This document shows positions 1-56,208 of a stretch of DNA of 56,208 nt, piece after piece (within the stretch, counting starts at the first letter, position 1; every line of letters begins with the position of its first letter). The stretch is from Tannerella sp. (GTDB lineage Bacteria; Bacteroidota; Bacteroidia; Bacteroidales; Tannerellaceae): positions 1-56,208 of the forward strand of contig JAISXP010000090.1 of assembly GCA_031270465.1 (NCBI GenBank), read 5' to 3'. Below the pieces are notes generated by a model. It saw nothing but the letters and a program-made list of their open reading frames with translations, was not told the DNA's origin and did not search any database. The position numbers and the translations under genes are program-made.

Positions 1-1084
1 GGATCTCCTCCGCCCGAACTGACTGCAATGACTTCATCGCGGCTGCCATGTAGCCCATCGCGTAAGCCATGCCGGCGTGCCAGGGCGCATCGCAAATCAT
101 TTGGGGCGTGTGATCGGGAATAAGCGCCCCGTTGAAATGGTTTCCTTTCAATATTTTCAAAACCTTTATCATGTCAATGTCGCCTTCATCTACAAATACC
201 TCCCTGTAATGCGGCGCTTTTCCGACAATGTTTCTGAAATGGATGTAGGCGATTTTGCCCTGTTTACTGTATTCGTCCACCGCATCATATACATCGCCTT
301 CCGTCATCTCGGCTACCGAACCGAGGCAGAATTCCAATTTGTTCGCCGGACTGGGTTTCGCGTCAATCAGCCTTTGGTACATATACGGCTGATACACCAG
401 CCTGGGCGTATCCCGCACATACGGCACAGGCGGATCATCGGGATGCGCAGCCAAAGTCACGCCTGCTTTTTCTGCCACAGGTATGATTTCATCTATAAAA
501 TATTGAAACCTGTGCCACAGTTCTTCATGATTTATCCGGGCTATTTCCCCTTTCGGGGCGTCTTTGTCATACACCATATTCCATACCATGCCGTTGGGCA
601 CAGGCGTCATATCCACGCTGTCCATACCTACCGAAACAGCCTGCCCTCTGGCAAATTCCCCTTCTATGCGGGACGATACCCCTGCCAGGGAAAAATTATA
701 TCCGAATATCGGAATGTCCGCCTCACCCACATTTTTGATTAGTTGTTTGATATTGCCCATTTGTTCTTTTTTGCGGGGACCGTCAAGCAAAATATCATAC
801 CACATGGATGGATCGAAGTTCTCTATGGCCTCCAGCTCCAGTCCATGGGAACGAATTTCAGCTTTCAGGCGTTTCAAGTATTCGGCGCTCCATATATCTC
901 CTTCACCGGCGTCGCCCCATCCGATAGCGTCGCCGATGGGTTGGTTGGGATTATTTTTGCTGTTTCTTTCCGTTCCGAAATAATCAACGAGGTGTATAAC
1001 CAAATGGGTGGCTCCGCACTGCCGGGCAAACTTGTAGTGCGCCGCATTGAGCATGTGCTTATATAATCCAAAACCTAATTTCAT
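1..1084 (-). CDS. uxuA: Mannonate dehydratase, UxuA family (3' end cut by window edge)
   Basis: This gene is missing from the ORF track because it runs off the window with no stop; I translated it by hand from ATG at 1084 (MKLGFGLYKHMLNAAH). About 361 codons are present, so little should be missing (E. coli UxuA is 394 aa). The protein is a TIM-barrel, xylose-isomerase-like dehydratase expected to convert D-mannonate to 2-keto-3-deoxygluconate in the cytoplasm. Visible UxuA signatures are AHPDDPP, SPANKLEFCLGS, YIHFRN, DEGDIDM and PDHTPQM. The last one replaces the usual PDHGHQM, so one of the two histidines is absent. It starts 14 nt after the M24 gene and is the last visible gene of the SusC-led operon. 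The plus-strand ORFs at 77-1066 are shadows of it. Confidence 0.88.
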   Translation of the reverse strand, partial: MKLGFGLYKHMLNAAHYKFARQCGATHLVIHLVDYFGTERNSKNNPNQPIGDAIGWGDAGEGDIWSAEYLKRLKAEIRSHGLELEAIENFDPSMWYDILLDGPRKKEQMGNIKQLIKNVGEADIPIFGYNFSLAGVSSRIEGEFARGQAVSVGMDSVDMTPVPNGMVWNMVYDKDAPKGEIARINHEELWHRFQYFIDEIIPVAEKAGVTLAAHPDDPPVPYVRDTPRLVYQPYMYQRLIDAKPSPANKLEFCLGSVAEMTEGDVYDAVDEYSKQGKIAYIHFRNIVGKAPHYREVFVDEGDIDMIKVLKILKGNHFNGALIPDHTPQMICDAPWHAGMAYAMGYMAAAMKSLQSVRAEEI

Positions 1085-1098
1085 ATATGCAATTTTCG

Positions 1099-2271
1099 TT
1101 ATTTACCGTCAATTTCTATCGAATAATCAGATAGTATTTTATACCCGTCTGAGGTTATCAATATATTATTTTCTATTCTCACCCCTGCATGATGTTCAGG
1201 GATATATATGCCGGGTTCTACCGTAAGCACCATTCCCTGGGACAGGGTAAGATTGCTGTCCGGGCTGAATCCTTGCCCCGGATCATGATACCTGAATCCG
1301 ACATGATGCCCTAAAGCATGAGTAAAATAAGCGCCATACCCTTTTTGGGAAATAAATGCACGCACTTTGCTGTCAACCATCTTTGCTTCTACGCCGGGTT
1401 TAATCAAATCCAGCGCCAGCAAATGCGCTTCTTTCACCACATCATAAATCTTTTGCTGAAGCGCCGAAACATGTGCTACACGGCCTGTACGTGTGATGTC
1501 GCACCAATATCCGTTTACACATACCGCCATTTCTATCATTACCAAATCACCATTAACTAATTTCTTTCCCGAGCTTCTGGCATACCTGCCTCCATACGAT
1601 GAATTTATGCCCGACATGATATAAGCCCATGCTTTTGCATACTTTATAGCCTCTTTGCCTGTTTGGGAGTGAACGGCTGTTTCCACAGCGCAGGCCACTT
1701 CCGCTTCCGTCTTTCCCTGAATCAGGTTATCGTAGAATGTTTGTATGCCAATCTGCCCTATCTTATTGGCCAACGTGATATGCGCTATTTCCGAAGTTGT
1801 CTTATACAGAAACAGCCTCAATATATCATCGGTGATAGCTGCATAGCCTCCTTTGGCAAGGCGCTTCAACTTTGTGGTAAAATTCAACGGCATTGGAATC
1901 CACTCGGCGGATATCACAGGCAACGAAGACCGGCACGACGCTTCGACAAAAGAAATGGATTTGTCGTCTATGCCTGATTCCACTAAATCGGCTTCAATAG
2001 ATTTATAAAGAATTTCCCAGGGATCGGGACATTCTATGTTGCCCCAGGGGAACGTCTTATAACGAAAGCCGGATGGTAACAAATCGGTTGGTTCCAGCTC
2101 GGGAATATAAATAACGGGATCGCCTGTCGCCGGATACAGGCAAACGGATGCACCCCAAAGCGGCAGGTATCCTGTAGCCATGACCAACTCTTCAGGTCGC
2201 CAGAGTAAAACTGCCCCGACACCCCGTTCTGCAAGCATGTTGCGTATTATTTTATCTCTTGCTTTGTCCAT
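1099..2271 (-). CDS. M24 family metallopeptidase (Xaa-Pro aminopeptidase-like)
   Basis: I moved the start from the ORF-track position (2412) to ATG 2271 (MDKARDKIIRNMLAERG). The longer version would overlap the SDR gene, and 2271 lies 4 nt after the SDR stop. The product is about 390 aa with an N-terminal creatinase-like domain and a C-terminal pita-bread domain. Metal-site motifs are CDITRTG, HALGHHVGF and LTVEPGIY, with RIEN near the end. The first metal Asp, usually in a V-D-x-G context, is Glu here (VMIEMAVCVNGYWCD). Creatinase/ectoine-hydrolase-type M24 enzymes also have Glu at this point. The enzyme may therefore hydrolyse a C-N bond in a small metabolite rather than act as a true peptidase. 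The setting in a sugar-acid operon is unusual for a peptidase. Confidence 0.84.
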   Translation of the reverse strand: MDKARDKIIRNMLAERGVGAVLLWRPEELVMATGYLPLWGASVCLYPATGDPVIYIPELEPTDLLPSGFRYKTFPWGNIECPDPWEILYKSIEADLVESGIDDKSISFVEASCRSSLPVISAEWIPMPLNFTTKLKRLAKGGYAAITDDILRLFLYKTTSEIAHITLANKIGQIGIQTFYDNLIQGKTEAEVACAVETAVHSQTGKEAIKYAKAWAYIMSGINSSYGGRYARSSGKKLVNGDLVMIEMAVCVNGYWCDITRTGRVAHVSALQQKIYDVVKEAHLLALDLIKPGVEAKMVDSKVRAFISQKGYGAYFTHALGHHVGFRYHDPGQGFSPDSNLTLSQGMVLTVEPGIYIPEHHAGVRIENNILITSDGYKILSDYSIEIDGK

Positions 2272-2275
2272 GATG

Positions 2276-3079
2276 TTATGATTTTTCTTTTCTCTTGGGT
2301 CTCGGATCATATTGTATCGTAGATAAGGAATACCCTCCATCAATATAAATGTTCGTGCCTGTAATGTAAGATGCCAGGTCGGAACAGAGAAAGGCCACGA
2401 CAGGCGCCACATCAGCTACACATCCAATCCTTCCTTGCGGTATCCAATGATTAAATTTATCAACACCGAAAGCGGCTATTTCTTCTTTGTTCATTTCCGT
2501 TTCAATAGCTCCGGGTGATACGGTTACTACACGTATATTGTCTTCGGCCAATTCCACAGCCATACATTTTGACAGCATTTGCAAACCGGCTTTGGATGTG
2601 CAATAATGAGTTAGCCCTTTGCGGGGAATCGTATCATGGATTGAAGATATATTGATGATCACACCGCCGTTGTTGCGTTGCATCCGCCTGCCTGCCTGTT
2701 GTGAGCAAAGGAATGCGCCTTTCAGGTTTGTTCCCATAATTTTGTCCCATTCACATTCTTCCAAATCCAGCACATGCGATGTATTTTCCACCCCCGCGTT
2801 ATTAATCAAAATATCTACCTTGCCCAAGTGGGCGTCTGCATAAGCAAAAAGTTCATTTACTTTTTCGGACTTGGATATGTCCGCCTGTACAGCGTATGCC
2901 TCTACTTCATATAGCGACTTCAACTCCTGTACCAATGCTTCTGCTTTCGCTTTGCTCGAACGGTAATTGATGAGCACACCGGCTCCACATGCGGCCAGTT
3001 CTTTGCATATTTGGGCACCTATACCTTGTGCGCCTCCTGTTACTACAGCTTTTTTTCCTTTCAAATCTATGCCAGTCAT
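2276..3079 (-). CDS. SDR-family NAD(P)-dependent oxidoreductase
   Basis: Classical short-chain dehydrogenase of 267 aa. The cofactor motif TGGAQGIG is at residues 14-21, NNAG near 91, a catalytic Ser in INISSIHD and the YxxxK motif in YCTSK. The C-terminal SPGAIETEM and TGTNIYIDGGYS segments are also typical. Substrate cannot be read from sequence. Because it lies directly upstream of mannonate dehydratase, D-mannonate oxidoreductase (fructuronate reductase) activity is a reasonable inference; Bacillus uses an SDR for that step. A generic sugar dehydrogenase is the alternative. It begins 18 nt after the RraA-like gene stop and ends 4 nt before the M24 start, so it is clearly operonic. Confidence 0.9.
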   Translation of the reverse strand: MTGIDLKGKKAVVTGGAQGIGAQICKELAACGAGVLINYRSSKAKAEALVQELKSLYEVEAYAVQADISKSEKVNELFAYADAHLGKVDILINNAGVENTSHVLDLEECEWDKIMGTNLKGAFLCSQQAGRRMQRNNGGVIINISSIHDTIPRKGLTHYCTSKAGLQMLSKCMAVELAEDNIRVVTVSPGAIETEMNKEEIAAFGVDKFNHWIPQGRIGCVADVAPVVAFLCSDLASYITGTNIYIDGGYSLSTIQYDPRPKRKEKS

Positions 3080-3097
3080 ATTTTTTATTTTTAAATG

Positions 3098-3787
3098 TTA
3101 CATGATACCAAATTTCTCAAATGCCTCTACCGTACTCATGCCGTTTTCCAGCGCTTTTTTTACCAGCTTCTCGCCCCGCGCTTTCTCTATGGCCCGGGCA
3201 AATACTTCCTCTGTGGCCTGCTGGGGAACGATAACCACTCCGTCACGGTCGCCATATACAATATCTCCGGGATGAACACGTATCCCTCCAAATTCGATGC
3301 TTGATCCGTAATCAATCACTTTACCCCGTGGCCCTTGATCTTGCGCATAGCTTCCCATCGAAAAAACAGGAAAATTCATGTTCAGAATTTCGTTCGTGTC
3401 CCTTGAATATCCATTCACTACGGCGCCTGCTGCTTTTAATTTTTGCGCCCTGGTGCTCATTAGCCCGCCCCAAAGCGCATAATTGGGCGATGCGCCCGAA
3501 CATATATACACCTCATTCTCTTTCAGGCTGTCCAAGGCTTCGAACATGATCCCGAAAGGTTTTTTCATGAGTGGATTATTGCTGTCCGCCACTTCTTCAA
3601 ATACGTCGGCTTCCAGCACAGGCATCGCTCTACCGATCACTACAAAGCCCGTGTTTAGCGGTTTAATAGAAGGGGGGAGGAACTGATGCCGGAAGCCTGC
3701 CTTATCCAATACATCCCCCACCAGCGCGACAAATAATTCTTTCTTTGCCATGCTGAATAATTCTTCATCATTTTTCCAAATAGCCAT
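3098..3787 (-). CDS. RraA-like (HMG/CHA aldolase superfamily) protein
   Basis: Protein of 229 aa with the RraA fold. Signatures are GRAMPV, the glycine-rich ALWGGLMS loop, the metal/substrate motif GAVVNGYSRD (superfamily: G-A-V-x-D/N-G-x-x-R-D) and YGDRDGVVIVP near the C-terminal third. Members with the R-D motif are divalent-metal retro-aldolases or decarboxylases acting on 4-hydroxy-2-keto acids. Others are RNase E inhibitors, which is unlikely for an operonic copy here. It probably cleaves or decarboxylates a keto-acid intermediate of the sugar-acid route; the exact substrate is unknown. It starts 12 nt after the cupin stop and is followed 18 nt later by the SDR gene. Confidence 0.82.
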   Translation of the reverse strand: MAIWKNDEELFSMAKKELFVALVGDVLDKAGFRHQFLPPSIKPLNTGFVVIGRAMPVLEADVFEEVADSNNPLMKKPFGIMFEALDSLKENEVYICSGASPNYALWGGLMSTRAQKLKAAGAVVNGYSRDTNEILNMNFPVFSMGSYAQDQGPRGKVIDYGSSIEFGGIRVHPGDIVYGDRDGVVIVPQQATEEVFARAIEKARGEKLVKKALENGMSTVEAFEKFGIM

Positions 3788-3799
3788 CTCTCTTTATTA

Positions 3800-4216
3800 T
3801 TATTGTGTTATTAGCTCTTTTATCCGGTGCGCTAACTCTCTTTGTTGCGCTTCATGAAGAGGCAGATAGGAAACGTCATTTTTGTGCGTATTGTCATTTT
3901 CTACAATGATAAGGCCGGCTTCTTCGTCCATGGCGATATTATGCCAACAGCCTTTGGGCACATTGTAAATTTGTCCCTGTTCCATTTTCACTAATTCATA
4001 AGCCAAAGGTTCAGCGCCGGGTTTCCCTGCTATAAGGATAGCCGTCCCCTTTAGCAGGATAAAGACCTCGTCGGTTTTGTTATGCACTTCTAATTTGTCT
4101 ATCTCGTTCATCCCATGCCCGGATAGATAGTTAAGTATGGCGACCTGCCAGCCTTCACGAATCAGTACAGGATTATATCCGACGCCATTATACATATATT
4201 TTTTAATACTATTCAT
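3800..4216 (-). CDS. Cupin-domain protein
   Basis: Small cytoplasmic protein of 138 aa with a single cupin barrel. Motif 1 is visible as HNKTDEVFILLKG and motif 2 as NVPKGCWHNI. The metal-binding His/Glu set is partial: one His and one Glu in motif 1, and His in motif 2. The usual H-x-H is replaced by HNK, so metal binding is uncertain. Cupins in such operons are often sugar or sugar-acid isomerases, lyases or sensors, but no reaction can be assigned. It sits 7 nt after the MFS gene stop and 12 nt before the RraA-like gene start. Confidence 0.75.
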   Translation of the reverse strand: MNSIKKYMYNGVGYNPVLIREGWQVAILNYLSGHGMNEIDKLEVHNKTDEVFILLKGTAILIAGKPGAEPLAYELVKMEQGQIYNVPKGCWHNIAMDEEAGLIIVENDNTHKNDVSYLPLHEAQQRELAHRIKELITQ

Positions 4217-4223
4217 AGTTATT

Positions 4224-5375
4224 TTAATGTTTTATTCGGATGGAACAATAAAGAATATAGACAAGTGCACAAAGCGGTATAACTAAACTGACTTGCTGTG
4301 TTGATACATCTGCCAGAATACCCATTAGCGGAGGTATCAACGCGCCGCCTGAAACGCCCATAATCATGAACGAGGATATTTCGTCTGTGTATTCCGGCCG
4401 GTATTGTATGGCATTGGAGAAAGCAATGGCAAATACATTGGCGCAACTCAGCCCTATGACAAACAAGCTGCACAGCAACACCGTTGTGGAGGATGCCAAA
4501 AGAAAAGTAATGAGACTCAGGATACCGATGCTCACGGAAATAATAAAAAATTTGCGCACAGATACTTTGGCAAGTAATATGGCTCCGCCGAATGTCCCTA
4601 TTGTCCTGGCTATATAGTAGAGCGTGCAGGCGTAGCCTCCTGTTTGAAGAGAAAGGGCATGATGCGCTTCCAAATATTTTGGCACGGTGGTGATCAAGCC
4701 GATTTCGAAACCAACAATCAACACAATGACTGAAAATAGCATCAATATATGTTTGTCTTTTATTAACCGCAGCACAGCGCGTCCCCAGTTATCGGAAACC
4801 GCGATTTTCTCTTCGTGAATAGGCACTGCTATTAGCCAAACAAATGATAATGCCGTAACACCTGCGTAAATAGGGAAAATGGCGCTCCACCCGCCCAGGC
4901 TTGCCGCTGCAAATCCCACAATGACCGGCCCCAGAGCCGACGATATGGCTTTTATGAATTGTCCCAAGGTGAGCATGCTTGCTAATCTCTCCGGGTGACA
5001 GACGTTTGTTACCAACGGATTGAGTGATACTTGCAGGATAGTGTTGCCTATGCCCAATAAAGCAAATGCCATGAGCACGGCAGGGAACGAATAATCAAGT
5101 AAAGGAATTAACATCCCGGTTATTGTGAGCACGGCGCTGACAAGCACCGTGTTTTTTCGTCCTATCCGTTTCATCATAACGCCTACAGGCAATGAACATA
5201 TTGCAAACCAAAGGAAGACAAGCATGGGTAACAGGTTTGCCATACTGTCATTGAGCGTAAAATCTTTCTTGACATAGCTAACGGATATACCTACAACGTC
5301 CACAAATCCCATGATAAAGAAACTGAAAAGAACAGGTAACAGTTTCAGTATTGAATGTGCTGATTTATTTTCCAT
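4224..5375 (-). CDS. MFS transporter, FucP/sugar-acid importer type
   Basis: Inner-membrane protein of 383 aa with about 12 hydrophobic segments. The MFS signature between helices 2 and 3 reads GVMMKRIGRKNT. The NTILQVSLNPLV segment is reminiscent of the FucP/glucose-galactose transporter branch of Bacteroidetes. It probably imports the monosaccharide or sugar acid released by the periplasmic mannosidase and passes it to the catabolic enzymes encoded just downstream. The gene begins 26 nt after the mannosidase stop and ends 7 nt before the cupin start. Substrate is inferred from context only. Confidence 0.85.
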   Translation of the reverse strand: MENKSAHSILKLLPVLFSFFIMGFVDVVGISVSYVKKDFTLNDSMANLLPMLVFLWFAICSLPVGVMMKRIGRKNTVLVSAVLTITGMLIPLLDYSFPAVLMAFALLGIGNTILQVSLNPLVTNVCHPERLASMLTLGQFIKAISSALGPVIVGFAAASLGGWSAIFPIYAGVTALSFVWLIAVPIHEEKIAVSDNWGRAVLRLIKDKHILMLFSVIVLIVGFEIGLITTVPKYLEAHHALSLQTGGYACTLYYIARTIGTFGGAILLAKVSVRKFFIISVSIGILSLITFLLASSTTVLLCSLFVIGLSCANVFAIAFSNAIQYRPEYTDEISSFMIMGVSGGALIPPLMGILADVSTQQVSLVIPLCALVYILYCSIRIKH

Positions 5376-5401
5376 AATTTACTTCGATGTTCTATACTTC
5401 T

Positions 5402-8083
5402 TCATTCGTAAATCAGTTTATACGTTTCAATTGCATATTTATCCAACACCATTTGCGTCACAGTTTCCATCTCTTCTTCAATCAGGTTGGTTTTTACAAT
5501 CCGTTTCGGCTTTTTGTAAAATACCGGATGAAGTTCCTGCTGATGTGGAGATAAATTATACAGGCGGACAATCAGGTTGTCGTCATCTTCGCATTTTTTG
5601 ATGGCAGACACGACTACATTTTCATTGCCGATGTCAAAAAAGCTGCCGGATACAGGTAAATTTGCTGTCGCGTATGTATTGGGCGCAAAAACAGCCTGTA
5701 AAATTGCGTTGGAACCGGTTCCAAATCGGAAAGTTTGCGTCTGTTCTACCGGATGCGAACTCAACGAGAAGTGAAAGAAATGATCTCCGTATTGCAGGTA
5801 TTCGTTTCCTTCCCAATGACAGCTTTTTCGGGACGCAAGCAACACCGGCTGAATAACGGGATTCGAGCTGGAATTGCCGACAGGGTCAATATAGTCGACT
5901 ACAGCCACCGAAGAGCTGAGCGTGACACCGAAGTGTTCCCCGGAAACATTGATCCAGTTGGATATGCTGCGCGGATGTTGCTCACTGTTAGGCACATTGT
6001 ATCTTTCCCCTGCCGCCCCCGGCATTTCGTCCTCGCCGATGCGCACCACACCGTACGGAACTTCGTAGCTTACTTTTCCCCCACCGGCACGGACGGGAAG
6101 CATCATGCGGTATTCCCTGTAAAGAATACCTTCCCAGTTAAGAATCGCAATATCAAAATCGATTTTCTTGACCTGGTGGTAAACTGTAACCGTTTGTTCC
6201 ACGACCGCATGGCGTATCGGGCTGCGATATGAAAATGAAGTGTACACATCGCCGTTTTCCTTTATGTTCCATCGGGGAAAATGGCTGGATACTTTATCGA
6301 ATCCTTCCATAGAGGGCTGCTGAATGGCGTCAAATCCTCCGGCGCCATTGCCTTCCGATTTCATGGTAACGACCTCCCCACCCAGAAAATTTTCGGTATC
6401 AAGCAACGCTATTCCCAACTCCCTGTCCTCTATTTGCCGGATACCTCCGCTCGCAAAAGTCAATTTATAAAATGCATTTTCAAATGTATCGCCCTGCAAC
6501 CCGGCAGATGTTGTTTTTGGGGTTTTGTCGGGATTCAGATAAAAAGTAGTGTAGCCCAGTGGAGGCGCATCTTTCGCTACAAAACAAAGCGTAGCGGAGG
6601 CAATGCTTCCGTCGTCATGAAAAACCGTATTCGATAGCTGACCGGGCAATGTATTTCCCCGGCAGTCTGTTACTGTTAGATTCGCGGCATAACCTTTTTT
6701 CAGTTGCAAAGGTATTTTCACAGGGTCGTTCCTCTGCCACGACAACGTATTGAATACGACCACCGGAATGCCGGCAGCATGGTTCACGCGTATTTGTGAT
6801 GCCAGTGCATGGAGTTCCGCATTCAAAACGGCGCCGGCTTCACCCAGTGCATACTCGTATTTTCGGAGGAAAGAGTTGTCCGTAATGTCTCCGTTTTTAC
6901 CTCCCCATCCATGGTCGGGATAAATTTTCGACATCCATGCCTCGGACAGTCTTTTCCAGGGATAATGCATGAAACTGCCCTCGACCAGTGCATTAAACGA
7001 AGCTATTTTTTCGGCGGCAGGCAGGAGAATATCGCCTTTACGACTTGCCGTGATTGCCTGTTCGTGCGAAGGACCGTGAATGTAGAGCCATACATCGGGA
7101 CGTTCTCCTTTGATTGAAGGAAGACCGGACGTGGATTTGTCCAGTGCGCTAAAAAAATCGTCGGCCGTAGCATGCACGAACTTTGGAAGACCGACTTTTA
7201 TTTTTTTTCCGTTTGCATTTTGTATATGCGTGATACTGTTCCATTTTTCCGTAAAGGGACGGCAGTTTGCCACCGGCTTCTGGTCCCATATAAACTCATA
7301 ATTGAGCATTGCAGGCATTACGGCTTTTGCTCCGGGAATATTGTTGTATTTTGAATACCAGTCGACGGACTCTTTGCCGAGTTCCTTTATGGCAGATGAA
7401 TCTTCCATTTTCAATACATCATAGAAATAAATATAGTGCCCCGGAGAATACGTGCGAACTTTCGAGCCGTCGGGAGCTTCCCAGTAGAAAAGACCCCGTT
7501 TGTGACGACTGATGACCAGATTGTCCACTCCGGCTTTTTTCATGATTTGAGGCATTTGCAACGTGCGTCCCGGGACGTCCACATTAAAATAGGACTGTGT
7601 TTTGTATCCGTCAAATGTATTTTTCAGCCATCGGTTTCCCAGGTAAAACTGACGGGACAAAGATTCTCCGGAATACATATCCTCATACGGTTGAACGTAA
7701 GTCGCACCGATGCAAATACGTCCTTCTTTCAAGTACTTGTCCAGAATTTCCTTTTTATCCGGGTGCCGGTGAAGATATTCCATCACGATGGAAGTCTGTT
7801 CAATATCCATCCTGAAGCCGGGTTCTTTTTCCAGTCGTTCAATAAAGGGTGTCAACCATAAGGTATCGCGATTAATCGTACAGGCTTCGATGTGGTCCAG
7901 CCATCCCAAATCCTGATGGGTGGTAGTGAACAAAAATATGTTCCCGTTTTTCAGTTGCGAGTCCGATATTTTCTTCAATAACTCATACGAATCATTGTCA
8001 CAGGTATATATCCCGTTTTTCAATTGTGCATGACTTGTGAAAAACAGAAGCGAAAAACCGATAGATAAAAAAAACGTCTTCAT
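5402..8083 (-). CDS. Secreted GH38-like alpha-mannosidase
   Basis: Protein of 893 aa with a signal peptide (residues 1-20, ending SHAQ). The N-terminal GH38 catalytic domain spans about 45-330. TTTHQDLGWL matches the family's metal-binding H-x-D-x-G-W motif, and NVDVPGRT around 167-174 holds the likely nucleophile Asp169, corresponding to the family's D-x-F-G/P-G region. The remaining ~550 residues form the three-helix and beta-sandwich domains. Length fits the family. It is expected to release alpha-mannose or a related alpha-sugar in the periplasm from glycans imported by the SusC/D pair encoded upstream. The active-site region is divergent, so the substrate may not be plain mannose. Confidence 0.82.
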   Translation of the reverse strand: MKTFFLSIGFSLLFFTSHAQLKNGIYTCDNDSYELLKKISDSQLKNGNIFLFTTTHQDLGWLDHIEACTINRDTLWLTPFIERLEKEPGFRMDIEQTSIVMEYLHRHPDKKEILDKYLKEGRICIGATYVQPYEDMYSGESLSRQFYLGNRWLKNTFDGYKTQSYFNVDVPGRTLQMPQIMKKAGVDNLVISRHKRGLFYWEAPDGSKVRTYSPGHYIYFYDVLKMEDSSAIKELGKESVDWYSKYNNIPGAKAVMPAMLNYEFIWDQKPVANCRPFTEKWNSITHIQNANGKKIKVGLPKFVHATADDFFSALDKSTSGLPSIKGERPDVWLYIHGPSHEQAITASRKGDILLPAAEKIASFNALVEGSFMHYPWKRLSEAWMSKIYPDHGWGGKNGDITDNSFLRKYEYALGEAGAVLNAELHALASQIRVNHAAGIPVVVFNTLSWQRNDPVKIPLQLKKGYAANLTVTDCRGNTLPGQLSNTVFHDDGSIASATLCFVAKDAPPLGYTTFYLNPDKTPKTTSAGLQGDTFENAFYKLTFASGGIRQIEDRELGIALLDTENFLGGEVVTMKSEGNGAGGFDAIQQPSMEGFDKVSSHFPRWNIKENGDVYTSFSYRSPIRHAVVEQTVTVYHQVKKIDFDIAILNWEGILYREYRMMLPVRAGGGKVSYEVPYGVVRIGEDEMPGAAGERYNVPNSEQHPRSISNWINVSGEHFGVTLSSSVAVVDYIDPVGNSSSNPVIQPVLLASRKSCHWEGNEYLQYGDHFFHFSLSSHPVEQTQTFRFGTGSNAILQAVFAPNTYATANLPVSGSFFDIGNENVVVSAIKKCEDDDNLIVRLYNLSPHQQELHPVFYKKPKRIVKTNLIEEEMETVTQMVLDKYAIETYKLIYE

Positions 8084-8114
8084 TTAAATATAATTATAAG
8101 TTTGGTTTTATGTA

Positions 8115-8144
8115 AACCGGAGGTATCCGCGGATACCTCCGGTT
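8115..8144 (-). promoter_or_regulatory. Perfect 30-nt palindrome between susD and the mannosidase gene
   Basis: Left arm AACCGGAGGTATCC (8115-8128), centre GC, right arm GGATACCTCCGGTT (8131-8144) pair without a mismatch. On the minus-strand transcript it forms a very stable stem 17 nt after the susD stop. No U-run follows, so it is unlike a classical terminator. It is more likely an RNA-processing/stabilising or attenuating hairpin that separates susCD expression from the downstream enzymes. Confidence 0.75.
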
Positions 8145-8161
8145 CAAGGTTCATCCTGTCA

Positions 8162-9673
8162 CTAATACCCCGAATTTTGTATCAATTGGGGATTTGTCTG
8201 CATTTCGCGCAACGGAATCGGGAAAAGCAACTGCTTCTCCGTCAACCTGAATGCACCGTCTCCGTAAGGGAAAGTATAACCGGTAAAATCCGTAAATCTT
8301 TTGGTTTTCAGATCAAATACTTTCCTTGTCCTTACCATGTCGAACCAGGTTTGGTTTTCGAAACACAATTCCCAGTAACGTTCTTTCCATACGGCCTCCC
8401 TGAAATCGTTCTGGGAAGCGAAGTCCGCCGATGCGGAAACTTTCAGTCCGGCCCTTGCACGCACCCTGTTATAGCAGTCCAGCGCCAGCGCATTTGGCGA
8501 ACCGTCCGCTTCATTTTGGGCTTCGGCGTAAAGAAGCAGCATGTCGGCATAACGCAGATTGGGATAGTTCTGGGCACCCTTCAAGTCAATCATCGCATCA
8601 TCGTCAAAGAACTTGTAGACATGTGCGGGAAAGTAAACCGTCACGTCCGGATCCTCCCAATTGGGATAATTGGTAAAGAAAAATCCTTTTTCCTGTATGC
8701 GCAAGTCTTGCGGATCAAATGTTCGGATAAACGACGAATCGGGATAGAAACATCCGTATTCGTTTGAATATCCGCTGATTCTCGAATAGCGCGGCAGAAG
8801 CCACGCATGAATCTGATGTTCGGCTATTCCTACGGCAAACTGGGTTTGAAAGATGTGTTCCGTCTGATTTCCTTTTTTTCGGTCGCGGAGATCGTCGATG
8901 GAAGGAAACAGGCTGTACCAGTTGCTGTTGATTACCTCAGCCGCCTTTTCCGCCGCTCTGGCATACATTTCCTTTTTCTGCAGCGGATAGCCTGCCATGG
9001 TCAGATAGACTTTGGCCAGCAGCGACTTGACAGCCCCTTTGGTTACCTTTCCCGATGTGGAAGTATTGGGCAGGGCGGTTTTTTCCGCTTCGAGCAAATC
9101 GGATACGATTTGGTCGTACACCGCTGCTGCCGGATCGCGGGGCACATTGACCGTTTCCGCCGATTCAGTCGGCTCAGTGCGCAGCGGAATGTCGCCATAC
9201 ATCTGAACCAGCATAAAATAGTACCAGGCGCGCAAAAAATAAACTTCGCCCATGTAATGCGACTGCGTGTCGCTGCTCACGTCCGGTATGCCGGGAAGTT
9301 TGGACAATGCGATGTTGCAGTTTTCAATCCCCTGGTAATAGGACTGCCACCAGTCCTGGGCATACAAATTGTTTGAACTGGCATTCGTTTCGCGAAATTC
9401 AGCGTTGTAAGACGCCTGGCCAATAGACGTCAGACACATTCCCGTTGCAAATTCGAGCATGAAGAAAGGGCTTTCGCCATAAGTGGCAACAAGCCTGTAC
9501 GGATTCCTCAACAAAGCGTAGCAGGCGGAAACGGCCTGCTGTGCATGTTCCGGTTTCGTATAAAAAGTTTCGCTGCTGAAAAATGTTTTGGGTTTGACAT
9601 CCAGATAATCTTCGCAGCCGGACAAAATCATCAATGTGATGATACCTATCGAAACAACTATTCTATTTTTCAT
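8162..9673 (-). CDS. SusD/RagB-family glycan-binding lipoprotein
   Basis: About 503 aa from ATG 9673 (MKNRIVVSIGI); the ORF track starts four codons earlier at 9685. The lipoprotein signal ends LMILSGC, followed by EDYLDVKPKTFFSSETFY, a typical SusD N-terminus. The TPR-type helical body carries AWYYFMLVQMYGDIPLRTEP and the C-terminal RYADMLLLYAEAQNE block. The protein lies on the outer surface and forms the lid over its SusC partner, encoded immediately upstream with about a 30-nt gap. Length is normal. A perfect palindrome follows its stop codon. Confidence 0.95.
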   Translation of the reverse strand: MKNRIVVSIGIITLMILSGCEDYLDVKPKTFFSSETFYTKPEHAQQAVSACYALLRNPYRLVATYGESPFFMLEFATGMCLTSIGQASYNAEFRETNASSNNLYAQDWWQSYYQGIENCNIALSKLPGIPDVSSDTQSHYMGEVYFLRAWYYFMLVQMYGDIPLRTEPTESAETVNVPRDPAAAVYDQIVSDLLEAEKTALPNTSTSGKVTKGAVKSLLAKVYLTMAGYPLQKKEMYARAAEKAAEVINSNWYSLFPSIDDLRDRKKGNQTEHIFQTQFAVGIAEHQIHAWLLPRYSRISGYSNEYGCFYPDSSFIRTFDPQDLRIQEKGFFFTNYPNWEDPDVTVYFPAHVYKFFDDDAMIDLKGAQNYPNLRYADMLLLYAEAQNEADGSPNALALDCYNRVRARAGLKVSASADFASQNDFREAVWKERYWELCFENQTWFDMVRTRKVFDLKTKRFTDFTGYTFPYGDGAFRLTEKQLLFPIPLREMQTNPQLIQNSGY

Positions 9674-9702
9674 AATTGAAATCATTATTTGTTACTGAAT
9701 TG

Positions 9703-12700
9703 TTAAAAGACAATATTTGCACCTATATTGAATGTCCTGGGTTTGGGATAGTTGAAAAATTCAACACCCTGAGCGAATGTATCGCCGTACGTAGTGGTTT
9801 CCGGATCATAACCTCCGTATTGGGTGATCAGGAAAAAGTTCTGCGCGTTTACATACAGCCTCAGTTTTTCCAGCGTAAGTTTTTTCAGCCAGCTTCCACT
9901 GAAGGTATATCCCAACACAAGGTTGCTGCCGCGGATAAAGGAACCGTCTTCGATGTAATGGTCGTTCAGCTTCAGTTCGGAACCGTCCTGCGACTCCACC
10001 CTTACGCCGGCAATCATGGTGTTTTGATTGTCCGGCCGCCAGGCATCCAAAACAGTCGTAAATGAATTGGAAAGCGTCTGGCGGTCTTCCGCCGTGGAAT
10101 AGTCCAGCCGCATGATGTCATTCCCCTGACGGAAAGCGATGTCGAATGCCAAATCAAAGTTTTTATACCGCAGGGAAGAATTCAGGTTTCCGTCTAATTT
10201 GGGCAATCCGTTTCCGATAATTCTCCGGTCGTTCGAATCGATTTTACTGTCATTATTCAAATCTGCCCATTTCAAATCGCCCGGTTTCTTTCCGTATCTT
10301 GCGGCTTCGGCTTCTTCCGCCGTACCCCAGGTTCCCAGCCTGACATATCCTACATACGAATTGACGGCTTCGCCCACCCGGAGGATATTGGTTGCATCCA
10401 GGAAGTAAGGCCCCATGTAGATATCTTCGTCGTTTTCACCCAGTTTCAGGATTTTATTCCGGTTGGACGAAAGTACCAGATTTACATCCCATGTCAAATC
10501 CCTTGTTTGCACAATTCCGGCATTGACTGTTAGTTCAATGCCCTTGTTTTCCAGGTTGCCGATGTTTTTCATGGCGCTCGTATAGCCCGACGTGGCGGCC
10601 AGGGGTGCATTCAGCAACAGGTCAACCGTTTTTTTGTAGTACCAGTCAAGCGAAACATTCAGGCGGTTGTGGATGATTCCCACATCGACTCCCACGTCGA
10701 ACTGTCCCGTCTTTTCCCATCTCAGGTCTGCATTGGGAATACGCCCCAATCCGATTCCGTTGTAACGAGTTCCATCAAAAACAGCCGTATAAGAACTTGT
10801 GGAAGACAGCGCCTGGAAGTTGGGAATCGCATCGTTGCCGGTAAAGCCGTAGCTTGTCCTCAGTTTCAAATTGGAAATAAAAGACTGCGATTTCATAAAC
10901 TCCTCTTCAGACATGCGCCAGGCCAGCGCGCCCGAAGGGAAAAAGGCATACTTGTGATTCACACCGAAGCGGGAAGAGCCGTCGACACGTGCCGTTACGG
11001 TAGCAAGGTAACGATTGTTATACACATAGTTGACGCGCCCGAAATACGAATTCATCCGCCACTCGTCCCAATCGGAACTGCTCGGACGCGGATTGCTCCC
11101 TGCGCCCAAATTGTTCCACTGAAAGAAGTCATCGGCAAAGCTATACGATGCAGCCGAAACGCTTTCGTAATTATTCTGATTCCAGCTGGCTCCGGCCATC
11201 GCGTTGAGACTGTGCACCTCGTCAAATATCCGGTTATAGGTCAAATAATTTTCGTTTTGGAGATAAATATTGCGATTCGCCTGAATATCTGCTCTTCCCT
11301 GCTGATCTTTAGACCTGAGCCTTACATCTCTTCCGGAGTAGTGATTGTATTTATACCAGCTAATTTGACTGGATAAGGAAGATTTCAATTCCAGGCCTTT
11401 AGCCAAAGTCAAAGTGATATTAAAATCACCCAGTCCTTTTGTCTCTGTAGTTTCAATAGTCAGAGATTTCAGAAGCTTTACGGGGCTTTCGGCGCCTTCC
11501 GTTCCCAGATGTTGCGCATTGGATCCGTAGGTTCCGTCCGCATTATACAGCGGGATGATGGGAAGCGCTTCGATCAACATGCGGGTTGCATTCAATCCTC
11601 CGACCGTACCTTCCTGCACGTTGTTTTTTAACGAATGAAGGATGGCCAGGCTCATGTCTACTTTAAACCATTTGTTTACGGTGATGGAATTGGTCAGCTT
11701 TGCCGTGTACTTCTTGTAATAGCTCTCCAGCATGATGCCGTCGTTATCATCATATCCCAGCGACAGCGAAGAAGCCAGCTTGTCCGTTCCACCGGAAACA
11801 GAAAGGGCGTGATTCGTAGCCAAAGCGGTTTGCAGTGCTTCGTCCTGCCAGTCGGTGTCGTATTTGGGCGTTCCGTCGGGATTGAACAGATCCGGTTCCA
11901 ACTGCCCGTAGTCGGGCATGGCACGCCCTTCCTTCCATGCCCATGCCTGCCGCTCCATTTCCATGTACTGTGCGGAATTGAGCAATTTAATTTTTCGCTC
12001 GGGAGGCAGATAGCCGATGCCGACACTCCCGTTGTAAATCACCCTCGCCGCACCCGATTTTCCTCTTTTCGTGGTTACCAGTATGACGCCATTTGCTCCG
12101 CGCGCACCATAAATGGCAGTAGACGATGCATCTTTCAACACGTCCACCGATTCGATGTCGGCCGTATTCAACATACTGAAGTCGGCGCCGATTACGCCGT
12201 CCACTACAAACAGCGGATTGTTGGTTGCATTGATGGAGTTGTAGCCTCGAATATTTACCTTGAAAGAGCCGCCCGGAATACCCGTATTGTTGTTAACCGT
12301 GAAACCGGCCACTTTCCCCTGTAACGCACCCAACGGATTGGTTGACGTTTTCTCAAGAATTTTTTCCGAAGACACATTGGCCACCGAACCCGTCAAGTCC
12401 GACTTTCGTATGGAGCCATACCCAATCACTACAATTTCCTCCAACACCTGCGTATCTTCTAATAGCCTAATTACAAGGGAATTGCCCCCCCCCCAGTTGC
12501 GGTTAACACGCTGATTTCCTGCGTGATATAACCGATATACGACACTTGCAGCGTCGCGTTCTCCCTGACGGACAGCGAGAATTTCCCGTCCACGTCCGTC
12601 ACCGTACCATTGGTGGTGCCTCTTTCCACCACATTCACACCGATGACCGGTTCGTCATTGACGTCGATCACCGTACCGCTTATCCGTCGCTGCGCAAGCA

Positions 12701-12788
12701 CAGTCAACGAACAGCAACAAAGAATACACAGCATAAACAGCCGCTTCTGCCATGTATTCCGCTTTCTGAAAAACTTTAATTTCATCAT
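9703..12788 (-). CDS. SusC/RagA-family TonB-dependent outer-membrane receptor, split by a G10 tract
   Basis: The gene appears as two ORFs: 12471-12803 (signal peptide ending VLAQ, then the carboxypeptidase-like domain ISGTVIDVNDEPVIGVNV) and 9703-12447 (plug and barrel, beginning LEEIVVIGYGSIRKSD). In the stated sequence the first ORF enters a run of ten G and stops 3 codons later. With 11 (or 8) G the frame reads TGG...NSLVIRLLEDTQVLEEIVVIGYG, exactly the normal SusC connection, giving a protein of about 1,028 aa. The plug has DVLKDASSTAIYGARGANGV and the barrel ends NIGANIVF. Either the receptor is phase-variable (OFF here) or a base was miscounted in the homopolymer. I preferred ATG 12788 (MMKLKFFRKRN) to 12803. 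It heads the operon and is downstream of two LacI-type operators. Confidence 0.9.
12485..12494 (-). repeat. G10 homopolymer inside susC (C10 on plus strand)
   Basis: Ten consecutive C on the plus strand (G on the coding strand) lie between the carboxypeptidase-like domain and the TonB-plug of the receptor. The reading frame is continuous only with 8, 11 or 14 G. It is the longest G/C homopolymer I saw in the window. Confidence 0.95.
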
Positions 12789-12832
12789 GGTTACTTTAAA
12801 CATTTAAATTAATACATCTTGTAAAAACATTC

Positions 12833-12855
12833 TCAATCTATTTAATCGGTTAAAT
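12833..12855 (-). promoter_or_regulatory. susC promoter region with LacI-type operator O1
   Basis: ATTTAATCGGTTAAAT (12840-12855) is a 16-nt palindrome with one mismatch, 52 nt upstream of the chosen susC start. A weak -7-like TAGATTGA lies on the minus strand at about 12833-12840, so the operator would overlap the promoter. Its core TTAATCGGTTAA matches the palindromes at 12905 and 13973. Confidence 0.6.
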
Positions 12856-12904
12856 TATTTTTTCTGTTTCCTCTGGCATCAACCTGAATTTCATCTGCAA
12901 TAAA

Positions 12905-12916
12905 TTTACCGGTTAA
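12905..12916. promoter_or_regulatory. LacI-type operator O2
   Basis: TTTACCGGTTAA is a palindrome with one mismatch. Its centre is 63 bp (six helical turns) from the centre of O1, a spacing that would suit looping by a tetrameric LacI-type repressor. It lies between the lacI stop and the susC start. Confidence 0.6.
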
Positions 12917-12937
12917 GTTTTCTTTTTAAAAAACACA

Positions 12938-13942
12938 TCAGCCAAAATTCATAACTGCAGGCAACACCATTTTGGCTTTCACAGTCTCACTGCCGGCGCT
13001 TTCCAGTTCATTCACCAGAATACGCACCGCCTGCTGTCCGATTTCACGTACCGGCTGTTCGGCAATATGCATCTTCGGCGCCAGGATTTCGAAACTCGGC
13101 ATGGTATGCAGACAGGCCAGTCCGATTTTCTCCGTAATATCAATCTCATGCCGGTAGAAATACCTCAATGCTTCCATCGCCAGATAATGAGTTGCAAAAT
13201 AAAACCCGTCTACTTCGGGAATCTCCCTGAATATATTCTCCAGCACACGGATAATATCTGTCTCGTATTCACTCCGTTTCACTTCTCCGTACAGTGCCGG
13301 TATCACCGGTAAACCGGCTTCCGACAACGCCCGCCTGTATCCGTCGCGCCGCAGGTTCATCACTAAAAGATGCGTATCCGAGGTAATTATTGCAATCTTT
13401 TTTCGGCCTTCCCCGACAAGACGGTCTACAAGCCTGCGGCTGCTTTCTTTATTGTCGAGAATGACATAATTGGTATCCAGTTCGGGAAAATACCGGTCTA
13501 TCAGCACAAACGGATACTTTTCTTCAATCATGATGTCCAATTCTTCCCTGGAATGTTTCGTCGGAGCAATAATCAACCCGTCCACCCGCTTTGACTTCAA
13601 CATCCGTATGAGTTTACTTTCGCGTTCGGAATCGGCCTCCGAACTGCAAAAAGTCAGCGAATAGTTGTATTTCTCAGCCTCCACCTCGACTTCCCGGGCG
13701 ATGTGCGCATAAAATTCGTCGTTGATAGATGGTATGACCAGTCCCAGCGTATAGCTGCTCCCGTTGGTCAGACTTCTGGCGAGCAGGTTCGGCTGATAAT
13801 TGACCTTCTTTGCATACGCCAGAATCTTCTCCTGCGTGGACAAACTGATTTTCCGTCTGTCGCCCTGACCTGCCAGTACCCACGAAACTGTAGTCTTGGA
13901 CACGTTCAACGCATTCGCTATATCCTTCATTGACAAATTCAT
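12938..13942 (-). CDS. LacI-family transcriptional repressor of the adjacent SusC operon
   Basis: Protein of 334 aa. The N-terminal helix-turn-helix is MKDIANALNVSKTTVSWVLAG, followed by the hinge KVNYQPNLLARSL and a periplasmic-binding-protein fold (YTLGLVIPSINDEFYA, VDGLIIAPT, DRYFPELDTNYV). The Ala residues in LLARSL are the minor-groove-inserting hinge type. It probably senses a sugar or sugar acid from the operon that follows and represses it; its own promoter contains the perfect palindrome TTTACCGGTAAA, so autoregulation is likely. It lies 150 nt upstream of susC on the same strand, separated by two similar palindromes. Confidence 0.93.
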   Translation of the reverse strand: MNLSMKDIANALNVSKTTVSWVLAGQGDRRKISLSTQEKILAYAKKVNYQPNLLARSLTNGSSYTLGLVIPSINDEFYAHIAREVEVEAEKYNYSLTFCSSEADSERESKLIRMLKSKRVDGLIIAPTKHSREELDIMIEEKYPFVLIDRYFPELDTNYVILDNKESSRRLVDRLVGEGRKKIAIITSDTHLLVMNLRRDGYRRALSEAGLPVIPALYGEVKRSEYETDIIRVLENIFREIPEVDGFYFATHYLAMEALRYFYRHEIDITEKIGLACLHTMPSFEILAPKMHIAEQPVREIGQQAVRILVNELESAGSETVKAKMVLPAVMNFG

Positions 13943-13972
13943 TTACACATTAATTTTAATTCTCACATCACC

Positions 13973-14000
13973 TTTACCGGTAAAGTGCGCCACAAAGATA
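13973..14000 (-). promoter_or_regulatory. lacI promoter with perfect operator O3
   Basis: A Bacteroidetes -7 box TATCTTTG sits on the minus strand at 13993-14000. The perfect palindrome TTTACCGGTAAA (13973-13984) follows immediately and would cover the transcription start, a classical repression position. It matches O1 and O2 upstream of susC. Confidence 0.7.
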
Positions 14001-14843
14001 TATATATTTTTTATCATACAAGCAAGATAACAAAGTTTAACTTTATTTATCAATTGAGCCTGTTGCAGTACATGTCCGCAGGGAACAATTATACCCCGCG
14101 CGGGGTTAATCTGTTCATTGATACATGCCGGGCATTCCTTTTCCGGTCTCTGTCCGGATACGTTAGCCTTCGTACAACTGCTCTCCGTCCGGATCATGTC
14201 GGGGACGGTAATTACGCTTCCTCATCGACAGGATACAGTCGGACAACCCTTCGGGCGCTTTTTCTTTTTTATAAAGATTCGGATTGCAGGGGGAGGCATA
14301 GATTCGTTTTTTCGCCGTCGGCGGTTTAGGAAAATGCAGACGAACCGCCCCTTCCCGCTTCGGATACGTACTGCCATAAAAACTGATGGGAGCCCGACAT
14401 CACGTCGTTCTCCCACCATTCAACAATGCTTTCTATAAGGGACAACCCTGGGAGGGTCATCTATACAGGGCAACCGGTCATTAACCCTGTATGCTTTGTA
14501 CAATTAAAAAATGTAACCCTTCATCATATCATATTACCTTACTAATTTCTCTGCAATATTACGATGTTTTTTCGAAGTAGAAAACATTATTATTTCAAAA
14601 TATTTAAAATAAAAGTTATATCATGGGAAATGCGGTGATTAACAAAGCAAGTTGCTTTCTGATTTTATATGACTCTGCGGTGAATGACTTGGCGATAGTT
14701 ACTTTTATAAATATTTTCTGGCAAAAAACGGCATTTGTTTATTGAAAAAATCAGATTCTATCAAAAAAATAGTTTAGTCGAAAAAAACGTAATGCGAAAA
14801 AAAACGGCTGAAAGCGAAAAATCGCGCAAAAAGAGGGTATTTT
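14001..14843. other. Long intergenic region without a convincing gene
   Basis: More than 800 nt between the lacI promoter and the ispG stop. Small ORFs in both directions (e.g. 13985-14329, 14118-14438, 14222-14419) show no recognisable protein. The first half (about 14080-14450) is GC-richer and could be a decayed gene or non-coding RNA; the second half is AT-rich. An inverted repeat ATACAGGG/CCCTGTAT occupies 14463-14492. Nothing else could be identified. Confidence 0.6.
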
Positions 14844-16682
14844 TCATTCTTCGGATGGCCAGTTTCCATTTTCCTTGATGAGACATACTAATTGCTCGAC
14901 GGCTTCGGCCTCGGGTATGTTTTTTCGTATACATTCCTTCCCTTTGTAGAGGCTGATGCGTCCGTGTCCTGCGCCGACGTAGCCGTAATCGGCATCCGCC
15001 ATTTCGCCAGGGCCGTTGACAATACACCCCATAATGGCTATTTTCAACCCTTTCAGGTGTGAAGTGGCGGCTTTTACGCGAGCGATGGTCATCTTCAGGT
15101 CATAAAGCGTACGGCCACAACCCGGACATGAGATGTATTCGGTTTTACTGATACGTGCACGCGTCGCCTGCAGGATGGCAAACATGTAACGTTCTGTTAC
15201 TGTGGCATCCAAAGTGTCGGCACACAAGAAAATACCGTTGCCGGTGCCGTCTGTCAGCGCTGCGCCGAAGTCAGCGGCGGCTTTCAACTGGAGGTTTTCG
15301 GGATCGGTCTCGCGGTAATTCAGGCGGAGGATGACGGGCACATTGCAACCTGCTTCCTTCAGACGGAGTATCAATGCGCGTATTTCGGCGACGGGGTTGA
15401 GATGCCGGCTGTTGAAGACCATGACCGTCGCTTTGTCTCGCCTGAGCAGATCGAGCATGGCTGCATCAATATCTCTGTATTCCAGCTCGATAAATTTCGT
15501 GGCGGCCTGACATGCTTCTATTTTCGCTGCATCTTTCGCGTAGAAATACGGAAATGTATCCGGCCGGCTGTCAAAGCAATCCGCGTCGACAAGCAGCGGG
15601 GCGACCGGGCGAACAGTCGTCTCCGGCTTATTTCGCCCTGTATAAATAAAGTCCGGCGGTGTGCCGGCGGTCGAAACAGCGATTTCGTCGGGATGACGGC
15701 GAGATACGACCACCGGATGGTTTCGTTCTCCAATCCCCTGAACGGCGCGCGTCTCGCGGTGATAGTCCGCATCGGACGCGTACGTGTCGGGCGCATTGAC
15801 CGGCTCATGATTTTCGCGCGTCAGGATGTAGTCGACCAGTTTTCGGGCGACGGGTATTTCAGCTTCGGGCGGTTCGCTCAACGACACGCGGATGGTGTCG
15901 CCAATGCCGTCTGCAAGCAGTGCCCCGATGCCGACGGCGCTTTTTATACGTCCGTCTTCGCTGTCGCCCGCTTCGGTTACGCCCAGATGCAGAGGATAAT
16001 GCATGTCTTCCGCATCCATCGTCCGCACCAGCAGACGTACGGTTCGTATCATCACTGCCGTATTCGACGCCTTGACGGAGATTACCACATCGTCGAAATG
16101 CATCTCCCTGCAAATGTGCAGAAATTCCATGCACGAAGCAACCATGCCTTCGGGCGTATCGCCGTAACGGCTCATGATGCGGTCTGACAGCGAGCCGTGG
16201 TTTACGCCAATGCGGATGGCCGTTCCGTGCTTGCGGCATAGCTGCAGGAAAGGAACAAAACGTTCGCGTATTTTTTCAATTTCATTTGCGTATTCCGCGT
16301 CGGTACAGTCTATTTGACGGAACGATTTGGCTTTGTCTACGTAATTGCCCGGATTGATGCGGACTTTTTCGACGTTTGCGGCAGCCGTATCGGCGGCTTT
16401 GGGGTTGAAATGAATATCTGCCACTAAGGGCGTATCGTAACCTTTGCTGCGCAGCGCTTCCCGGACGGCGCCCAGATTGCGGGCTTCGCGTTCGCCCTGC
16501 GCCGTGAAGCGGACGTAGTCGGCTCCGGCTTCAATGATGCGGATGGCCTGTGCTACTGCCGCTTCCGTATTCATAGTCGAGACGTCGGCCATCGACTGGA
16601 TACGGATGGGATTCCGTCCGCCCAAAGGTGTGCCGCCGATATGTACTTCTGTCGACCGGCGGCGTTGATAACGGATATTCAA
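14844..16682 (-). CDS. ispG: 4-hydroxy-3-methylbut-2-enyl diphosphate synthase (flavodoxin/ferredoxin)
   Basis: Penultimate iron-sulfur enzyme of the MEP isoprenoid pathway, cytoplasmic. The 612 aa length marks the long Bacteroidetes/plant form with an extra domain between barrel and cluster domain, compared with about 370 aa in E. coli. N-terminal barrel motifs are STEVHIGGTPLGG and VADIHFNPK...VRINPGNY. The C-terminal [4Fe-4S] ligands lie in CPGCGR and GCIVNGPGE. The start is TTG: the codons overlap the purE stop (ATTGA), and the N-terminus matches relatives at this position, so the TTG start is preferred. Third gene of gcvH-purE-ispG. Confidence 0.96.
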   Translation of the reverse strand: MNIRYQRRRSTEVHIGGTPLGGRNPIRIQSMADVSTMNTEAAVAQAIRIIEAGADYVRFTAQGEREARNLGAVREALRSKGYDTPLVADIHFNPKAADTAAANVEKVRINPGNYVDKAKSFRQIDCTDAEYANEIEKIRERFVPFLQLCRKHGTAIRIGVNHGSLSDRIMSRYGDTPEGMVASCMEFLHICREMHFDDVVISVKASNTAVMIRTVRLLVRTMDAEDMHYPLHLGVTEAGDSEDGRIKSAVGIGALLADGIGDTIRVSLSEPPEAEIPVARKLVDYILTRENHEPVNAPDTYASDADYHRETRAVQGIGERNHPVVVSRRHPDEIAVSTAGTPPDFIYTGRNKPETTVRPVAPLLVDADCFDSRPDTFPYFYAKDAAKIEACQAATKFIELEYRDIDAAMLDLLRRDKATVMVFNSRHLNPVAEIRALILRLKEAGCNVPVILRLNYRETDPENLQLKAAADFGAALTDGTGNGIFLCADTLDATVTERYMFAILQATRARISKTEYISCPGCGRTLYDLKMTIARVKAATSHLKGLKIAIMGCIVNGPGEMADADYGYVGAGHGRISLYKGKECIRKNIPEAEAVEQLVCLIKENGNWPSEE

Positions 16683-17185
16683 TTGGTTTTATATTTGAAT
16701 GTCACTTTCGCCAGTTCTTCGTTGGCGTTGATTATCTTTTTCTTCAGGTCTTCCTTGCAGATGCGCAAACGTTCCTGCAGCGTTTCGTCGCCGAGCGCTA
16801 ATATTTGTGCGGAGAGAATGGCGGCGTTCAGGGCGGCGTTGATGCCGACGGTAGCCACGGGTACGCCCGGAGGCATCTGTACGATGGCAAGCAGGGCATC
16901 CATGCCGTCGAGCGTCGAGTTGACAGGTACGCCGATGACGGGCAGCGTCGTCATGGAAGCAATCACTCCGCAAAGATGCGCCGCCATTCCAGCCGCGGCA
17001 ATAATCACCTTGATACCCCGGTCTTTGGCCCCTTTGGCAAACCGTTCAACCTCTTCGGGCGTGCGGTGTGCCGAGAGCGCGTTCATTTCGAACGGAATTT
17101 TCATCTCGTCCAGAAAACGGGCTGCTTTTTCCATCACGGGAAGGTCTGACATGCTTCCCATGATGATGCTGACGATGGGTGTCAT
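16679..17185 (-). CDS. purE: N5-carboxyaminoimidazole ribonucleotide mutase
   Basis: Class I PurE of 168 aa, interconverting N5-CAIR and CAIR in purine synthesis. Characteristic motifs are IIMGSMSDLPVM at the N-terminus, the catalytic-His segment NALSAHRTPE, IAAAGMAAHLCGV and the P-V-I-G-V-P loop PVIGVPVNSTLDGMDAL. The start ATG 17185 lies 6 nt after the gcvH stop, and its stop overlaps the ispG start by 4 nt, consistent with translational coupling. No purK is visible in the window. Confidence 0.97.
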   Translation of the reverse strand: MTPIVSIIMGSMSDLPVMEKAARFLDEMKIPFEMNALSAHRTPEEVERFAKGAKDRGIKVIIAAAGMAAHLCGVIASMTTLPVIGVPVNSTLDGMDALLAIVQMPPGVPVATVGINAALNAAILSAQILALGDETLQERLRICKEDLKKKIINANEELAKVTFKYKTN

Positions 17186-17191
17186 GGGTTT

Positions 17192-17569
17192 TTACCCGAT
17201 GGTTTGTTGATAATCGGCGGCCGGGAGCAGCGTATCCAGTTCGGACAGGTCGGAAGGTTTTACCTTGATAATCCATCCTGCCTGATAAGGGTCTTCGTTG
17301 ATGAGTTCCGGTTTACTTTCAAGTTCGGCATTGATGGCCAGCACTTCGCCCGAAACGGGCATGAACAGGTCGGACACTGTTTTTACTGCTTCAATCGTCC
17401 CGAACACATCTTCTCTGGCAAGCGTTTCGCCTTCGGTGGGGATGTCGACGAAAACGATTTCACCCAGTTCGCTCTGTGCATAATCAGTAATGCCGACGTA
17501 TGCCGTTTCGCCTTCTACGCGTATCCATTCGTGGTCGCGAGTGTACCTTAAATTTGTTGGAAAGTTCAT
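17192..17569 (-). CDS. gcvH: Glycine cleavage system H protein
   Basis: Lipoyl-carrier protein of 125 aa that shuttles the aminomethyl group between P, T and L proteins of the glycine cleavage system. The lipoylated Lys is in [17 protein letters not shown]. The N-terminus [24 protein letters not shown] and the C-terminal [15 protein letters not shown] are typical. The P, T and L genes are not nearby. It is the first gene of a gcvH-purE-ispG run with a -7 box upstream overlapping the end of rpoN. Confidence 0.97.
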
Positions 17570-17618
17570 TTTATCAAGTTATTATAATGTTTTATTCAGT
17601 TTATACTTAAATCGGGTG

Positions 17619-17626
17619 CAAAGTTA
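17619..17626 (-). promoter_or_regulatory. -7 box for gcvH-purE-ispG
   Basis: TAACTTTG on the minus strand, 50 nt upstream of gcvH, matches TAnnTTTG. It overlaps the rpoN stop codon. Confidence 0.55.
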
Positions 17627-19078
17627 TAATACTTTTCTGAGCCGTGCAACCGGAATGCCCATTTGTTCGCGATATTTGGCTACTGTGCGCCGTGCAATGA
17701 TGTATCCTTTTTCTTTCAACATGGCCGAAAGGACATCGTCGGTGAGGGGAGAGTGTTTGTCTTCCAAATCGATAAATTCTTTCATTATTTGTTTCACTTC
17801 GCGTGTGGAGATTTCTTCGCCACTTTCGTTTTGCGTCGATTCGGAGAAGAAGAATTTCAGGGGAAAGATGCCGAAGTTTGTTTGGACGTACTTGCTGTTG
17901 CTCACGCGCGAGATGGTGGAGATGTCGTATCCGGTATGCTTTGCCACGTCTTTGAGAATCATCGGGTGCAGGCGCGATTCGTCGCCGGTGAGGAAGAAAT
18001 CTTTTTGGAGCATGATAATGGCCTGCATGGTGCGCTGCAATGTTTCCTGCCGTTGCTTGACGGAATCGATAAACCACCTGGCGGATTCGAGTTTCTGTTT
18101 GACGAACTGTATGGCTTCGCGCATCTCGGCGGTGCGATTGGCTTTGTTTTTCGCATAATCGCTGACCATGTTCAGGTATTCGCGGCTGATGTGCATGTCG
18201 GGGATGCCGCGCTGGTTCATGATGAGCGTCAGGTCGTCGTTGTTGGTTTCCACGATGAAGTCGGGCATTATCTGCACGGTCGTGTCGGAAATGTTTGCCA
18301 TACTGTTGCCCGGTTTGGGGTTCAGTGCCGTGATTTCGTGAAGAATTTGTCTCATTTCATTTTCGTCGATGTTCAGACCTCTCCTGATTTTGTCAAAATG
18401 CTTCTTTGCGAATGCGTCGAAATGATCCTTCACTACGGTGATGGCCAGTTGGGTGCAGGACGTTTGCCGTTTTTTCTCCAGTTGCAGCAGCAAACATTCC
18501 TGCAGGTTGCGTGCACCTGTGCCTGCGGGGTCGAAGTCCTGAATGACGGTGAGTACGGACTGTACGTCGGCATCGGATACCTCTTCTCCGGCCTTGAAAA
18601 TCAAGTCGTCCGTGATAGATGTCAAGCTGCGTCGCAGGTAGCCGTTGTCGTCGATGTTTCCGACGATATATTCGCCGATTTTCTTCTCGCGTTCCGACAG
18701 ATTGCGCAGTCCGAGCTGTTCGAGCAAATAATCCTGCAGGGAAATCCCGCCCGAAAAGGGAATGTCTTCGCGACGGTCTTCCCGTTCGTGCATCTCGGCC
18801 AGTTTGTAGTAGGGAATATCGTCTTCCGTCATGTAGTCGCCAAGCGACAAATCCACTTCACTGTCTTCCACATAGCTGTTTTCGTCATCGCCCGGATCGT
18901 CTGCCTCGCTGCGTTCCGAAAGAAAATCGCTTCCTTCCTCCAGCACGGGATTTTCTTCCAGTTCCTGTTTGACGCGGTCTTCCATCTCGATGGCAGGAAG
19001 TTCAAGTAAACGAACGAATTGTATCTGCTGAGGCGAGAGCCGCAACTGTATTTTCTGCTGTAATTTTTGTTTAAACAT
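17624..19078 (-). CDS. rpoN: RNA polymerase sigma-54 factor
   Basis: Sigma-54 of 484 aa. Region I is the Gln/Leu-rich start KQKLQQKIQLRLSPQQIQFVRLLELP, followed by an acidic region II (residues about 50-90). The core-binding and DNA-binding parts follow, with the C-terminal RpoN box ARRTVAKYREQMGIPVARLRKV. It directs transcription from -24/-12 promoters with an activator ATPase; no such activator gene is in the window. A candidate target promoter precedes groES at 31.97 kb. It has its own -7 box upstream. Confidence 0.98.
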   Translation of the reverse strand: MFKQKLQQKIQLRLSPQQIQFVRLLELPAIEMEDRVKQELEENPVLEEGSDFLSERSEADDPGDDENSYVEDSEVDLSLGDYMTEDDIPYYKLAEMHEREDRREDIPFSGGISLQDYLLEQLGLRNLSEREKKIGEYIVGNIDDNGYLRRSLTSITDDLIFKAGEEVSDADVQSVLTVIQDFDPAGTGARNLQECLLLQLEKKRQTSCTQLAITVVKDHFDAFAKKHFDKIRRGLNIDENEMRQILHEITALNPKPGNSMANISDTTVQIMPDFIVETNNDDLTLIMNQRGIPDMHISREYLNMVSDYAKNKANRTAEMREAIQFVKQKLESARWFIDSVKQRQETLQRTMQAIIMLQKDFFLTGDESRLHPMILKDVAKHTGYDISTISRVSNSKYVQTNFGIFPLKFFFSESTQNESGEEISTREVKQIMKEFIDLEDKHSPLTDDVLSAMLKEKGYIIARRTVAKYREQMGIPVARLRKVL

Positions 19079-19104
19079 CTATCATTACGCTTTATCTCGT
19101 TTTG

Positions 19105-19112
19105 CAAAGGTA
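19105..19112 (-). promoter_or_regulatory. -7 box for rpoN
   Basis: TACCTTTG on the minus strand 27 nt upstream of the rpoN ATG fits TAnnTTTG. Confidence 0.55.
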
Positions 19113-19185
19113 TGAAAAATTTCCGGTTCACCGGTAATGCGCCCCGTTCGAACACGGGAGATGTTTTTTATTTGTGGATGAAACC

Positions 19186-20490
19186 CTAAAAGAACACAAA
19201 ACTGTCGATTTCGAACAGATCTTTTTCTTTGTTGCCTTCGAATCTTATCCACAAAGTTTCGACGCCGCTTTTTGGTTTGATTTCGCACGACAGTTCGGTC
19301 CAGTCGCAGTTTTCCGGAACGGTTATACTGCCGAAAGTGCTTGTCCAGGGTTTGTCGCCGGCGAGAACAATTTTACCGCCGGATTTCGACCGTACCCTCA
19401 CTTTGAAACCTTGTAGTCCATTGCCGTAATCAAGATATTTCCATGCAGCGCGGTCGTTGTGGCGAATGGCGGACAGGATTTCGTTATCCGGATGTTTTTC
19501 GTCGCGAACGATTCGGACATTGCCCCACAGGAGACAAGCCCGGGCAGCATCGATCTGTTTACGCGCGTCGAAGGGATTACCTGCGCCCTGCGAAGTCATC
19601 GGAACTTCGGGGATACTTCCGTCGGGCAGGAACTCTATGGGTTCGACACAGGCTTTGCGCATGGATTGAGACCCGTGCGTCGAACGGTGGTAAAACACAT
19701 ACCAGCGGTTGCGGAACTCTGCGACAGAACCGTGATTGTTCCAACTTTCAGGGTCGCAACCGGCATTGTCGATTATCACGCCTCCATATTTGAACGGACC
19801 CAGCGGATGCGTGGCAGTCGAATAGCCGATACATGTTGCTCTGTCCTGCCGTCCGATGTGCGTGTAAACAAAATAATAGACGCCTGCGCGTTTGAATACA
19901 AAACCGCCTTCGTGGAAAAAGTGCGTCTGTTCGGTCACCAGATCGTCGATGACGGTAGCGGAATCAACAGTTTTCATATCGGGATTCAGCCGTGCGCCTT
20001 TTGCCGAAAACTGTCCCCAGTAATAATAAGCCTGTCCGTCGTCGTCCACAAAAACGGTTGGGTCGATACCGTGGACGCCTTCGATTTTCTGTCCGTTAAC
20101 GAACCGTCCTTCCGGCTGTCCGGCTGTCGCCACGCCCTCGCTTCCGTCGGACATGCAGTAATACAGATAATACATTCCGTTGTGATACATCATGTCGGGA
20201 GCATACAGCATACGGTCGGAATACGGCACAGCGTCGCCCTCGCCCGCCGAAGCAAACGAATTGGGATGCAATGTCCAGTTCAGCAAATCGCCGGACGAAA
20301 GCACGTGATGACGTGTCGAGCAGTACTCGCCCGCGACCATGTCTAACGAACCGTAGATATATATTTTTCCATTTGCGTCCACCCGTGCTGTCGGGTCGGC
20401 GATATAAACACCCGGAGGAGAAACAGGATTTTGAGAAAACACCATATTGCCTGTCAGCAATATACATAAAAGAATTTTTAATTTGAACAT
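19186..20490 (-). CDS. Secreted GH43-family glycosidase with C-terminal CBM6-like domain
   Basis: About 434 aa from ATG 20490; the track's 20496 start is TTG. The signal peptide ends MVFSQ. The five-bladed propeller begins IADPTARVDANGKIYIYGS, holding the catalytic base Asp. GIDPTVFVDDDGQAYYYWG has the pKa-modulating Asp, and HEGGFVFKRAGVYYF has the likely acid Glu. The last ~110 residues (DYGNGLQGFKVRVRSK...WIRFEG) resemble a CBM6 sugar-binding module. Expected activity is on arabinose- or xylose-type side chains in the periplasm. It is monocistronic, with a regulatory box shared with the GH106-like gene. Confidence 0.88.
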   Translation of the reverse strand: MFKLKILLCILLTGNMVFSQNPVSPPGVYIADPTARVDANGKIYIYGSLDMVAGEYCSTRHHVLSSGDLLNWTLHPNSFASAGEGDAVPYSDRMLYAPDMMYHNGMYYLYYCMSDGSEGVATAGQPEGRFVNGQKIEGVHGIDPTVFVDDDGQAYYYWGQFSAKGARLNPDMKTVDSATVIDDLVTEQTHFFHEGGFVFKRAGVYYFVYTHIGRQDRATCIGYSTATHPLGPFKYGGVIIDNAGCDPESWNNHGSVAEFRNRWYVFYHRSTHGSQSMRKACVEPIEFLPDGSIPEVPMTSQGAGNPFDARKQIDAARACLLWGNVRIVRDEKHPDNEILSAIRHNDRAAWKYLDYGNGLQGFKVRVRSKSGGKIVLAGDKPWTSTFGSITVPENCDWTELSCEIKPKSGVETLWIRFEGNKEKDLFEIDSFVFF

Positions 20491-20524
20491 ACGCAAATCT
20501 GTTTTTTTATTAATAAATCGGATA

Positions 20525-20532
20525 CAAAGATA
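20525..20532 (-). promoter_or_regulatory. -7 box for the GH43 gene
   Basis: TATCTTTG on the minus strand, 34 nt upstream of the ATG, matches TAnnTTTG exactly. The shared 50-nt box begins 10 nt further upstream. Confidence 0.6.
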
Positions 20533-20542
20533 ATGCTTTTAT

Positions 20543-20592
20543 TAAACATGTTCATTGACACACGAAACACTCCTGCCGAAAACTCTTGAATC
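20543..20592 (-). promoter_or_regulatory. Conserved bipartite box upstream of the GH43 gene (copy 1)
   Basis: Read on the minus strand, GATTCAAGAGTTTTCGGC is followed after a spacer by GTCAATGAACATGTTTA. The second half is identical, and the first half has 2 differences in 18, to the block at 51281-51328 upstream of the GH106-like gene. It lies 52 nt before the GH43 ATG and probably binds a common activator, or marks a dispersed repeat. Confidence 0.65.
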
Positions 20593-20889
20593 TTTGAACT
20601 GCTAATCTTATGCACGAAACCAGGCCTCGCACAGTTCTATATCCCTCCGTGTAAGAAAATAATTACACAGAGTGCCACAGAGAAGGCACGAAAAACCACG
20701 GAGCATCCGGTTCCCGTCTTCCGCAATCGGATTCAGGAATGTTCCGTCAGGAGGCATTGGGTAGCGCGACAATTTGAACTGAATATCGACACAGTCGAAT
20801 ACGCCCTGTCATCCTCCCCGCAAATTTCAAAATCAAATTGAATTTGCAGGGAAGAAAACGGGAAAAGCTTCAAATTCAAAGTTGCGTTT
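20593..20889. other. Intergenic stretch with degenerate CACAGAG repeats
   Basis: No gene is visible between the GH43 upstream box and the flavin-oxidase stop. At 20665-20703 there is a row of 10-11-nt units of the type CACAGAG/GCACGAA/CCACGGAG, a kind of low-complexity intergenic repeat I associate with Bacteroidetes genomes. A weak hairpin GCAAATT/AATTTGC (20820-20847) lies about 40 nt beyond the oxidase stop. Confidence 0.5.
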
Positions 20890-21396
20890 TTAAAATTTGA
20901 CTGTCCGGTCTCCTTCCCCAAAAGACGAAAATGTGGCCGTGACATTTTTGAGATACAGCACATTCGTATTGTCGTCGTCGACCGAATACATCGACTTTAA
21001 TTCGGGATACTGGTCGAGCAGATACTGCTTGGCTTCCCGTCTGTTGTCTTCCGCAACGGTCGCTTCGATGCGAAGCCATTGACCCGCCGCCAAATCCAGC
21101 GCACAGATCTCAACTTTCGGGTTAGCTTTCATTTGTTTGGAGACTCTTTTTTTCTTTCCGGTCTGGATGTAAAGTTTGTTTTCAAAGATAGCTGCCGTAC
21201 CGAAAGGACGAACTCTCGGCTGGTCGCCATCGGCCGTAGCAAGAAAATAAACTCCGCACTTCTTCAGAAAATCACATACTTCCTGTATTTCCTTCGAAGG
21301 TTGTTCCGACTCGTTGTTGATAAGATTCGACGCCGACGCATCCGTCAGACCGAAGACGGGCAGAAATACGAACAATAAACCAATTAATCTTTTCAT
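20890..21396 (-). CDS. Pyridoxamine-phosphate-oxidase-fold protein with N-terminal signal sequence
   Basis: Protein of 168 aa. Residues 1-24 are a hydrophobic signal (MKRLIGLLFVFLPVFGLTDASA). The rest is a split-barrel flavin-binding fold: FLKKCGVYFLATADGDQPRVRPFG, LYIQTGKKKRVSKQMKANPKVEI and GQWLRIEATV. Cytoplasmic relatives bind FMN or F420 and reduce small molecules. An exported version is uncommon, and how it would acquire flavin is unclear. No operon partner is adjacent; a -7 box TATTTTTG lies at 21431-21438. Confidence 0.8.
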   Translation of the reverse strand: MKRLIGLLFVFLPVFGLTDASASNLINNESEQPSKEIQEVCDFLKKCGVYFLATADGDQPRVRPFGTAAIFENKLYIQTGKKKRVSKQMKANPKVEICALDLAAGQWLRIEATVAEDNRREAKQYLLDQYPELKSMYSVDDDNTNVLYLKNVTATFSSFGEGDRTVKF

Positions 21397-21430
21397 TTGT
21401 ATACTTTTTAGATGAAATCTGTTAATGCTG

Positions 21431-21438
21431 CAAAAATA
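21431..21438 (-). promoter_or_regulatory. -7 box for the secreted flavin-fold protein
   Basis: TATTTTTG on the minus strand 35 nt upstream of the ATG; a possible -33 TTTG lies 23 nt further upstream. Confidence 0.5.
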
Positions 21439-21482
21439 CAGTTTATTTTGTCATAACCGTCCAAATCTGCGACAAAAAATGT

Positions 21483-21514
21483 TTTGCACATATCGCAAAA
21501 AACGCATATATTTG
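21483..21514 (+). promoter_or_regulatory. Promoter of the GH13 gene
   Basis: A -33 TTTG (21483-21486) and -7 TATATTTG (21507-21514) are separated by 20 nt, a good Bacteroidetes housekeeping promoter. The start would be near 21521, giving a leader of about 40 nt before ATG 21561. Confidence 0.7.
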
Positions 21515-21560
21515 CTTCCGATAATAACAATGACTGTTTGGTCGGACAAAAAACTGTTGT

Positions 21561-23324
21561 ATGGAAAAATTAATTATTTATCAGGTTTTTCCGCGCATAT
21601 TCGGGAACCGGGAAAAAGCGCGGCATAAGAACGGAAGCATTGCCGAAAACGGTGCAGGAAAATTCTCGTCCTTCACGCCGGAAGTGTTATCCGAAATCAG
21701 AAAAAACGGGTTCACGCACATCTGGTATACAGGCATCATCGAGCATGCCATGCAAACCGACTACTCTGCATACGGAATAGCAAAAGATCACAATGCCGTG
21801 GTAAAAGGAAAGGCCGGCTCACCATACGCCATCAAGGATTATTACGATGCAGATCCCGATCTTGCCGACTGTGTGCCCGAACGGATGAAGGAGTTTGAAG
21901 CGCTCATCCGACGGACGCACGAAGCCGGAATGAAAGTGATCATCGACTTCGTTCCCAATCACGTAGCGCGTCAATATCATTCGGACGCAAAGCCTGTGAC
22001 CGTTCAGGATCTGGGCGAACAGGACAATGTCTTCAAAAATTTTGACCCGAACAACAACTTCTATTACCTTCCCGGCACGCTCGTGCTGCATTTCGGCGCC
22101 GAGCAGGAAGACTTCGAATACAGCGAATTTCCCGCCAGAGCGACGGGAAACGATTGCTTCAGTCCCTTCCCCGGACGTAACGACTGGTACGAAACCGTCA
22201 AACTGAATTACGGTATCGACTACATGCACGGACGAAAATGCCATTTCGATCCTCCTCCTTCCACATGGTTCAAAATGCTGGATATTCTGCTTTTCTGGGC
22301 TGAAAAAGGCGTCGACGGTTTCCGCTGCGACATGGCGGAAATGGTGCCCGTCGAATTTTGGAACTGGGCGATTCAACGGGTAAAGACGGAACGGGATGTC
22401 TGCTTTATCGCGGAGGTTTACAATCCGGCTCTCTACAGGGAATATATTCGCGAGGGGCATTTCGATTATCTGTATGACAAGGTCGGACTTTACGATACGT
22501 TGCGCGACGTGATTTGCGGCAGGAAGTGGGCTGATAAAATCACACAATGCTGGCAGGCAGTGGAAGATATTCGTCCGCACATGCTCGCTTTCCTCGAAAA
22601 CCATGACGAACAGCGCATCGCGTCATCCTTCTTCGCCGGATATGCGCAGGCCGGATTTCCCGGCATGTTCGTTGCCGCTACGCTGGGCGTCAATCCCGTG
22701 ATGGTATATTCCGGACAGGAACTGGGCGAGTCTGGAATGGATGACGAAGGATTCAGCGGATGCGACGGACGTACGACGATTTTCGACTACTGGAGTCTCG
22801 AATGTCTGCAAAACTGGCTGAACGGCGGCCGCTTGGACGGCAGTCTGCTTTCCGGGGAGCAAAAGTCGCTCTACCGGTCATACACCCAACTGCTGCGCCT
22901 TGCAGGAAGTGAACCGGCTATACGCCAGGGGGCGTTTTTCGACCTGATGTATGCCAATGTGCACAATCCGTTTTTCAACAGGCAATACATCTACGCCTTC
23001 CTGCGGAAGTATCGCGCCGACGTCGTGCTTGCCGTCGCAAACTTCGAACGCACGGCCGCGACCGTTCGCATACACATCCCGCCCGAAGCATTTACTGCAC
23101 TCGGTTTCACGGACAACAGCGCAGCCGTACTGACAGACCTGTTTGCGGGCAAACAAACCGTCGGCACACTTACGGCCGCCTGTCCGTTCGAAATATCTGT
23201 CCCGCCACATTCGGGCAGACTGCTTCGCTTCAGATACGACGGTATCGAATGTGACTGCTCCGAACCGGAAATCGTCAGGGCACGGCACGATGAGCGGCCT
23301 TATTTGTCGAGCAATTTTATGTAG
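21561..23324 (+). CDS. Alpha-amylase family glycosidase (GH13)
   Basis: Protein of 587 aa without a signal peptide, so probably cytoplasmic. The (beta/alpha)8 barrel has conserved region I DFVPNHV, region II GVDGFRCDMAEMV with the nucleophile Asp, region III FIAEVYN with the acid/base Glu and region IV FLENHDEQR with the stabilising Asp. A C-terminal beta domain starts around residue 480. It likely hydrolyses or transfers alpha-glucans or maltodextrins inside the cell. The gene is monocistronic with its own promoter and is followed 113 nt later by prs. Confidence 0.93.
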   Translation: MEKLIIYQVFPRIFGNREKARHKNGSIAENGAGKFSSFTPEVLSEIRKNGFTHIWYTGIIEHAMQTDYSAYGIAKDHNAVVKGKAGSPYAIKDYYDADPDLADCVPERMKEFEALIRRTHEAGMKVIIDFVPNHVARQYHSDAKPVTVQDLGEQDNVFKNFDPNNNFYYLPGTLVLHFGAEQEDFEYSEFPARATGNDCFSPFPGRNDWYETVKLNYGIDYMHGRKCHFDPPPSTWFKMLDILLFWAEKGVDGFRCDMAEMVPVEFWNWAIQRVKTERDVCFIAEVYNPALYREYIREGHFDYLYDKVGLYDTLRDVICGRKWADKITQCWQAVEDIRPHMLAFLENHDEQRIASSFFAGYAQAGFPGMFVAATLGVNPVMVYSGQELGESGMDDEGFSGCDGRTTIFDYWSLECLQNWLNGGRLDGSLLSGEQKSLYRSYTQLLRLAGSEPAIRQGAFFDLMYANVHNPFFNRQYIYAFLRKYRADVVLAVANFERTAATVRIHIPPEAFTALGFTDNSAAVLTDLFAGKQTVGTLTAACPFEISVPPHSGRLLRFRYDGIECDCSEPEIVRARHDERPYLSSNFM

Positions 23325-23407
23325 CAAGGCAATGCCTATACATAGATTAATAACTTTCGCGGTAAAAAGTTTTTGATACAATTGAGATAAAATTTCGATA
23401 AGTTTTG

Positions 23408-23415
23408 TACTTTTG
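23408..23415 (+). promoter_or_regulatory. -7 box for prs
   Basis: TACTTTTG fits TAnnTTTG, 22 nt upstream of ATG 23438. It lies at the start of the longer ORF in the track, which argues against the 23405 TTG start. Confidence 0.55.
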
Positions 23416-23437
23416 CCGCGTTTTAAAATATATCCGA

Positions 23438-24382
23438 ATGAGTGCACATACTCCTTTTTTAGTTTTTGCGGGAACAAACTCCCGCTATCTGGCGGAGAAA
23501 ATCTGTATTTCTCTGCAATGTCCGTTGGGCCAGATGAATATACAGCGGTTTGCCGATGGAGAGTTTTCCGTTTCATATGAAGAATCGATACGGGGGAGAG
23601 ACGTCTTCCTTGTGCAGTCCACTTTCCCCAATTCCGACAATCTGATGGAGTTGCTGCTAATGATTGACGCCGCAAAAAGGGCTTCGGCACATTCCATCAT
23701 CGCCGTCATTCCCTACTTTGGCTGGGCGCGTCAAGACAGGAAAGACAAGCCGCGCGTGGCCATCGGGGCAAAACTGATTGCCGACCTGCTGGGCGTGGCG
23801 GGAATTAATCGCCTGATTACAATGGATCTGCATGCAGACCAGATACAGGGATTCTTTGATGTGCCGGTCGACCATTTATACGCCTCGACCGTCTTTCTCG
23901 AGTTTATCCGCTCAGTCTTTAAGATGAGCAACCTCGTGATAGCAACACCGGACGTCGGCGGGACGAAACGTGCCAGCAGCTATGCCAAGCATCTTGATCT
24001 GCCGATGGTGATATGCCACAAGACGCGCCCGCAGGCCAACGAAATAGCCGACATGCGAATTATCGGAGACGTAAAGAAGAAAGACGTACTGCTTGTGGAC
24101 GACATCGTCGATACGGCCGGCACCATCACCAAAGCCGCTGACCTGATGCTGCAAAACGGCGCCAACTCGGTCAGGGCGATGGCAAGCCATGCCGTCATGT
24201 CCGACCCCGCTACTCTGCTTGTAGACCAGTCGGGACTTTCGGAAATTATCTTCACGGACTCCATCCCGTATACGAAGAAAAGCGAGAAAGTGACAATCCT
24301 CTCCATTGCCGACATGTTCGCCGAAGCCATCCGCCGCGTATGCCGCAATGAATCCATCAGTTCGCTTTATACGATAAAATAA
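23438..24382 (+). CDS. prs: Ribose-phosphate pyrophosphokinase
   Basis: Makes PRPP from ribose 5-phosphate and ATP for nucleotide, His and Trp synthesis. From ATG 23438 (MSAHTPFLVFAGTNS) it is 314 aa, the usual length. The ORF-track start at 23405 is a TTG lying before the promoter. Motifs are NIQRFADGEFSV, the flexible-loop ATP region YFGWARQDRKDKPR, MDLHADQIQGFF and the PRPP-binding loop DVLLVDDIVDTAGTI. The CoA-transferase gene follows after 20 nt, probably co-transcribed. Confidence 0.97.
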   Translation: MSAHTPFLVFAGTNSRYLAEKICISLQCPLGQMNIQRFADGEFSVSYEESIRGRDVFLVQSTFPNSDNLMELLLMIDAAKRASAHSIIAVIPYFGWARQDRKDKPRVAIGAKLIADLLGVAGINRLITMDLHADQIQGFFDVPVDHLYASTVFLEFIRSVFKMSNLVIATPDVGGTKRASSYAKHLDLPMVICHKTRPQANEIADMRIIGDVKKKDVLLVDDIVDTAGTITKAADLMLQNGANSVRAMASHAVMSDPATLLVDQSGLSEIIFTDSIPYTKKSEKVTILSIADMFAEAIRRVCRNESISSLYTIK

Positions 24383-24402
24383 TAGTAAAAAGAAACATTA
24401 TC

Positions 24403-25899
24403 ATGGCATTAAAATTTATTACTGCAGAAGAAGCTGCATCCTGGGTACATCACAACGACAATGTGGGTTTCAGTGGATTTACACCTTCAGGATGTCCGAA
24501 AGACATCCCTTCAGCTATTGCGAAAAGGGCCGAGGAAGAGCATGCAAAAGGGAATCCGTTTCAGATAGGAATGTTTACCGGCGCGTCGACGGGCGACAGT
24601 CTGGATGGCGCGCTGTCGCGTGCAAAGGCGGTGAAGTTCCGCACGCCTTACCAGTCCAATAAAGACATGCGCGCGGCGCTGAATGCAAGGGAAGCAGCGT
24701 ATTTCGACCTTCACCTGTCGGAACTGGCGCAAAATCTGCGCTACGGCTTCTTCGGGAAGGTGAATGTGGCTGTCATCGAAGCAGCCGACGTGTCGGAAGA
24801 CGGCGAAATCGTGCTGACCGATGCGGTGGGAATCTCTCCGACGATCTGTCGCCTGGCAGACATCATCCTCGTGGAACTGAATCATTATCATCCGAAAGAA
24901 ATCAGAGGGATGCACGACATTTATGAACCGGCAGACCCTCCGCTGCGCCGTGAGATACCTGTCTACACGCCGTCAGACCGCATCGGTTCGCCTGTTGTGA
25001 AAGTTGATCCGGCAAAAATCAAGGGCGTCGTGGAGACAAACAATCCGACGGAAAGCGGCAAGTTTGCCATGCTGGACGAGGTCACGCTGGCCATCGGCCG
25101 AAACGTGGCCTGCTTCCTGGTGGGCGAGATGAAGGCGGGACGCATCCCTCCCCAGTTCCTCCCGCTGCAGAGTGGCGTGGGCAACGTGGCAAACGCCGTG
25201 CTGGGCGCAATGGGTGCAAACAGGGAAGTGCCGGCGTTCAACGTCTATACCGAAGTCATACAGGACGCTGTCATCACGCTGATGCGGGAAGGACGCATCC
25301 GGTTCGCAAGCGGCTGCTCGCTGAGCGTAAGCGAAAACGTGCTGGCAGAGATATATTCCGACCTCGCCTTTTTCAAGGACAAACTTCTTCTTCGCCCCCA
25401 GGAGATTTCGAACAATCCGGAAGTGGCGCGTCGCATGGGGCTGATAGCCATCAATACGGCGCTCGAAGTAGATATCTTCGGCAATATCAACTCGACGCAC
25501 GTGTCCGGTACGCGAATGATGAACGGGCTGGGCGGTTCGGGCGACTTTACACGCGCGGCATATTTGTCCATCTTCACGACGCCTTCGACGGCAAAGGATG
25601 GAAAGATCAGCGCCTTTGTGCCGATGGTGTCGCATCTTGACCACAGCGAACATTCGGTAAAAATCATTGTCAGCGAATATGGCGTGGCCGACATGCGCGG
25701 GAAATCGCCCGTGCAGCGCGCGTGCGAAATCATCGACAAGTGCGTGCATCCCGATTATCGTCCTCTGCTGAACGACTACCTGAACATGGGTATAAAAGGC
25801 CATACGCCGCAAAACCTGAAAGCCTGCTTTGCCTTCCACCGTGAACTGGCAGGGAGTGGGGACATGCACAATGTGGACTGGAGTGTTTACAATCGCTGA
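24403..25899 (+). CDS. Acetyl-CoA hydrolase/transferase family (succinate CoA-transferase type)
   Basis: Protein of 498 aa in the class I CoA-transferase family (Cat1-like). Motifs include the N-terminal VGFSGFTPSGCPKDIP, the catalytic-Glu region FNVYTEVIQDAVI, and GLGGSGDFTRAAYLSIF in the C-terminal domain. It moves CoA between acetyl-, succinyl- or propionyl-CoA and a free acid, or hydrolyses acetyl-CoA. In a fermentative Bacteroidales cell this fits succinate/propionate/acetate metabolism. It lies 20 nt after prs, with no obvious metabolic link. Confidence 0.94.
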   Translation: MALKFITAEEAASWVHHNDNVGFSGFTPSGCPKDIPSAIAKRAEEEHAKGNPFQIGMFTGASTGDSLDGALSRAKAVKFRTPYQSNKDMRAALNAREAAYFDLHLSELAQNLRYGFFGKVNVAVIEAADVSEDGEIVLTDAVGISPTICRLADIILVELNHYHPKEIRGMHDIYEPADPPLRREIPVYTPSDRIGSPVVKVDPAKIKGVVETNNPTESGKFAMLDEVTLAIGRNVACFLVGEMKAGRIPPQFLPLQSGVGNVANAVLGAMGANREVPAFNVYTEVIQDAVITLMREGRIRFASGCSLSVSENVLAEIYSDLAFFKDKLLLRPQEISNNPEVARRMGLIAINTALEVDIFGNINSTHVSGTRMMNGLGGSGDFTRAAYLSIFTTPSTAKDGKISAFVPMVSHLDHSEHSVKIIVSEYGVADMRGKSPVQRACEIIDKCVHPDYRPLLNDYLNMGIKGHTPQNLKACFAFHRELAGSGDMHNVDWSVYNR

Positions 25900-25984
25900 G
25901 ATTTGTCGCGTGAAGGGAGATGGGCGGAAGTCGCCGCATCAGGCCGGCCGCCGCCTCTGTCGCAGTCCGAAACATCGTACAGTC

Positions 25985-26824
25985 ATGAAGTCGTCATTGT
26001 TTTTCGTTCTGACGCTGGCCGGCAGTCTTTGCCTGCAAGCTGTTTTCGCTCAGGAAATCAAGATTCATTCGCACAACGACTATAACCGGCGTACGCCTTT
26101 TTATCAGGCGTATGCCCAACAGGTGGCGTCGATCGAGGCGGACATCTTCGCGACGAAGAAAGCGGACGAACTGCTGGTGGCGCACGACAGGAAAGACCTG
26201 CCGGAGGCGCCAACGCTGGACGAAGCATATATCCGTCCGCTGGTACGCCTCTACCGGCAAAACGGCGGCAGGGCATGGAAACAGTCCGACCGGACGCTCG
26301 TGCTGCTGGTCGATCTGAAAACGCCGGTCAGCCCGACGCTGGACAGGCTTGTGACCAAACTGCAGGCCAGCCCCGACGTATTTGATCCACAGGTCAATCC
26401 CTTCGCCGTGCGGGTTGTCATCTCGGGGAATGTGCCCGATGCCGAGGCATTTGCCTCCTGGCCGCCGTTTATCTTTTTCGACGGATCGCGAACGGATTAT
26501 ACGCCCCGGCAGTTAGAGAGAATATACATGATCAGCCTCAACCTGCGCAATTACACGAAATGGGACGGGGAGGGGAGCATGAGTGAAAAGGAACGCAACG
26601 ACGTAGTCCGCATGATAGAGGCAGTGCACGCACTGGGCAAACCGATTCGCTTCTGGGGGACGCCCGACAGCCCGACGGCGTGGCGCACGTTTCACTCCCT
26701 CGGCGTAGACTATATCAATACCGATCGACCGGAAGCCTGCGCCGCGTTCTTTCGCGACAGCCTTGCCAGTCCGGGCGCTGCCGCATCCAAATTAGACTGC
26801 GTGCAGCATGAATTTGTGCATTGA
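25985..26824 (+). CDS. Secreted GDPD/PI-PLC-like phosphodiesterase domain protein
   Basis: About 279 aa starting at ATG 25985 (MKSSLFFVLTLAGSLCLQAVFAQ); the longer ORF in the track begins inside the preceding gene's 3' end. The signal peptide ends VFAQ, then IKIHSHNDYNR, a hallmark of bacterial proteins annotated as PI-specific phospholipase C/glycerophosphodiester phosphodiesterase family. IEADIF and LLVAHDRKDL supply the expected acidic and His residues of a TIM barrel, and VDYINTDRP closes it. It probably cleaves a phosphodiester in the periplasm; the substrate is unknown. Confidence 0.82.
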   Translation: MKSSLFFVLTLAGSLCLQAVFAQEIKIHSHNDYNRRTPFYQAYAQQVASIEADIFATKKADELLVAHDRKDLPEAPTLDEAYIRPLVRLYRQNGGRAWKQSDRTLVLLVDLKTPVSPTLDRLVTKLQASPDVFDPQVNPFAVRVVISGNVPDAEAFASWPPFIFFDGSRTDYTPRQLERIYMISLNLRNYTKWDGEGSMSEKERNDVVRMIEAVHALGKPIRFWGTPDSPTAWRTFHSLGVDYINTDRPEACAAFFRDSLASPGAAASKLDCVQHEFVH

Positions 26825-26906
26825 GTGAGCCGTATAAGCCCGTCAGAAACCTGTAATCATCTTCCAAAACCGGCATTCCGACGAAGTTTGCACACACAAA
26901 AAAAAG

Positions 26907-26914
26907 TATCTTTG
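26907..26914 (+). promoter_or_regulatory. -7 box for the HD hydrolase gene
   Basis: TATCTTTG, 23 nt upstream of ATG 26938, matches TAnnTTTG; a TTTG at 26887-26890 could be the -33 element with a short 16-nt spacer. Confidence 0.55.
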
Positions 26915-26937
26915 CGGAAATAAACGACGAAACGAAG

Positions 26938-27480
26938 ATGAATCCACTGGCGTTAATAAGCAAATATTACGAGCCTGATTCGACAGTCAGGCGGATACTG
27001 GTTCAGCACAGCCGCGACGTGGCGGACAGGGCGCTGTCGATTGCCCGTGCACATCCGGCAATGCAACTCGACCTCGCATTTCTGGAAGAAGCCGCCATGC
27101 TGCACGACATCGGCATTTTCCTCTGCCATGCGCCCGATATTGACTGCCACGGCCGGTTTCCGTATATCTGTCACGGCTATCTGGGAGCGGAACTGATGCG
27201 CAGAGAAGGTTTTCCGCGTCATGCGCTGGTCTGCGAGCGGCATACCGGCACGGGGCTTTCGCTGGAAATGATTGACAAACGGCTTTTCCCCGTTCCCTTT
27301 CGCGACATGCAGCCGCAGTCGGTAGAAGAGCAGCTGATTTGCTTTGCCGACAAGTTTTTCAGCAAAACGAAACCGGGCAAAGAGAAGTCCGTGGACAAAG
27401 TCAGGCAGAGCCTGCACAAGTACGGAAACCGGGACGTCCGCCGCTTCGACGAGTGGTGTAAACGCTTTTTAGAGGAATAA
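26938..27480 (+). CDS. HD-domain hydrolase
   Basis: Cytoplasmic protein of 180 aa with an HD metal-dependent phosphohydrolase domain. HSRDVADRAL gives the first His, AAMLHDIGIF the HD pair and CHGYLGAELMRREG plus CERHTGTGLS further ligands. The C-terminal FADKFFSKTK is usual in small HD proteins that act on nucleotides or small phosphates. The substrate is unknown. It is flanked by its own promoter and by the LptD gene 58 nt downstream, which also has its own promoter. Confidence 0.87.
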   Translation: MNPLALISKYYEPDSTVRRILVQHSRDVADRALSIARAHPAMQLDLAFLEEAAMLHDIGIFLCHAPDIDCHGRFPYICHGYLGAELMRREGFPRHALVCERHTGTGLSLEMIDKRLFPVPFRDMQPQSVEEQLICFADKFFSKTKPGKEKSVDKVRQSLHKYGNRDVRRFDEWCKRFLEE

Positions 27481-27506
27481 ATCGCGGCGGCTTCATTAAT
27501 TTGTTT

Positions 27507-27514
27507 TATTTTTG
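27507..27514 (+). promoter_or_regulatory. -7 box for lptD
   Basis: TATTTTTG matches TAnnTTTG 25 nt upstream of ATG 27539 and overlaps the 27512 start in the track, which argues for the ATG at 27539. Confidence 0.55.
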
Positions 27515-27538
27515 CGGCGTGTAATTCAAACTGAAAGC

Positions 27539-30277
27539 ATGTTTTCGAGACAAAAAGTCATGTCGGCAGCCGTCCTGCTTCTTTCCCTGTGGGGACTGAT
27601 CCGCGTGCAGGCGCAGGATGCAAATCCGCCGGCAAGCAGCGGACTGTTTCCGGCCGTATCACAGATGCCGGCTGATACGCTGCGACATGCCGTGCCGGAC
27701 ACGACGGCCGTCGCCGATACCGTCCCGATAAGGAAAAGCTCGCTCGAAGCGCCGGTCGAATACAAGGCCAAGGACTCGATTGTGCTCACGGCCGACAACA
27801 AGGCGTATCTCTTCGGCGACGGCGACGTGAAATACCAGCAGATTCAACTGCAGTCCGAGCTGATACGGGTGAGCATGGACAGCAGCGCCGTCTTTGCCAC
27901 ATACGGAACGGATTCTACGGGCATTGAATTTGGCTTTCCGCTGTTCATCAACGGCGAGCAGCAGTTCGAATCCCGGACGATGCGCTACAATTTCAAGACG
28001 CGCAAAGCCTACGCCAGATCGGGACTCACGCAGCAGGGCGAAGGCTTCCTGATGGCGAGCGAGACGAAAAAGATGCCCGACAATTCCATGAACATGCACG
28101 ACGGCATGTACACGACTTGCGACGAGCACGATCACCCGCATTTCTACATCAAACTCTCGAAATTCAAGGTGCGCCCGGGGAAAAACATCGTTTCCGGCCC
28201 CGTTTATTTAGTCATCGAAGACGTACCGCTGCCCGTCGGACTGCCCTTTGCCTTTTTCCCCTTCTCCAGCACCTACTCATCGGGCATCATCATGCCCACC
28301 TACGGCGACGAGATGCAGCAGGGATTCTTCCTGCGCGACGGAGGATATTATTTCGCACTGAGCGACTATGTCGATCTTGCACTCACGGGCGAAATCTACA
28401 CCAAAGGCTCGTGGGGCATAAACGCCCGTTCGTCGTACCGCAAGCGCTACAAGTTTTCGGGCAACTTCGCCTTTTCGTACCAGGAGACCGTATGGGGCGA
28501 AAAAGGCTTCGACGACTATCAGAAATCCAAAGCCTTCAAGATTAACCTGACGCATACGCAGGATCCCAAAGCCAATCCGTACCGCACCATCTCGGCAAGC
28601 GTCAACCTCTCGACCAACCAGTACGACCGCAACCAGATCAAGGAACAGTACTCGCAGGCATCCACGGAAAACAACAAAGGCTCGAGCATCAGCATCAGCC
28701 AGCGCTTCCCGAACAGCCCGTTCAGCATGTCGGCCACCATGAACGTCAATACGCGCTCGCGAGATTCGTCCGTCTACGTTTCGCTTCCCAACCTGACCCT
28801 GACGCTGAGCCGCATCTTCCCCTTCAAACGCAAAAACGCCGTCGGACAGGAACGATGGTACGAAAAAATCTCCGCAAGCTACAACGGCAGCCTGCAAAAC
28901 AGCATCACCGCCAAGGAAAAAGACCTGTTCAAGCAAAACCTTGTCCGCGACTGGAAAAACGCGATGGATCACAACATCCCCGTCAGCGCCACCTACACCG
29001 CCTTCGGATACCTGAACATCTCGCCCTCGTTCAGATACCACGAACGCTGGTACACGAACAAAGTCGTCCAGGAATACGACACGGCTCAGAGCCGCCTCGC
29101 GTCCGTCGACACGACGTATGGCTTTTACCGCGTCTACGACTACGGCGCATCCATTTCCGCCTCGACCACCATGTACGGCATGTTCAAACCCTGGCGCATT
29201 TTCGGTGACAGAGTACGGATGATTCGCCACCGCATGGAACCGTCCGTCTCGCTCAACTACGCGCCCGACTTCGGCGACCCGCGATACGGATTCTGGAAAA
29301 GTTACGAATACGTCGACCGCAACGGACAGACGGTGACAGGCACCTACTCGCCCTTCAACGGACAGCTCTACGGCGTCCCCGGACAAGGCGAACAGGGAAG
29401 CGTATCCTTCGGCCTCGACAACAACATCGAAGCCAAGATACGCTCGAGCCGCGACTCGACCGGCGAACGGAAAGTCTCCATAATCGACAATCTCTCGCTC
29501 GGCATCAGCTACAACATGGCCGCCCAGTCTTTCAAGTGGAGCGACTCGCGCGCCTCCATCCGCATGAAACTGTCCAAAAGCTACACGCTCAACCTCGCCG
29601 GCACCTTCGATACCTATCTCTACGACGAGAAGGGAACCCGCATCGACAAGCCCCGCTGGACGCAGCGCGGAAAAGGCTTCGGGCGGCTCAGAGGCACAAG
29701 CACAAGCTTCTCCTACACGTTCAACAACGACACGTTCAAAAAATGGTTCGGAGGAAAAGATTCGCAACCGGACACGCAGCGCACAGGCACTCCGGACGGG
29801 ACAGGCGACGAAAACACAACTGGGCCACCCGAAGAACCCGCCGCAGCAGGTACACGACTGCGCGAACAGCGACGCAACACGTCGGGCGAATACGACGAAG
29901 ACGGATACTACCTCGCCACTGTCCCGTGGAGCTTCTCGTTCAACTACAACCTCAGCATGGGCTACGGCGAATTCAATCCCGAAATACGGGAATACCGCTA
30001 CCGCTTCACGCACGCACTCAGCTTCAACGGCAACATCCAGCCGACGAAGAAATGGAGCCTCAACTTCAACGCAACGTACGACTTCGACCAGAAAAAAATA
30101 TCTTACATGACCTGCAACGTCACGCGCGACCTGCACTGCTTCCGCATGTCCGCAAGCATCATCCCCGTCGGATACCGCAAATCGTACATGTTCTCCATCG
30201 CCGTCAACTCGTCCCTCCTCAAAGACTTGAAATACCAGCAGAGCAGCAGCCTGCGCGCCGGACAAACCTGGTATTGA
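27539..30277 (+). CDS. lptD: LptD-like LPS-assembly outer-membrane protein
   Basis: About 912 aa from ATG 27539 (MFSRQKVMSAAVLLLSLW, signal ending VQAQ). An OstA/LptD jellyroll region (residues ~70-250: DSIVLTADNKAYLFGDGDVKYQQIQLQ) precedes a large beta-barrel with alternating aromatic strands. LPVGLPFAFFPFSSTYSSGIIMPTYGDE is the family's conserved barrel-entry segment. An insert rich in Gly/Thr/Pro (around 750-790) is probably an exposed loop. It should place LPS in the outer leaflet together with LptE (not seen). LptB, the ATPase of the same system, is encoded 4 kb away. Long antisense ORFs here, such as the 662-codon one, are shadows. Confidence 0.88.
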   Translation: MFSRQKVMSAAVLLLSLWGLIRVQAQDANPPASSGLFPAVSQMPADTLRHAVPDTTAVADTVPIRKSSLEAPVEYKAKDSIVLTADNKAYLFGDGDVKYQQIQLQSELIRVSMDSSAVFATYGTDSTGIEFGFPLFINGEQQFESRTMRYNFKTRKAYARSGLTQQGEGFLMASETKKMPDNSMNMHDGMYTTCDEHDHPHFYIKLSKFKVRPGKNIVSGPVYLVIEDVPLPVGLPFAFFPFSSTYSSGIIMPTYGDEMQQGFFLRDGGYYFALSDYVDLALTGEIYTKGSWGINARSSYRKRYKFSGNFAFSYQETVWGEKGFDDYQKSKAFKINLTHTQDPKANPYRTISASVNLSTNQYDRNQIKEQYSQASTENNKGSSISISQRFPNSPFSMSATMNVNTRSRDSSVYVSLPNLTLTLSRIFPFKRKNAVGQERWYEKISASYNGSLQNSITAKEKDLFKQNLVRDWKNAMDHNIPVSATYTAFGYLNISPSFRYHERWYTNKVVQEYDTAQSRLASVDTTYGFYRVYDYGASISASTTMYGMFKPWRIFGDRVRMIRHRMEPSVSLNYAPDFGDPRYGFWKSYEYVDRNGQTVTGTYSPFNGQLYGVPGQGEQGSVSFGLDNNIEAKIRSSRDSTGERKVSIIDNLSLGISYNMAAQSFKWSDSRASIRMKLSKSYTLNLAGTFDTYLYDEKGTRIDKPRWTQRGKGFGRLRGTSTSFSYTFNNDTFKKWFGGKDSQPDTQRTGTPDGTGDENTTGPPEEPAAAGTRLREQRRNTSGEYDEDGYYLATVPWSFSFNYNLSMGYGEFNPEIREYRYRFTHALSFNGNIQPTKKWSLNFNATYDFDQKKISYMTCNVTRDLHCFRMSASIIPVGYRKSYMFSIAVNSSLLKDLKYQQSSSLRAGQTWY

Positions 30278-30334
30278 ATATACCTTCGCCTGCCGAAAAA
30301 TAAAGGAAGTTTTTCAGGATTCCGGTCTTTGTAC

Positions 30335-31738
30335 TCAGCGTGGGGGCGCCTGCGCAACCTGTTCCACATAGACTTGCGCATTTTCAAAGCGTGTGATGAG
30401 TACGGCCGTTCCGCGCTCGATGAATCCGGATTCAGATATGCCGTCGTACAGCCGTCCGTCGACAAGTACCTTTCCCGACGGCCGCAACACCGTGTCCGCG
30501 ACGCCTTCCTTTCCGACCAGATCCGCCAGCACGGGCGTGGCGACGGCATCTTTGAGGTCGGCCGATAGCGCCATACGGCTCAGGACGCCCTTTTTACCAA
30601 TCCTGTCCGACATCCAGAGCATGGCCAGCGAACCGAATACAATGCCGGAGAGGACGATCATCGTGGCGCGACCCGTATCGACCGAATGCACGCCGGAGAA
30701 GTCGAAACGGATATTGTCGAGCAGGCACAGGAAAAACCCCGCAATCATCGCGACAATACCGCATACGCCCGTCACACCGAATCCCGGAATCACGAATATC
30801 TCAATCGCTATCAGCATCAGCCCGAACACGAAAAGCAGTATCTCCCAGTTCTCGGCCAGCCCCTCGATGTAGAGCGGCGAAAAGTACAGGGCAGCAGCGA
30901 CAATGGAAGCCGCCAGCGGAAAACCGATGCCCGGCGACTGAAGCTCGAAGTAAATGCCGCCGATAATAAGCAAAATAAGTATGGACTGCACTACGGGATT
31001 CATCAGGAAGCCCTTCAAATCGTCTAACCACGAAGGCGTAAAACTCGTCAGCCGGTACGGTTCGTATCCCATCAGGCGGGTGACAACCTCGTCGACCGAA
31101 TCGGCAATTCCGTCGCAAAATCCCCATTTGACCGCTTCGTCGGCGGTGAGCGTCAGCGTTCTGCCCGAATCCACAAGATGCGGGATGACGCTGCCCCGGT
31201 CTACCATAGCTTCCGCGATCTGCGGGTCGCGCCGCCAGCGATACGTCGTGTCCTGCCCGCTGACGATGGTATCTTGCCCGTGCGCCTCGGCAGTCGAACG
31301 CATCAGCGAACGCATGTACGACTGATACTTGTCGGGCAGCGCCTGGCCGGTCTCGTCGACAACGGTCGCCGCGCCGATATTGGCGCCTCTGCGCATGTAA
31401 ATCCTTTTGCAGGCCAGCGATATGAGCGCTCCCGCCGAAGCGGCATTGTTATCGATGAACACATATACGGGGATCGGGCTGTACAGGATGGCCGTACGCA
31501 TCGAATCGGCCGCATCCAGCAGCCCGCCATACGTGTTCAAATGTATCAGCACAGCGTCCGCACCCATCGTCTGCGCTTCGCTCAAACCCTTGCGGAGATA
31601 AATCTGCGAAGTCCTGTTTATCTCCTGCCTGATGTCTATCTTGTAGATGGAAGCAGGGCTATCCATTTGTTCGGCAGATGCTTTCACTGATATCCATCCG
31701 ATAATCGGCATCAATGCAAGTGCCGCGATTCGTTTCAT
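30335..31738 (-). CDS. NfeD-like membrane serine protease (ClpP-fold)
   Basis: About 467 aa from ATG 31738 (MKRIAALALMPIIGWISVKASA); the track start at 31768 adds 10 doubtful residues. The periplasmic ClpP-like domain has VLIHLNTYGGLLDAAD and the nucleophile Ser in NNAASAGALISLACK, with a likely catalytic Lys near DKYQSYMRS. Four to five membrane segments follow (from ~235), then a C-terminal OB-fold NfeD domain (KEGVADTVLRPSGKVLVDGRLYDG). Family members cleave membrane proteins such as stomatins. No stomatin gene is adjacent here. It converges with lptD. Confidence 0.9.
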   Translation of the reverse strand: MKRIAALALMPIIGWISVKASAEQMDSPASIYKIDIRQEINRTSQIYLRKGLSEAQTMGADAVLIHLNTYGGLLDAADSMRTAILYSPIPVYVFIDNNAASAGALISLACKRIYMRRGANIGAATVVDETGQALPDKYQSYMRSLMRSTAEAHGQDTIVSGQDTTYRWRRDPQIAEAMVDRGSVIPHLVDSGRTLTLTADEAVKWGFCDGIADSVDEVVTRLMGYEPYRLTSFTPSWLDDLKGFLMNPVVQSILILLIIGGIYFELQSPGIGFPLAASIVAAALYFSPLYIEGLAENWEILLFVFGLMLIAIEIFVIPGFGVTGVCGIVAMIAGFFLCLLDNIRFDFSGVHSVDTGRATMIVLSGIVFGSLAMLWMSDRIGKKGVLSRMALSADLKDAVATPVLADLVGKEGVADTVLRPSGKVLVDGRLYDGISESGFIERGTAVLITRFENAQVYVEQVAQAPPR

Positions 31739-31894
31739 ATACACCACTTTTTTCATACACAATTCCATAATTAAAATACAAAGCGCGGCAATTTACAAAA
31801 AATGTCGCTTCCACGAGCGAAAGCAGTCGAAAAAAATTTATTTCCCCAATCTTGAATCCTGAATTTCGAATTTCGAATCCTTTCCCCTTTGCCA
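31739..31894. other. Intergenic stretch between nfeD and the groESL regulatory region
   Basis: AT-rich, with small direct repeats (GAATTTCGAATTTCGAATCC around 31861). No gene or hairpin that I can support. Confidence 0.5.
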
Positions 31895-31968
31895 AAATGT
31901 CAGTCCTTCCGTCAGATTTTTTTTCATCGTCGCGAAATAATGTCAGTCCTGTTTCCGCAGAATTTTTT
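31895..31968 (+). promoter_or_regulatory. Two imperfect repeats upstream of the groES sigma-54-type promoter
   Basis: AATGTCAGTCC occurs at about 31896-31906 and again at 31939-31949, each followed by a TTCCG-T/-CAGA segment and a run of T. The two copies are 43 nt apart (four helical turns). They look like paired binding sites for an activator acting on the -24/-12 promoter just downstream. Confidence 0.6.
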
Positions 31969-31983
31969 TGGCACGAAATTCGC
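31968..31983 (+). promoter_or_regulatory. Sigma-54-type promoter of groESL
   Basis: TTGGCACGAAATTCGC has the -24 GG (31970-31971) and the -12 GC (31982-31983) separated by exactly 10 bp, and TTGGCACG is the perfect -24 half. Transcription would begin near 31995, with about a 78-nt leader. No CIRCE element is present. A weak TAAATTTC at 31998-32005 could be an alternative -7 box. Confidence 0.68.
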
Positions 31984-32072
31984 AGTATACTGGTGTGTAA
32001 ATTTCAAAATCGAATATAAAAACATTAACAGCTTAACAACATTAGTAGTAACATTATTAAATTGATAGAAAG

Positions 32073-32342
32073 ATGAAGATTAAACCGTTAGCAGACAGAG
32101 TGCTGGTAAAACCGGCCACTGCAGAAGAGAAGACATCAGGCGGAATTATTATTCCGGATTCGGCTAAGGAAAAGCCGCTGAAAGGAGAAGTTGTTGCCAC
32201 AGGTAACGGAACCAAAGACGAAGAAATGGTCGTGAAAAGTGGCGACAAAGTGCTTTACGGCAAATATGCCGGTACCGAAATCGAGTGGGAAGACGAAACG
32301 TATCTAATCATGCGCCAGTCCGACATTTTAGCGATTATTTAA
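32073..32342 (+). CDS. groES: Co-chaperonin GroES
   Basis: Ring-forming lid of the GroEL chaperonin, 89 aa. It begins [21 protein letters not shown] with the mobile loop [15 protein letters not shown], and [19 protein letters not shown] is the conserved roof/base segment. Its stop is 39 nt before groEL. A sigma-54-type promoter and repeat pair lie upstream instead of CIRCE. Confidence 0.98.
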
Positions 32343-32366
32343 ATGTATTAATTCCAAACAAATTAA

Positions 32367-34019
<1,653 letters not shown>

Positions 34020-34054
34020 TCATTTTTCGTAACAATCAATTATTTACATTTCCC

Positions 34055-34088
34055 AAAAAGAGCAGTCTTGCGACTGCTCTTTTTTTTT
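34055..34088 (+). terminator. Rho-independent terminator of groESL
   Basis: AAAAAGAGCAGTC (34055-34067), loop TTGC, GACTGCTCTTTTT, then a T-run to 34088; a 13-bp perfect stem. Confidence 0.92.
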
Positions 34089-34170
34089 GTGCAAAAATTC
34101 AAGGATTCAATAGTGCGGAAAGATGTTTCGTAAAAGCAGGATTTTTCGTTTCTTTGCAGGAAATCTGAAA

Positions 34171-34929
34171 ATGAATATGGCAGAAGAACAGCAAATGGTG
34201 CTTCGCACCGAAGATTTGGTCAAGAAATACCGGGCAAGAACCGTAGTCAATCAGGTCTCTCTCCACGTAAGACAGGGAGAGATTGTCGGTTTGCTCGGGC
34301 CGAACGGAGCGGGTAAAACAACAACTTTCTACATGACCGTAGGATTAGTGAGACCTAACGAAGGGAAAATTTTCCTTAACGACACGGACATCACCACTTT
34401 TCCGGTCTACCAGCGAGCGCGCATCGGCATCGGCTATCTGGCGCAGGAAGCGTCGATCTTCAGAAAGATGACGGTCGAAGACAATCTTCGCGCCGTCCTT
34501 GAGATGACCGGCGAACCGGAAACCCGTCAAAAAGAGAAACTCGAAAGCCTGATAACGGAGTTCGGCCTGCAGAAAGTGCGCAGGAATCTTGGCGACCGTC
34601 TCTCGGGCGGCGAGCGGCGGCGCGCCGAAATCGCGCGGTGCCTGGCCATCAGCCCCAAATTCATCATGCTCGACGAACCGTTTGCCGGCGTCGATCCCAT
34701 TGCCGTTCAGGATATTCAAACGATTGTCGCCCAGCTGAAACACAAAAATATCGGCATACTGATTACCGACCATAACGTGCACGAAACGTTGAGCATCACA
34801 GACCGTGCATATCTGCTTTTCGAAGGGAAAGTCCTGTTTCAGGGAACGGCCGAAGAACTTGCAGCCAACGAAATTGTCCGCGAAAAATATCTCGGACGCA
34901 ATTTTGAACTGCGGAAAAAGATACTTTGA
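34171..34929 (+). CDS. lptB: LPS export ABC transporter ATPase LptB
   Basis: ATPase of the LptB2FG complex that powers LPS extraction from the inner membrane. From ATG 34171 ([16 protein letters not shown]) it is 252 aa; the track's 34123 start adds an unusual basic leader. Walker A is GPNGAGKTT, the signature [16 protein letters not shown] and Walker [14 protein letters not shown], with the H-loop in LITDHNVHE. The family-typical [22 protein letters not shown] is present. It is downstream of the groEL terminator, so independently transcribed. Confidence 0.96.
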
Positions 34930-35011
34930 CAATTCATGACGCTAAACAGCCGGAACGACCCGCGCATCGACGAAATCGCAAATTGAAATTATTAATTTAT
35001 ACCATTTTACT

Positions 35012-36841
35012 ATGTACAAAACAACATTTATATTATTATTACTGCTTGTATTCAGTGGAGTTGTGACGGCGCAGACCGTTTCGGTTGCCGATTTCGGGTT
35101 GAAGCCCGACACGCATGAAAATGCAGTTCCATACGTCAGAGAAGCGCTGGAACATTGCAGGAAAAACGGCGTTTCGACGTTGACGTTTCCCAAAGGTCGA
35201 TACGATTTCTGGCCTCACCACTGCATCGAACGCGACTATTTCGAATCGAACACATCCGACATCAATCCGAAACGCCTGGCTATCCTTGTCGAACATTTCG
35301 ACGGGTTGACCATCGACGGTAACGGCTCGGATTTCGTGTTTCACGACCGGATGCAACCTTTCACAGTCGATAGCAGCAACAATATTGCTATCAAAAACCT
35401 CACTATTGACTGGGACATCCCCCTCACGGCGCAGGCAACCGTCATCCAAACGACCGGCGGATACATCGACTTGCAAATCAACGCTTACGAATCGCCGTAC
35501 ATCATCGAAAACGACCGGTTGGTCTTTGTCGGCGAAGGCTGGAAAAGCGCGTGGGGCGGGACAATGGAGTTCGACCGTGACAAACGTATTGTCGTTCCGC
35601 AAACCGGCGACCCGGGCTGTATCCGTGCCGACGGCGGACTTCGCGCCGAAGAACTGTCGAAAGGCACAGTGCGTATTCATGGAAAATACAAACGCGCTCC
35701 CGCCGCCGGCAACCTGCTGGTATTGCGTCACAGCGAACGCGACCATGCCGGGATATTCATCGTGGACAGCCGGAACGTCGCCCTCGAAAATATCGACGTC
35801 TATCATTGTGCCGGTCTCGGCATCCTCGCCCAGTACTCCGAAAATCTTTCGTTTACTAACGTCAACAACATCCCCAACGAAAAGAAAGGACGTATCCTTG
35901 CCGGTCACGACGACGGTTTCCAGATTTCGAACTGCAGGGGCGACGTGACGGTGAACAACTGCACTTTCCACGCCCTCATGGACGACCCCATCAACGTGCA
36001 CGGGACTTCGGTGCGCATCATCGAACGCGTGGACGACTACACGCTGCGTTGCCGTTTCATGCACCATCAAAGCAGCGGAATGACCTGGGCGCGGGCAGGC
36101 GAATCGGTCGGGTTTATCGACAATCGCAACATGCAGACCGTCGCAACCGGTACGGTGAAATCGTACCGCCGTGAGACAAAAGACGATTTCGAAGTGGTGT
36201 TTACTCAGCCCGTTCCCAAACAGATGACGGCTGAATATGCGCTCGAAAATCTTACGTGGACGTGTAACTTTTCGGTCACCGATTCGCATTTCAAGAGTTG
36301 CCGGGCGAGGGGATTGCTGGTTTCGACGCCCGGAAAGGTTGTGATATCCGATAATGTGTTCGAATCGAGCGGGTCGGCGATACTCATTGCCGGCGACGCA
36401 AACGGATGGTTCGAATCGGGCGCCGTAAAGGACGTGACGATTACCCGTAACACCTTCAAGTCGCCCTGCATGACTTCGATGTATCAATTTTGCGAAGGTG
36501 TAATCAGCATCTATCCGATCATCCCGCAGAAAGACGCCGCAAAGCCCTTTCACCGCAACATCGTCATCACCGGCAACAGTTTCGAACTCTACGATTATCC
36601 CATTCTGTATGCGCTTTCGGTGGACGGCGTCGAATTTTCGGGTAACCGGCTTGTCCGCAGCAACGATTTCGAACCGTTTCATCACCGCAAACACGGATTG
36701 ACTTTCGAATATTGCAAACGTATTACCGTCAAGGATAACACCGTCGAGGGCGAAGTTCTCGGCAATACAATCAAATTAGTGGAAACGCCGGCAAAAGAAT
36801 GTAAAACAGACAGAAAATCGTTTTTTAAAATCGTTCGGTAA
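35012..36841 (+). CDS. Secreted GH110-type alpha-1,3-galactosidase (parallel beta-helix)
   Basis: Protein of 609 aa with a signal peptide (MYKTTFILLLLLVFSGVVTAQ). The body is a right-handed beta-helix with repeated N-x-x-F/I-x-N coils. GRYDFWPHHCIERDYFESNTSD near the N-terminus, GHDDGFQISNC and FHALMDDPINVHGTSVRI are features I recognise from GH110 enzymes, whose catalytic residues are neighbouring Asps in the helix. GH110 removes alpha-1,3-galactose from blood-group-B-like or linear glycans. A general pectin-lyase-fold protein is the alternative. The gene stands alone, with a terminator overlapping its stop. Confidence 0.84.
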   Translation: MYKTTFILLLLLVFSGVVTAQTVSVADFGLKPDTHENAVPYVREALEHCRKNGVSTLTFPKGRYDFWPHHCIERDYFESNTSDINPKRLAILVEHFDGLTIDGNGSDFVFHDRMQPFTVDSSNNIAIKNLTIDWDIPLTAQATVIQTTGGYIDLQINAYESPYIIENDRLVFVGEGWKSAWGGTMEFDRDKRIVVPQTGDPGCIRADGGLRAEELSKGTVRIHGKYKRAPAAGNLLVLRHSERDHAGIFIVDSRNVALENIDVYHCAGLGILAQYSENLSFTNVNNIPNEKKGRILAGHDDGFQISNCRGDVTVNNCTFHALMDDPINVHGTSVRIIERVDDYTLRCRFMHHQSSGMTWARAGESVGFIDNRNMQTVATGTVKSYRRETKDDFEVVFTQPVPKQMTAEYALENLTWTCNFSVTDSHFKSCRARGLLVSTPGKVVISDNVFESSGSAILIAGDANGWFESGAVKDVTITRNTFKSPCMTSMYQFCEGVISIYPIIPQKDAAKPFHRNIVITGNSFELYDYPILYALSVDGVEFSGNRLVRSNDFEPFHHRKHGLTFEYCKRITVKDNTVEGEVLGNTIKLVETPAKECKTDRKSFFKIVR

Positions 36842-36865
36842 CTGTTCGTGTGAGCAGATTTTTTT
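36842..36865 (+). terminator. Rho-independent terminator after the GH110 gene
   Basis: CTGTTC (36842-36847), loop GTGT, GAGCAG (one G-U pair), then ATTTTTTT to 36865; it starts directly after the stop codon. Confidence 0.75.
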
Positions 36866-36887
36866 AGGACTGTCTCAAAAACTCCCG

Positions 36888-37586
36888 TCACTGCGGCACC
36901 ACTGCAAGCGAAAACATGCTGATACGTATGTCCGGTATCGCCGCCGTAAGCGCATCGATGCAGGCGATGGATGTTGCGCCGGTGGTGATGACGTCGTCAA
37001 TCAGCAGGATATGCTTGCCTGCGCAGGTATGGGCGTCTTTTACGCCAAATACATTCTCGGTATTCAAATGTCTGTCGTAAAGTGATTTGCGGGTTTGAGA
37101 CGTGGTGTAGACCTTGCGATGGAGCACATCGTTGCGGACAGGAAGTCGATAGACGGCCGCCATGCCGTGCGCAATCCAGTAAGACTGGTTGTAACCTCTC
37201 TGCCGTTCTTTTTTTGGATGAAGCGGGACGGGAATCAGGAAGTCGATATCTCGAAACAGTCCGTCGGTGTTCATTCCCAGAGAAGCGATTCTCCCCAGAT
37301 ATTTGGCTAAACTACTGTTGTCATGATACTTGAATTTATGAATCAGTCTCTGGGCGACGCCATCCTTTTCATATAACAGGAATGCCGCTACTTCCCGAAT
37401 CTGCGGAATACCTGCATACAGTTTCAGCATGGGATTTTCGGGGAGTCTGTGATAACGGGCGTAAGGCAGATCGCACAGGCAGTGCAGGCATATATGTTGT
37501 TCGGTGTCTATCAGTTGCCTCCTGCAAATCAAACACAGGGAAGGATAGAGCAACTTCAGTAAATCATTCAACTTCGTCCGTATCAT
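36888..37586 (-). CDS. comF: ComF-family phosphoribosyltransferase-like protein
   Basis: Protein of 232 aa. An N-terminal zinc ribbon (LYPSLCLICRRQL...HICLHCLCDLP) is followed by a PRTase domain with the PRPP loop HILLIDDVITTGATS. The family links to DNA uptake/competence or purine salvage, but its biochemical role is unresolved. Its first 23 nt overlap the end of recX, suggesting coupled translation. It is the last gene of prmC-recX-comF. Confidence 0.93.
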   Translation of the reverse strand: MIRTKLNDLLKLLYPSLCLICRRQLIDTEQHICLHCLCDLPYARYHRLPENPMLKLYAGIPQIREVAAFLLYEKDGVAQRLIHKFKYHDNSSLAKYLGRIASLGMNTDGLFRDIDFLIPVPLHPKKERQRGYNQSYWIAHGMAAVYRLPVRNDVLHRKVYTTSQTRKSLYDRHLNTENVFGVKDAHTCAGKHILLIDDVITTGATSIACIDALTAAIPDIRISMFSLAVVPQ

Positions 37587-38055
37587 AATCGTTTTTAAAT
37601 AAAGGTTTAATGCACTGAATGACTAATTGACTCTCGAAACCCCTCCCCACAGCGAAGCGATAAAGTCTGCAGAATACGTCCCGTTCCGAATCGCCTTTGA
37701 GAGAGCGTTTTCTGTTTTTCATCAAATCGAACAGTGAGGAGAGATACGCCTCTTCGTCAATTTCGTCGAGAGCGGCGGAAATCAATTCGTCGGGGATTTT
37801 TTTTCGCTGCAATTCATAACGGATACGTATACGTCCCCAGCGATTGAACCTGAACTTATCGTTCACAAAACTGCGACAGAAACGGGCTTCGTCGATAAAA
37901 CCCTCTTTCAGCAGGCGTTCGATGATGCGTTTTTCCATTTCCTTCGTGGCGCCCGCTGCGACGAATTTTTTGCTCACATCGCTGATGCAACGTTCACAGA
38001 TCGAACAGTACGATGCCATCGAATGTAACAGTTTTATTTCGTCTATCTGTTTCAT
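37564..38055 (-). CDS. recX: Regulatory protein RecX
   Basis: Helical three-repeat protein of 163 aa that modulates RecA filaments. Typical elements are the Cys/Arg-rich first repeat, KRIIERLLKEGFIDEARFCRSFVNDKFRFNRWGRIRIRYELQRKKIP and SALDEIDEEAYL. The N-terminal repeat carries four Cys (YCSICERCISD), which is more than usual. The start overlaps the prmC stop (ATGA) and the end overlaps comF. Confidence 0.88.
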   Translation of the reverse strand: MKQIDEIKLLHSMASYCSICERCISDVSKKFVAAGATKEMEKRIIERLLKEGFIDEARFCRSFVNDKFRFNRWGRIRIRYELQRKKIPDELISAALDEIDEEAYLSSLFDLMKNRKRSLKGDSERDVFCRLYRFAVGRGFESQLVIQCIKPLFKNDYDTDEVE

Positions 38056-38990
38056 TTTCTCGCTTTTGTTATTCGTTCCTTACCGGACAGGTCGCGAATG
38101 GATTCGACGTCGCGATATCCTTTTTCGCACAACATCTTGACGACGGCGTCACCGCAGGCCTCATTGATTTCAAAGAAAAGCCATCCGCCCGGCGTCAATT
38201 TTTCTATTCCGGCCGACGCTATCCACCGGTAAAACAGCAGCGGATCGTCGTCCGGCACAAACAGAGCCTCATGCGGCTCAAAGTTCAGCACATTGGCACA
38301 CATTCCGCTCTTTTCACATTCGCGCACATATGGCGGGTTACTGACAATCACATCGAGCGGCGGAAGCGACGACGGCATTTCCCGCAGGATATCCGTCTGC
38401 ACAAAATGGATGGCAACGTCGTGACGATGCGCATTGCGTCCTGCCGTCTCCAGTGCATTGCCGGAGATGTCGATCGCATGAACCTCCGCGCCTTTCAGGT
38501 GACGCGCCAGCGCAATGGCGATGCAGCCGCTGCCCGTCCCGACGTCCAGAATCTTCAATCCTTTACCCGTTGCGCTTTGCGTGGAATGGCTGTGTAGACT
38601 GGCACGCGGTTCGCTCCTGTCAAGATAGCCCGAATCGTCCGAGTTTGAATTTTCATCCTGTGTGCAGCTTAACGTGCGAATGATGAACTCGACGAGTTCT
38701 TCCGTTTCGGGACGCGGAATCAGGACGGACGGATTCACCTCGAGCGCGAGACCGTAAAATTCGGTTTCGCCTAAAACATACTGAAAAGGTTCCGCCTTTT
38801 CGAGACGCTGCACGATTGTACGGATGCGTTCCCTTTCCGTTCGCGAGAAATGTTTATCTTTGCACAGCAATTGTTGATGAAGCGGCGTCAGGCACGCATG
38901 TTCTACAATCCGGCGGACAAGGCTGTTGATTTCTTCCGCAGGATACAGATCTCCGAGTGCTTTGCGTATGTATGTAACCGTTTCGTTCAT
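38052..38990 (-). CDS. prmC: Peptide chain release factor N5-glutamine methyltransferase
   Basis: Methylates the GGQ glutamine of RF1/RF2. It is 312 aa, with an N-terminal helical domain and a Rossmann methyltransferase: LIPRPETEELV, ILDVGTGSGCIAIALA and the catalytic NPPYV. The middle has an extra ~25-residue polar insert (TLSCTQDENSNSDDSGYLD), an oddity of this copy. It is the first gene of its operon, with a TATCTTTG box just upstream, divergent from ribD. Confidence 0.96.
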   Translation of the reverse strand: MNETVTYIRKALGDLYPAEEINSLVRRIVEHACLTPLHQQLLCKDKHFSRTERERIRTIVQRLEKAEPFQYVLGETEFYGLALEVNPSVLIPRPETEELVEFIIRTLSCTQDENSNSDDSGYLDRSEPRASLHSHSTQSATGKGLKILDVGTGSGCIAIALARHLKGAEVHAIDISGNALETAGRNAHRHDVAIHFVQTDILREMPSSLPPLDVIVSNPPYVRECEKSGMCANVLNFEPHEALFVPDDDPLLFYRWIASAGIEKLTPGGWLFFEINEACGDAVVKMLCEKGYRDVESIRDLSGKERITKARK

Positions 38991-39001
38991 AATGTCATTT
39001 A

Positions 39002-39009
39002 CAAAGATA
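39002..39009 (-). promoter_or_regulatory. -7 box for prmC-recX-comF
   Basis: TATCTTTG on the minus strand 12 nt upstream of the prmC ATG; the transcript would have a very short leader. Confidence 0.5.
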
Positions 39010-39028
39010 CGAAAAAAAGTCGGAACAG

Positions 39029-40111
39029 ATGCAAGTCGAAGAAAAATATATGGTGCGATGCATGGAATTGGCAGAATACGGACGGTTGTCCGTAGCGCCC
39101 AATCCGATGGTCGGCGCTGTCATTGTTCACCGCGGGCGTATCATCGGCGAAGGTTATCACCGACGATACGGCGAGGCGCACGCCGAAGTGAACGCCATCG
39201 CATCCGTACGCGACGTCTCTTTGCTACACGAGGCCACTTTGTACGTCAACCTCGAACCCTGTTCGCATTTCGGAAAAACGCCTCCATGCACGCAGTTGAT
39301 TATCCGAAAGCATATTCCGCGCGTGGTAGTGGGCTGCCTTGACCCTTTTCCCGAAGTTTCGGGACGGGGCGTGAAGATGTTGCGCGATGCAGGCATCGAC
39401 GTCGTAACGAATGTGATGAAACATGAAGCCCTGGCGTTGAATCGCGTGTTTATAACCGCCCATTCCCAAAAACGCCCTTACATTATATTAAAGTGGGCCG
39501 AAAGTGTGGACGGATATCTCGACCGCATCCGGACGAGCGCCGCACAAGCACCAGTGCAGTTGTCGACCGCCATCACGCGCCGCTTCGTGCATAAATTGCG
39601 CTCGGAAGTATCTGCCATTCTGGTCGGGACGAACACGGTCAGGCTCGACAATCCTTCGCTGACGGTGCGTCACTGGGTTGGAGCTTCGCCTGTGCGCGTT
39701 TTTATCGACCGTCGTCTGTCGGTGCCCACGTCGTACCATGTGCTGGACGGAAGTGTCCCGACACTGGTTTTCACGGAAAAAAAACAGGCGGGTGGTGGCA
39801 AAACGGAATATATTCGAATAGATTTCGAGGACGAAGTGATTCCGCAAATCCTGCGCAGCCTTCATGAACGCCGGCTGTATTCACTGCTGGTCGAAGGCGG
39901 AGCGTGTCTCCACCGGAGTTTCCTGAATGCGGGGTTGTGGGACGAACTGCAAGTCGAAACAGCTCCCGTTCTTCTCGGAAACGGCGTGAAATCTGCTGAT
40001 ATACATATTGATGAAACATGCGAAATGAAAAGGCGCTTCTGCGTATGTTCGTCAAGTCACAATAAACTTAAGGAAACTATAATAACTGTATATTCGCGCA
40101 GGCATTTATGA
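39029..40111 (+). CDS. ribD: Bifunctional riboflavin biosynthesis deaminase/reductase
   Basis: Protein of 360 aa with an N-terminal zinc deaminase domain (HAEVNAI and PCSHFGKTPPCT as zinc ligands) and a C-terminal NADPH-dependent reductase (LVEGGACLHRSFLN). It carries out two successive steps of the riboflavin pathway from the GTP-derived pyrimidine. No other rib genes are nearby. It is divergent from prmC, with a 38-nt gap. Confidence 0.97.
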   Translation: MQVEEKYMVRCMELAEYGRLSVAPNPMVGAVIVHRGRIIGEGYHRRYGEAHAEVNAIASVRDVSLLHEATLYVNLEPCSHFGKTPPCTQLIIRKHIPRVVVGCLDPFPEVSGRGVKMLRDAGIDVVTNVMKHEALALNRVFITAHSQKRPYIILKWAESVDGYLDRIRTSAAQAPVQLSTAITRRFVHKLRSEVSAILVGTNTVRLDNPSLTVRHWVGASPVRVFIDRRLSVPTSYHVLDGSVPTLVFTEKKQAGGGKTEYIRIDFEDEVIPQILRSLHERRLYSLLVEGGACLHRSFLNAGLWDELQVETAPVLLGNGVKSADIHIDETCEMKRRFCVCSSSHNKLKETIITVYSRRHL

Positions 40112-40183
40112 AGAAGAATACTTGCGGAATCTAAAATTTTATAAATAATGATGCCTTTTGCGGTGTATCGTGAAAATTGTTCC

Positions 40184-40191
40184 TACTTTTG
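40184..40191 (+). promoter_or_regulatory. -7 box for the DUF6242 gene
   Basis: TACTTTTG, 28 nt upstream of the ATG, matches TAnnTTTG; a TTTG at 40157-40160 could be -33. Confidence 0.5.
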
Positions 40192-40219
40192 TACACTTGT
40201 AATAAAACAAACAGTGTGA

Positions 40220-41587
40220 ATGAAAAAGAATAAAATACCTTTATGGTTGTTCGGAGGTTTGCTCTTCCTCCTGTCGTCATGCCTTGGAAATGATGGAGCC
40301 GAACTGGAAGAGTGGAACTTGTCCAATTGCCAGATATCCACTTTTTCCCTGTCGTGCGACTCCATCTCAGGGCTATCGGATGTGAAGTTCACCATCGATC
40401 AGATAAACGGGCTGATATTCAACAAAGATTCGTTGCCTTACGGTACGAACATCAATTTCAAGGTGATATGCACACTTACATACGCCCTCGGATCTATAAC
40501 TTCCGTAGAAGTTCATCAGAAGGCGATCGATAAGAAAGAATACTGGAACGGAAGCGATTCCCTGGATTTCACCGGCGAAGTGGTTTTTTACATCATTTCG
40601 TACAACGGAAAGGAAGCCAAGAGCTATACGGCCAAGCTCAACGTCCATCAACAGAATCCCGATCTCTTGGAATGGTCGAAAGATGCCATTTCCCTGCCTG
40701 TGAATGGAGCGTCGGACAGAAAGGTCATCCTGTACGCCGACAGTTACCGGATGTACACGAAGACGGCAAACGGCTATGAACTGTATCAATCGCCCGTGCC
40801 GGACGCAAACAACTGGACAAAGGCTCCGTTGACGGGGCTTCCGGACAAAACGACGTACACGCTTTTGCAGATAACCAAATACGAAGGCAACTTATACTTG
40901 CCCTCGACGGACGGCGCGTTATATCGTTCTGCCAACGGACAGGACTGGACAAGAGTGGAAGATGCGCCCGAAATTGCAGCCCTGCCGGGAGTAGTCGTCG
41001 AGGGGACGGAATTGAGACGCCCATCGGCGTTGGCGGCCATTATCAGGGATGGCGGCGCGTGGCTGTTTGCGACAATGGATGTGTCCGGACAATGGATGAA
41101 AGGAACGGAGATACCTGACGGATTTCCCGTGACAGGATTTGCCTCAAATTCATACAAACAAATGTATTACAGTCATCTGACTGTCGTGGCGGGCAAAGAT
41201 CGTCACGGTGCATTGAGTAACAAAAGCTGGGATACGATGGATGGCCTCGCATGGATTTGCCTGACAGGCAGTGAAAAAAACTATTTCACCCAAAGAGAAG
41301 GCCCCATGCTGGCGGATTATGACGACAAACTCTACCTGACAGGCGGTATCGACGCTTCGAATCAGGGCTTGAAAGATATATACACATCGGCGGACAAAGG
41401 CGTGACATGGGCTTTGGCCGATTCGCTGACCTTCCTGCCCGAAACATATCAGGGCAGAGGTTTCGCCTCCATGCTGGTGGATAAAGATAATTTTGTGCTT
41501 CTTTTCGGCGGAAAAGAACGTAATGAAGCAAACATGTCGGACGAATTGTGGCGCGGCCGCATCAATCGTCTGGGGTATAAAGACTGA
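40220..41587 (+). CDS. DUF6242-type lipoprotein
   Basis: Lipoprotein of 455 aa; the lipobox is LLFLLSSC at residues 14-21. N-terminal immunoglobulin-like strands (residues 40-150) are followed by a propeller-like region with repeated W/Y motifs (SANGQDWTRV, TSADKGVTWALADS, LLFGGKER), resembling Kelch/BNR repeats. The DUF6242 identification rests on this architecture and on its known position just before the DUF6089-uppS-bamA cluster in Bacteroidales. Its function is unknown; it is probably an outer-membrane surface or periplasmic protein. Confidence 0.75.
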   Translation: MKKNKIPLWLFGGLLFLLSSCLGNDGAELEEWNLSNCQISTFSLSCDSISGLSDVKFTIDQINGLIFNKDSLPYGTNINFKVICTLTYALGSITSVEVHQKAIDKKEYWNGSDSLDFTGEVVFYIISYNGKEAKSYTAKLNVHQQNPDLLEWSKDAISLPVNGASDRKVILYADSYRMYTKTANGYELYQSPVPDANNWTKAPLTGLPDKTTYTLLQITKYEGNLYLPSTDGALYRSANGQDWTRVEDAPEIAALPGVVVEGTELRRPSALAAIIRDGGAWLFATMDVSGQWMKGTEIPDGFPVTGFASNSYKQMYYSHLTVVAGKDRHGALSNKSWDTMDGLAWICLTGSEKNYFTQREGPMLADYDDKLYLTGGIDASNQGLKDIYTSADKGVTWALADSLTFLPETYQGRGFASMLVDKDNFVLLFGGKERNEANMSDELWRGRINRLGYKD

Positions 41588-41597
41588 ACAGCGAATA

Positions 41598-41605
41598 TAA
41601 TTTTG
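41598..41605 (+). promoter_or_regulatory. -7 box for DUF6089-uppS-bamA
   Basis: TAATTTTG matches TAnnTTTG, 51 nt upstream of ATG 41656. Confidence 0.45.
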
Positions 41606-41655
41606 CGCGTTTTTTCGCGTTAGAAGAAAAGGTGTGACACTAAATAAAGAACAGT

Positions 41656-42354
41656 ATGTCTTCGGCTTTTTTTCTGAGATGGCTCGCAATTTGCTTTCTG
41701 AGCATGTCTTTTTCCCTTGTTTACGGGCAGGAATACCTGTACGAAGCAGGCGGAATGGCTGGCGGTGCGTTTTATATGGGAGACGCAAATAAAACCGCCC
41801 TGTTCAAGGGGATGAATCCCTCGACGGGTGTCGTTTTCCGATATAATGCCAATTTCAGGATAGCCCTCAAGGGCAGTCTGGCGTGGGCTACGGTGTCAGG
41901 CGCTACGGAAGGTTCGGGCAATGTGTTTCCGAACGGAGCTCAATCTTCGTTCAGCCGCAGTCTGTTTGAATTGGGCGGGCAGTTTGAATACAACTTTTTC
42001 CCGTACAGCGACAAATTTGCTTACCTGAACACCAAGCGGCTGTCGCCTTATTTGCTTGTCGGGCTTGGCGCCACCGTGGCACCCGGCGGCGAAACTTTCG
42101 CCGGGCTGAACCTTCCGCTGGGCGCGGGTGTAAAGTATAAACTGAAAAATCGCCTGAACATCGGATGCGAATTTTCGGTACGCAAGTTGTTTGGCGACGG
42201 TTTGGATGTGACGAATAGAAGTAACAGACTACTGGACAATCCTTACGGAATCAGTAGCAGTATAATGAAAAATAAAGACTGGTACTCGTTACTGCTGATT
42301 TCGGTGACGTGGGATTTCGGTCCTCGCAACCGGCAGTGTAACAGCGCCGAATGA
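41656..42354 (+). CDS. DUF6089-family outer-membrane beta-barrel protein
   Basis: Protein of 232 aa with a signal sequence (cleavage around YGQE, residue 26). Strand-rich sequence with YEAGGMAGGAFYMGDAN at the start, typical of the small porin-like barrels placed ahead of uppS-bamA in Bacteroidales, and a C-terminal LLISVTWDFG ending in an aromatic-rich strand. Its role is not established; conserved linkage with BamA points to envelope assembly. uppS starts 19 nt after its stop. Confidence 0.82.
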   Translation: MSSAFFLRWLAICFLSMSFSLVYGQEYLYEAGGMAGGAFYMGDANKTALFKGMNPSTGVVFRYNANFRIALKGSLAWATVSGATEGSGNVFPNGAQSSFSRSLFELGGQFEYNFFPYSDKFAYLNTKRLSPYLLVGLGATVAPGGETFAGLNLPLGAGVKYKLKNRLNIGCEFSVRKLFGDGLDVTNRSNRLLDNPYGISSSIMKNKDWYSLLLISVTWDFGPRNRQCNSAE

Positions 42355-42373
42355 ATATTGTTTTAGACAATTT

Positions 42374-43114
42374 ATGTCATTGGTAGAAAAAATAGACAGA
42401 CAGCGGTTGCCTCAACACGTGGCAATCATCATGGATGGGAACGGACGCTGGGCTAAAATGCGTGGCTACAGTCGCAATACGGGTCACAGCGAAGGCGTTA
42501 TATCCGTACGCAAAGTAGTTGAGGCGGCAACGGCTATCGGATTGAAGTATCTCACCGTCTACACGTTTTCGATGGAAAACTGGAGCCGGCCTGATACGGA
42601 AGTGCAGGCGTTGATGAGCCTGTTGATTTCTGCCGTCCACCGCGAGACGCCCGACCTGATGAAAAACAATATCCGTTTGCGCGTCATCGGTAACTTGTCA
42701 CGCCTGCAAGATTCGGTGCAACAGACCTTGACGGAATGTGTCCGCCAGACGTCCGCAAATACGGGCACTACGCTGGTGCTGGCATTGAGCTATTCCGCGC
42801 GGTGGGAACTGGTGCACGCTGCCGGACAACTTGCTGCTGACGTGGCGGAAAAGAAAATCGCTCTGAATGACATCACGGAAGAGAGTTTTTCGCAATACCT
42901 GTCCACGTACGGATTGCCCGATCCCGACCTGCTGATACGCACCGGCGGGGAAAAACGCATCAGTAATTTCCTGTTGTGGCAACTCTCGTATGCCGAACTT
43001 TATTTTACGGATACATTCTGGCCCGATTTCAGGGAAAACGAATTATATGAAGCGATCTTGTGTTACCAGCAGCGCGAACGCCGTTTCGGTAAGACGAGTG
43101 AACAGTTAAATTGA
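42374..43114 (+). CDS. uppS: Isoprenyl transferase (undecaprenyl diphosphate synthase)
   Basis: cis-Prenyltransferase of 246 aa making the C55 lipid carrier for peptidoglycan and LPS. The catalytic Asp is in IIMDGNGRWAKMRG, and other signatures are YTFSMENWSRP and IRTGGEKRISNFLLWQ. Its stop lies 11 nt before the bamA ATG, linking lipid-carrier supply with outer-membrane assembly. Confidence 0.97.
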   Translation: MSLVEKIDRQRLPQHVAIIMDGNGRWAKMRGYSRNTGHSEGVISVRKVVEAATAIGLKYLTVYTFSMENWSRPDTEVQALMSLLISAVHRETPDLMKNNIRLRVIGNLSRLQDSVQQTLTECVRQTSANTGTTLVLALSYSARWELVHAAGQLAADVAEKKIALNDITEESFSQYLSTYGLPDPDLLIRTGGEKRISNFLLWQLSYAELYFTDTFWPDFRENELYEAILCYQQRERRFGKTSEQLN

Positions 43115-43125
43115 TAGACAATAAT

Positions 43126-45843
43126 ATGATGTATAAAAAAATACGCTTGTTGATTGCATTGATGGGGACTACCGTCTGGTATGGATATGCACAGGTAAAC
43201 GACTCGATTCCAAGGCAAAACGCCATACCCCCCGAAGAAGTGCCCGAAATTTCTTATTCTCTGTCTCCCAAACGCTACATTATTGACAGCATCTGGGTGA
43301 CGGGCGTAAAAAACTATGAAGACTACGTGTTGATCGGATTCTCGGGGCTTGCCGTCGGCGATGAATTTACCTTCCCAATGGGCGATGAGGTCACGGAAGC
43401 CGTCAAGCGCTTCTGGCGGCAGGGACTGTTTTCCGACGTCAAAATCAGGGCGGCGCGCATTTTCGACAACAATAAAATATGGATCGAAATACAGTTGAGA
43501 CAACGCCCCCGCATTTCGGAAATACGCTATAACGGCGTGAAAAAAAGCGAACGCGAAGACCTTGAGGCAAAACTCGGACTTCGGAAAGGGCATACCATTA
43601 CTCCAAATGTGGAAGACCGTGCCAAAACATTGATAAAAAAACATTTCGACGCCAAAGGCTTTAAAAATGTCGACGTCGAAATTGTCCAGAAAGACGACAT
43701 CGCCCACGAAGGAGAAATCATCGTCGACATCAACATCGATAAAAACCAGAAAACCAAAATACAGGAAATCACCCTCGAAGGCAATACGCAGGTATCCGAT
43801 TTCGTACTGAAAAAGGCGATGAAAAAAACGAACGAAAAGTTCAGCCTTTCCAAAAGACTTAAAACAAGTGTTCTGGAAATTTTCAGTACAAAGAAGTTCA
43901 CCAGCGAAGAATACGAAAACGACAAGAAAAACCTGATAGACAAATACAACGAATTTGGCTACCGTGATGCCGTCATCGTCACGGACTCGGTATACAATAT
44001 CAACGACAAGTACGTGAATATCCATCTGAAAATAGACGAAGGACAGAAATATTACATCAAGAACATCCTGTTTGTCGGGAATACCAAATATCCGTCCGAA
44101 CAGTTGGAAACCCTGCTGAACATGAAGTCGGGCGAAATCTACAACCAGAAAAAACTGATGGAACGACTGGTTTCGGACGAAGACGCCGTCTCGAACGTAT
44201 ATTATAACAACGGGTACCTGTTTTTCGGCGCCGACCCTGTCGAAGTAGATGTGCAAAACGATTCCATCGCGCTTGAAATCCGCATACAGGAAGGGCCGCA
44301 GGCTACGATCAACAGAATCATTATCAACGGAAACGACCGCCTGTACGAAGACATCGTCCGCCGCGAACTGCGCACCAAACCCGGACAGCTGTTCAGTCGC
44401 GAAGACCTCATGCGGTCGGCGCGCGAACTGGCGCAGATGGGACATTTCGACCCCGAAAACATGAATCCCGAACCCATTCCCGATATCGAAAACGGAACGG
44501 TAGATATCCGCTACAATCTCGTTTCCAAGGCAAACGATCAGGTTGAACTCTCGGCAGGATGGGGGCCGACAGGCATCATCGGCAAGATAAACCTGAAATT
44601 TGCGAATTTCTCCATGGGTAACCTTTTCAATCTGGGCGGATCGTACCGGGGCATCCTGCCGCAGGGCGAAGGACAAACCTTCACCATCAGCGGACAGACG
44701 AGCGGTAAATATTACCAGTCGTACAGCATCTCGTTCCTCGACCCGTGGTTTGGCGGCAAGCGGCCCAATACCTTATCCACAAGCATCTATTACGCCAAAA
44801 TGACCGGTGTCAACAGCAATTTCTATAGCAGGCAGATGACCAGCTATTACAATGCGATGGCAAGCAATTATTACAGCGGAATGGGCAGTTACGGTGGTTA
44901 CGGTGGATATGGCGGATACGACGGCAGTTCGCTGTACGAAAACGCTTACGACCCAAGCAAACATATGGTAATGATAGGCGCTTCGGTCGGTTACGGCAAA
45001 CGCCTCGACTGGCCGGACGATTATTTCTATTTCATGGCGACACTGAACTATCAACTGTACAAAATGAAAAACTGGTACGAATACTTTATCGTCAGCGACG
45101 GCGCCTGCAATAAAATCAGCCTTGACCTGTCGCTGCAGCGCAGTTCGATAGACAATCCGCTGTATACACGCTATGGCTCGCAGTTTACGGCGTCGCTGTC
45201 GGTTACGCCGCCATACTCGCTGCTCGACGGCAAAGATTACGCCGCCATCACCGACGCGGGCAAAAAACACAAGTGGATTGAATACCATAAATGGAAATTT
45301 CAGGGCAAAGTGTTCTTCCCGCTTGCTCCGCTGCCGGTTAACAACGGGCCGAAACGTACGCCCGTGCTGATGTCGCGCGTGGAATACGGTTTCCTCGGGT
45401 ATTACAACAAAAACAAGATTTCCCCGTTTGAAGCCTTCCAGATGGGAGGCGACCTGATGACCGGGTACTCAAGCTATTACGCATCCGACATGGTTGGCTT
45501 GCGCGGATACGAAAACCTCTCGCTGGCAGGCGAAGGCGGTAACTCGATGGTTCCCTACGGATACGCCTATTCGCGTCTGTCGATGGAACTGCGCTATCCG
45601 TTTATCCTCGAACCGACTTCGACGATATACGGACTGGCCTTTGCCGAAGCGGGAAATGCCTGGGGCACTGTTCGCGACTTCCATCCCTTCGACCTGAAAC
45701 GCTCGGCCGGCGTGGGCGTACGCATCTTCCTCCCGATGATTGGATTGATGGGAATCGACTGGGCTTACGGATTCGACACTCCCTTTGGCAGACCTGAAAA
45801 GGGCGGAAGTCATTTCCACTTTATTCTGGGACAGGAATTTTAA
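43126..45843 (+). CDS. bamA: Outer-membrane protein assembly factor BamA
   Basis: Omp85 protein of about 905 aa from ATG 43126 (MMYKKIRLLIALM); the track's TTG 43111 overlaps uppS. Signal peptide to about YGYAQ. Five POTRA repeats follow (for example RPRISEIRYNGVKKSE, KTKIQEITLEGNTQV), then a 16-stranded barrel with GGSYRGILPQGEG and the C-terminal FGRPEKGGSHFHFILGQEF ending in Phe. An oddity is a Tyr/Gly-rich loop (GSYGGYGGYGGYDGS, about residue 585) between early strands. It inserts barrels such as LptD and SusC into the outer membrane. Confidence 0.97.
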   Translation: MMYKKIRLLIALMGTTVWYGYAQVNDSIPRQNAIPPEEVPEISYSLSPKRYIIDSIWVTGVKNYEDYVLIGFSGLAVGDEFTFPMGDEVTEAVKRFWRQGLFSDVKIRAARIFDNNKIWIEIQLRQRPRISEIRYNGVKKSEREDLEAKLGLRKGHTITPNVEDRAKTLIKKHFDAKGFKNVDVEIVQKDDIAHEGEIIVDINIDKNQKTKIQEITLEGNTQVSDFVLKKAMKKTNEKFSLSKRLKTSVLEIFSTKKFTSEEYENDKKNLIDKYNEFGYRDAVIVTDSVYNINDKYVNIHLKIDEGQKYYIKNILFVGNTKYPSEQLETLLNMKSGEIYNQKKLMERLVSDEDAVSNVYYNNGYLFFGADPVEVDVQNDSIALEIRIQEGPQATINRIIINGNDRLYEDIVRRELRTKPGQLFSREDLMRSARELAQMGHFDPENMNPEPIPDIENGTVDIRYNLVSKANDQVELSAGWGPTGIIGKINLKFANFSMGNLFNLGGSYRGILPQGEGQTFTISGQTSGKYYQSYSISFLDPWFGGKRPNTLSTSIYYAKMTGVNSNFYSRQMTSYYNAMASNYYSGMGSYGGYGGYGGYDGSSLYENAYDPSKHMVMIGASVGYGKRLDWPDDYFYFMATLNYQLYKMKNWYEYFIVSDGACNKISLDLSLQRSSIDNPLYTRYGSQFTASLSVTPPYSLLDGKDYAAITDAGKKHKWIEYHKWKFQGKVFFPLAPLPVNNGPKRTPVLMSRVEYGFLGYYNKNKISPFEAFQMGGDLMTGYSSYYASDMVGLRGYENLSLAGEGGNSMVPYGYAYSRLSMELRYPFILEPTSTIYGLAFAEAGNAWGTVRDFHPFDLKRSAGVGVRIFLPMIGLMGIDWAYGFDTPFGRPEKGGSHFHFILGQEF

Positions 45844-45862
45844 TGTTAATCTAACATAAATC

Positions 45863-45895
45863 TTTGGAAACAGACGAAAATCTCTTGTATTTTTG
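45863..45895 (+). promoter_or_regulatory. Promoter of the first skp gene
   Basis: -33 TTTG (45863-45866), 21-nt spacer, -7 TATTTTTG (45888-45895); 35 nt upstream of ATG 45931. Confidence 0.65.
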
Positions 45896-45930
45896 CAGTG
45901 TAAAAGTATAACGATAAAATTTATATGACT

Positions 45931-46449
45931 ATGAAACGGAAAAATATTTTATTGATTGGAATGATGTTGAGTATATCCATTTCGTCGATGGCGCAGAAGT
46001 TTGCACTTATTGACACGGAATATATCCTGAAAAACATCCCGGCATACGAGATGACCAACGAGCAACTGTCTCAAATGTCGAAGAAATGGCAAGGCGAAAT
46101 AGAAGCCCTCCAGCAGGAAGCGCAGAATATGTACAAAAGCTATCAGAGCGAGCGGGTGTTCCTTTCGGCGGAAATGATAACCAAACGCGAAGAAGAAATC
46201 GTAAAAAAAGAACAGGAAGCGCAGGAACTGAAACGGCAGTACTTCGGAGCTGAAGGCGAACTGTATCAGAAACGTACCAGCCTGGTGAAACCCATTCAGG
46301 ACGAAATCTACGAGGCGGCGAAAGACATCGCCGAAGAAAAAGGCTATCAGGTGATTCTTGACCGCGCATCTGCAATGAGTATCATTTATGCTTCTCCCAG
46401 AATCGATATCAGCAATGAAGTGCTGATAAAATTGGGATATTCGAAATAA
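45931..46449 (+). CDS. OmpH/Skp-family periplasmic chaperone (copy 1)
   Basis: About 172 aa from ATG 45931 (MKRKNILLIGMMLSISISSMAQ; the track start adds two residues). After the signal peptide comes KFALIDTEYILKNIPAYEMTNEQL, then a long charged coiled coil (tentacle), and a C-terminal strand VILDRASAMSIIYASPRIDIS. Trimeric Skp escorts unfolded outer-membrane proteins from Sec to BamA. It is the first of a tandem pair following bamA. Confidence 0.92.
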   Translation: MKRKNILLIGMMLSISISSMAQKFALIDTEYILKNIPAYEMTNEQLSQMSKKWQGEIEALQQEAQNMYKSYQSERVFLSAEMITKREEEIVKKEQEAQELKRQYFGAEGELYQKRTSLVKPIQDEIYEAAKDIAEEKGYQVILDRASAMSIIYASPRIDISNEVLIKLGYSK

Positions 46450-46455
46450 TATGTG

Positions 46456-46463
46456 TACATTTG
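46456..46463 (+). promoter_or_regulatory. -7 box for the second skp gene
   Basis: TACATTTG immediately after the first skp stop, 44 nt upstream of ATG 46508. Confidence 0.5.
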
Positions 46464-46507
46464 CGCGCTGATTCGAAATATTAATTAAAACAATAAATGA
46501 TAGACAG

Positions 46508-47005
46508 ATGAAAAAAATTGTAGTTTTAAGTTTGATGCTTCTTCCGCTGACGCTTTTTGCTCAGGAAGTTAAAATCGCGATTGTGAATACGAACGAGATC
46601 ATCGCTCTGATGCCGGAAGTGGCCGACATGCGGCAGCAACTGGCGGAACTGAATGCTCAGTACGAAAAAGAATTAAAGGTAATGGAGGATGAATATACGA
46701 AAAAATATTCCGAATACATTGCACAGCAGGATTCGCTGACCGAAAATATCAAACTGAGAAGGCAGCAGGATATCCAGAATTTGCAAGATCGTTTTCAGAA
46801 TTATATTCCCATAGCCCAGCAGGAAATGGAAAAGAAACAGGAAGAACTTTTTGCTCCTATTCAGGAAAAACTCGAGAAGGCCATCAAAGCCGTCGGCGAC
46901 GAAAAGGGATTCACATACATCATTAATCCGCAGGTATTGCTCTACAAGAGCAACAATGCCATCGACGCCACCGTGTTTGTGAAAGAAAAACTGGGCATAA
47001 AATAA
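46508..47005 (+). CDS. OmpH/Skp-family periplasmic chaperone (copy 2)
   Basis: Protein of 165 aa, signal peptide ending LFAQ, followed by VKIAIVNTNEIIALMPEV and a long coiled coil rich in Glu/Lys/Gln. The C-terminus FTYIINPQVLLYKSNNAIDAT pairs with the first strand to form the trimer body. It is diverged from copy 1, so the two may form separate or mixed trimers. A 14-bp hairpin terminator follows. Confidence 0.92.
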   Translation: MKKIVVLSLMLLPLTLFAQEVKIAIVNTNEIIALMPEVADMRQQLAELNAQYEKELKVMEDEYTKKYSEYIAQQDSLTENIKLRRQQDIQNLQDRFQNYIPIAQQEMEKKQEELFAPIQEKLEKAIKAVGDEKGFTYIINPQVLLYKSNNAIDATVFVKEKLGIK

Positions 47006-47056
47006 AGTGAACCGGAGACGGCTTCTCTTTCCACAAGGCCGGCCGTGAGCAAATAT

Positions 47057-47102
47057 GGAAATGTGAGGATGCGGAGATTCGTATCCTCACATTTCCGTTT
47101 TT
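47057..47102 (+). terminator. Hairpin terminator after the second skp gene
   Basis: GGAAATGTGAGGAT (47057-47070) pairs with ATCCTCACATTTCC (47083-47096), 14 bp, followed by GTTTTT. It separates the skp genes from murI. Confidence 0.82.
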
Positions 47103-47134
47103 CCCAATTCACACATTGACACATTTCCCTATTA

Positions 47135-47956
47135 ATGAACTCTCCCATCGGTATATTCGACTCCGGATACGGCGGTCTGACCATCTTCGAGAAGATACGC
47201 GAACAGTTGCCCGAATACGATTATCTCTATCTGGGAGATAACGCGCGCGCACCTTACGGCTCCCGGTCTTTCGAAACCGTTTACAGATTTACGCGCGAAG
47301 CCGTTTCCTGCCTGTTCAGCAGGGGATGCCCTCTGGTGATTCTGGCATGCAATACGGCTTCGGCCAAAGCTTTGCGAAACATACAGCAACGCGACCTGCC
47401 GAAAATCGACCCTTCGCGGCGCGTCCTGGGCGTCATACGTCCGACGGTCGAAATCGTCGACGGGTTGAGCCGCACCAAACACATCGGCGTGCTGGGCACG
47501 GCGGGAACCGTAGCATCCCAGTCGTATACGCTCGAGATAGCCAAACTGTTTCCACACATCACCGTCTGCAGCGAAGCCTGTCCGATGTGGGTGCCGTTAG
47601 TCGAAAACAGGGAATACACCTCGCCCGGCGCCGATTATTTTGTGGAAAAACACATCAGCCGCCTGCTTGAACAGGATGCGCTGATAGACGTCGTCATCCT
47701 GGGATGCACACACTATCCGCTGCTGATGGACAAGATACGCCGTTTTCTGCCCGGGGGCGTCACCGTCTTCCCGCAGGGCGCGCAAGTGGCGGCGAGCCTG
47801 AAAGACTATCTGCGTCGCCATCCCGGAATGAACGGCCGGCTGACAAAGAACGGCTGCTGTCGTTTCCTGACAACAGAAGCCGTCCCCGTCTTTGCCAGCG
47901 CCGCCTCCATCTTCCTGAACAGGACTGTCGAGGTGGAACAGGTTGTAATCGACTGA
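47135..47956 (+). CDS. murI: Glutamate racemase
   Basis: Provides D-glutamate for peptidoglycan. It is 273 aa, with IGIFDSGYGGLTIFEKI at the N-terminus, the first catalytic Cys in LACNTASAKAL and the second in LGCTHYPLL. The cofactor-independent two-cysteine mechanism is intact. It closes the envelope gene cluster, as in related Bacteroidales, but lies beyond a terminator. Confidence 0.97.
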   Translation: MNSPIGIFDSGYGGLTIFEKIREQLPEYDYLYLGDNARAPYGSRSFETVYRFTREAVSCLFSRGCPLVILACNTASAKALRNIQQRDLPKIDPSRRVLGVIRPTVEIVDGLSRTKHIGVLGTAGTVASQSYTLEIAKLFPHITVCSEACPMWVPLVENREYTSPGADYFVEKHISRLLEQDALIDVVILGCTHYPLLMDKIRRFLPGGVTVFPQGAQVAASLKDYLRRHPGMNGRLTKNGCCRFLTTEAVPVFASAASIFLNRTVEVEQVVID

Positions 47957-48073
47957 TAACAGTTGTTTTTTACCCGTCCAAATCTTGAACGGACACATTC
48001 TTTGAACGGTTCATTCAATGCACAAAATCATGCCGCGCGCAGTATAAATGACTCTTCCGGAAACTGCTGAAAG

Positions 48074-51000
48074 TCATTCCGCTTTTTTCAATGCGAAATC
48101 ACTCATCAACCCATAGTCGAGTTGTTGATAGTCGTTGCCGGAAGGATATGCGTTCACATTACGGAAATGCCCGGGACTTACTAACCCCGGCGCCGGACGG
48201 TTGTGGAACGGCCCCAGCAGGTTTTTGTTACTCCCGACGACCTTGACCGTTACCGTGTTTTCGCCCTGTGTGAGCAGGCCGGACACATCGACGGAATACG
48301 GCTCGAAGGCAAGGATACCGGCCGTTTTTCCGTTGACCGACACTTCGGCCACCGTCCCTTGCCAGTTGTCCGCCTGCACGAGGTAGAGTCCCGTCGGGTC
48401 GGCGAGGTCATAGCGTTTCGTGTACGCCACTGCGCCCGGATAGAAAGGCCAGCCCTGCGCCTTCCAGCTTCCGGCAGCGAATGTTTCTGCCGGCGGATCG
48501 ATATTCCAGCCTTTGGCCGCCGGCGTCACACGGAAATTCCCCCGTATGTACACCGGTTCGATTTCGGCAAGGATTTTCATCGGCGACAGCTTGAGCGCAA
48601 GAACGTTTTCTCCCTGTTTTACATGCGTTCCGATGGGACAGACGCCTGCTTCGCGATCCAGCCACCATGTGCCGGGCGCAACAAGATGACCGTTGATGCT
48701 GATTTCGTAGAGGCCGGGACGTTCGACTACGGCCGTTATCGTCGAAAAGTCAAAAGTGGCAGCGATCGTAAATTTGTACACGGCAGTGAAACCGCCGGCC
48801 GTAAACGTGTCGCGGCTGACGATGCTGTTTTTGTACTGTACGGATGTGTTCCACGGATTGCCGTCGCCGAATCCGTGATGCTTGAACACCTTGTCTGCCG
48901 CATTGAATACGTGCAGGTCGCCGAAACGTTCCCTGCCGAGCGTCAGGTCGCAAAAGTCAATCGTCAGCACGTTGTCCGCTTCCGGGCAAACGGAGAGCGG
49001 CGCGGCGGATGCAATATCCGTGTAGCGTTTCGCCGGTTCGGGGAGGCTGTATCCGCTTTGTTCTCTGTCGGATACGTAGAGCAGCAGGCTGCCTGCCGGC
49101 GGCAGGTCGTAATTCAGTTCGAGGCGGTTGTCGGCGACGGTTTCGGGGTAGTCCGTGATTTGTCCGGTCAGCGTGTGCAGTTCAATCGCGTCTTTTCCCT
49201 TCAGCCGTACCGTCCCGCGGGCGGCTTCCGTCAGGCTTGAATTGGCAAGGAACAGTATCTGCCCGTCTTTCATCGTCCGGCGGTGATGATACAGGTCGTT
49301 GCCTGCCGTCCGGGCGAAACTGATTTCCGGAGAAAGGTAAGGCGTCAAATCGGGCGATGTGGAGGAGAACGTGAGCAGCGTCACATTTTCCGGATCGGAG
49401 AAGAACGCGCGGATATCTTCATTCAATGCGCCGTCCACGTACGACGGCTGTGCATACGCCAGAATCGCGCCGCCGTTTGCGGCAAACTCCCGCAGCAGGG
49501 CAAACGTCGGTGCATCAAGATTCTCGGTCATCGGCGGAATTACGACCTTCGAATACGCCCGCCGTCCTACCACAAACTTGTCTTTCCGCACTTCACCCCG
49601 GTCTTTGATGATGTTTTCCGAGCCGAGGTCGTATTCCACCTGCGCTTTTTCAAGGGCGGTGACGAACAGCTGGAAGTTTTTACCGGTTTCCATGTACGCC
49701 GGGTTGCTGTAACGGTAGGCATAATACAGCCAGATGGAAGTGGTCGGTTCCAGAATCAGAATGCCGTTCACCTGTTCGCCTGCCGAAAGCGCCATTGAAA
49801 GACGGGCATAGTGCATGTTCAGTTGCCTGTAGTAGGGCCACCAGGGCGAATGTGCGGAAAACGTGGGAGGATAATCGTACTTCCGCGCGCCGGCAATGCT
49901 CATGTGCGCCAGATGCTGGTTCATGAAGTTGACACCCAGTGCATATTCCCAGTCGCCCAGTCGTTTTAAGTCGCGGAACGTTTCTTCCCATCCGCCTCCT
50001 CCGTAGGTCTCGCTCAGCGTGCGGCGGTAGCCCATCTGATTGGCCACACTGCTCAGTTCCTTGACGGCGCGGATGTTACCGAACTGCGCCTGCGGCGACA
50101 CGTCGTTATACTGGTTGAAAAGCATGTCGATGGCCGGTTGCTGGTGCCACGCATACATGGCCATGTTGTCGCCGCCGTCGGCCATGTCAGGCCAGCCGTG
50201 TTCCCAATAGTGGCCGGTAAACTTCAGGCTATTCGCTTCGCAGTATTCGTAGCAGGGTTTCGCCCAGCGGTCGATGAAGAGCTGCAGCAGCGTCTGCGTG
50301 TAGTTGTGACGCACACGTTTCCAGTCGCCCGTTTCCTCGAACAGCGAGGGCAGGTTTTCCTTCAGACTGTAACCCCATTTCGCTTCGAACACGTCGAACA
50401 GGTCGGGCGTCCAGCGGATGCCGCCGGGCGGGTTGATGTTCGGTTCGTCGGTAAACCAGCCGGGTACCGTCTTGCCAAATTCGTCGCCTATCGTGCGTTT
50501 GTAGCCGTCCATCGTGATTTCGATAAATTTCTCCGTCACGCCCGGATACAGCAGATCGACGTATGAAAAGCCTCCGTACCAGGGCGATTTCCGATCGTAT
50601 CCTTTTCGCACCAGATAATATTCGCCCCGCTTGCCGCACTCCGCATCCAACCCGGATTGGAGTTGCCGGAAGGCATCGCCGTCTTTCCGGAAGCACAGAA
50701 ACACGTCCGGCACAGTGTCGGGAAAGACTTCGCGCTTTTCGACCAGCAGGCTTTTGCCCTGGTTGTAGCTTTCAGGCATCTGCGCCGGCACATGCCCTCC
50801 GGCAAAACCGCTCGGATAGGAATTTTCGTCGTATATCCAGACGAACATGTCCATCCGTTTTCCCGTTTCCACCGTGTAGCGGCACAGTTCATACCACTCG
50901 TCCGAAATGTATTCGGTAATCAGCCCCGGCCGCGGATGGATAAACACGCCGCCAAAGCCATGTGCCTTGAAGTCATTCATGGCCGAGTCGATCAGTTCGT

Positions 51001-51184
51001 GTGTCACGCGCGTATTCCACACCCACAGCGGGGCGCTGCCGTACTCGCTCGGCGGCTCGGCAAACCGGCCGGCAAGCTCTTTCAGGGAGGCGACACCTTC
51101 GTCGCCCGCTTTTTTCTCAGTGTCTACCCGGCACGAAACGTAGCCGAGCAATACAGTCATCAGTAAAATCATTAATCTTTTCAT
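48074..51184 (-). CDS. GH106-like (alpha-L-rhamnosidase type) lipoprotein glycosidase
   Basis: About 1,036 aa from ATG 51184 (MKRLMILLMTVLLGYVSC); the track's 51190 start is TTG. The lipobox ends VSC, so it is probably an anchored, surface or periplasmic enzyme. The TIM barrel carries GFGGVFIHPRPGLITEYISDEW and WIYDENSYPSGFAGG, a pattern typical of GH106/related large hydrolases, with WFTDEPNI and TLSETYGGGGW supplying probable catalytic Glu. C-terminal beta-sandwich carbohydrate-binding-type domains (GLYEISINGHLVAPGTWWL, VSVNGKTAGILAFEPYSVDVS) follow. Rhamnose-containing pectin is a plausible substrate. It shares a promoter-region box with the GH43 gene. Confidence 0.82.
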   Translation of the reverse strand: MKRLMILLMTVLLGYVSCRVDTEKKAGDEGVASLKELAGRFAEPPSEYGSAPLWVWNTRVTHELIDSAMNDFKAHGFGGVFIHPRPGLITEYISDEWYELCRYTVETGKRMDMFVWIYDENSYPSGFAGGHVPAQMPESYNQGKSLLVEKREVFPDTVPDVFLCFRKDGDAFRQLQSGLDAECGKRGEYYLVRKGYDRKSPWYGGFSYVDLLYPGVTEKFIEITMDGYKRTIGDEFGKTVPGWFTDEPNINPPGGIRWTPDLFDVFEAKWGYSLKENLPSLFEETGDWKRVRHNYTQTLLQLFIDRWAKPCYEYCEANSLKFTGHYWEHGWPDMADGGDNMAMYAWHQQPAIDMLFNQYNDVSPQAQFGNIRAVKELSSVANQMGYRRTLSETYGGGGWEETFRDLKRLGDWEYALGVNFMNQHLAHMSIAGARKYDYPPTFSAHSPWWPYYRQLNMHYARLSMALSAGEQVNGILILEPTTSIWLYYAYRYSNPAYMETGKNFQLFVTALEKAQVEYDLGSENIIKDRGEVRKDKFVVGRRAYSKVVIPPMTENLDAPTFALLREFAANGGAILAYAQPSYVDGALNEDIRAFFSDPENVTLLTFSSTSPDLTPYLSPEISFARTAGNDLYHHRRTMKDGQILFLANSSLTEAARGTVRLKGKDAIELHTLTGQITDYPETVADNRLELNYDLPPAGSLLLYVSDREQSGYSLPEPAKRYTDIASAAPLSVCPEADNVLTIDFCDLTLGRERFGDLHVFNAADKVFKHHGFGDGNPWNTSVQYKNSIVSRDTFTAGGFTAVYKFTIAATFDFSTITAVVERPGLYEISINGHLVAPGTWWLDREAGVCPIGTHVKQGENVLALKLSPMKILAEIEPVYIRGNFRVTPAAKGWNIDPPAETFAAGSWKAQGWPFYPGAVAYTKRYDLADPTGLYLVQADNWQGTVAEVSVNGKTAGILAFEPYSVDVSGLLTQGENTVTVKVVGSNKNLLGPFHNRPAPGLVSPGHFRNVNAYPSGNDYQQLDYGLMSDFALKKAE

Positions 51185-51228
51185 GGACAATTCTGTTTTT
51201 TTATGGATTCATTTTTTTTAAAACAGTG

Positions 51229-51236
51229 CAAATATA
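51229..51236 (-). promoter_or_regulatory. -7 box for the GH106-like gene
   Basis: TATATTTG on the minus strand, 45 nt upstream of the ATG, matches TAnnTTTG. Confidence 0.55.
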
Positions 51237-51280
51237 CGCTTTTTTTGCTGTTGCGGATACTGCTTATCCTGCATTCAGTA

Positions 51281-51328
51281 TAAACATGTTCATTGACCGC
51301 GAGATATTTTCGCCGGAAACTCCTGAAT
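51281..51328 (-). promoter_or_regulatory. Conserved bipartite box upstream of the GH106-like gene (copy 2)
   Basis: On the minus strand GATTCAGGAGTTTCCGGC, spacer, GTCAATGAACATGTTTA. It corresponds to the block at 20543-20592 before the GH43 gene. It is 97 nt before the GH106 ATG and 45 nt from its -7 box, so the distance to the promoter differs from copy 1. Confidence 0.65.
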
Positions 51329-51411
51329 CGTCTTCGCTTGATGACGTTGGGTTCGACCTTGTCCGAACGGAGAAAATATGAAAAAAAATTCATCTGTTAA
51401 CCGGGAATTAT

Positions 51412-51419
51412 TACTTTTG
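51412..51419 (+). promoter_or_regulatory. -7 box for the DPP-IV gene
   Basis: TACTTTTG, 42 nt upstream of ATG 51462, matches TAnnTTTG. Confidence 0.5.
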
Positions 51420-51461
51420 CGACATGAAAGAAAGAAACAAGTAATCCCATAAATTAGTTTT

Positions 51462-53876
51462 ATGAAATCAAAAGTATTATCATTCGCAATCATCTGCCTG
51501 AGTTTGACTCAGGGAAGCCTGTTGCCTGCTCAGGAAACACTTGCCGGATACACGCAGGCGCGCAGGTTTGCACCGTCCAATGCAGAACAACTGCTGTTTT
51601 CCTACACGTTGAGACCCAACTATTTTAATCGCGGAAGCAAATTCTGGTACGAATACAAGACAAGCGATGGGAGGGCGTGGTATGTGGTCGACCCCGAGCA
51701 GGGGAAAAAACAGCCGCTGTTTGACCTCGACGAAATTGCCGCGCAAATCACCGAGACGGTGAACGACCCTTTCACGGCACAGCAGTTGCCTGTCAGGAAC
51801 CTGAAACTCGACGACGACGATCGCACGTTTACCTTTGAGATACCTTCGTCGGTGAACAGGACGTTTTACTTCTCGTACGATTATCTTTCGCGCAAGCTGA
51901 CGGAACGCCCCAAAGACAATTCACCCCGCGAACGGTGGGGAAACGTATCGCCGGACAGTCAGTATGTCGTATATGCCAAAGACCTCAATCTCTGGTGTAT
52001 GATGTATGCCGACTACGAGAAACTGCTGAAAAATCCCAAAAACGGTGACAGCATTGCGGAGACGGCGCTCACGACCGACGGGGAAGAAGATTTTGCCTTC
52101 GGGATGCCGCGCAACCGCATGAATACGGATTCGACATTGCTGGATCACAAACGTAAACCGGTGCAGGGCAGCTGGTCGCCCGACGGACGCTATTTTGTTG
52201 CCACGCTGACCGACCAGCGTGCCGTGAAAGACTTGTGGGTAATCAATTCGGTTGCCAAACCGCGTCCCACGCTGGAAACCTACAAGTATCAGCTTCCCGG
52301 CGAAGCAGGTGCGCCCGTCAGTCATCTGTATCTTTTCGACCTCGAAAACAGGAGCAGGAAAGAAATCGCCGTGTCGGCGTTCAAAGACCAGACGCTCTCG
52401 GTCGCCTCAAAGCCCCGGGAAAATTTTACCGCACCGCAGATATGGCTGGGCAGCGCCGACAGGTTCTTCATCTCGCGCGTCAGCCGGGATATGAAACGGG
52501 TAGATATATGTTCGTATACGCTGGGCGACGACTCCGTCAGACCCCTCATCAGGGAACGCATGAATACCTACATCGAAACCCGTCCGCTCGCCATGCCTGA
52601 CAATGCGCGGGAACTGATTCACTGGAGCGAACGCGACGGATGGGCGCATCTCTACCTCTACGACACGGAAGGCAACCTCAAAAACAGGATTACGAAAGGC
52701 CCCTGGCATGTCGACCGGATAAAGCACGTGGACAGCAAAAACCGTGTCGTCTACTTTCTTGCCAACGGAAAAGAGGCGGGCGACACAACGCCCTACTACG
52801 AGCATCTTTACCGCGTGAACTTCGACGGAACGGCTCTGAAACTCGTCACGCCCGGCGACTATCATCATCTGGTATATATGGACAGGGACGGCCGCTACGT
52901 GGTCGACAACTACTCCCGAATCAACACCATTCCCGCCACGGCGCTGTACGATAACACGGGGAAACGGCTGATGACGCTGGAAGAAAGCGATTTCTCGCAA
53001 CTGCTGCAAGCGGGCTACACGTTTCCCGAGCCGTTCAAGGTGAAGGCCGCGGATGGCGTCACCGATTTGTACGGCATCATCTACAGACCCTTCGACTTCG
53101 ATTCCACGAAGACGTATCCCGTCATCGACTATGTCTATCCGGGTCCCCAGCAGGAAGGGACGTACATCCGCTATATACAGATGAATCCGCGCACCGACCG
53201 CCTCGCACAGGCCGGATTCATCGTCATCTCCGTCGGGCACCGGGGCGGGCATCCGAGCCGTTCCAAATGGTATCACAACTACGGATACGGAAACTTGCGC
53301 GACTATCCGCTGGCCGACCACAAAGCCGCCATCGAACAGCTTTGCGACCGGTACAAATATATGGATATAAACAGGATAGGCATTCACGGACATTCGGGCG
53401 GAGGATTTATGTCTACCGCCGCCATGCTGCTTTATCCCGACTTTTTCAAGGTCGCGGTCTCGTGTGCAGGCAACCACGACAACAATATATATAATCGCGG
53501 ATGGAGTGAAAAGCATCACGGTGTGAAAGAAATTTCGGACGAAGACGGAAATGTCCGCTTCGATATCCACGTGCCCGCCAATCAGGAGCTTGCAGCCAGA
53601 TTGAAAGGACATCTCCTGCTTATCCATAGCGAGATAGACAACAATGTACATCCTGCAAACACGATCGTCGTGGCAAACGAACTCATCAAGGCAGGCAAAC
53701 GCTTCGACATGCTTGTCATTCCCGGTCAGCGGCATCATTTCGAGGACTATAACGAGTATTTTTACTGGCGGATGGTAGATTATTTTTCCGAACACCTGCT
53801 CGGTCAACGTGAAACGGGCGTCGACATCAAGGATATTAAGCTCGGCAACTGGTTTCAGGGGTATCAGGATAATTGA
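51462..53876 (+). CDS. Dipeptidyl-peptidase IV-family serine peptidase (S9)
   Basis: Protein of 804 aa with a signal peptide (to about SLLPAQ). The N-terminal eight-bladed propeller (residues 100-500) includes NVSPDSQYVVYAKDLNLW and WSPDGRYFVATLTD. The C-terminal alpha/beta hydrolase has the nucleophile Ser in GHSGGGF, Asp in HSEIDNNVHP and His in GQRHHFEDY. It removes N-terminal dipeptides, often X-Pro, in the periplasm and so supports peptide or glycopeptide use. It is transcribed alone; a weak hairpin lies 12 nt after the stop. Confidence 0.94.
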   Translation: MKSKVLSFAIICLSLTQGSLLPAQETLAGYTQARRFAPSNAEQLLFSYTLRPNYFNRGSKFWYEYKTSDGRAWYVVDPEQGKKQPLFDLDEIAAQITETVNDPFTAQQLPVRNLKLDDDDRTFTFEIPSSVNRTFYFSYDYLSRKLTERPKDNSPRERWGNVSPDSQYVVYAKDLNLWCMMYADYEKLLKNPKNGDSIAETALTTDGEEDFAFGMPRNRMNTDSTLLDHKRKPVQGSWSPDGRYFVATLTDQRAVKDLWVINSVAKPRPTLETYKYQLPGEAGAPVSHLYLFDLENRSRKEIAVSAFKDQTLSVASKPRENFTAPQIWLGSADRFFISRVSRDMKRVDICSYTLGDDSVRPLIRERMNTYIETRPLAMPDNARELIHWSERDGWAHLYLYDTEGNLKNRITKGPWHVDRIKHVDSKNRVVYFLANGKEAGDTTPYYEHLYRVNFDGTALKLVTPGDYHHLVYMDRDGRYVVDNYSRINTIPATALYDNTGKRLMTLEESDFSQLLQAGYTFPEPFKVKAADGVTDLYGIIYRPFDFDSTKTYPVIDYVYPGPQQEGTYIRYIQMNPRTDRLAQAGFIVISVGHRGGHPSRSKWYHNYGYGNLRDYPLADHKAAIEQLCDRYKYMDINRIGIHGHSGGGFMSTAAMLLYPDFFKVAVSCAGNHDNNIYNRGWSEKHHGVKEISDEDGNVRFDIHVPANQELAARLKGHLLLIHSEIDNNVHPANTIVVANELIKAGKRFDMLVIPGQRHHFEDYNEYFYWRMVDYFSEHLLGQRETGVDIKDIKLGNWFQGYQDN

Positions 53877-53887
53877 AAAACGTGATT

Positions 53888-53919
53888 TGCGGCGAATGCA
53901 TGATGAAAAGCCGCATTTT
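53888..53919 (+). terminator. Weak hairpin terminator after the DPP-IV gene
   Basis: TGCGGC (53888-53893) and GCCGCA (53910-53915), 16-nt loop, then TTTT. Confidence 0.45.
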
Positions 53920-54002
53920 AGTCTGTATATATGTTAAAACGGATAGGAAAAGCAGGCTTAAAGGTTAAATAATCCTGCATTAGCATTTTTTATGGCTGAA
54001 AA

Positions 54003-54035
54003 TTATGTTGTATAACATAAAACGTCGTACATTTG
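54003..54035 (+). promoter_or_regulatory. Promoter and inverted repeat of the small RNA
   Basis: The -7 box TACATTTG lies at 54028-54035. Directly upstream, TTATGTT-GTAT-AACATAA (54003-54020) is a perfect 7-bp inverted repeat over the -33 region, a possible operator. Confidence 0.6.
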
Positions 54036-54041
54036 CACTGT

Positions 54042-54113
54042 GTTTTTCATGGTATTAGATTTAAGGTTAACAATGAAGATTGTAGGTTGTCGTGAGACAA
54101 CCTCTTCTTTTTT
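54042..54113 (+). ncRNA. Probable Bacteroidales small RNA (Bacteroidales-1-like)
   Basis: A transcript starting near 54042, seven bases after the -7 box, would carry TTTTTCATGGTATTAGATTT and AAGGTTAACAATGAAGATTG. From memory this block recurs upstream of many Bacteroidales genes; the closest Rfam name I can suggest is the Bacteroidales-1 RNA. It ends in the hairpin AGGTTGTC-GTGA-GACAACCT (54084-54103) followed by CTTCTTTTTT. No ORF is present. The name is recall-based; the promoter and terminator are seen directly. Confidence 0.62.
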
Positions 54114-54330
54114 ATAGACCAGCCTTGTTTTTTCGTATGTAAGAAAAGCATTTCCTGTCCAAAACGCCTTTGGCATTTTTTCTATCCTTTCATTACACCC
54201 CCCCCACATACAGGCAGAATCTGCCATGATAAATCGAACGGGGCGGAATCCTGTCCGAACAAATGATGAAGGTCATTTGTCGTCGCATTAGTTAAAAAAA
54301 CCTGCAAATACAAAAAAGCGCAGGAAAAAC
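54114..54330. other. Intergenic stretch with a C8 tract
   Basis: No gene is supported between the small RNA and the leader promoter. A run of eight C lies at 54198-54205, and a small hairpin CCTGC/GCAGG at 54301-54322. The minus-strand ORF across it (54182-54424) has no recognisable domain. Confidence 0.5.
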
Positions 54331-54362
54331 TTTGTATATGTAAAATAAGAAATGTATTTTTG
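54331..54362 (+). promoter_or_regulatory. Promoter of the GA-repeat leader and HU-like gene
   Basis: -33 TTTG (54331-54334), 20-nt spacer, -7 TATTTTTG (54355-54362): one of the best Bacteroidetes promoters in the window. Start would be near 54369, about 360 nt before ATG 54729. Confidence 0.72.
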
Positions 54363-54400
54363 CAGCCGTGATATAAGATATAACGTAAAAAAAATAGAAA

Positions 54401-54718
<318 letters not shown>

Positions 54719-54728
54719 ATCAAAATCT

Positions 54729-55466
54729 ATGAGTACAATCAAAGCAATTGCTCATCTGAATGAGCTTACAAAAGACGTGACGGACGACTACTATCTGCGT
54801 CCGGACATCCTCGGCACGCTCCGTGACGACGACATCATCCTGCGTCTGAAAAAAAAGGAAATCGCAACGGAGAACGTAAACGGGAAAGCCTTCGTGCAGA
54901 CGTTTCATCGCGAATGTGCGGAAGCTGTAAACGAAGGACACAACGTGGTGACCGGCCTGTTTCACTCCACGCTTGGGTTCAACGGTCCGGTGAGGGCTAA
55001 AGACCTTGGCCACAATGTACCGGCCGGTCAGGTCAACGCCCGCATGAACTTTACGCAGGGCGAATATGCCCGCGAGGCGCTGAACGACCTCACGATCAGC
55101 GTAGCCGAACAGCCTGCGCCGACCGGCCCCGTAATTCAGGCTGTAACCAATCCGACAGTTGGCCTGGCCGACACGCTCGACACCGGCGCCATGGCGCTGG
55201 TACAGGGCATGAGACTGGCCGTCAGGGGAGAAAAGACGAACGAAATCGGTGTCTATTTCACTTCGGTCGACGGGACAGCCTCCGTACGTATTCCCGCCGG
55301 CCAACTGTCGCCCAACACGCCGACCCGGCTCCAGTTCGTGCTTCCGGCCGATGTCAAGCCCGGCGAATGGCGGGTGAAGGTCGCCACGCAGGCGCTCGCG
55401 AAAGCCCGGACATTTACCAAAGACGTACGCGAATATGAATATCCGAACATCATCACGGTCGTCTGA
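54729..55466 (+). CDS. HU-like DNA-binding/DUF4469 domain protein
   Basis: Protein of 245 aa without a signal peptide. The N-terminal half (MSTIKAIAHLNELTKDVTDDYYLRPDILGTL ... MNFTQGEYAREALNDLTISV) resembles the IHF/HU-like domain expanded in Bacteroidetes. The C-terminal half (residues about 130-245, VTNPTVGLADTLDTGAMALVQGMRLAVRGEKTNEIG) resembles the Ig-like DUF4469. Such two-domain proteins are common in Bacteroidales, but their role is unknown; chromatin or regulatory functions are suspected. It follows the GA-repeat leader and precedes a susC gene by 288 nt. Confidence 0.82.
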   Translation: MSTIKAIAHLNELTKDVTDDYYLRPDILGTLRDDDIILRLKKKEIATENVNGKAFVQTFHRECAEAVNEGHNVVTGLFHSTLGFNGPVRAKDLGHNVPAGQVNARMNFTQGEYAREALNDLTISVAEQPAPTGPVIQAVTNPTVGLADTLDTGAMALVQGMRLAVRGEKTNEIGVYFTSVDGTASVRIPAGQLSPNTPTRLQFVLPADVKPGEWRVKVATQALAKARTFTKDVREYEYPNIITVV

Positions 55467-55754
55467 CATGTATTTACGCTACGCGAACCGGCCGGCAAGT
55501 ATGCCGACTTGCAAATCGGCAGTGCACCGAGCAGTAAGTCGGCGGTATGCCGGGCGATAAGTCGGCATGTATGGAAACATCCGGTTCGTTAACCGGGAAG
55601 CAAATATCAGATGTATCATTTTAAAACAGAATGCCTATGGGAGATGGAAGAATTTGAAATCAGCTCAAGAACGGCCGGAAAATAACCGGTACCTGTTTTC
55701 CGGCCGGACAGACTTTAAAAGTACCATTTACAGCAAATTAAATTATTTAATAAC
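55467..55754. promoter_or_regulatory. Leader of the second susC: direct repeats and hairpin
   Basis: GTCGGC-type repeats crowd 55495-55565 (two TAAGTCGGC copies and short inverted GCCGA/TCGGC pairs). A strong hairpin CGGCCGGAAAA (55672-55682)/TTTTCCGGCCG (55696-55706) with an ACCGGT-containing loop lies 48 nt before the ATG. No -7 box was recognised with confidence. Confidence 0.5.
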
Positions 55755-56208
55755 ATGACAAAAAAAATGATTAACGGCATGAAAAATGCCAAACTGAAAA
55801 AACTTGTAAATATGATGATGCTGTCCGCTTTTCTCCTGATGACGGGGATAGGGACGGCAAGCGCCCGTGGCGGTGATTCGCAGGAATCGCCCGAACCGGC
55901 GCAGAGTAAGACCCGAATCACCGGAACGGTCATTGACCGGACGGGTGAACCGGTGATTGGCGCCAATGTGGTGGAAAAGGGCGTCACTATCAACGGAACC
56001 ATCACCGACGTGGACGGCAAGTTCACACTGGAGGTTCGTGCAAATGCCATCCTGCAAATATCCTTTATCGGATACGTTACGCAGGAAGCCAGTGTGAGCG
56101 GACAAAGCGAGTTGAATATCACGCTTGCGGAAGACAATCTGGCGCTGGAAGAAATTGTGGTCGTGGGCTACGGCACCCAGAAGAAAGTCACGCTGACCGG
56201 TGCGGTCG
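55755..56208 (+). CDS. SusC/RagA-family TonB-dependent receptor, N-terminus only (cut by window edge)
   Basis: Not in the ORF track because it has no stop in the window. From ATG 55755 (MTKKMINGMKNAKLKKLVNM) 151 codons are visible. A long basic signal peptide ends near ASARGG. The carboxypeptidase-like domain is ITGTVIDRTGEPVIGANVVEKG...GYVTQEASV, then the start of the plug LEEIVVVGYGTQKKVTLTGAV. In contrast to the first susC, the linker (SELNITLAEDNLALEEIV) contains no homopolymer. It probably begins another glycan-use locus beyond the window. Confidence 0.95.
   Translation, partial: MTKKMINGMKNAKLKKLVNMMMLSAFLLMTGIGTASARGGDSQESPEPAQSKTRITGTVIDRTGEPVIGANVVEKGVTINGTITDVDGKFTLEVRANAILQISFIGYVTQEASVSGQSELNITLAEDNLALEEIVVVGYGTQKKVTLTGAV

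Follow-up and report, generated by a model that had tools for sequence, protein, structure and literature searches.

A conserved sigma-54-type promoter with helically phased upstream boxes at groESL of a gut Bacteroidota bacterium, and a candidate receiver-less activator

Introduction

Chaperone control in Bacteroidota, a dominant gut phylum, operates without the textbook heat-shock systems and is poorly understood. One of the closest described cases is Flavobacterium psychrophilum, in which mapping of transcription starts placed sigma-54 (SM4) promoters at groESL, dnaK, grpE-dnaJ, htpG, lon, clpB and skp (PMC9723704). Three enhancer-binding proteins (EBPs) were noted in that organism and the activator of the chaperone promoters was left open; the main text identifies neither enhancer boxes nor an activator for the chaperone group (PMC9723704). 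In the passages found of an in silico survey, sigma-54 promoters are enriched at GroES, GroEL, DnaK, GrpE and DnaJ genes in Bacteroidota, including Bacteroidia, and GroES of B. thetaiotaomicron is stated to be sigma-54 dependent; these passages give neither an enhancer motif nor an activator (PMC12316311). The corresponding passages of a B. thetaiotaomicron transcriptome study describe two motifs, one of them housekeeping, and do not mention RpoN (PMC7366714).

Here we analyse groESL of a gut Bacteroidota bacterium in a window, that is, the whole stretch of 56,208 nucleotides examined; it corresponds to contig C51 in an assembly totalling 3.03 Mb. A previous sequence-only reading had proposed that the operon is controlled by RpoN together with an unknown activator ATPase. 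The promoter, its boxes and their phasing, the shared regulon and the gene linkage described below were established computationally.

The groESL promoter region

The groES and groEL genes (Table 1) lie opposite an nfeD-type gene, and both the promoter element and the upstream repeats fall in the intervening region. In a profile search with PF00118, this groEL was the sole Cpn60 match in the genome. Sigma-54 is encoded in the genome, its gene lying within the window itself, as the sequence-only reading had stated. That reading was also right about CIRCE: the window has no such site at three or fewer mismatches, and the best candidate upstream of groES is mismatched at 7 of 18 positions. By the definition of an inverted repeat before groES, the operon thus does not belong to an HrcA/CIRCE regulon.

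Table 1. Coordinates of the features of the groESL region and of rpoN in the window
Feature	Position	Strand	Remarks
rpoN (sigma-54)	17624..19078	-	484 aa; TIGR02395 433 bits; RpoN box ARRTVAKYRE
Distal activator dyad GCCAAAATGTCAG (GNCA-N3-TGNCAG; predicted)	31891..31903	+	overlaps first AATGTCAGTCC copy (31896-31906)
Extra partial box CGTCAG after distal dyad	31910..31915	+	similar in nearest relatives (L024-L028); weak evidence
Proximal activator site GAAATAATGTCAG (predicted)	31934..31946	+	one good half-site; overlaps second AATGTCAGTCC copy (31939-31949)
Sigma-54 -24/-12 element TTGGCACGAAATTCGCA	31968..31984	+	strict family pattern in 87/90 groES upstream regions, shuffles 0.04
Predicted transcription start	31995	+	12 nt past C of -12; inferred from usual sigma-54 spacing
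groES	32073..32342	+	89 aa; PF00166; NCBIfam co-chaperone GroES
groEL	32382..34019	+	545 aa; TIGR02348 851 bits; single PF00118 match

The promoter element contains TTGGCACGAAATTCGC (31968-31983), which differs from YTGGCACGNNNNTTGCW at one position. Exactly 10 bases separate its GG (31970-31971) from its GC (31982-31983), the spacing already noted from the letters, and over its full length the element has one mismatch to the pattern YTGGCACR-N4-TTGCW. Seven matches with two or fewer mismatches occur in the window against 5.0 expected; a lone match of this grade is insignificant there and not decisive, and conservation among relatives was therefore tested.

Two other sites in the window were considered and set aside. 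The sequence CTGGCACGCGGTTCGCT at 38599-38615 has one mismatch to the sigma-54 consensus and no dyad box nearby, and is probably a chance occurrence. The near-consensus site at 54462 lacks a dyad in the combined model and belongs to a repeated leader: at 54462-54520, and likewise at L010 (C15) and L056 (C65), a -24/-12-like TGGCACGATATTTGC or TTGGCATGATTTTTGCA runs directly into a long GA dinucleotide tract (39-64 nt), and the genes downstream are related repeat genes or a SusC-type gene. These tracts are possibly slippery, phase-variable leaders.

The window contains exactly two mismatch-free copies of AATGTCAGTCC, both upstream of the groES element and separated by 43 nt. The repeats had been placed 20-75 nt upstream; their upstream location stands, and the distance is corrected to about 18-72 nt from the -24 element. 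Each copy overlaps a TGNCAG box, which is one half of a dyad of the form GNCA-N3-TGNCA(G). A -24/-12 element combined with a dyad box has a single occurrence in the window, compared with 0.05 in shuffles.

Conservation and helical phasing

Conservation was assessed in 90 groES upstream regions from genomes of the family, with dinucleotide shuffles as control. The strict pattern, TTGGCAY-N4-TTNGYW, was the one retained almost throughout (Table 1). The same regions carry 181 TGNCAG boxes versus 12 in the shuffles, and the dyad GNCA-N3-TGNCAG is found in 62 of the 90 versus 0.14. The sequence-only reading had named absence of the pattern from relatives as grounds for rejecting it; the pattern is present. 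In other families of the class, many groES upstream regions also have a TGNCAG box just before a TGGCA element, often at 17 nt.

Counted from the first T of TTGG, the boxes of the family peak at -26/-27 (61 boxes) and at -67 to -70 (48 boxes); minor peaks occur at -16, -36 to -38 and -57/-59. In the window, the TGTCAG of the proximal site has position -27 and that of the distal dyad position -70 relative to the -24 element, compared with family modes of -26/-27 and -69, so that the 43-nt spacing of the repeats is the family norm and amounts to four helical turns. The boxes share one face of the helix (phasing 10.7 bp, R=0.81, n=172), and the phase is unchanged when the two main peaks are set aside (61 boxes, R=0.59). 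Classical sigma-54 enhancers lie farther from the -24 element than these boxes do, which counts against the mechanism proposed below.

A small group of chaperone genes

A scan of the genome for the combined site had been suggested from the sequence alone, and it did reach other chaperone genes. The scan covered 1.155 of the 3.03 Mb, the contigs with htpG, clpB and dnaK having been deliberately included in the sample. The strict textbook pattern TGGCACNNNNNTNGC was uninformative in the genome (9 matches versus 25 in the reversed control) and was rejected. The combined model, consisting of the dyad and a -24/-12 element whose -24 half had been loosened to admit htpG and clpB after both had been seen, gave three matches: groES, htpG and clpB. 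Five shuffled copies of the same 1.155 Mb gave 1-3 matches each, none with a perfect dyad; the informative part of the scan is that it found nothing beyond these three genes. At htpG, CTGGCATTTTTTTTGCA is accompanied by two perfect dyads, GACAAAGTGTCA and GACAAAATGTCAG; at clpB, TTGGCGTTGATTTTGTA occurs with GCCAAAATGTCA.

In 12 genomes of the family, the box plus -24/-12 pattern gave 17 matches, against 1 in total in the reversed control: 11 at groES (10 genomes), 2 at htpG, 2 at dnaK and 2 within genes. In the genome of the window, dnaK has a -24-like element with a poor -12 and no dyad, which counts against the mechanism proposed below, and clpC has a -24-like element only. No combined site was found at the skp-like genes of the window, the gene in BamA position at 43111, rpoN or nfeD. 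The upstream region of the candidate activator gene described below likewise has none, so that autoregulation of this EBP and of RpoN is unsupported here.

Two further sigma-54-like promoters in the genome, at C110:2936 (L057) and on the minus strand at C175:31971 (L059), have the palindrome TTGGACACTACTGTCCAA in common and precede genes for an FtsX-type permease and a TolC-like protein, respectively. The common palindrome makes a second sigma-54 activator with an enhancer of its own likely. A separate observation concerns a cluster at C171:25000-31544 (L343, L308, L309), in which a Clp-like ATPase (open frame of 1154 aa) has as neighbours two Hsp70-like proteins of unusual length (open frames of 865 and 918 aa).

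A candidate activator

Two genuine EBPs were found in the genome of the window: a receiver-less protein on contig C156 and an NtrC-type response regulator on contig C41. The former (405 aa, L020:6150-7367) consists of a PF00158 domain, an AAA lid and a Fis-type helix-turn-helix (HTH_8), with the Walker A and B motifs GESGAGKE and GGTIFLDE and the loop GSFTGA, and thus has every part expected of an EBP (PF00158, Walker A/B, a GAFTGA-type loop and an HTH). Its gene heads an operon-like cluster whose further members are, in order, lptE, a TPR-like gene and secG; the nearest named relatives of the gene are in Tannerella sp. assemblies, and no curated equivalog model names the protein. Among some 60 EBPs, conservation is good over the AAA+ domain and the HTH but not over the N-terminus. 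The linker (residues about 272-357) is variable apart from a motif after the AAA+ lid, EREILY-LFDMK-D---LKKL, which is conserved class-wide and could be a partner-binding site.

An orthologue of this EBP is present in 138 of 140 genomes, namely 78 of 80 in the family (at least 70% identity) and 60 of 60 in the class (56-74%). None was found in G056 and G114, both fragmented family assemblies, and this counts against the protein as activator; G114 keeps the groES site although the orthologue was not found there. Coordinates were compared by hand in the 55 class genomes with both places listed. In 40 of them the EBP gene shares its strand with groES and lies 2-4 kb upstream of it; the TPR-like and SecG genes stand between the two in many of the linked genomes. 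In the family of the window, the EBP operon is not beside groESL, a further point against the assignment. In G039, the receiver-less EBP is the only EBP match, and the groES and dnaK sites are kept; with a completeness of 88%, however, this assembly could lack a second EBP that the organism has. Gene linkage, near universality and the genome with a single EBP make the receiver-less protein the leading candidate for the groESL activator. The "unknown" activator of the sequence-only reading can be replaced by this proposal, which draws on the class-wide linkage to groESL.

Discussion

Conservation, spacing, phasing with the helix and recurrence before further chaperone genes lend strong support to control of groESL by sigma-54 through the paired upstream site, which we regard as almost certain and which agrees with the RpoN control first proposed. 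RNA polymerase with sigma-54 would transcribe groESL from the -24/-12 element, starting near 31995. Two EBP dimers would occupy the distal and proximal sites, which are separated by four turns of the helix, lie on one DNA face and are immediately upstream of the bound polymerase, and the EBP would spend ATP to open the groES promoter. The activator would most likely be the receiver-less, PspF-like EBP encoded by the first gene of the EBP-lptE-TPR-secG operon. This EBP would act on htpG and clpB as well, and in relatives also on dnaK, and these genes would form a small protein-folding regulon. As the EBP lacks a sensor domain, control of its activity probably comes from a partner protein or from the quantity of the EBP itself. 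We give the whole of this reading, from sigma-54 and the two EBP dimers to the receiver-less EBP and the shared folding regulon, a probability of about 0.8. Within it, we infer both the binding of the EBP to the boxes and heat as the trigger.

The promoter may answer a condition other than heat shock as such, for instance envelope stress, general stress or growth on surfaces, an alternative that we hold to be possible but doubtful and that is compatible with the mechanism proposed above. In F. psychrophilum, sigma-54 promoters were induced on blood agar and somewhat by osmotic pressure, plasma and freshwater (PMC9723704), responses which suggest that the signal may be general protein or envelope stress; the clustering of the EBP gene with lptE and secG points the same way. 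However, the targets identified here, groES, htpG and clpB, are classical cytoplasmic chaperone genes.

It is unlikely that the sigma-54 promoter is real and served by another EBP, for example the response regulator on C41. No true EBP besides this regulator and the receiver-less protein was found in the genome; the regulator has an HTH_8 domain and is adjoined by a histidine kinase. However, EBPs other than the receiver-less one vary in number (1 to 18 EBP matches per genome), whereas the groES site is near universal, and G039 shows the receiver-less EBP only. Moreover, the palindrome at the C110 and C175 promoters would suit a second activator such as the C41 regulator.

We find it very improbable that the TGNCAG boxes are repressor operators, with a housekeeping promoter doing most of the work. 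The box position at -16, near the polymerase, would fit a repressor, but phasing of the boxes with the -24 element extends across several turns, as expected for an activator. A housekeeping promoter TTG/TAnnTTTG is not conserved, being present upstream of groES at chance level (1 of 90 regions versus 1.4 expected from shuffles). Chance resemblance, conceivable as long as a -24/-12 match of such grade is expected in a window of this size, is refuted by the retention of the element with fixed spacing in 87 of 90 genomes.

Still more speculatively, a single receiver-less EBP might be the heat-shock master activator of all Bacteroidia, acting via CTGACA-N3-TGTCAG enhancers and kept in check by a chaperone or a secretion component until misfolded proteins titrate that component away; we regard this extension as tentative and on balance improbable. 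If true, it would add a third type of bacterial chaperone control beside sigma-32 and HrcA. With an enhancer motif of fixed geometry and a single candidate activator gene, the question of chaperone control becomes directly testable.

The circuit is known in kind. Sigma-54 promoters are predicted in the genome of the window at groESL, htpG and clpB, which are among the genes with mapped ones in F. psychrophilum, and in F. psychrophilum an EBP-lptE operon begins 3.3 kb from the mapped groES sigma-54 start (PMC9723704). Unlike in that organism, the EBP operon is here detached from groESL and the skp-like genes of the window lack the site. The phased dyad enhancer and the assignment of an activator appear to be new relative to the literature searched, in which no paper naming the activator was found (subscription journals were mostly outside its scope).

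PspF resembles the candidate EBP in combining an AAA+ domain with a Fis-type HTH and no receiver, and solved PspF structures match EBP residues 24-253. The candidate nevertheless falls outside the PspF family, scoring 268 bits against TIGR02974, below the equivalog cut-off of 443.55; it also differs in its inferred chaperone targets and in a longer linker before the HTH. The sigma-32 and HrcA/CIRCE systems overlap with the present one in target genes (groESL, htpG, clpB, dnaK). The sequence-only reading had called the circuit unlike either of them, and as proposed it differs from both, although the mapping in F. psychrophilum (PMC9723704) and the survey prediction (PMC12316311) mean that it is not unprecedented. 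In comparison with these two paradigms, groESL of the window would depend on another sigma factor and on activation instead of repression, and it has no CIRCE.
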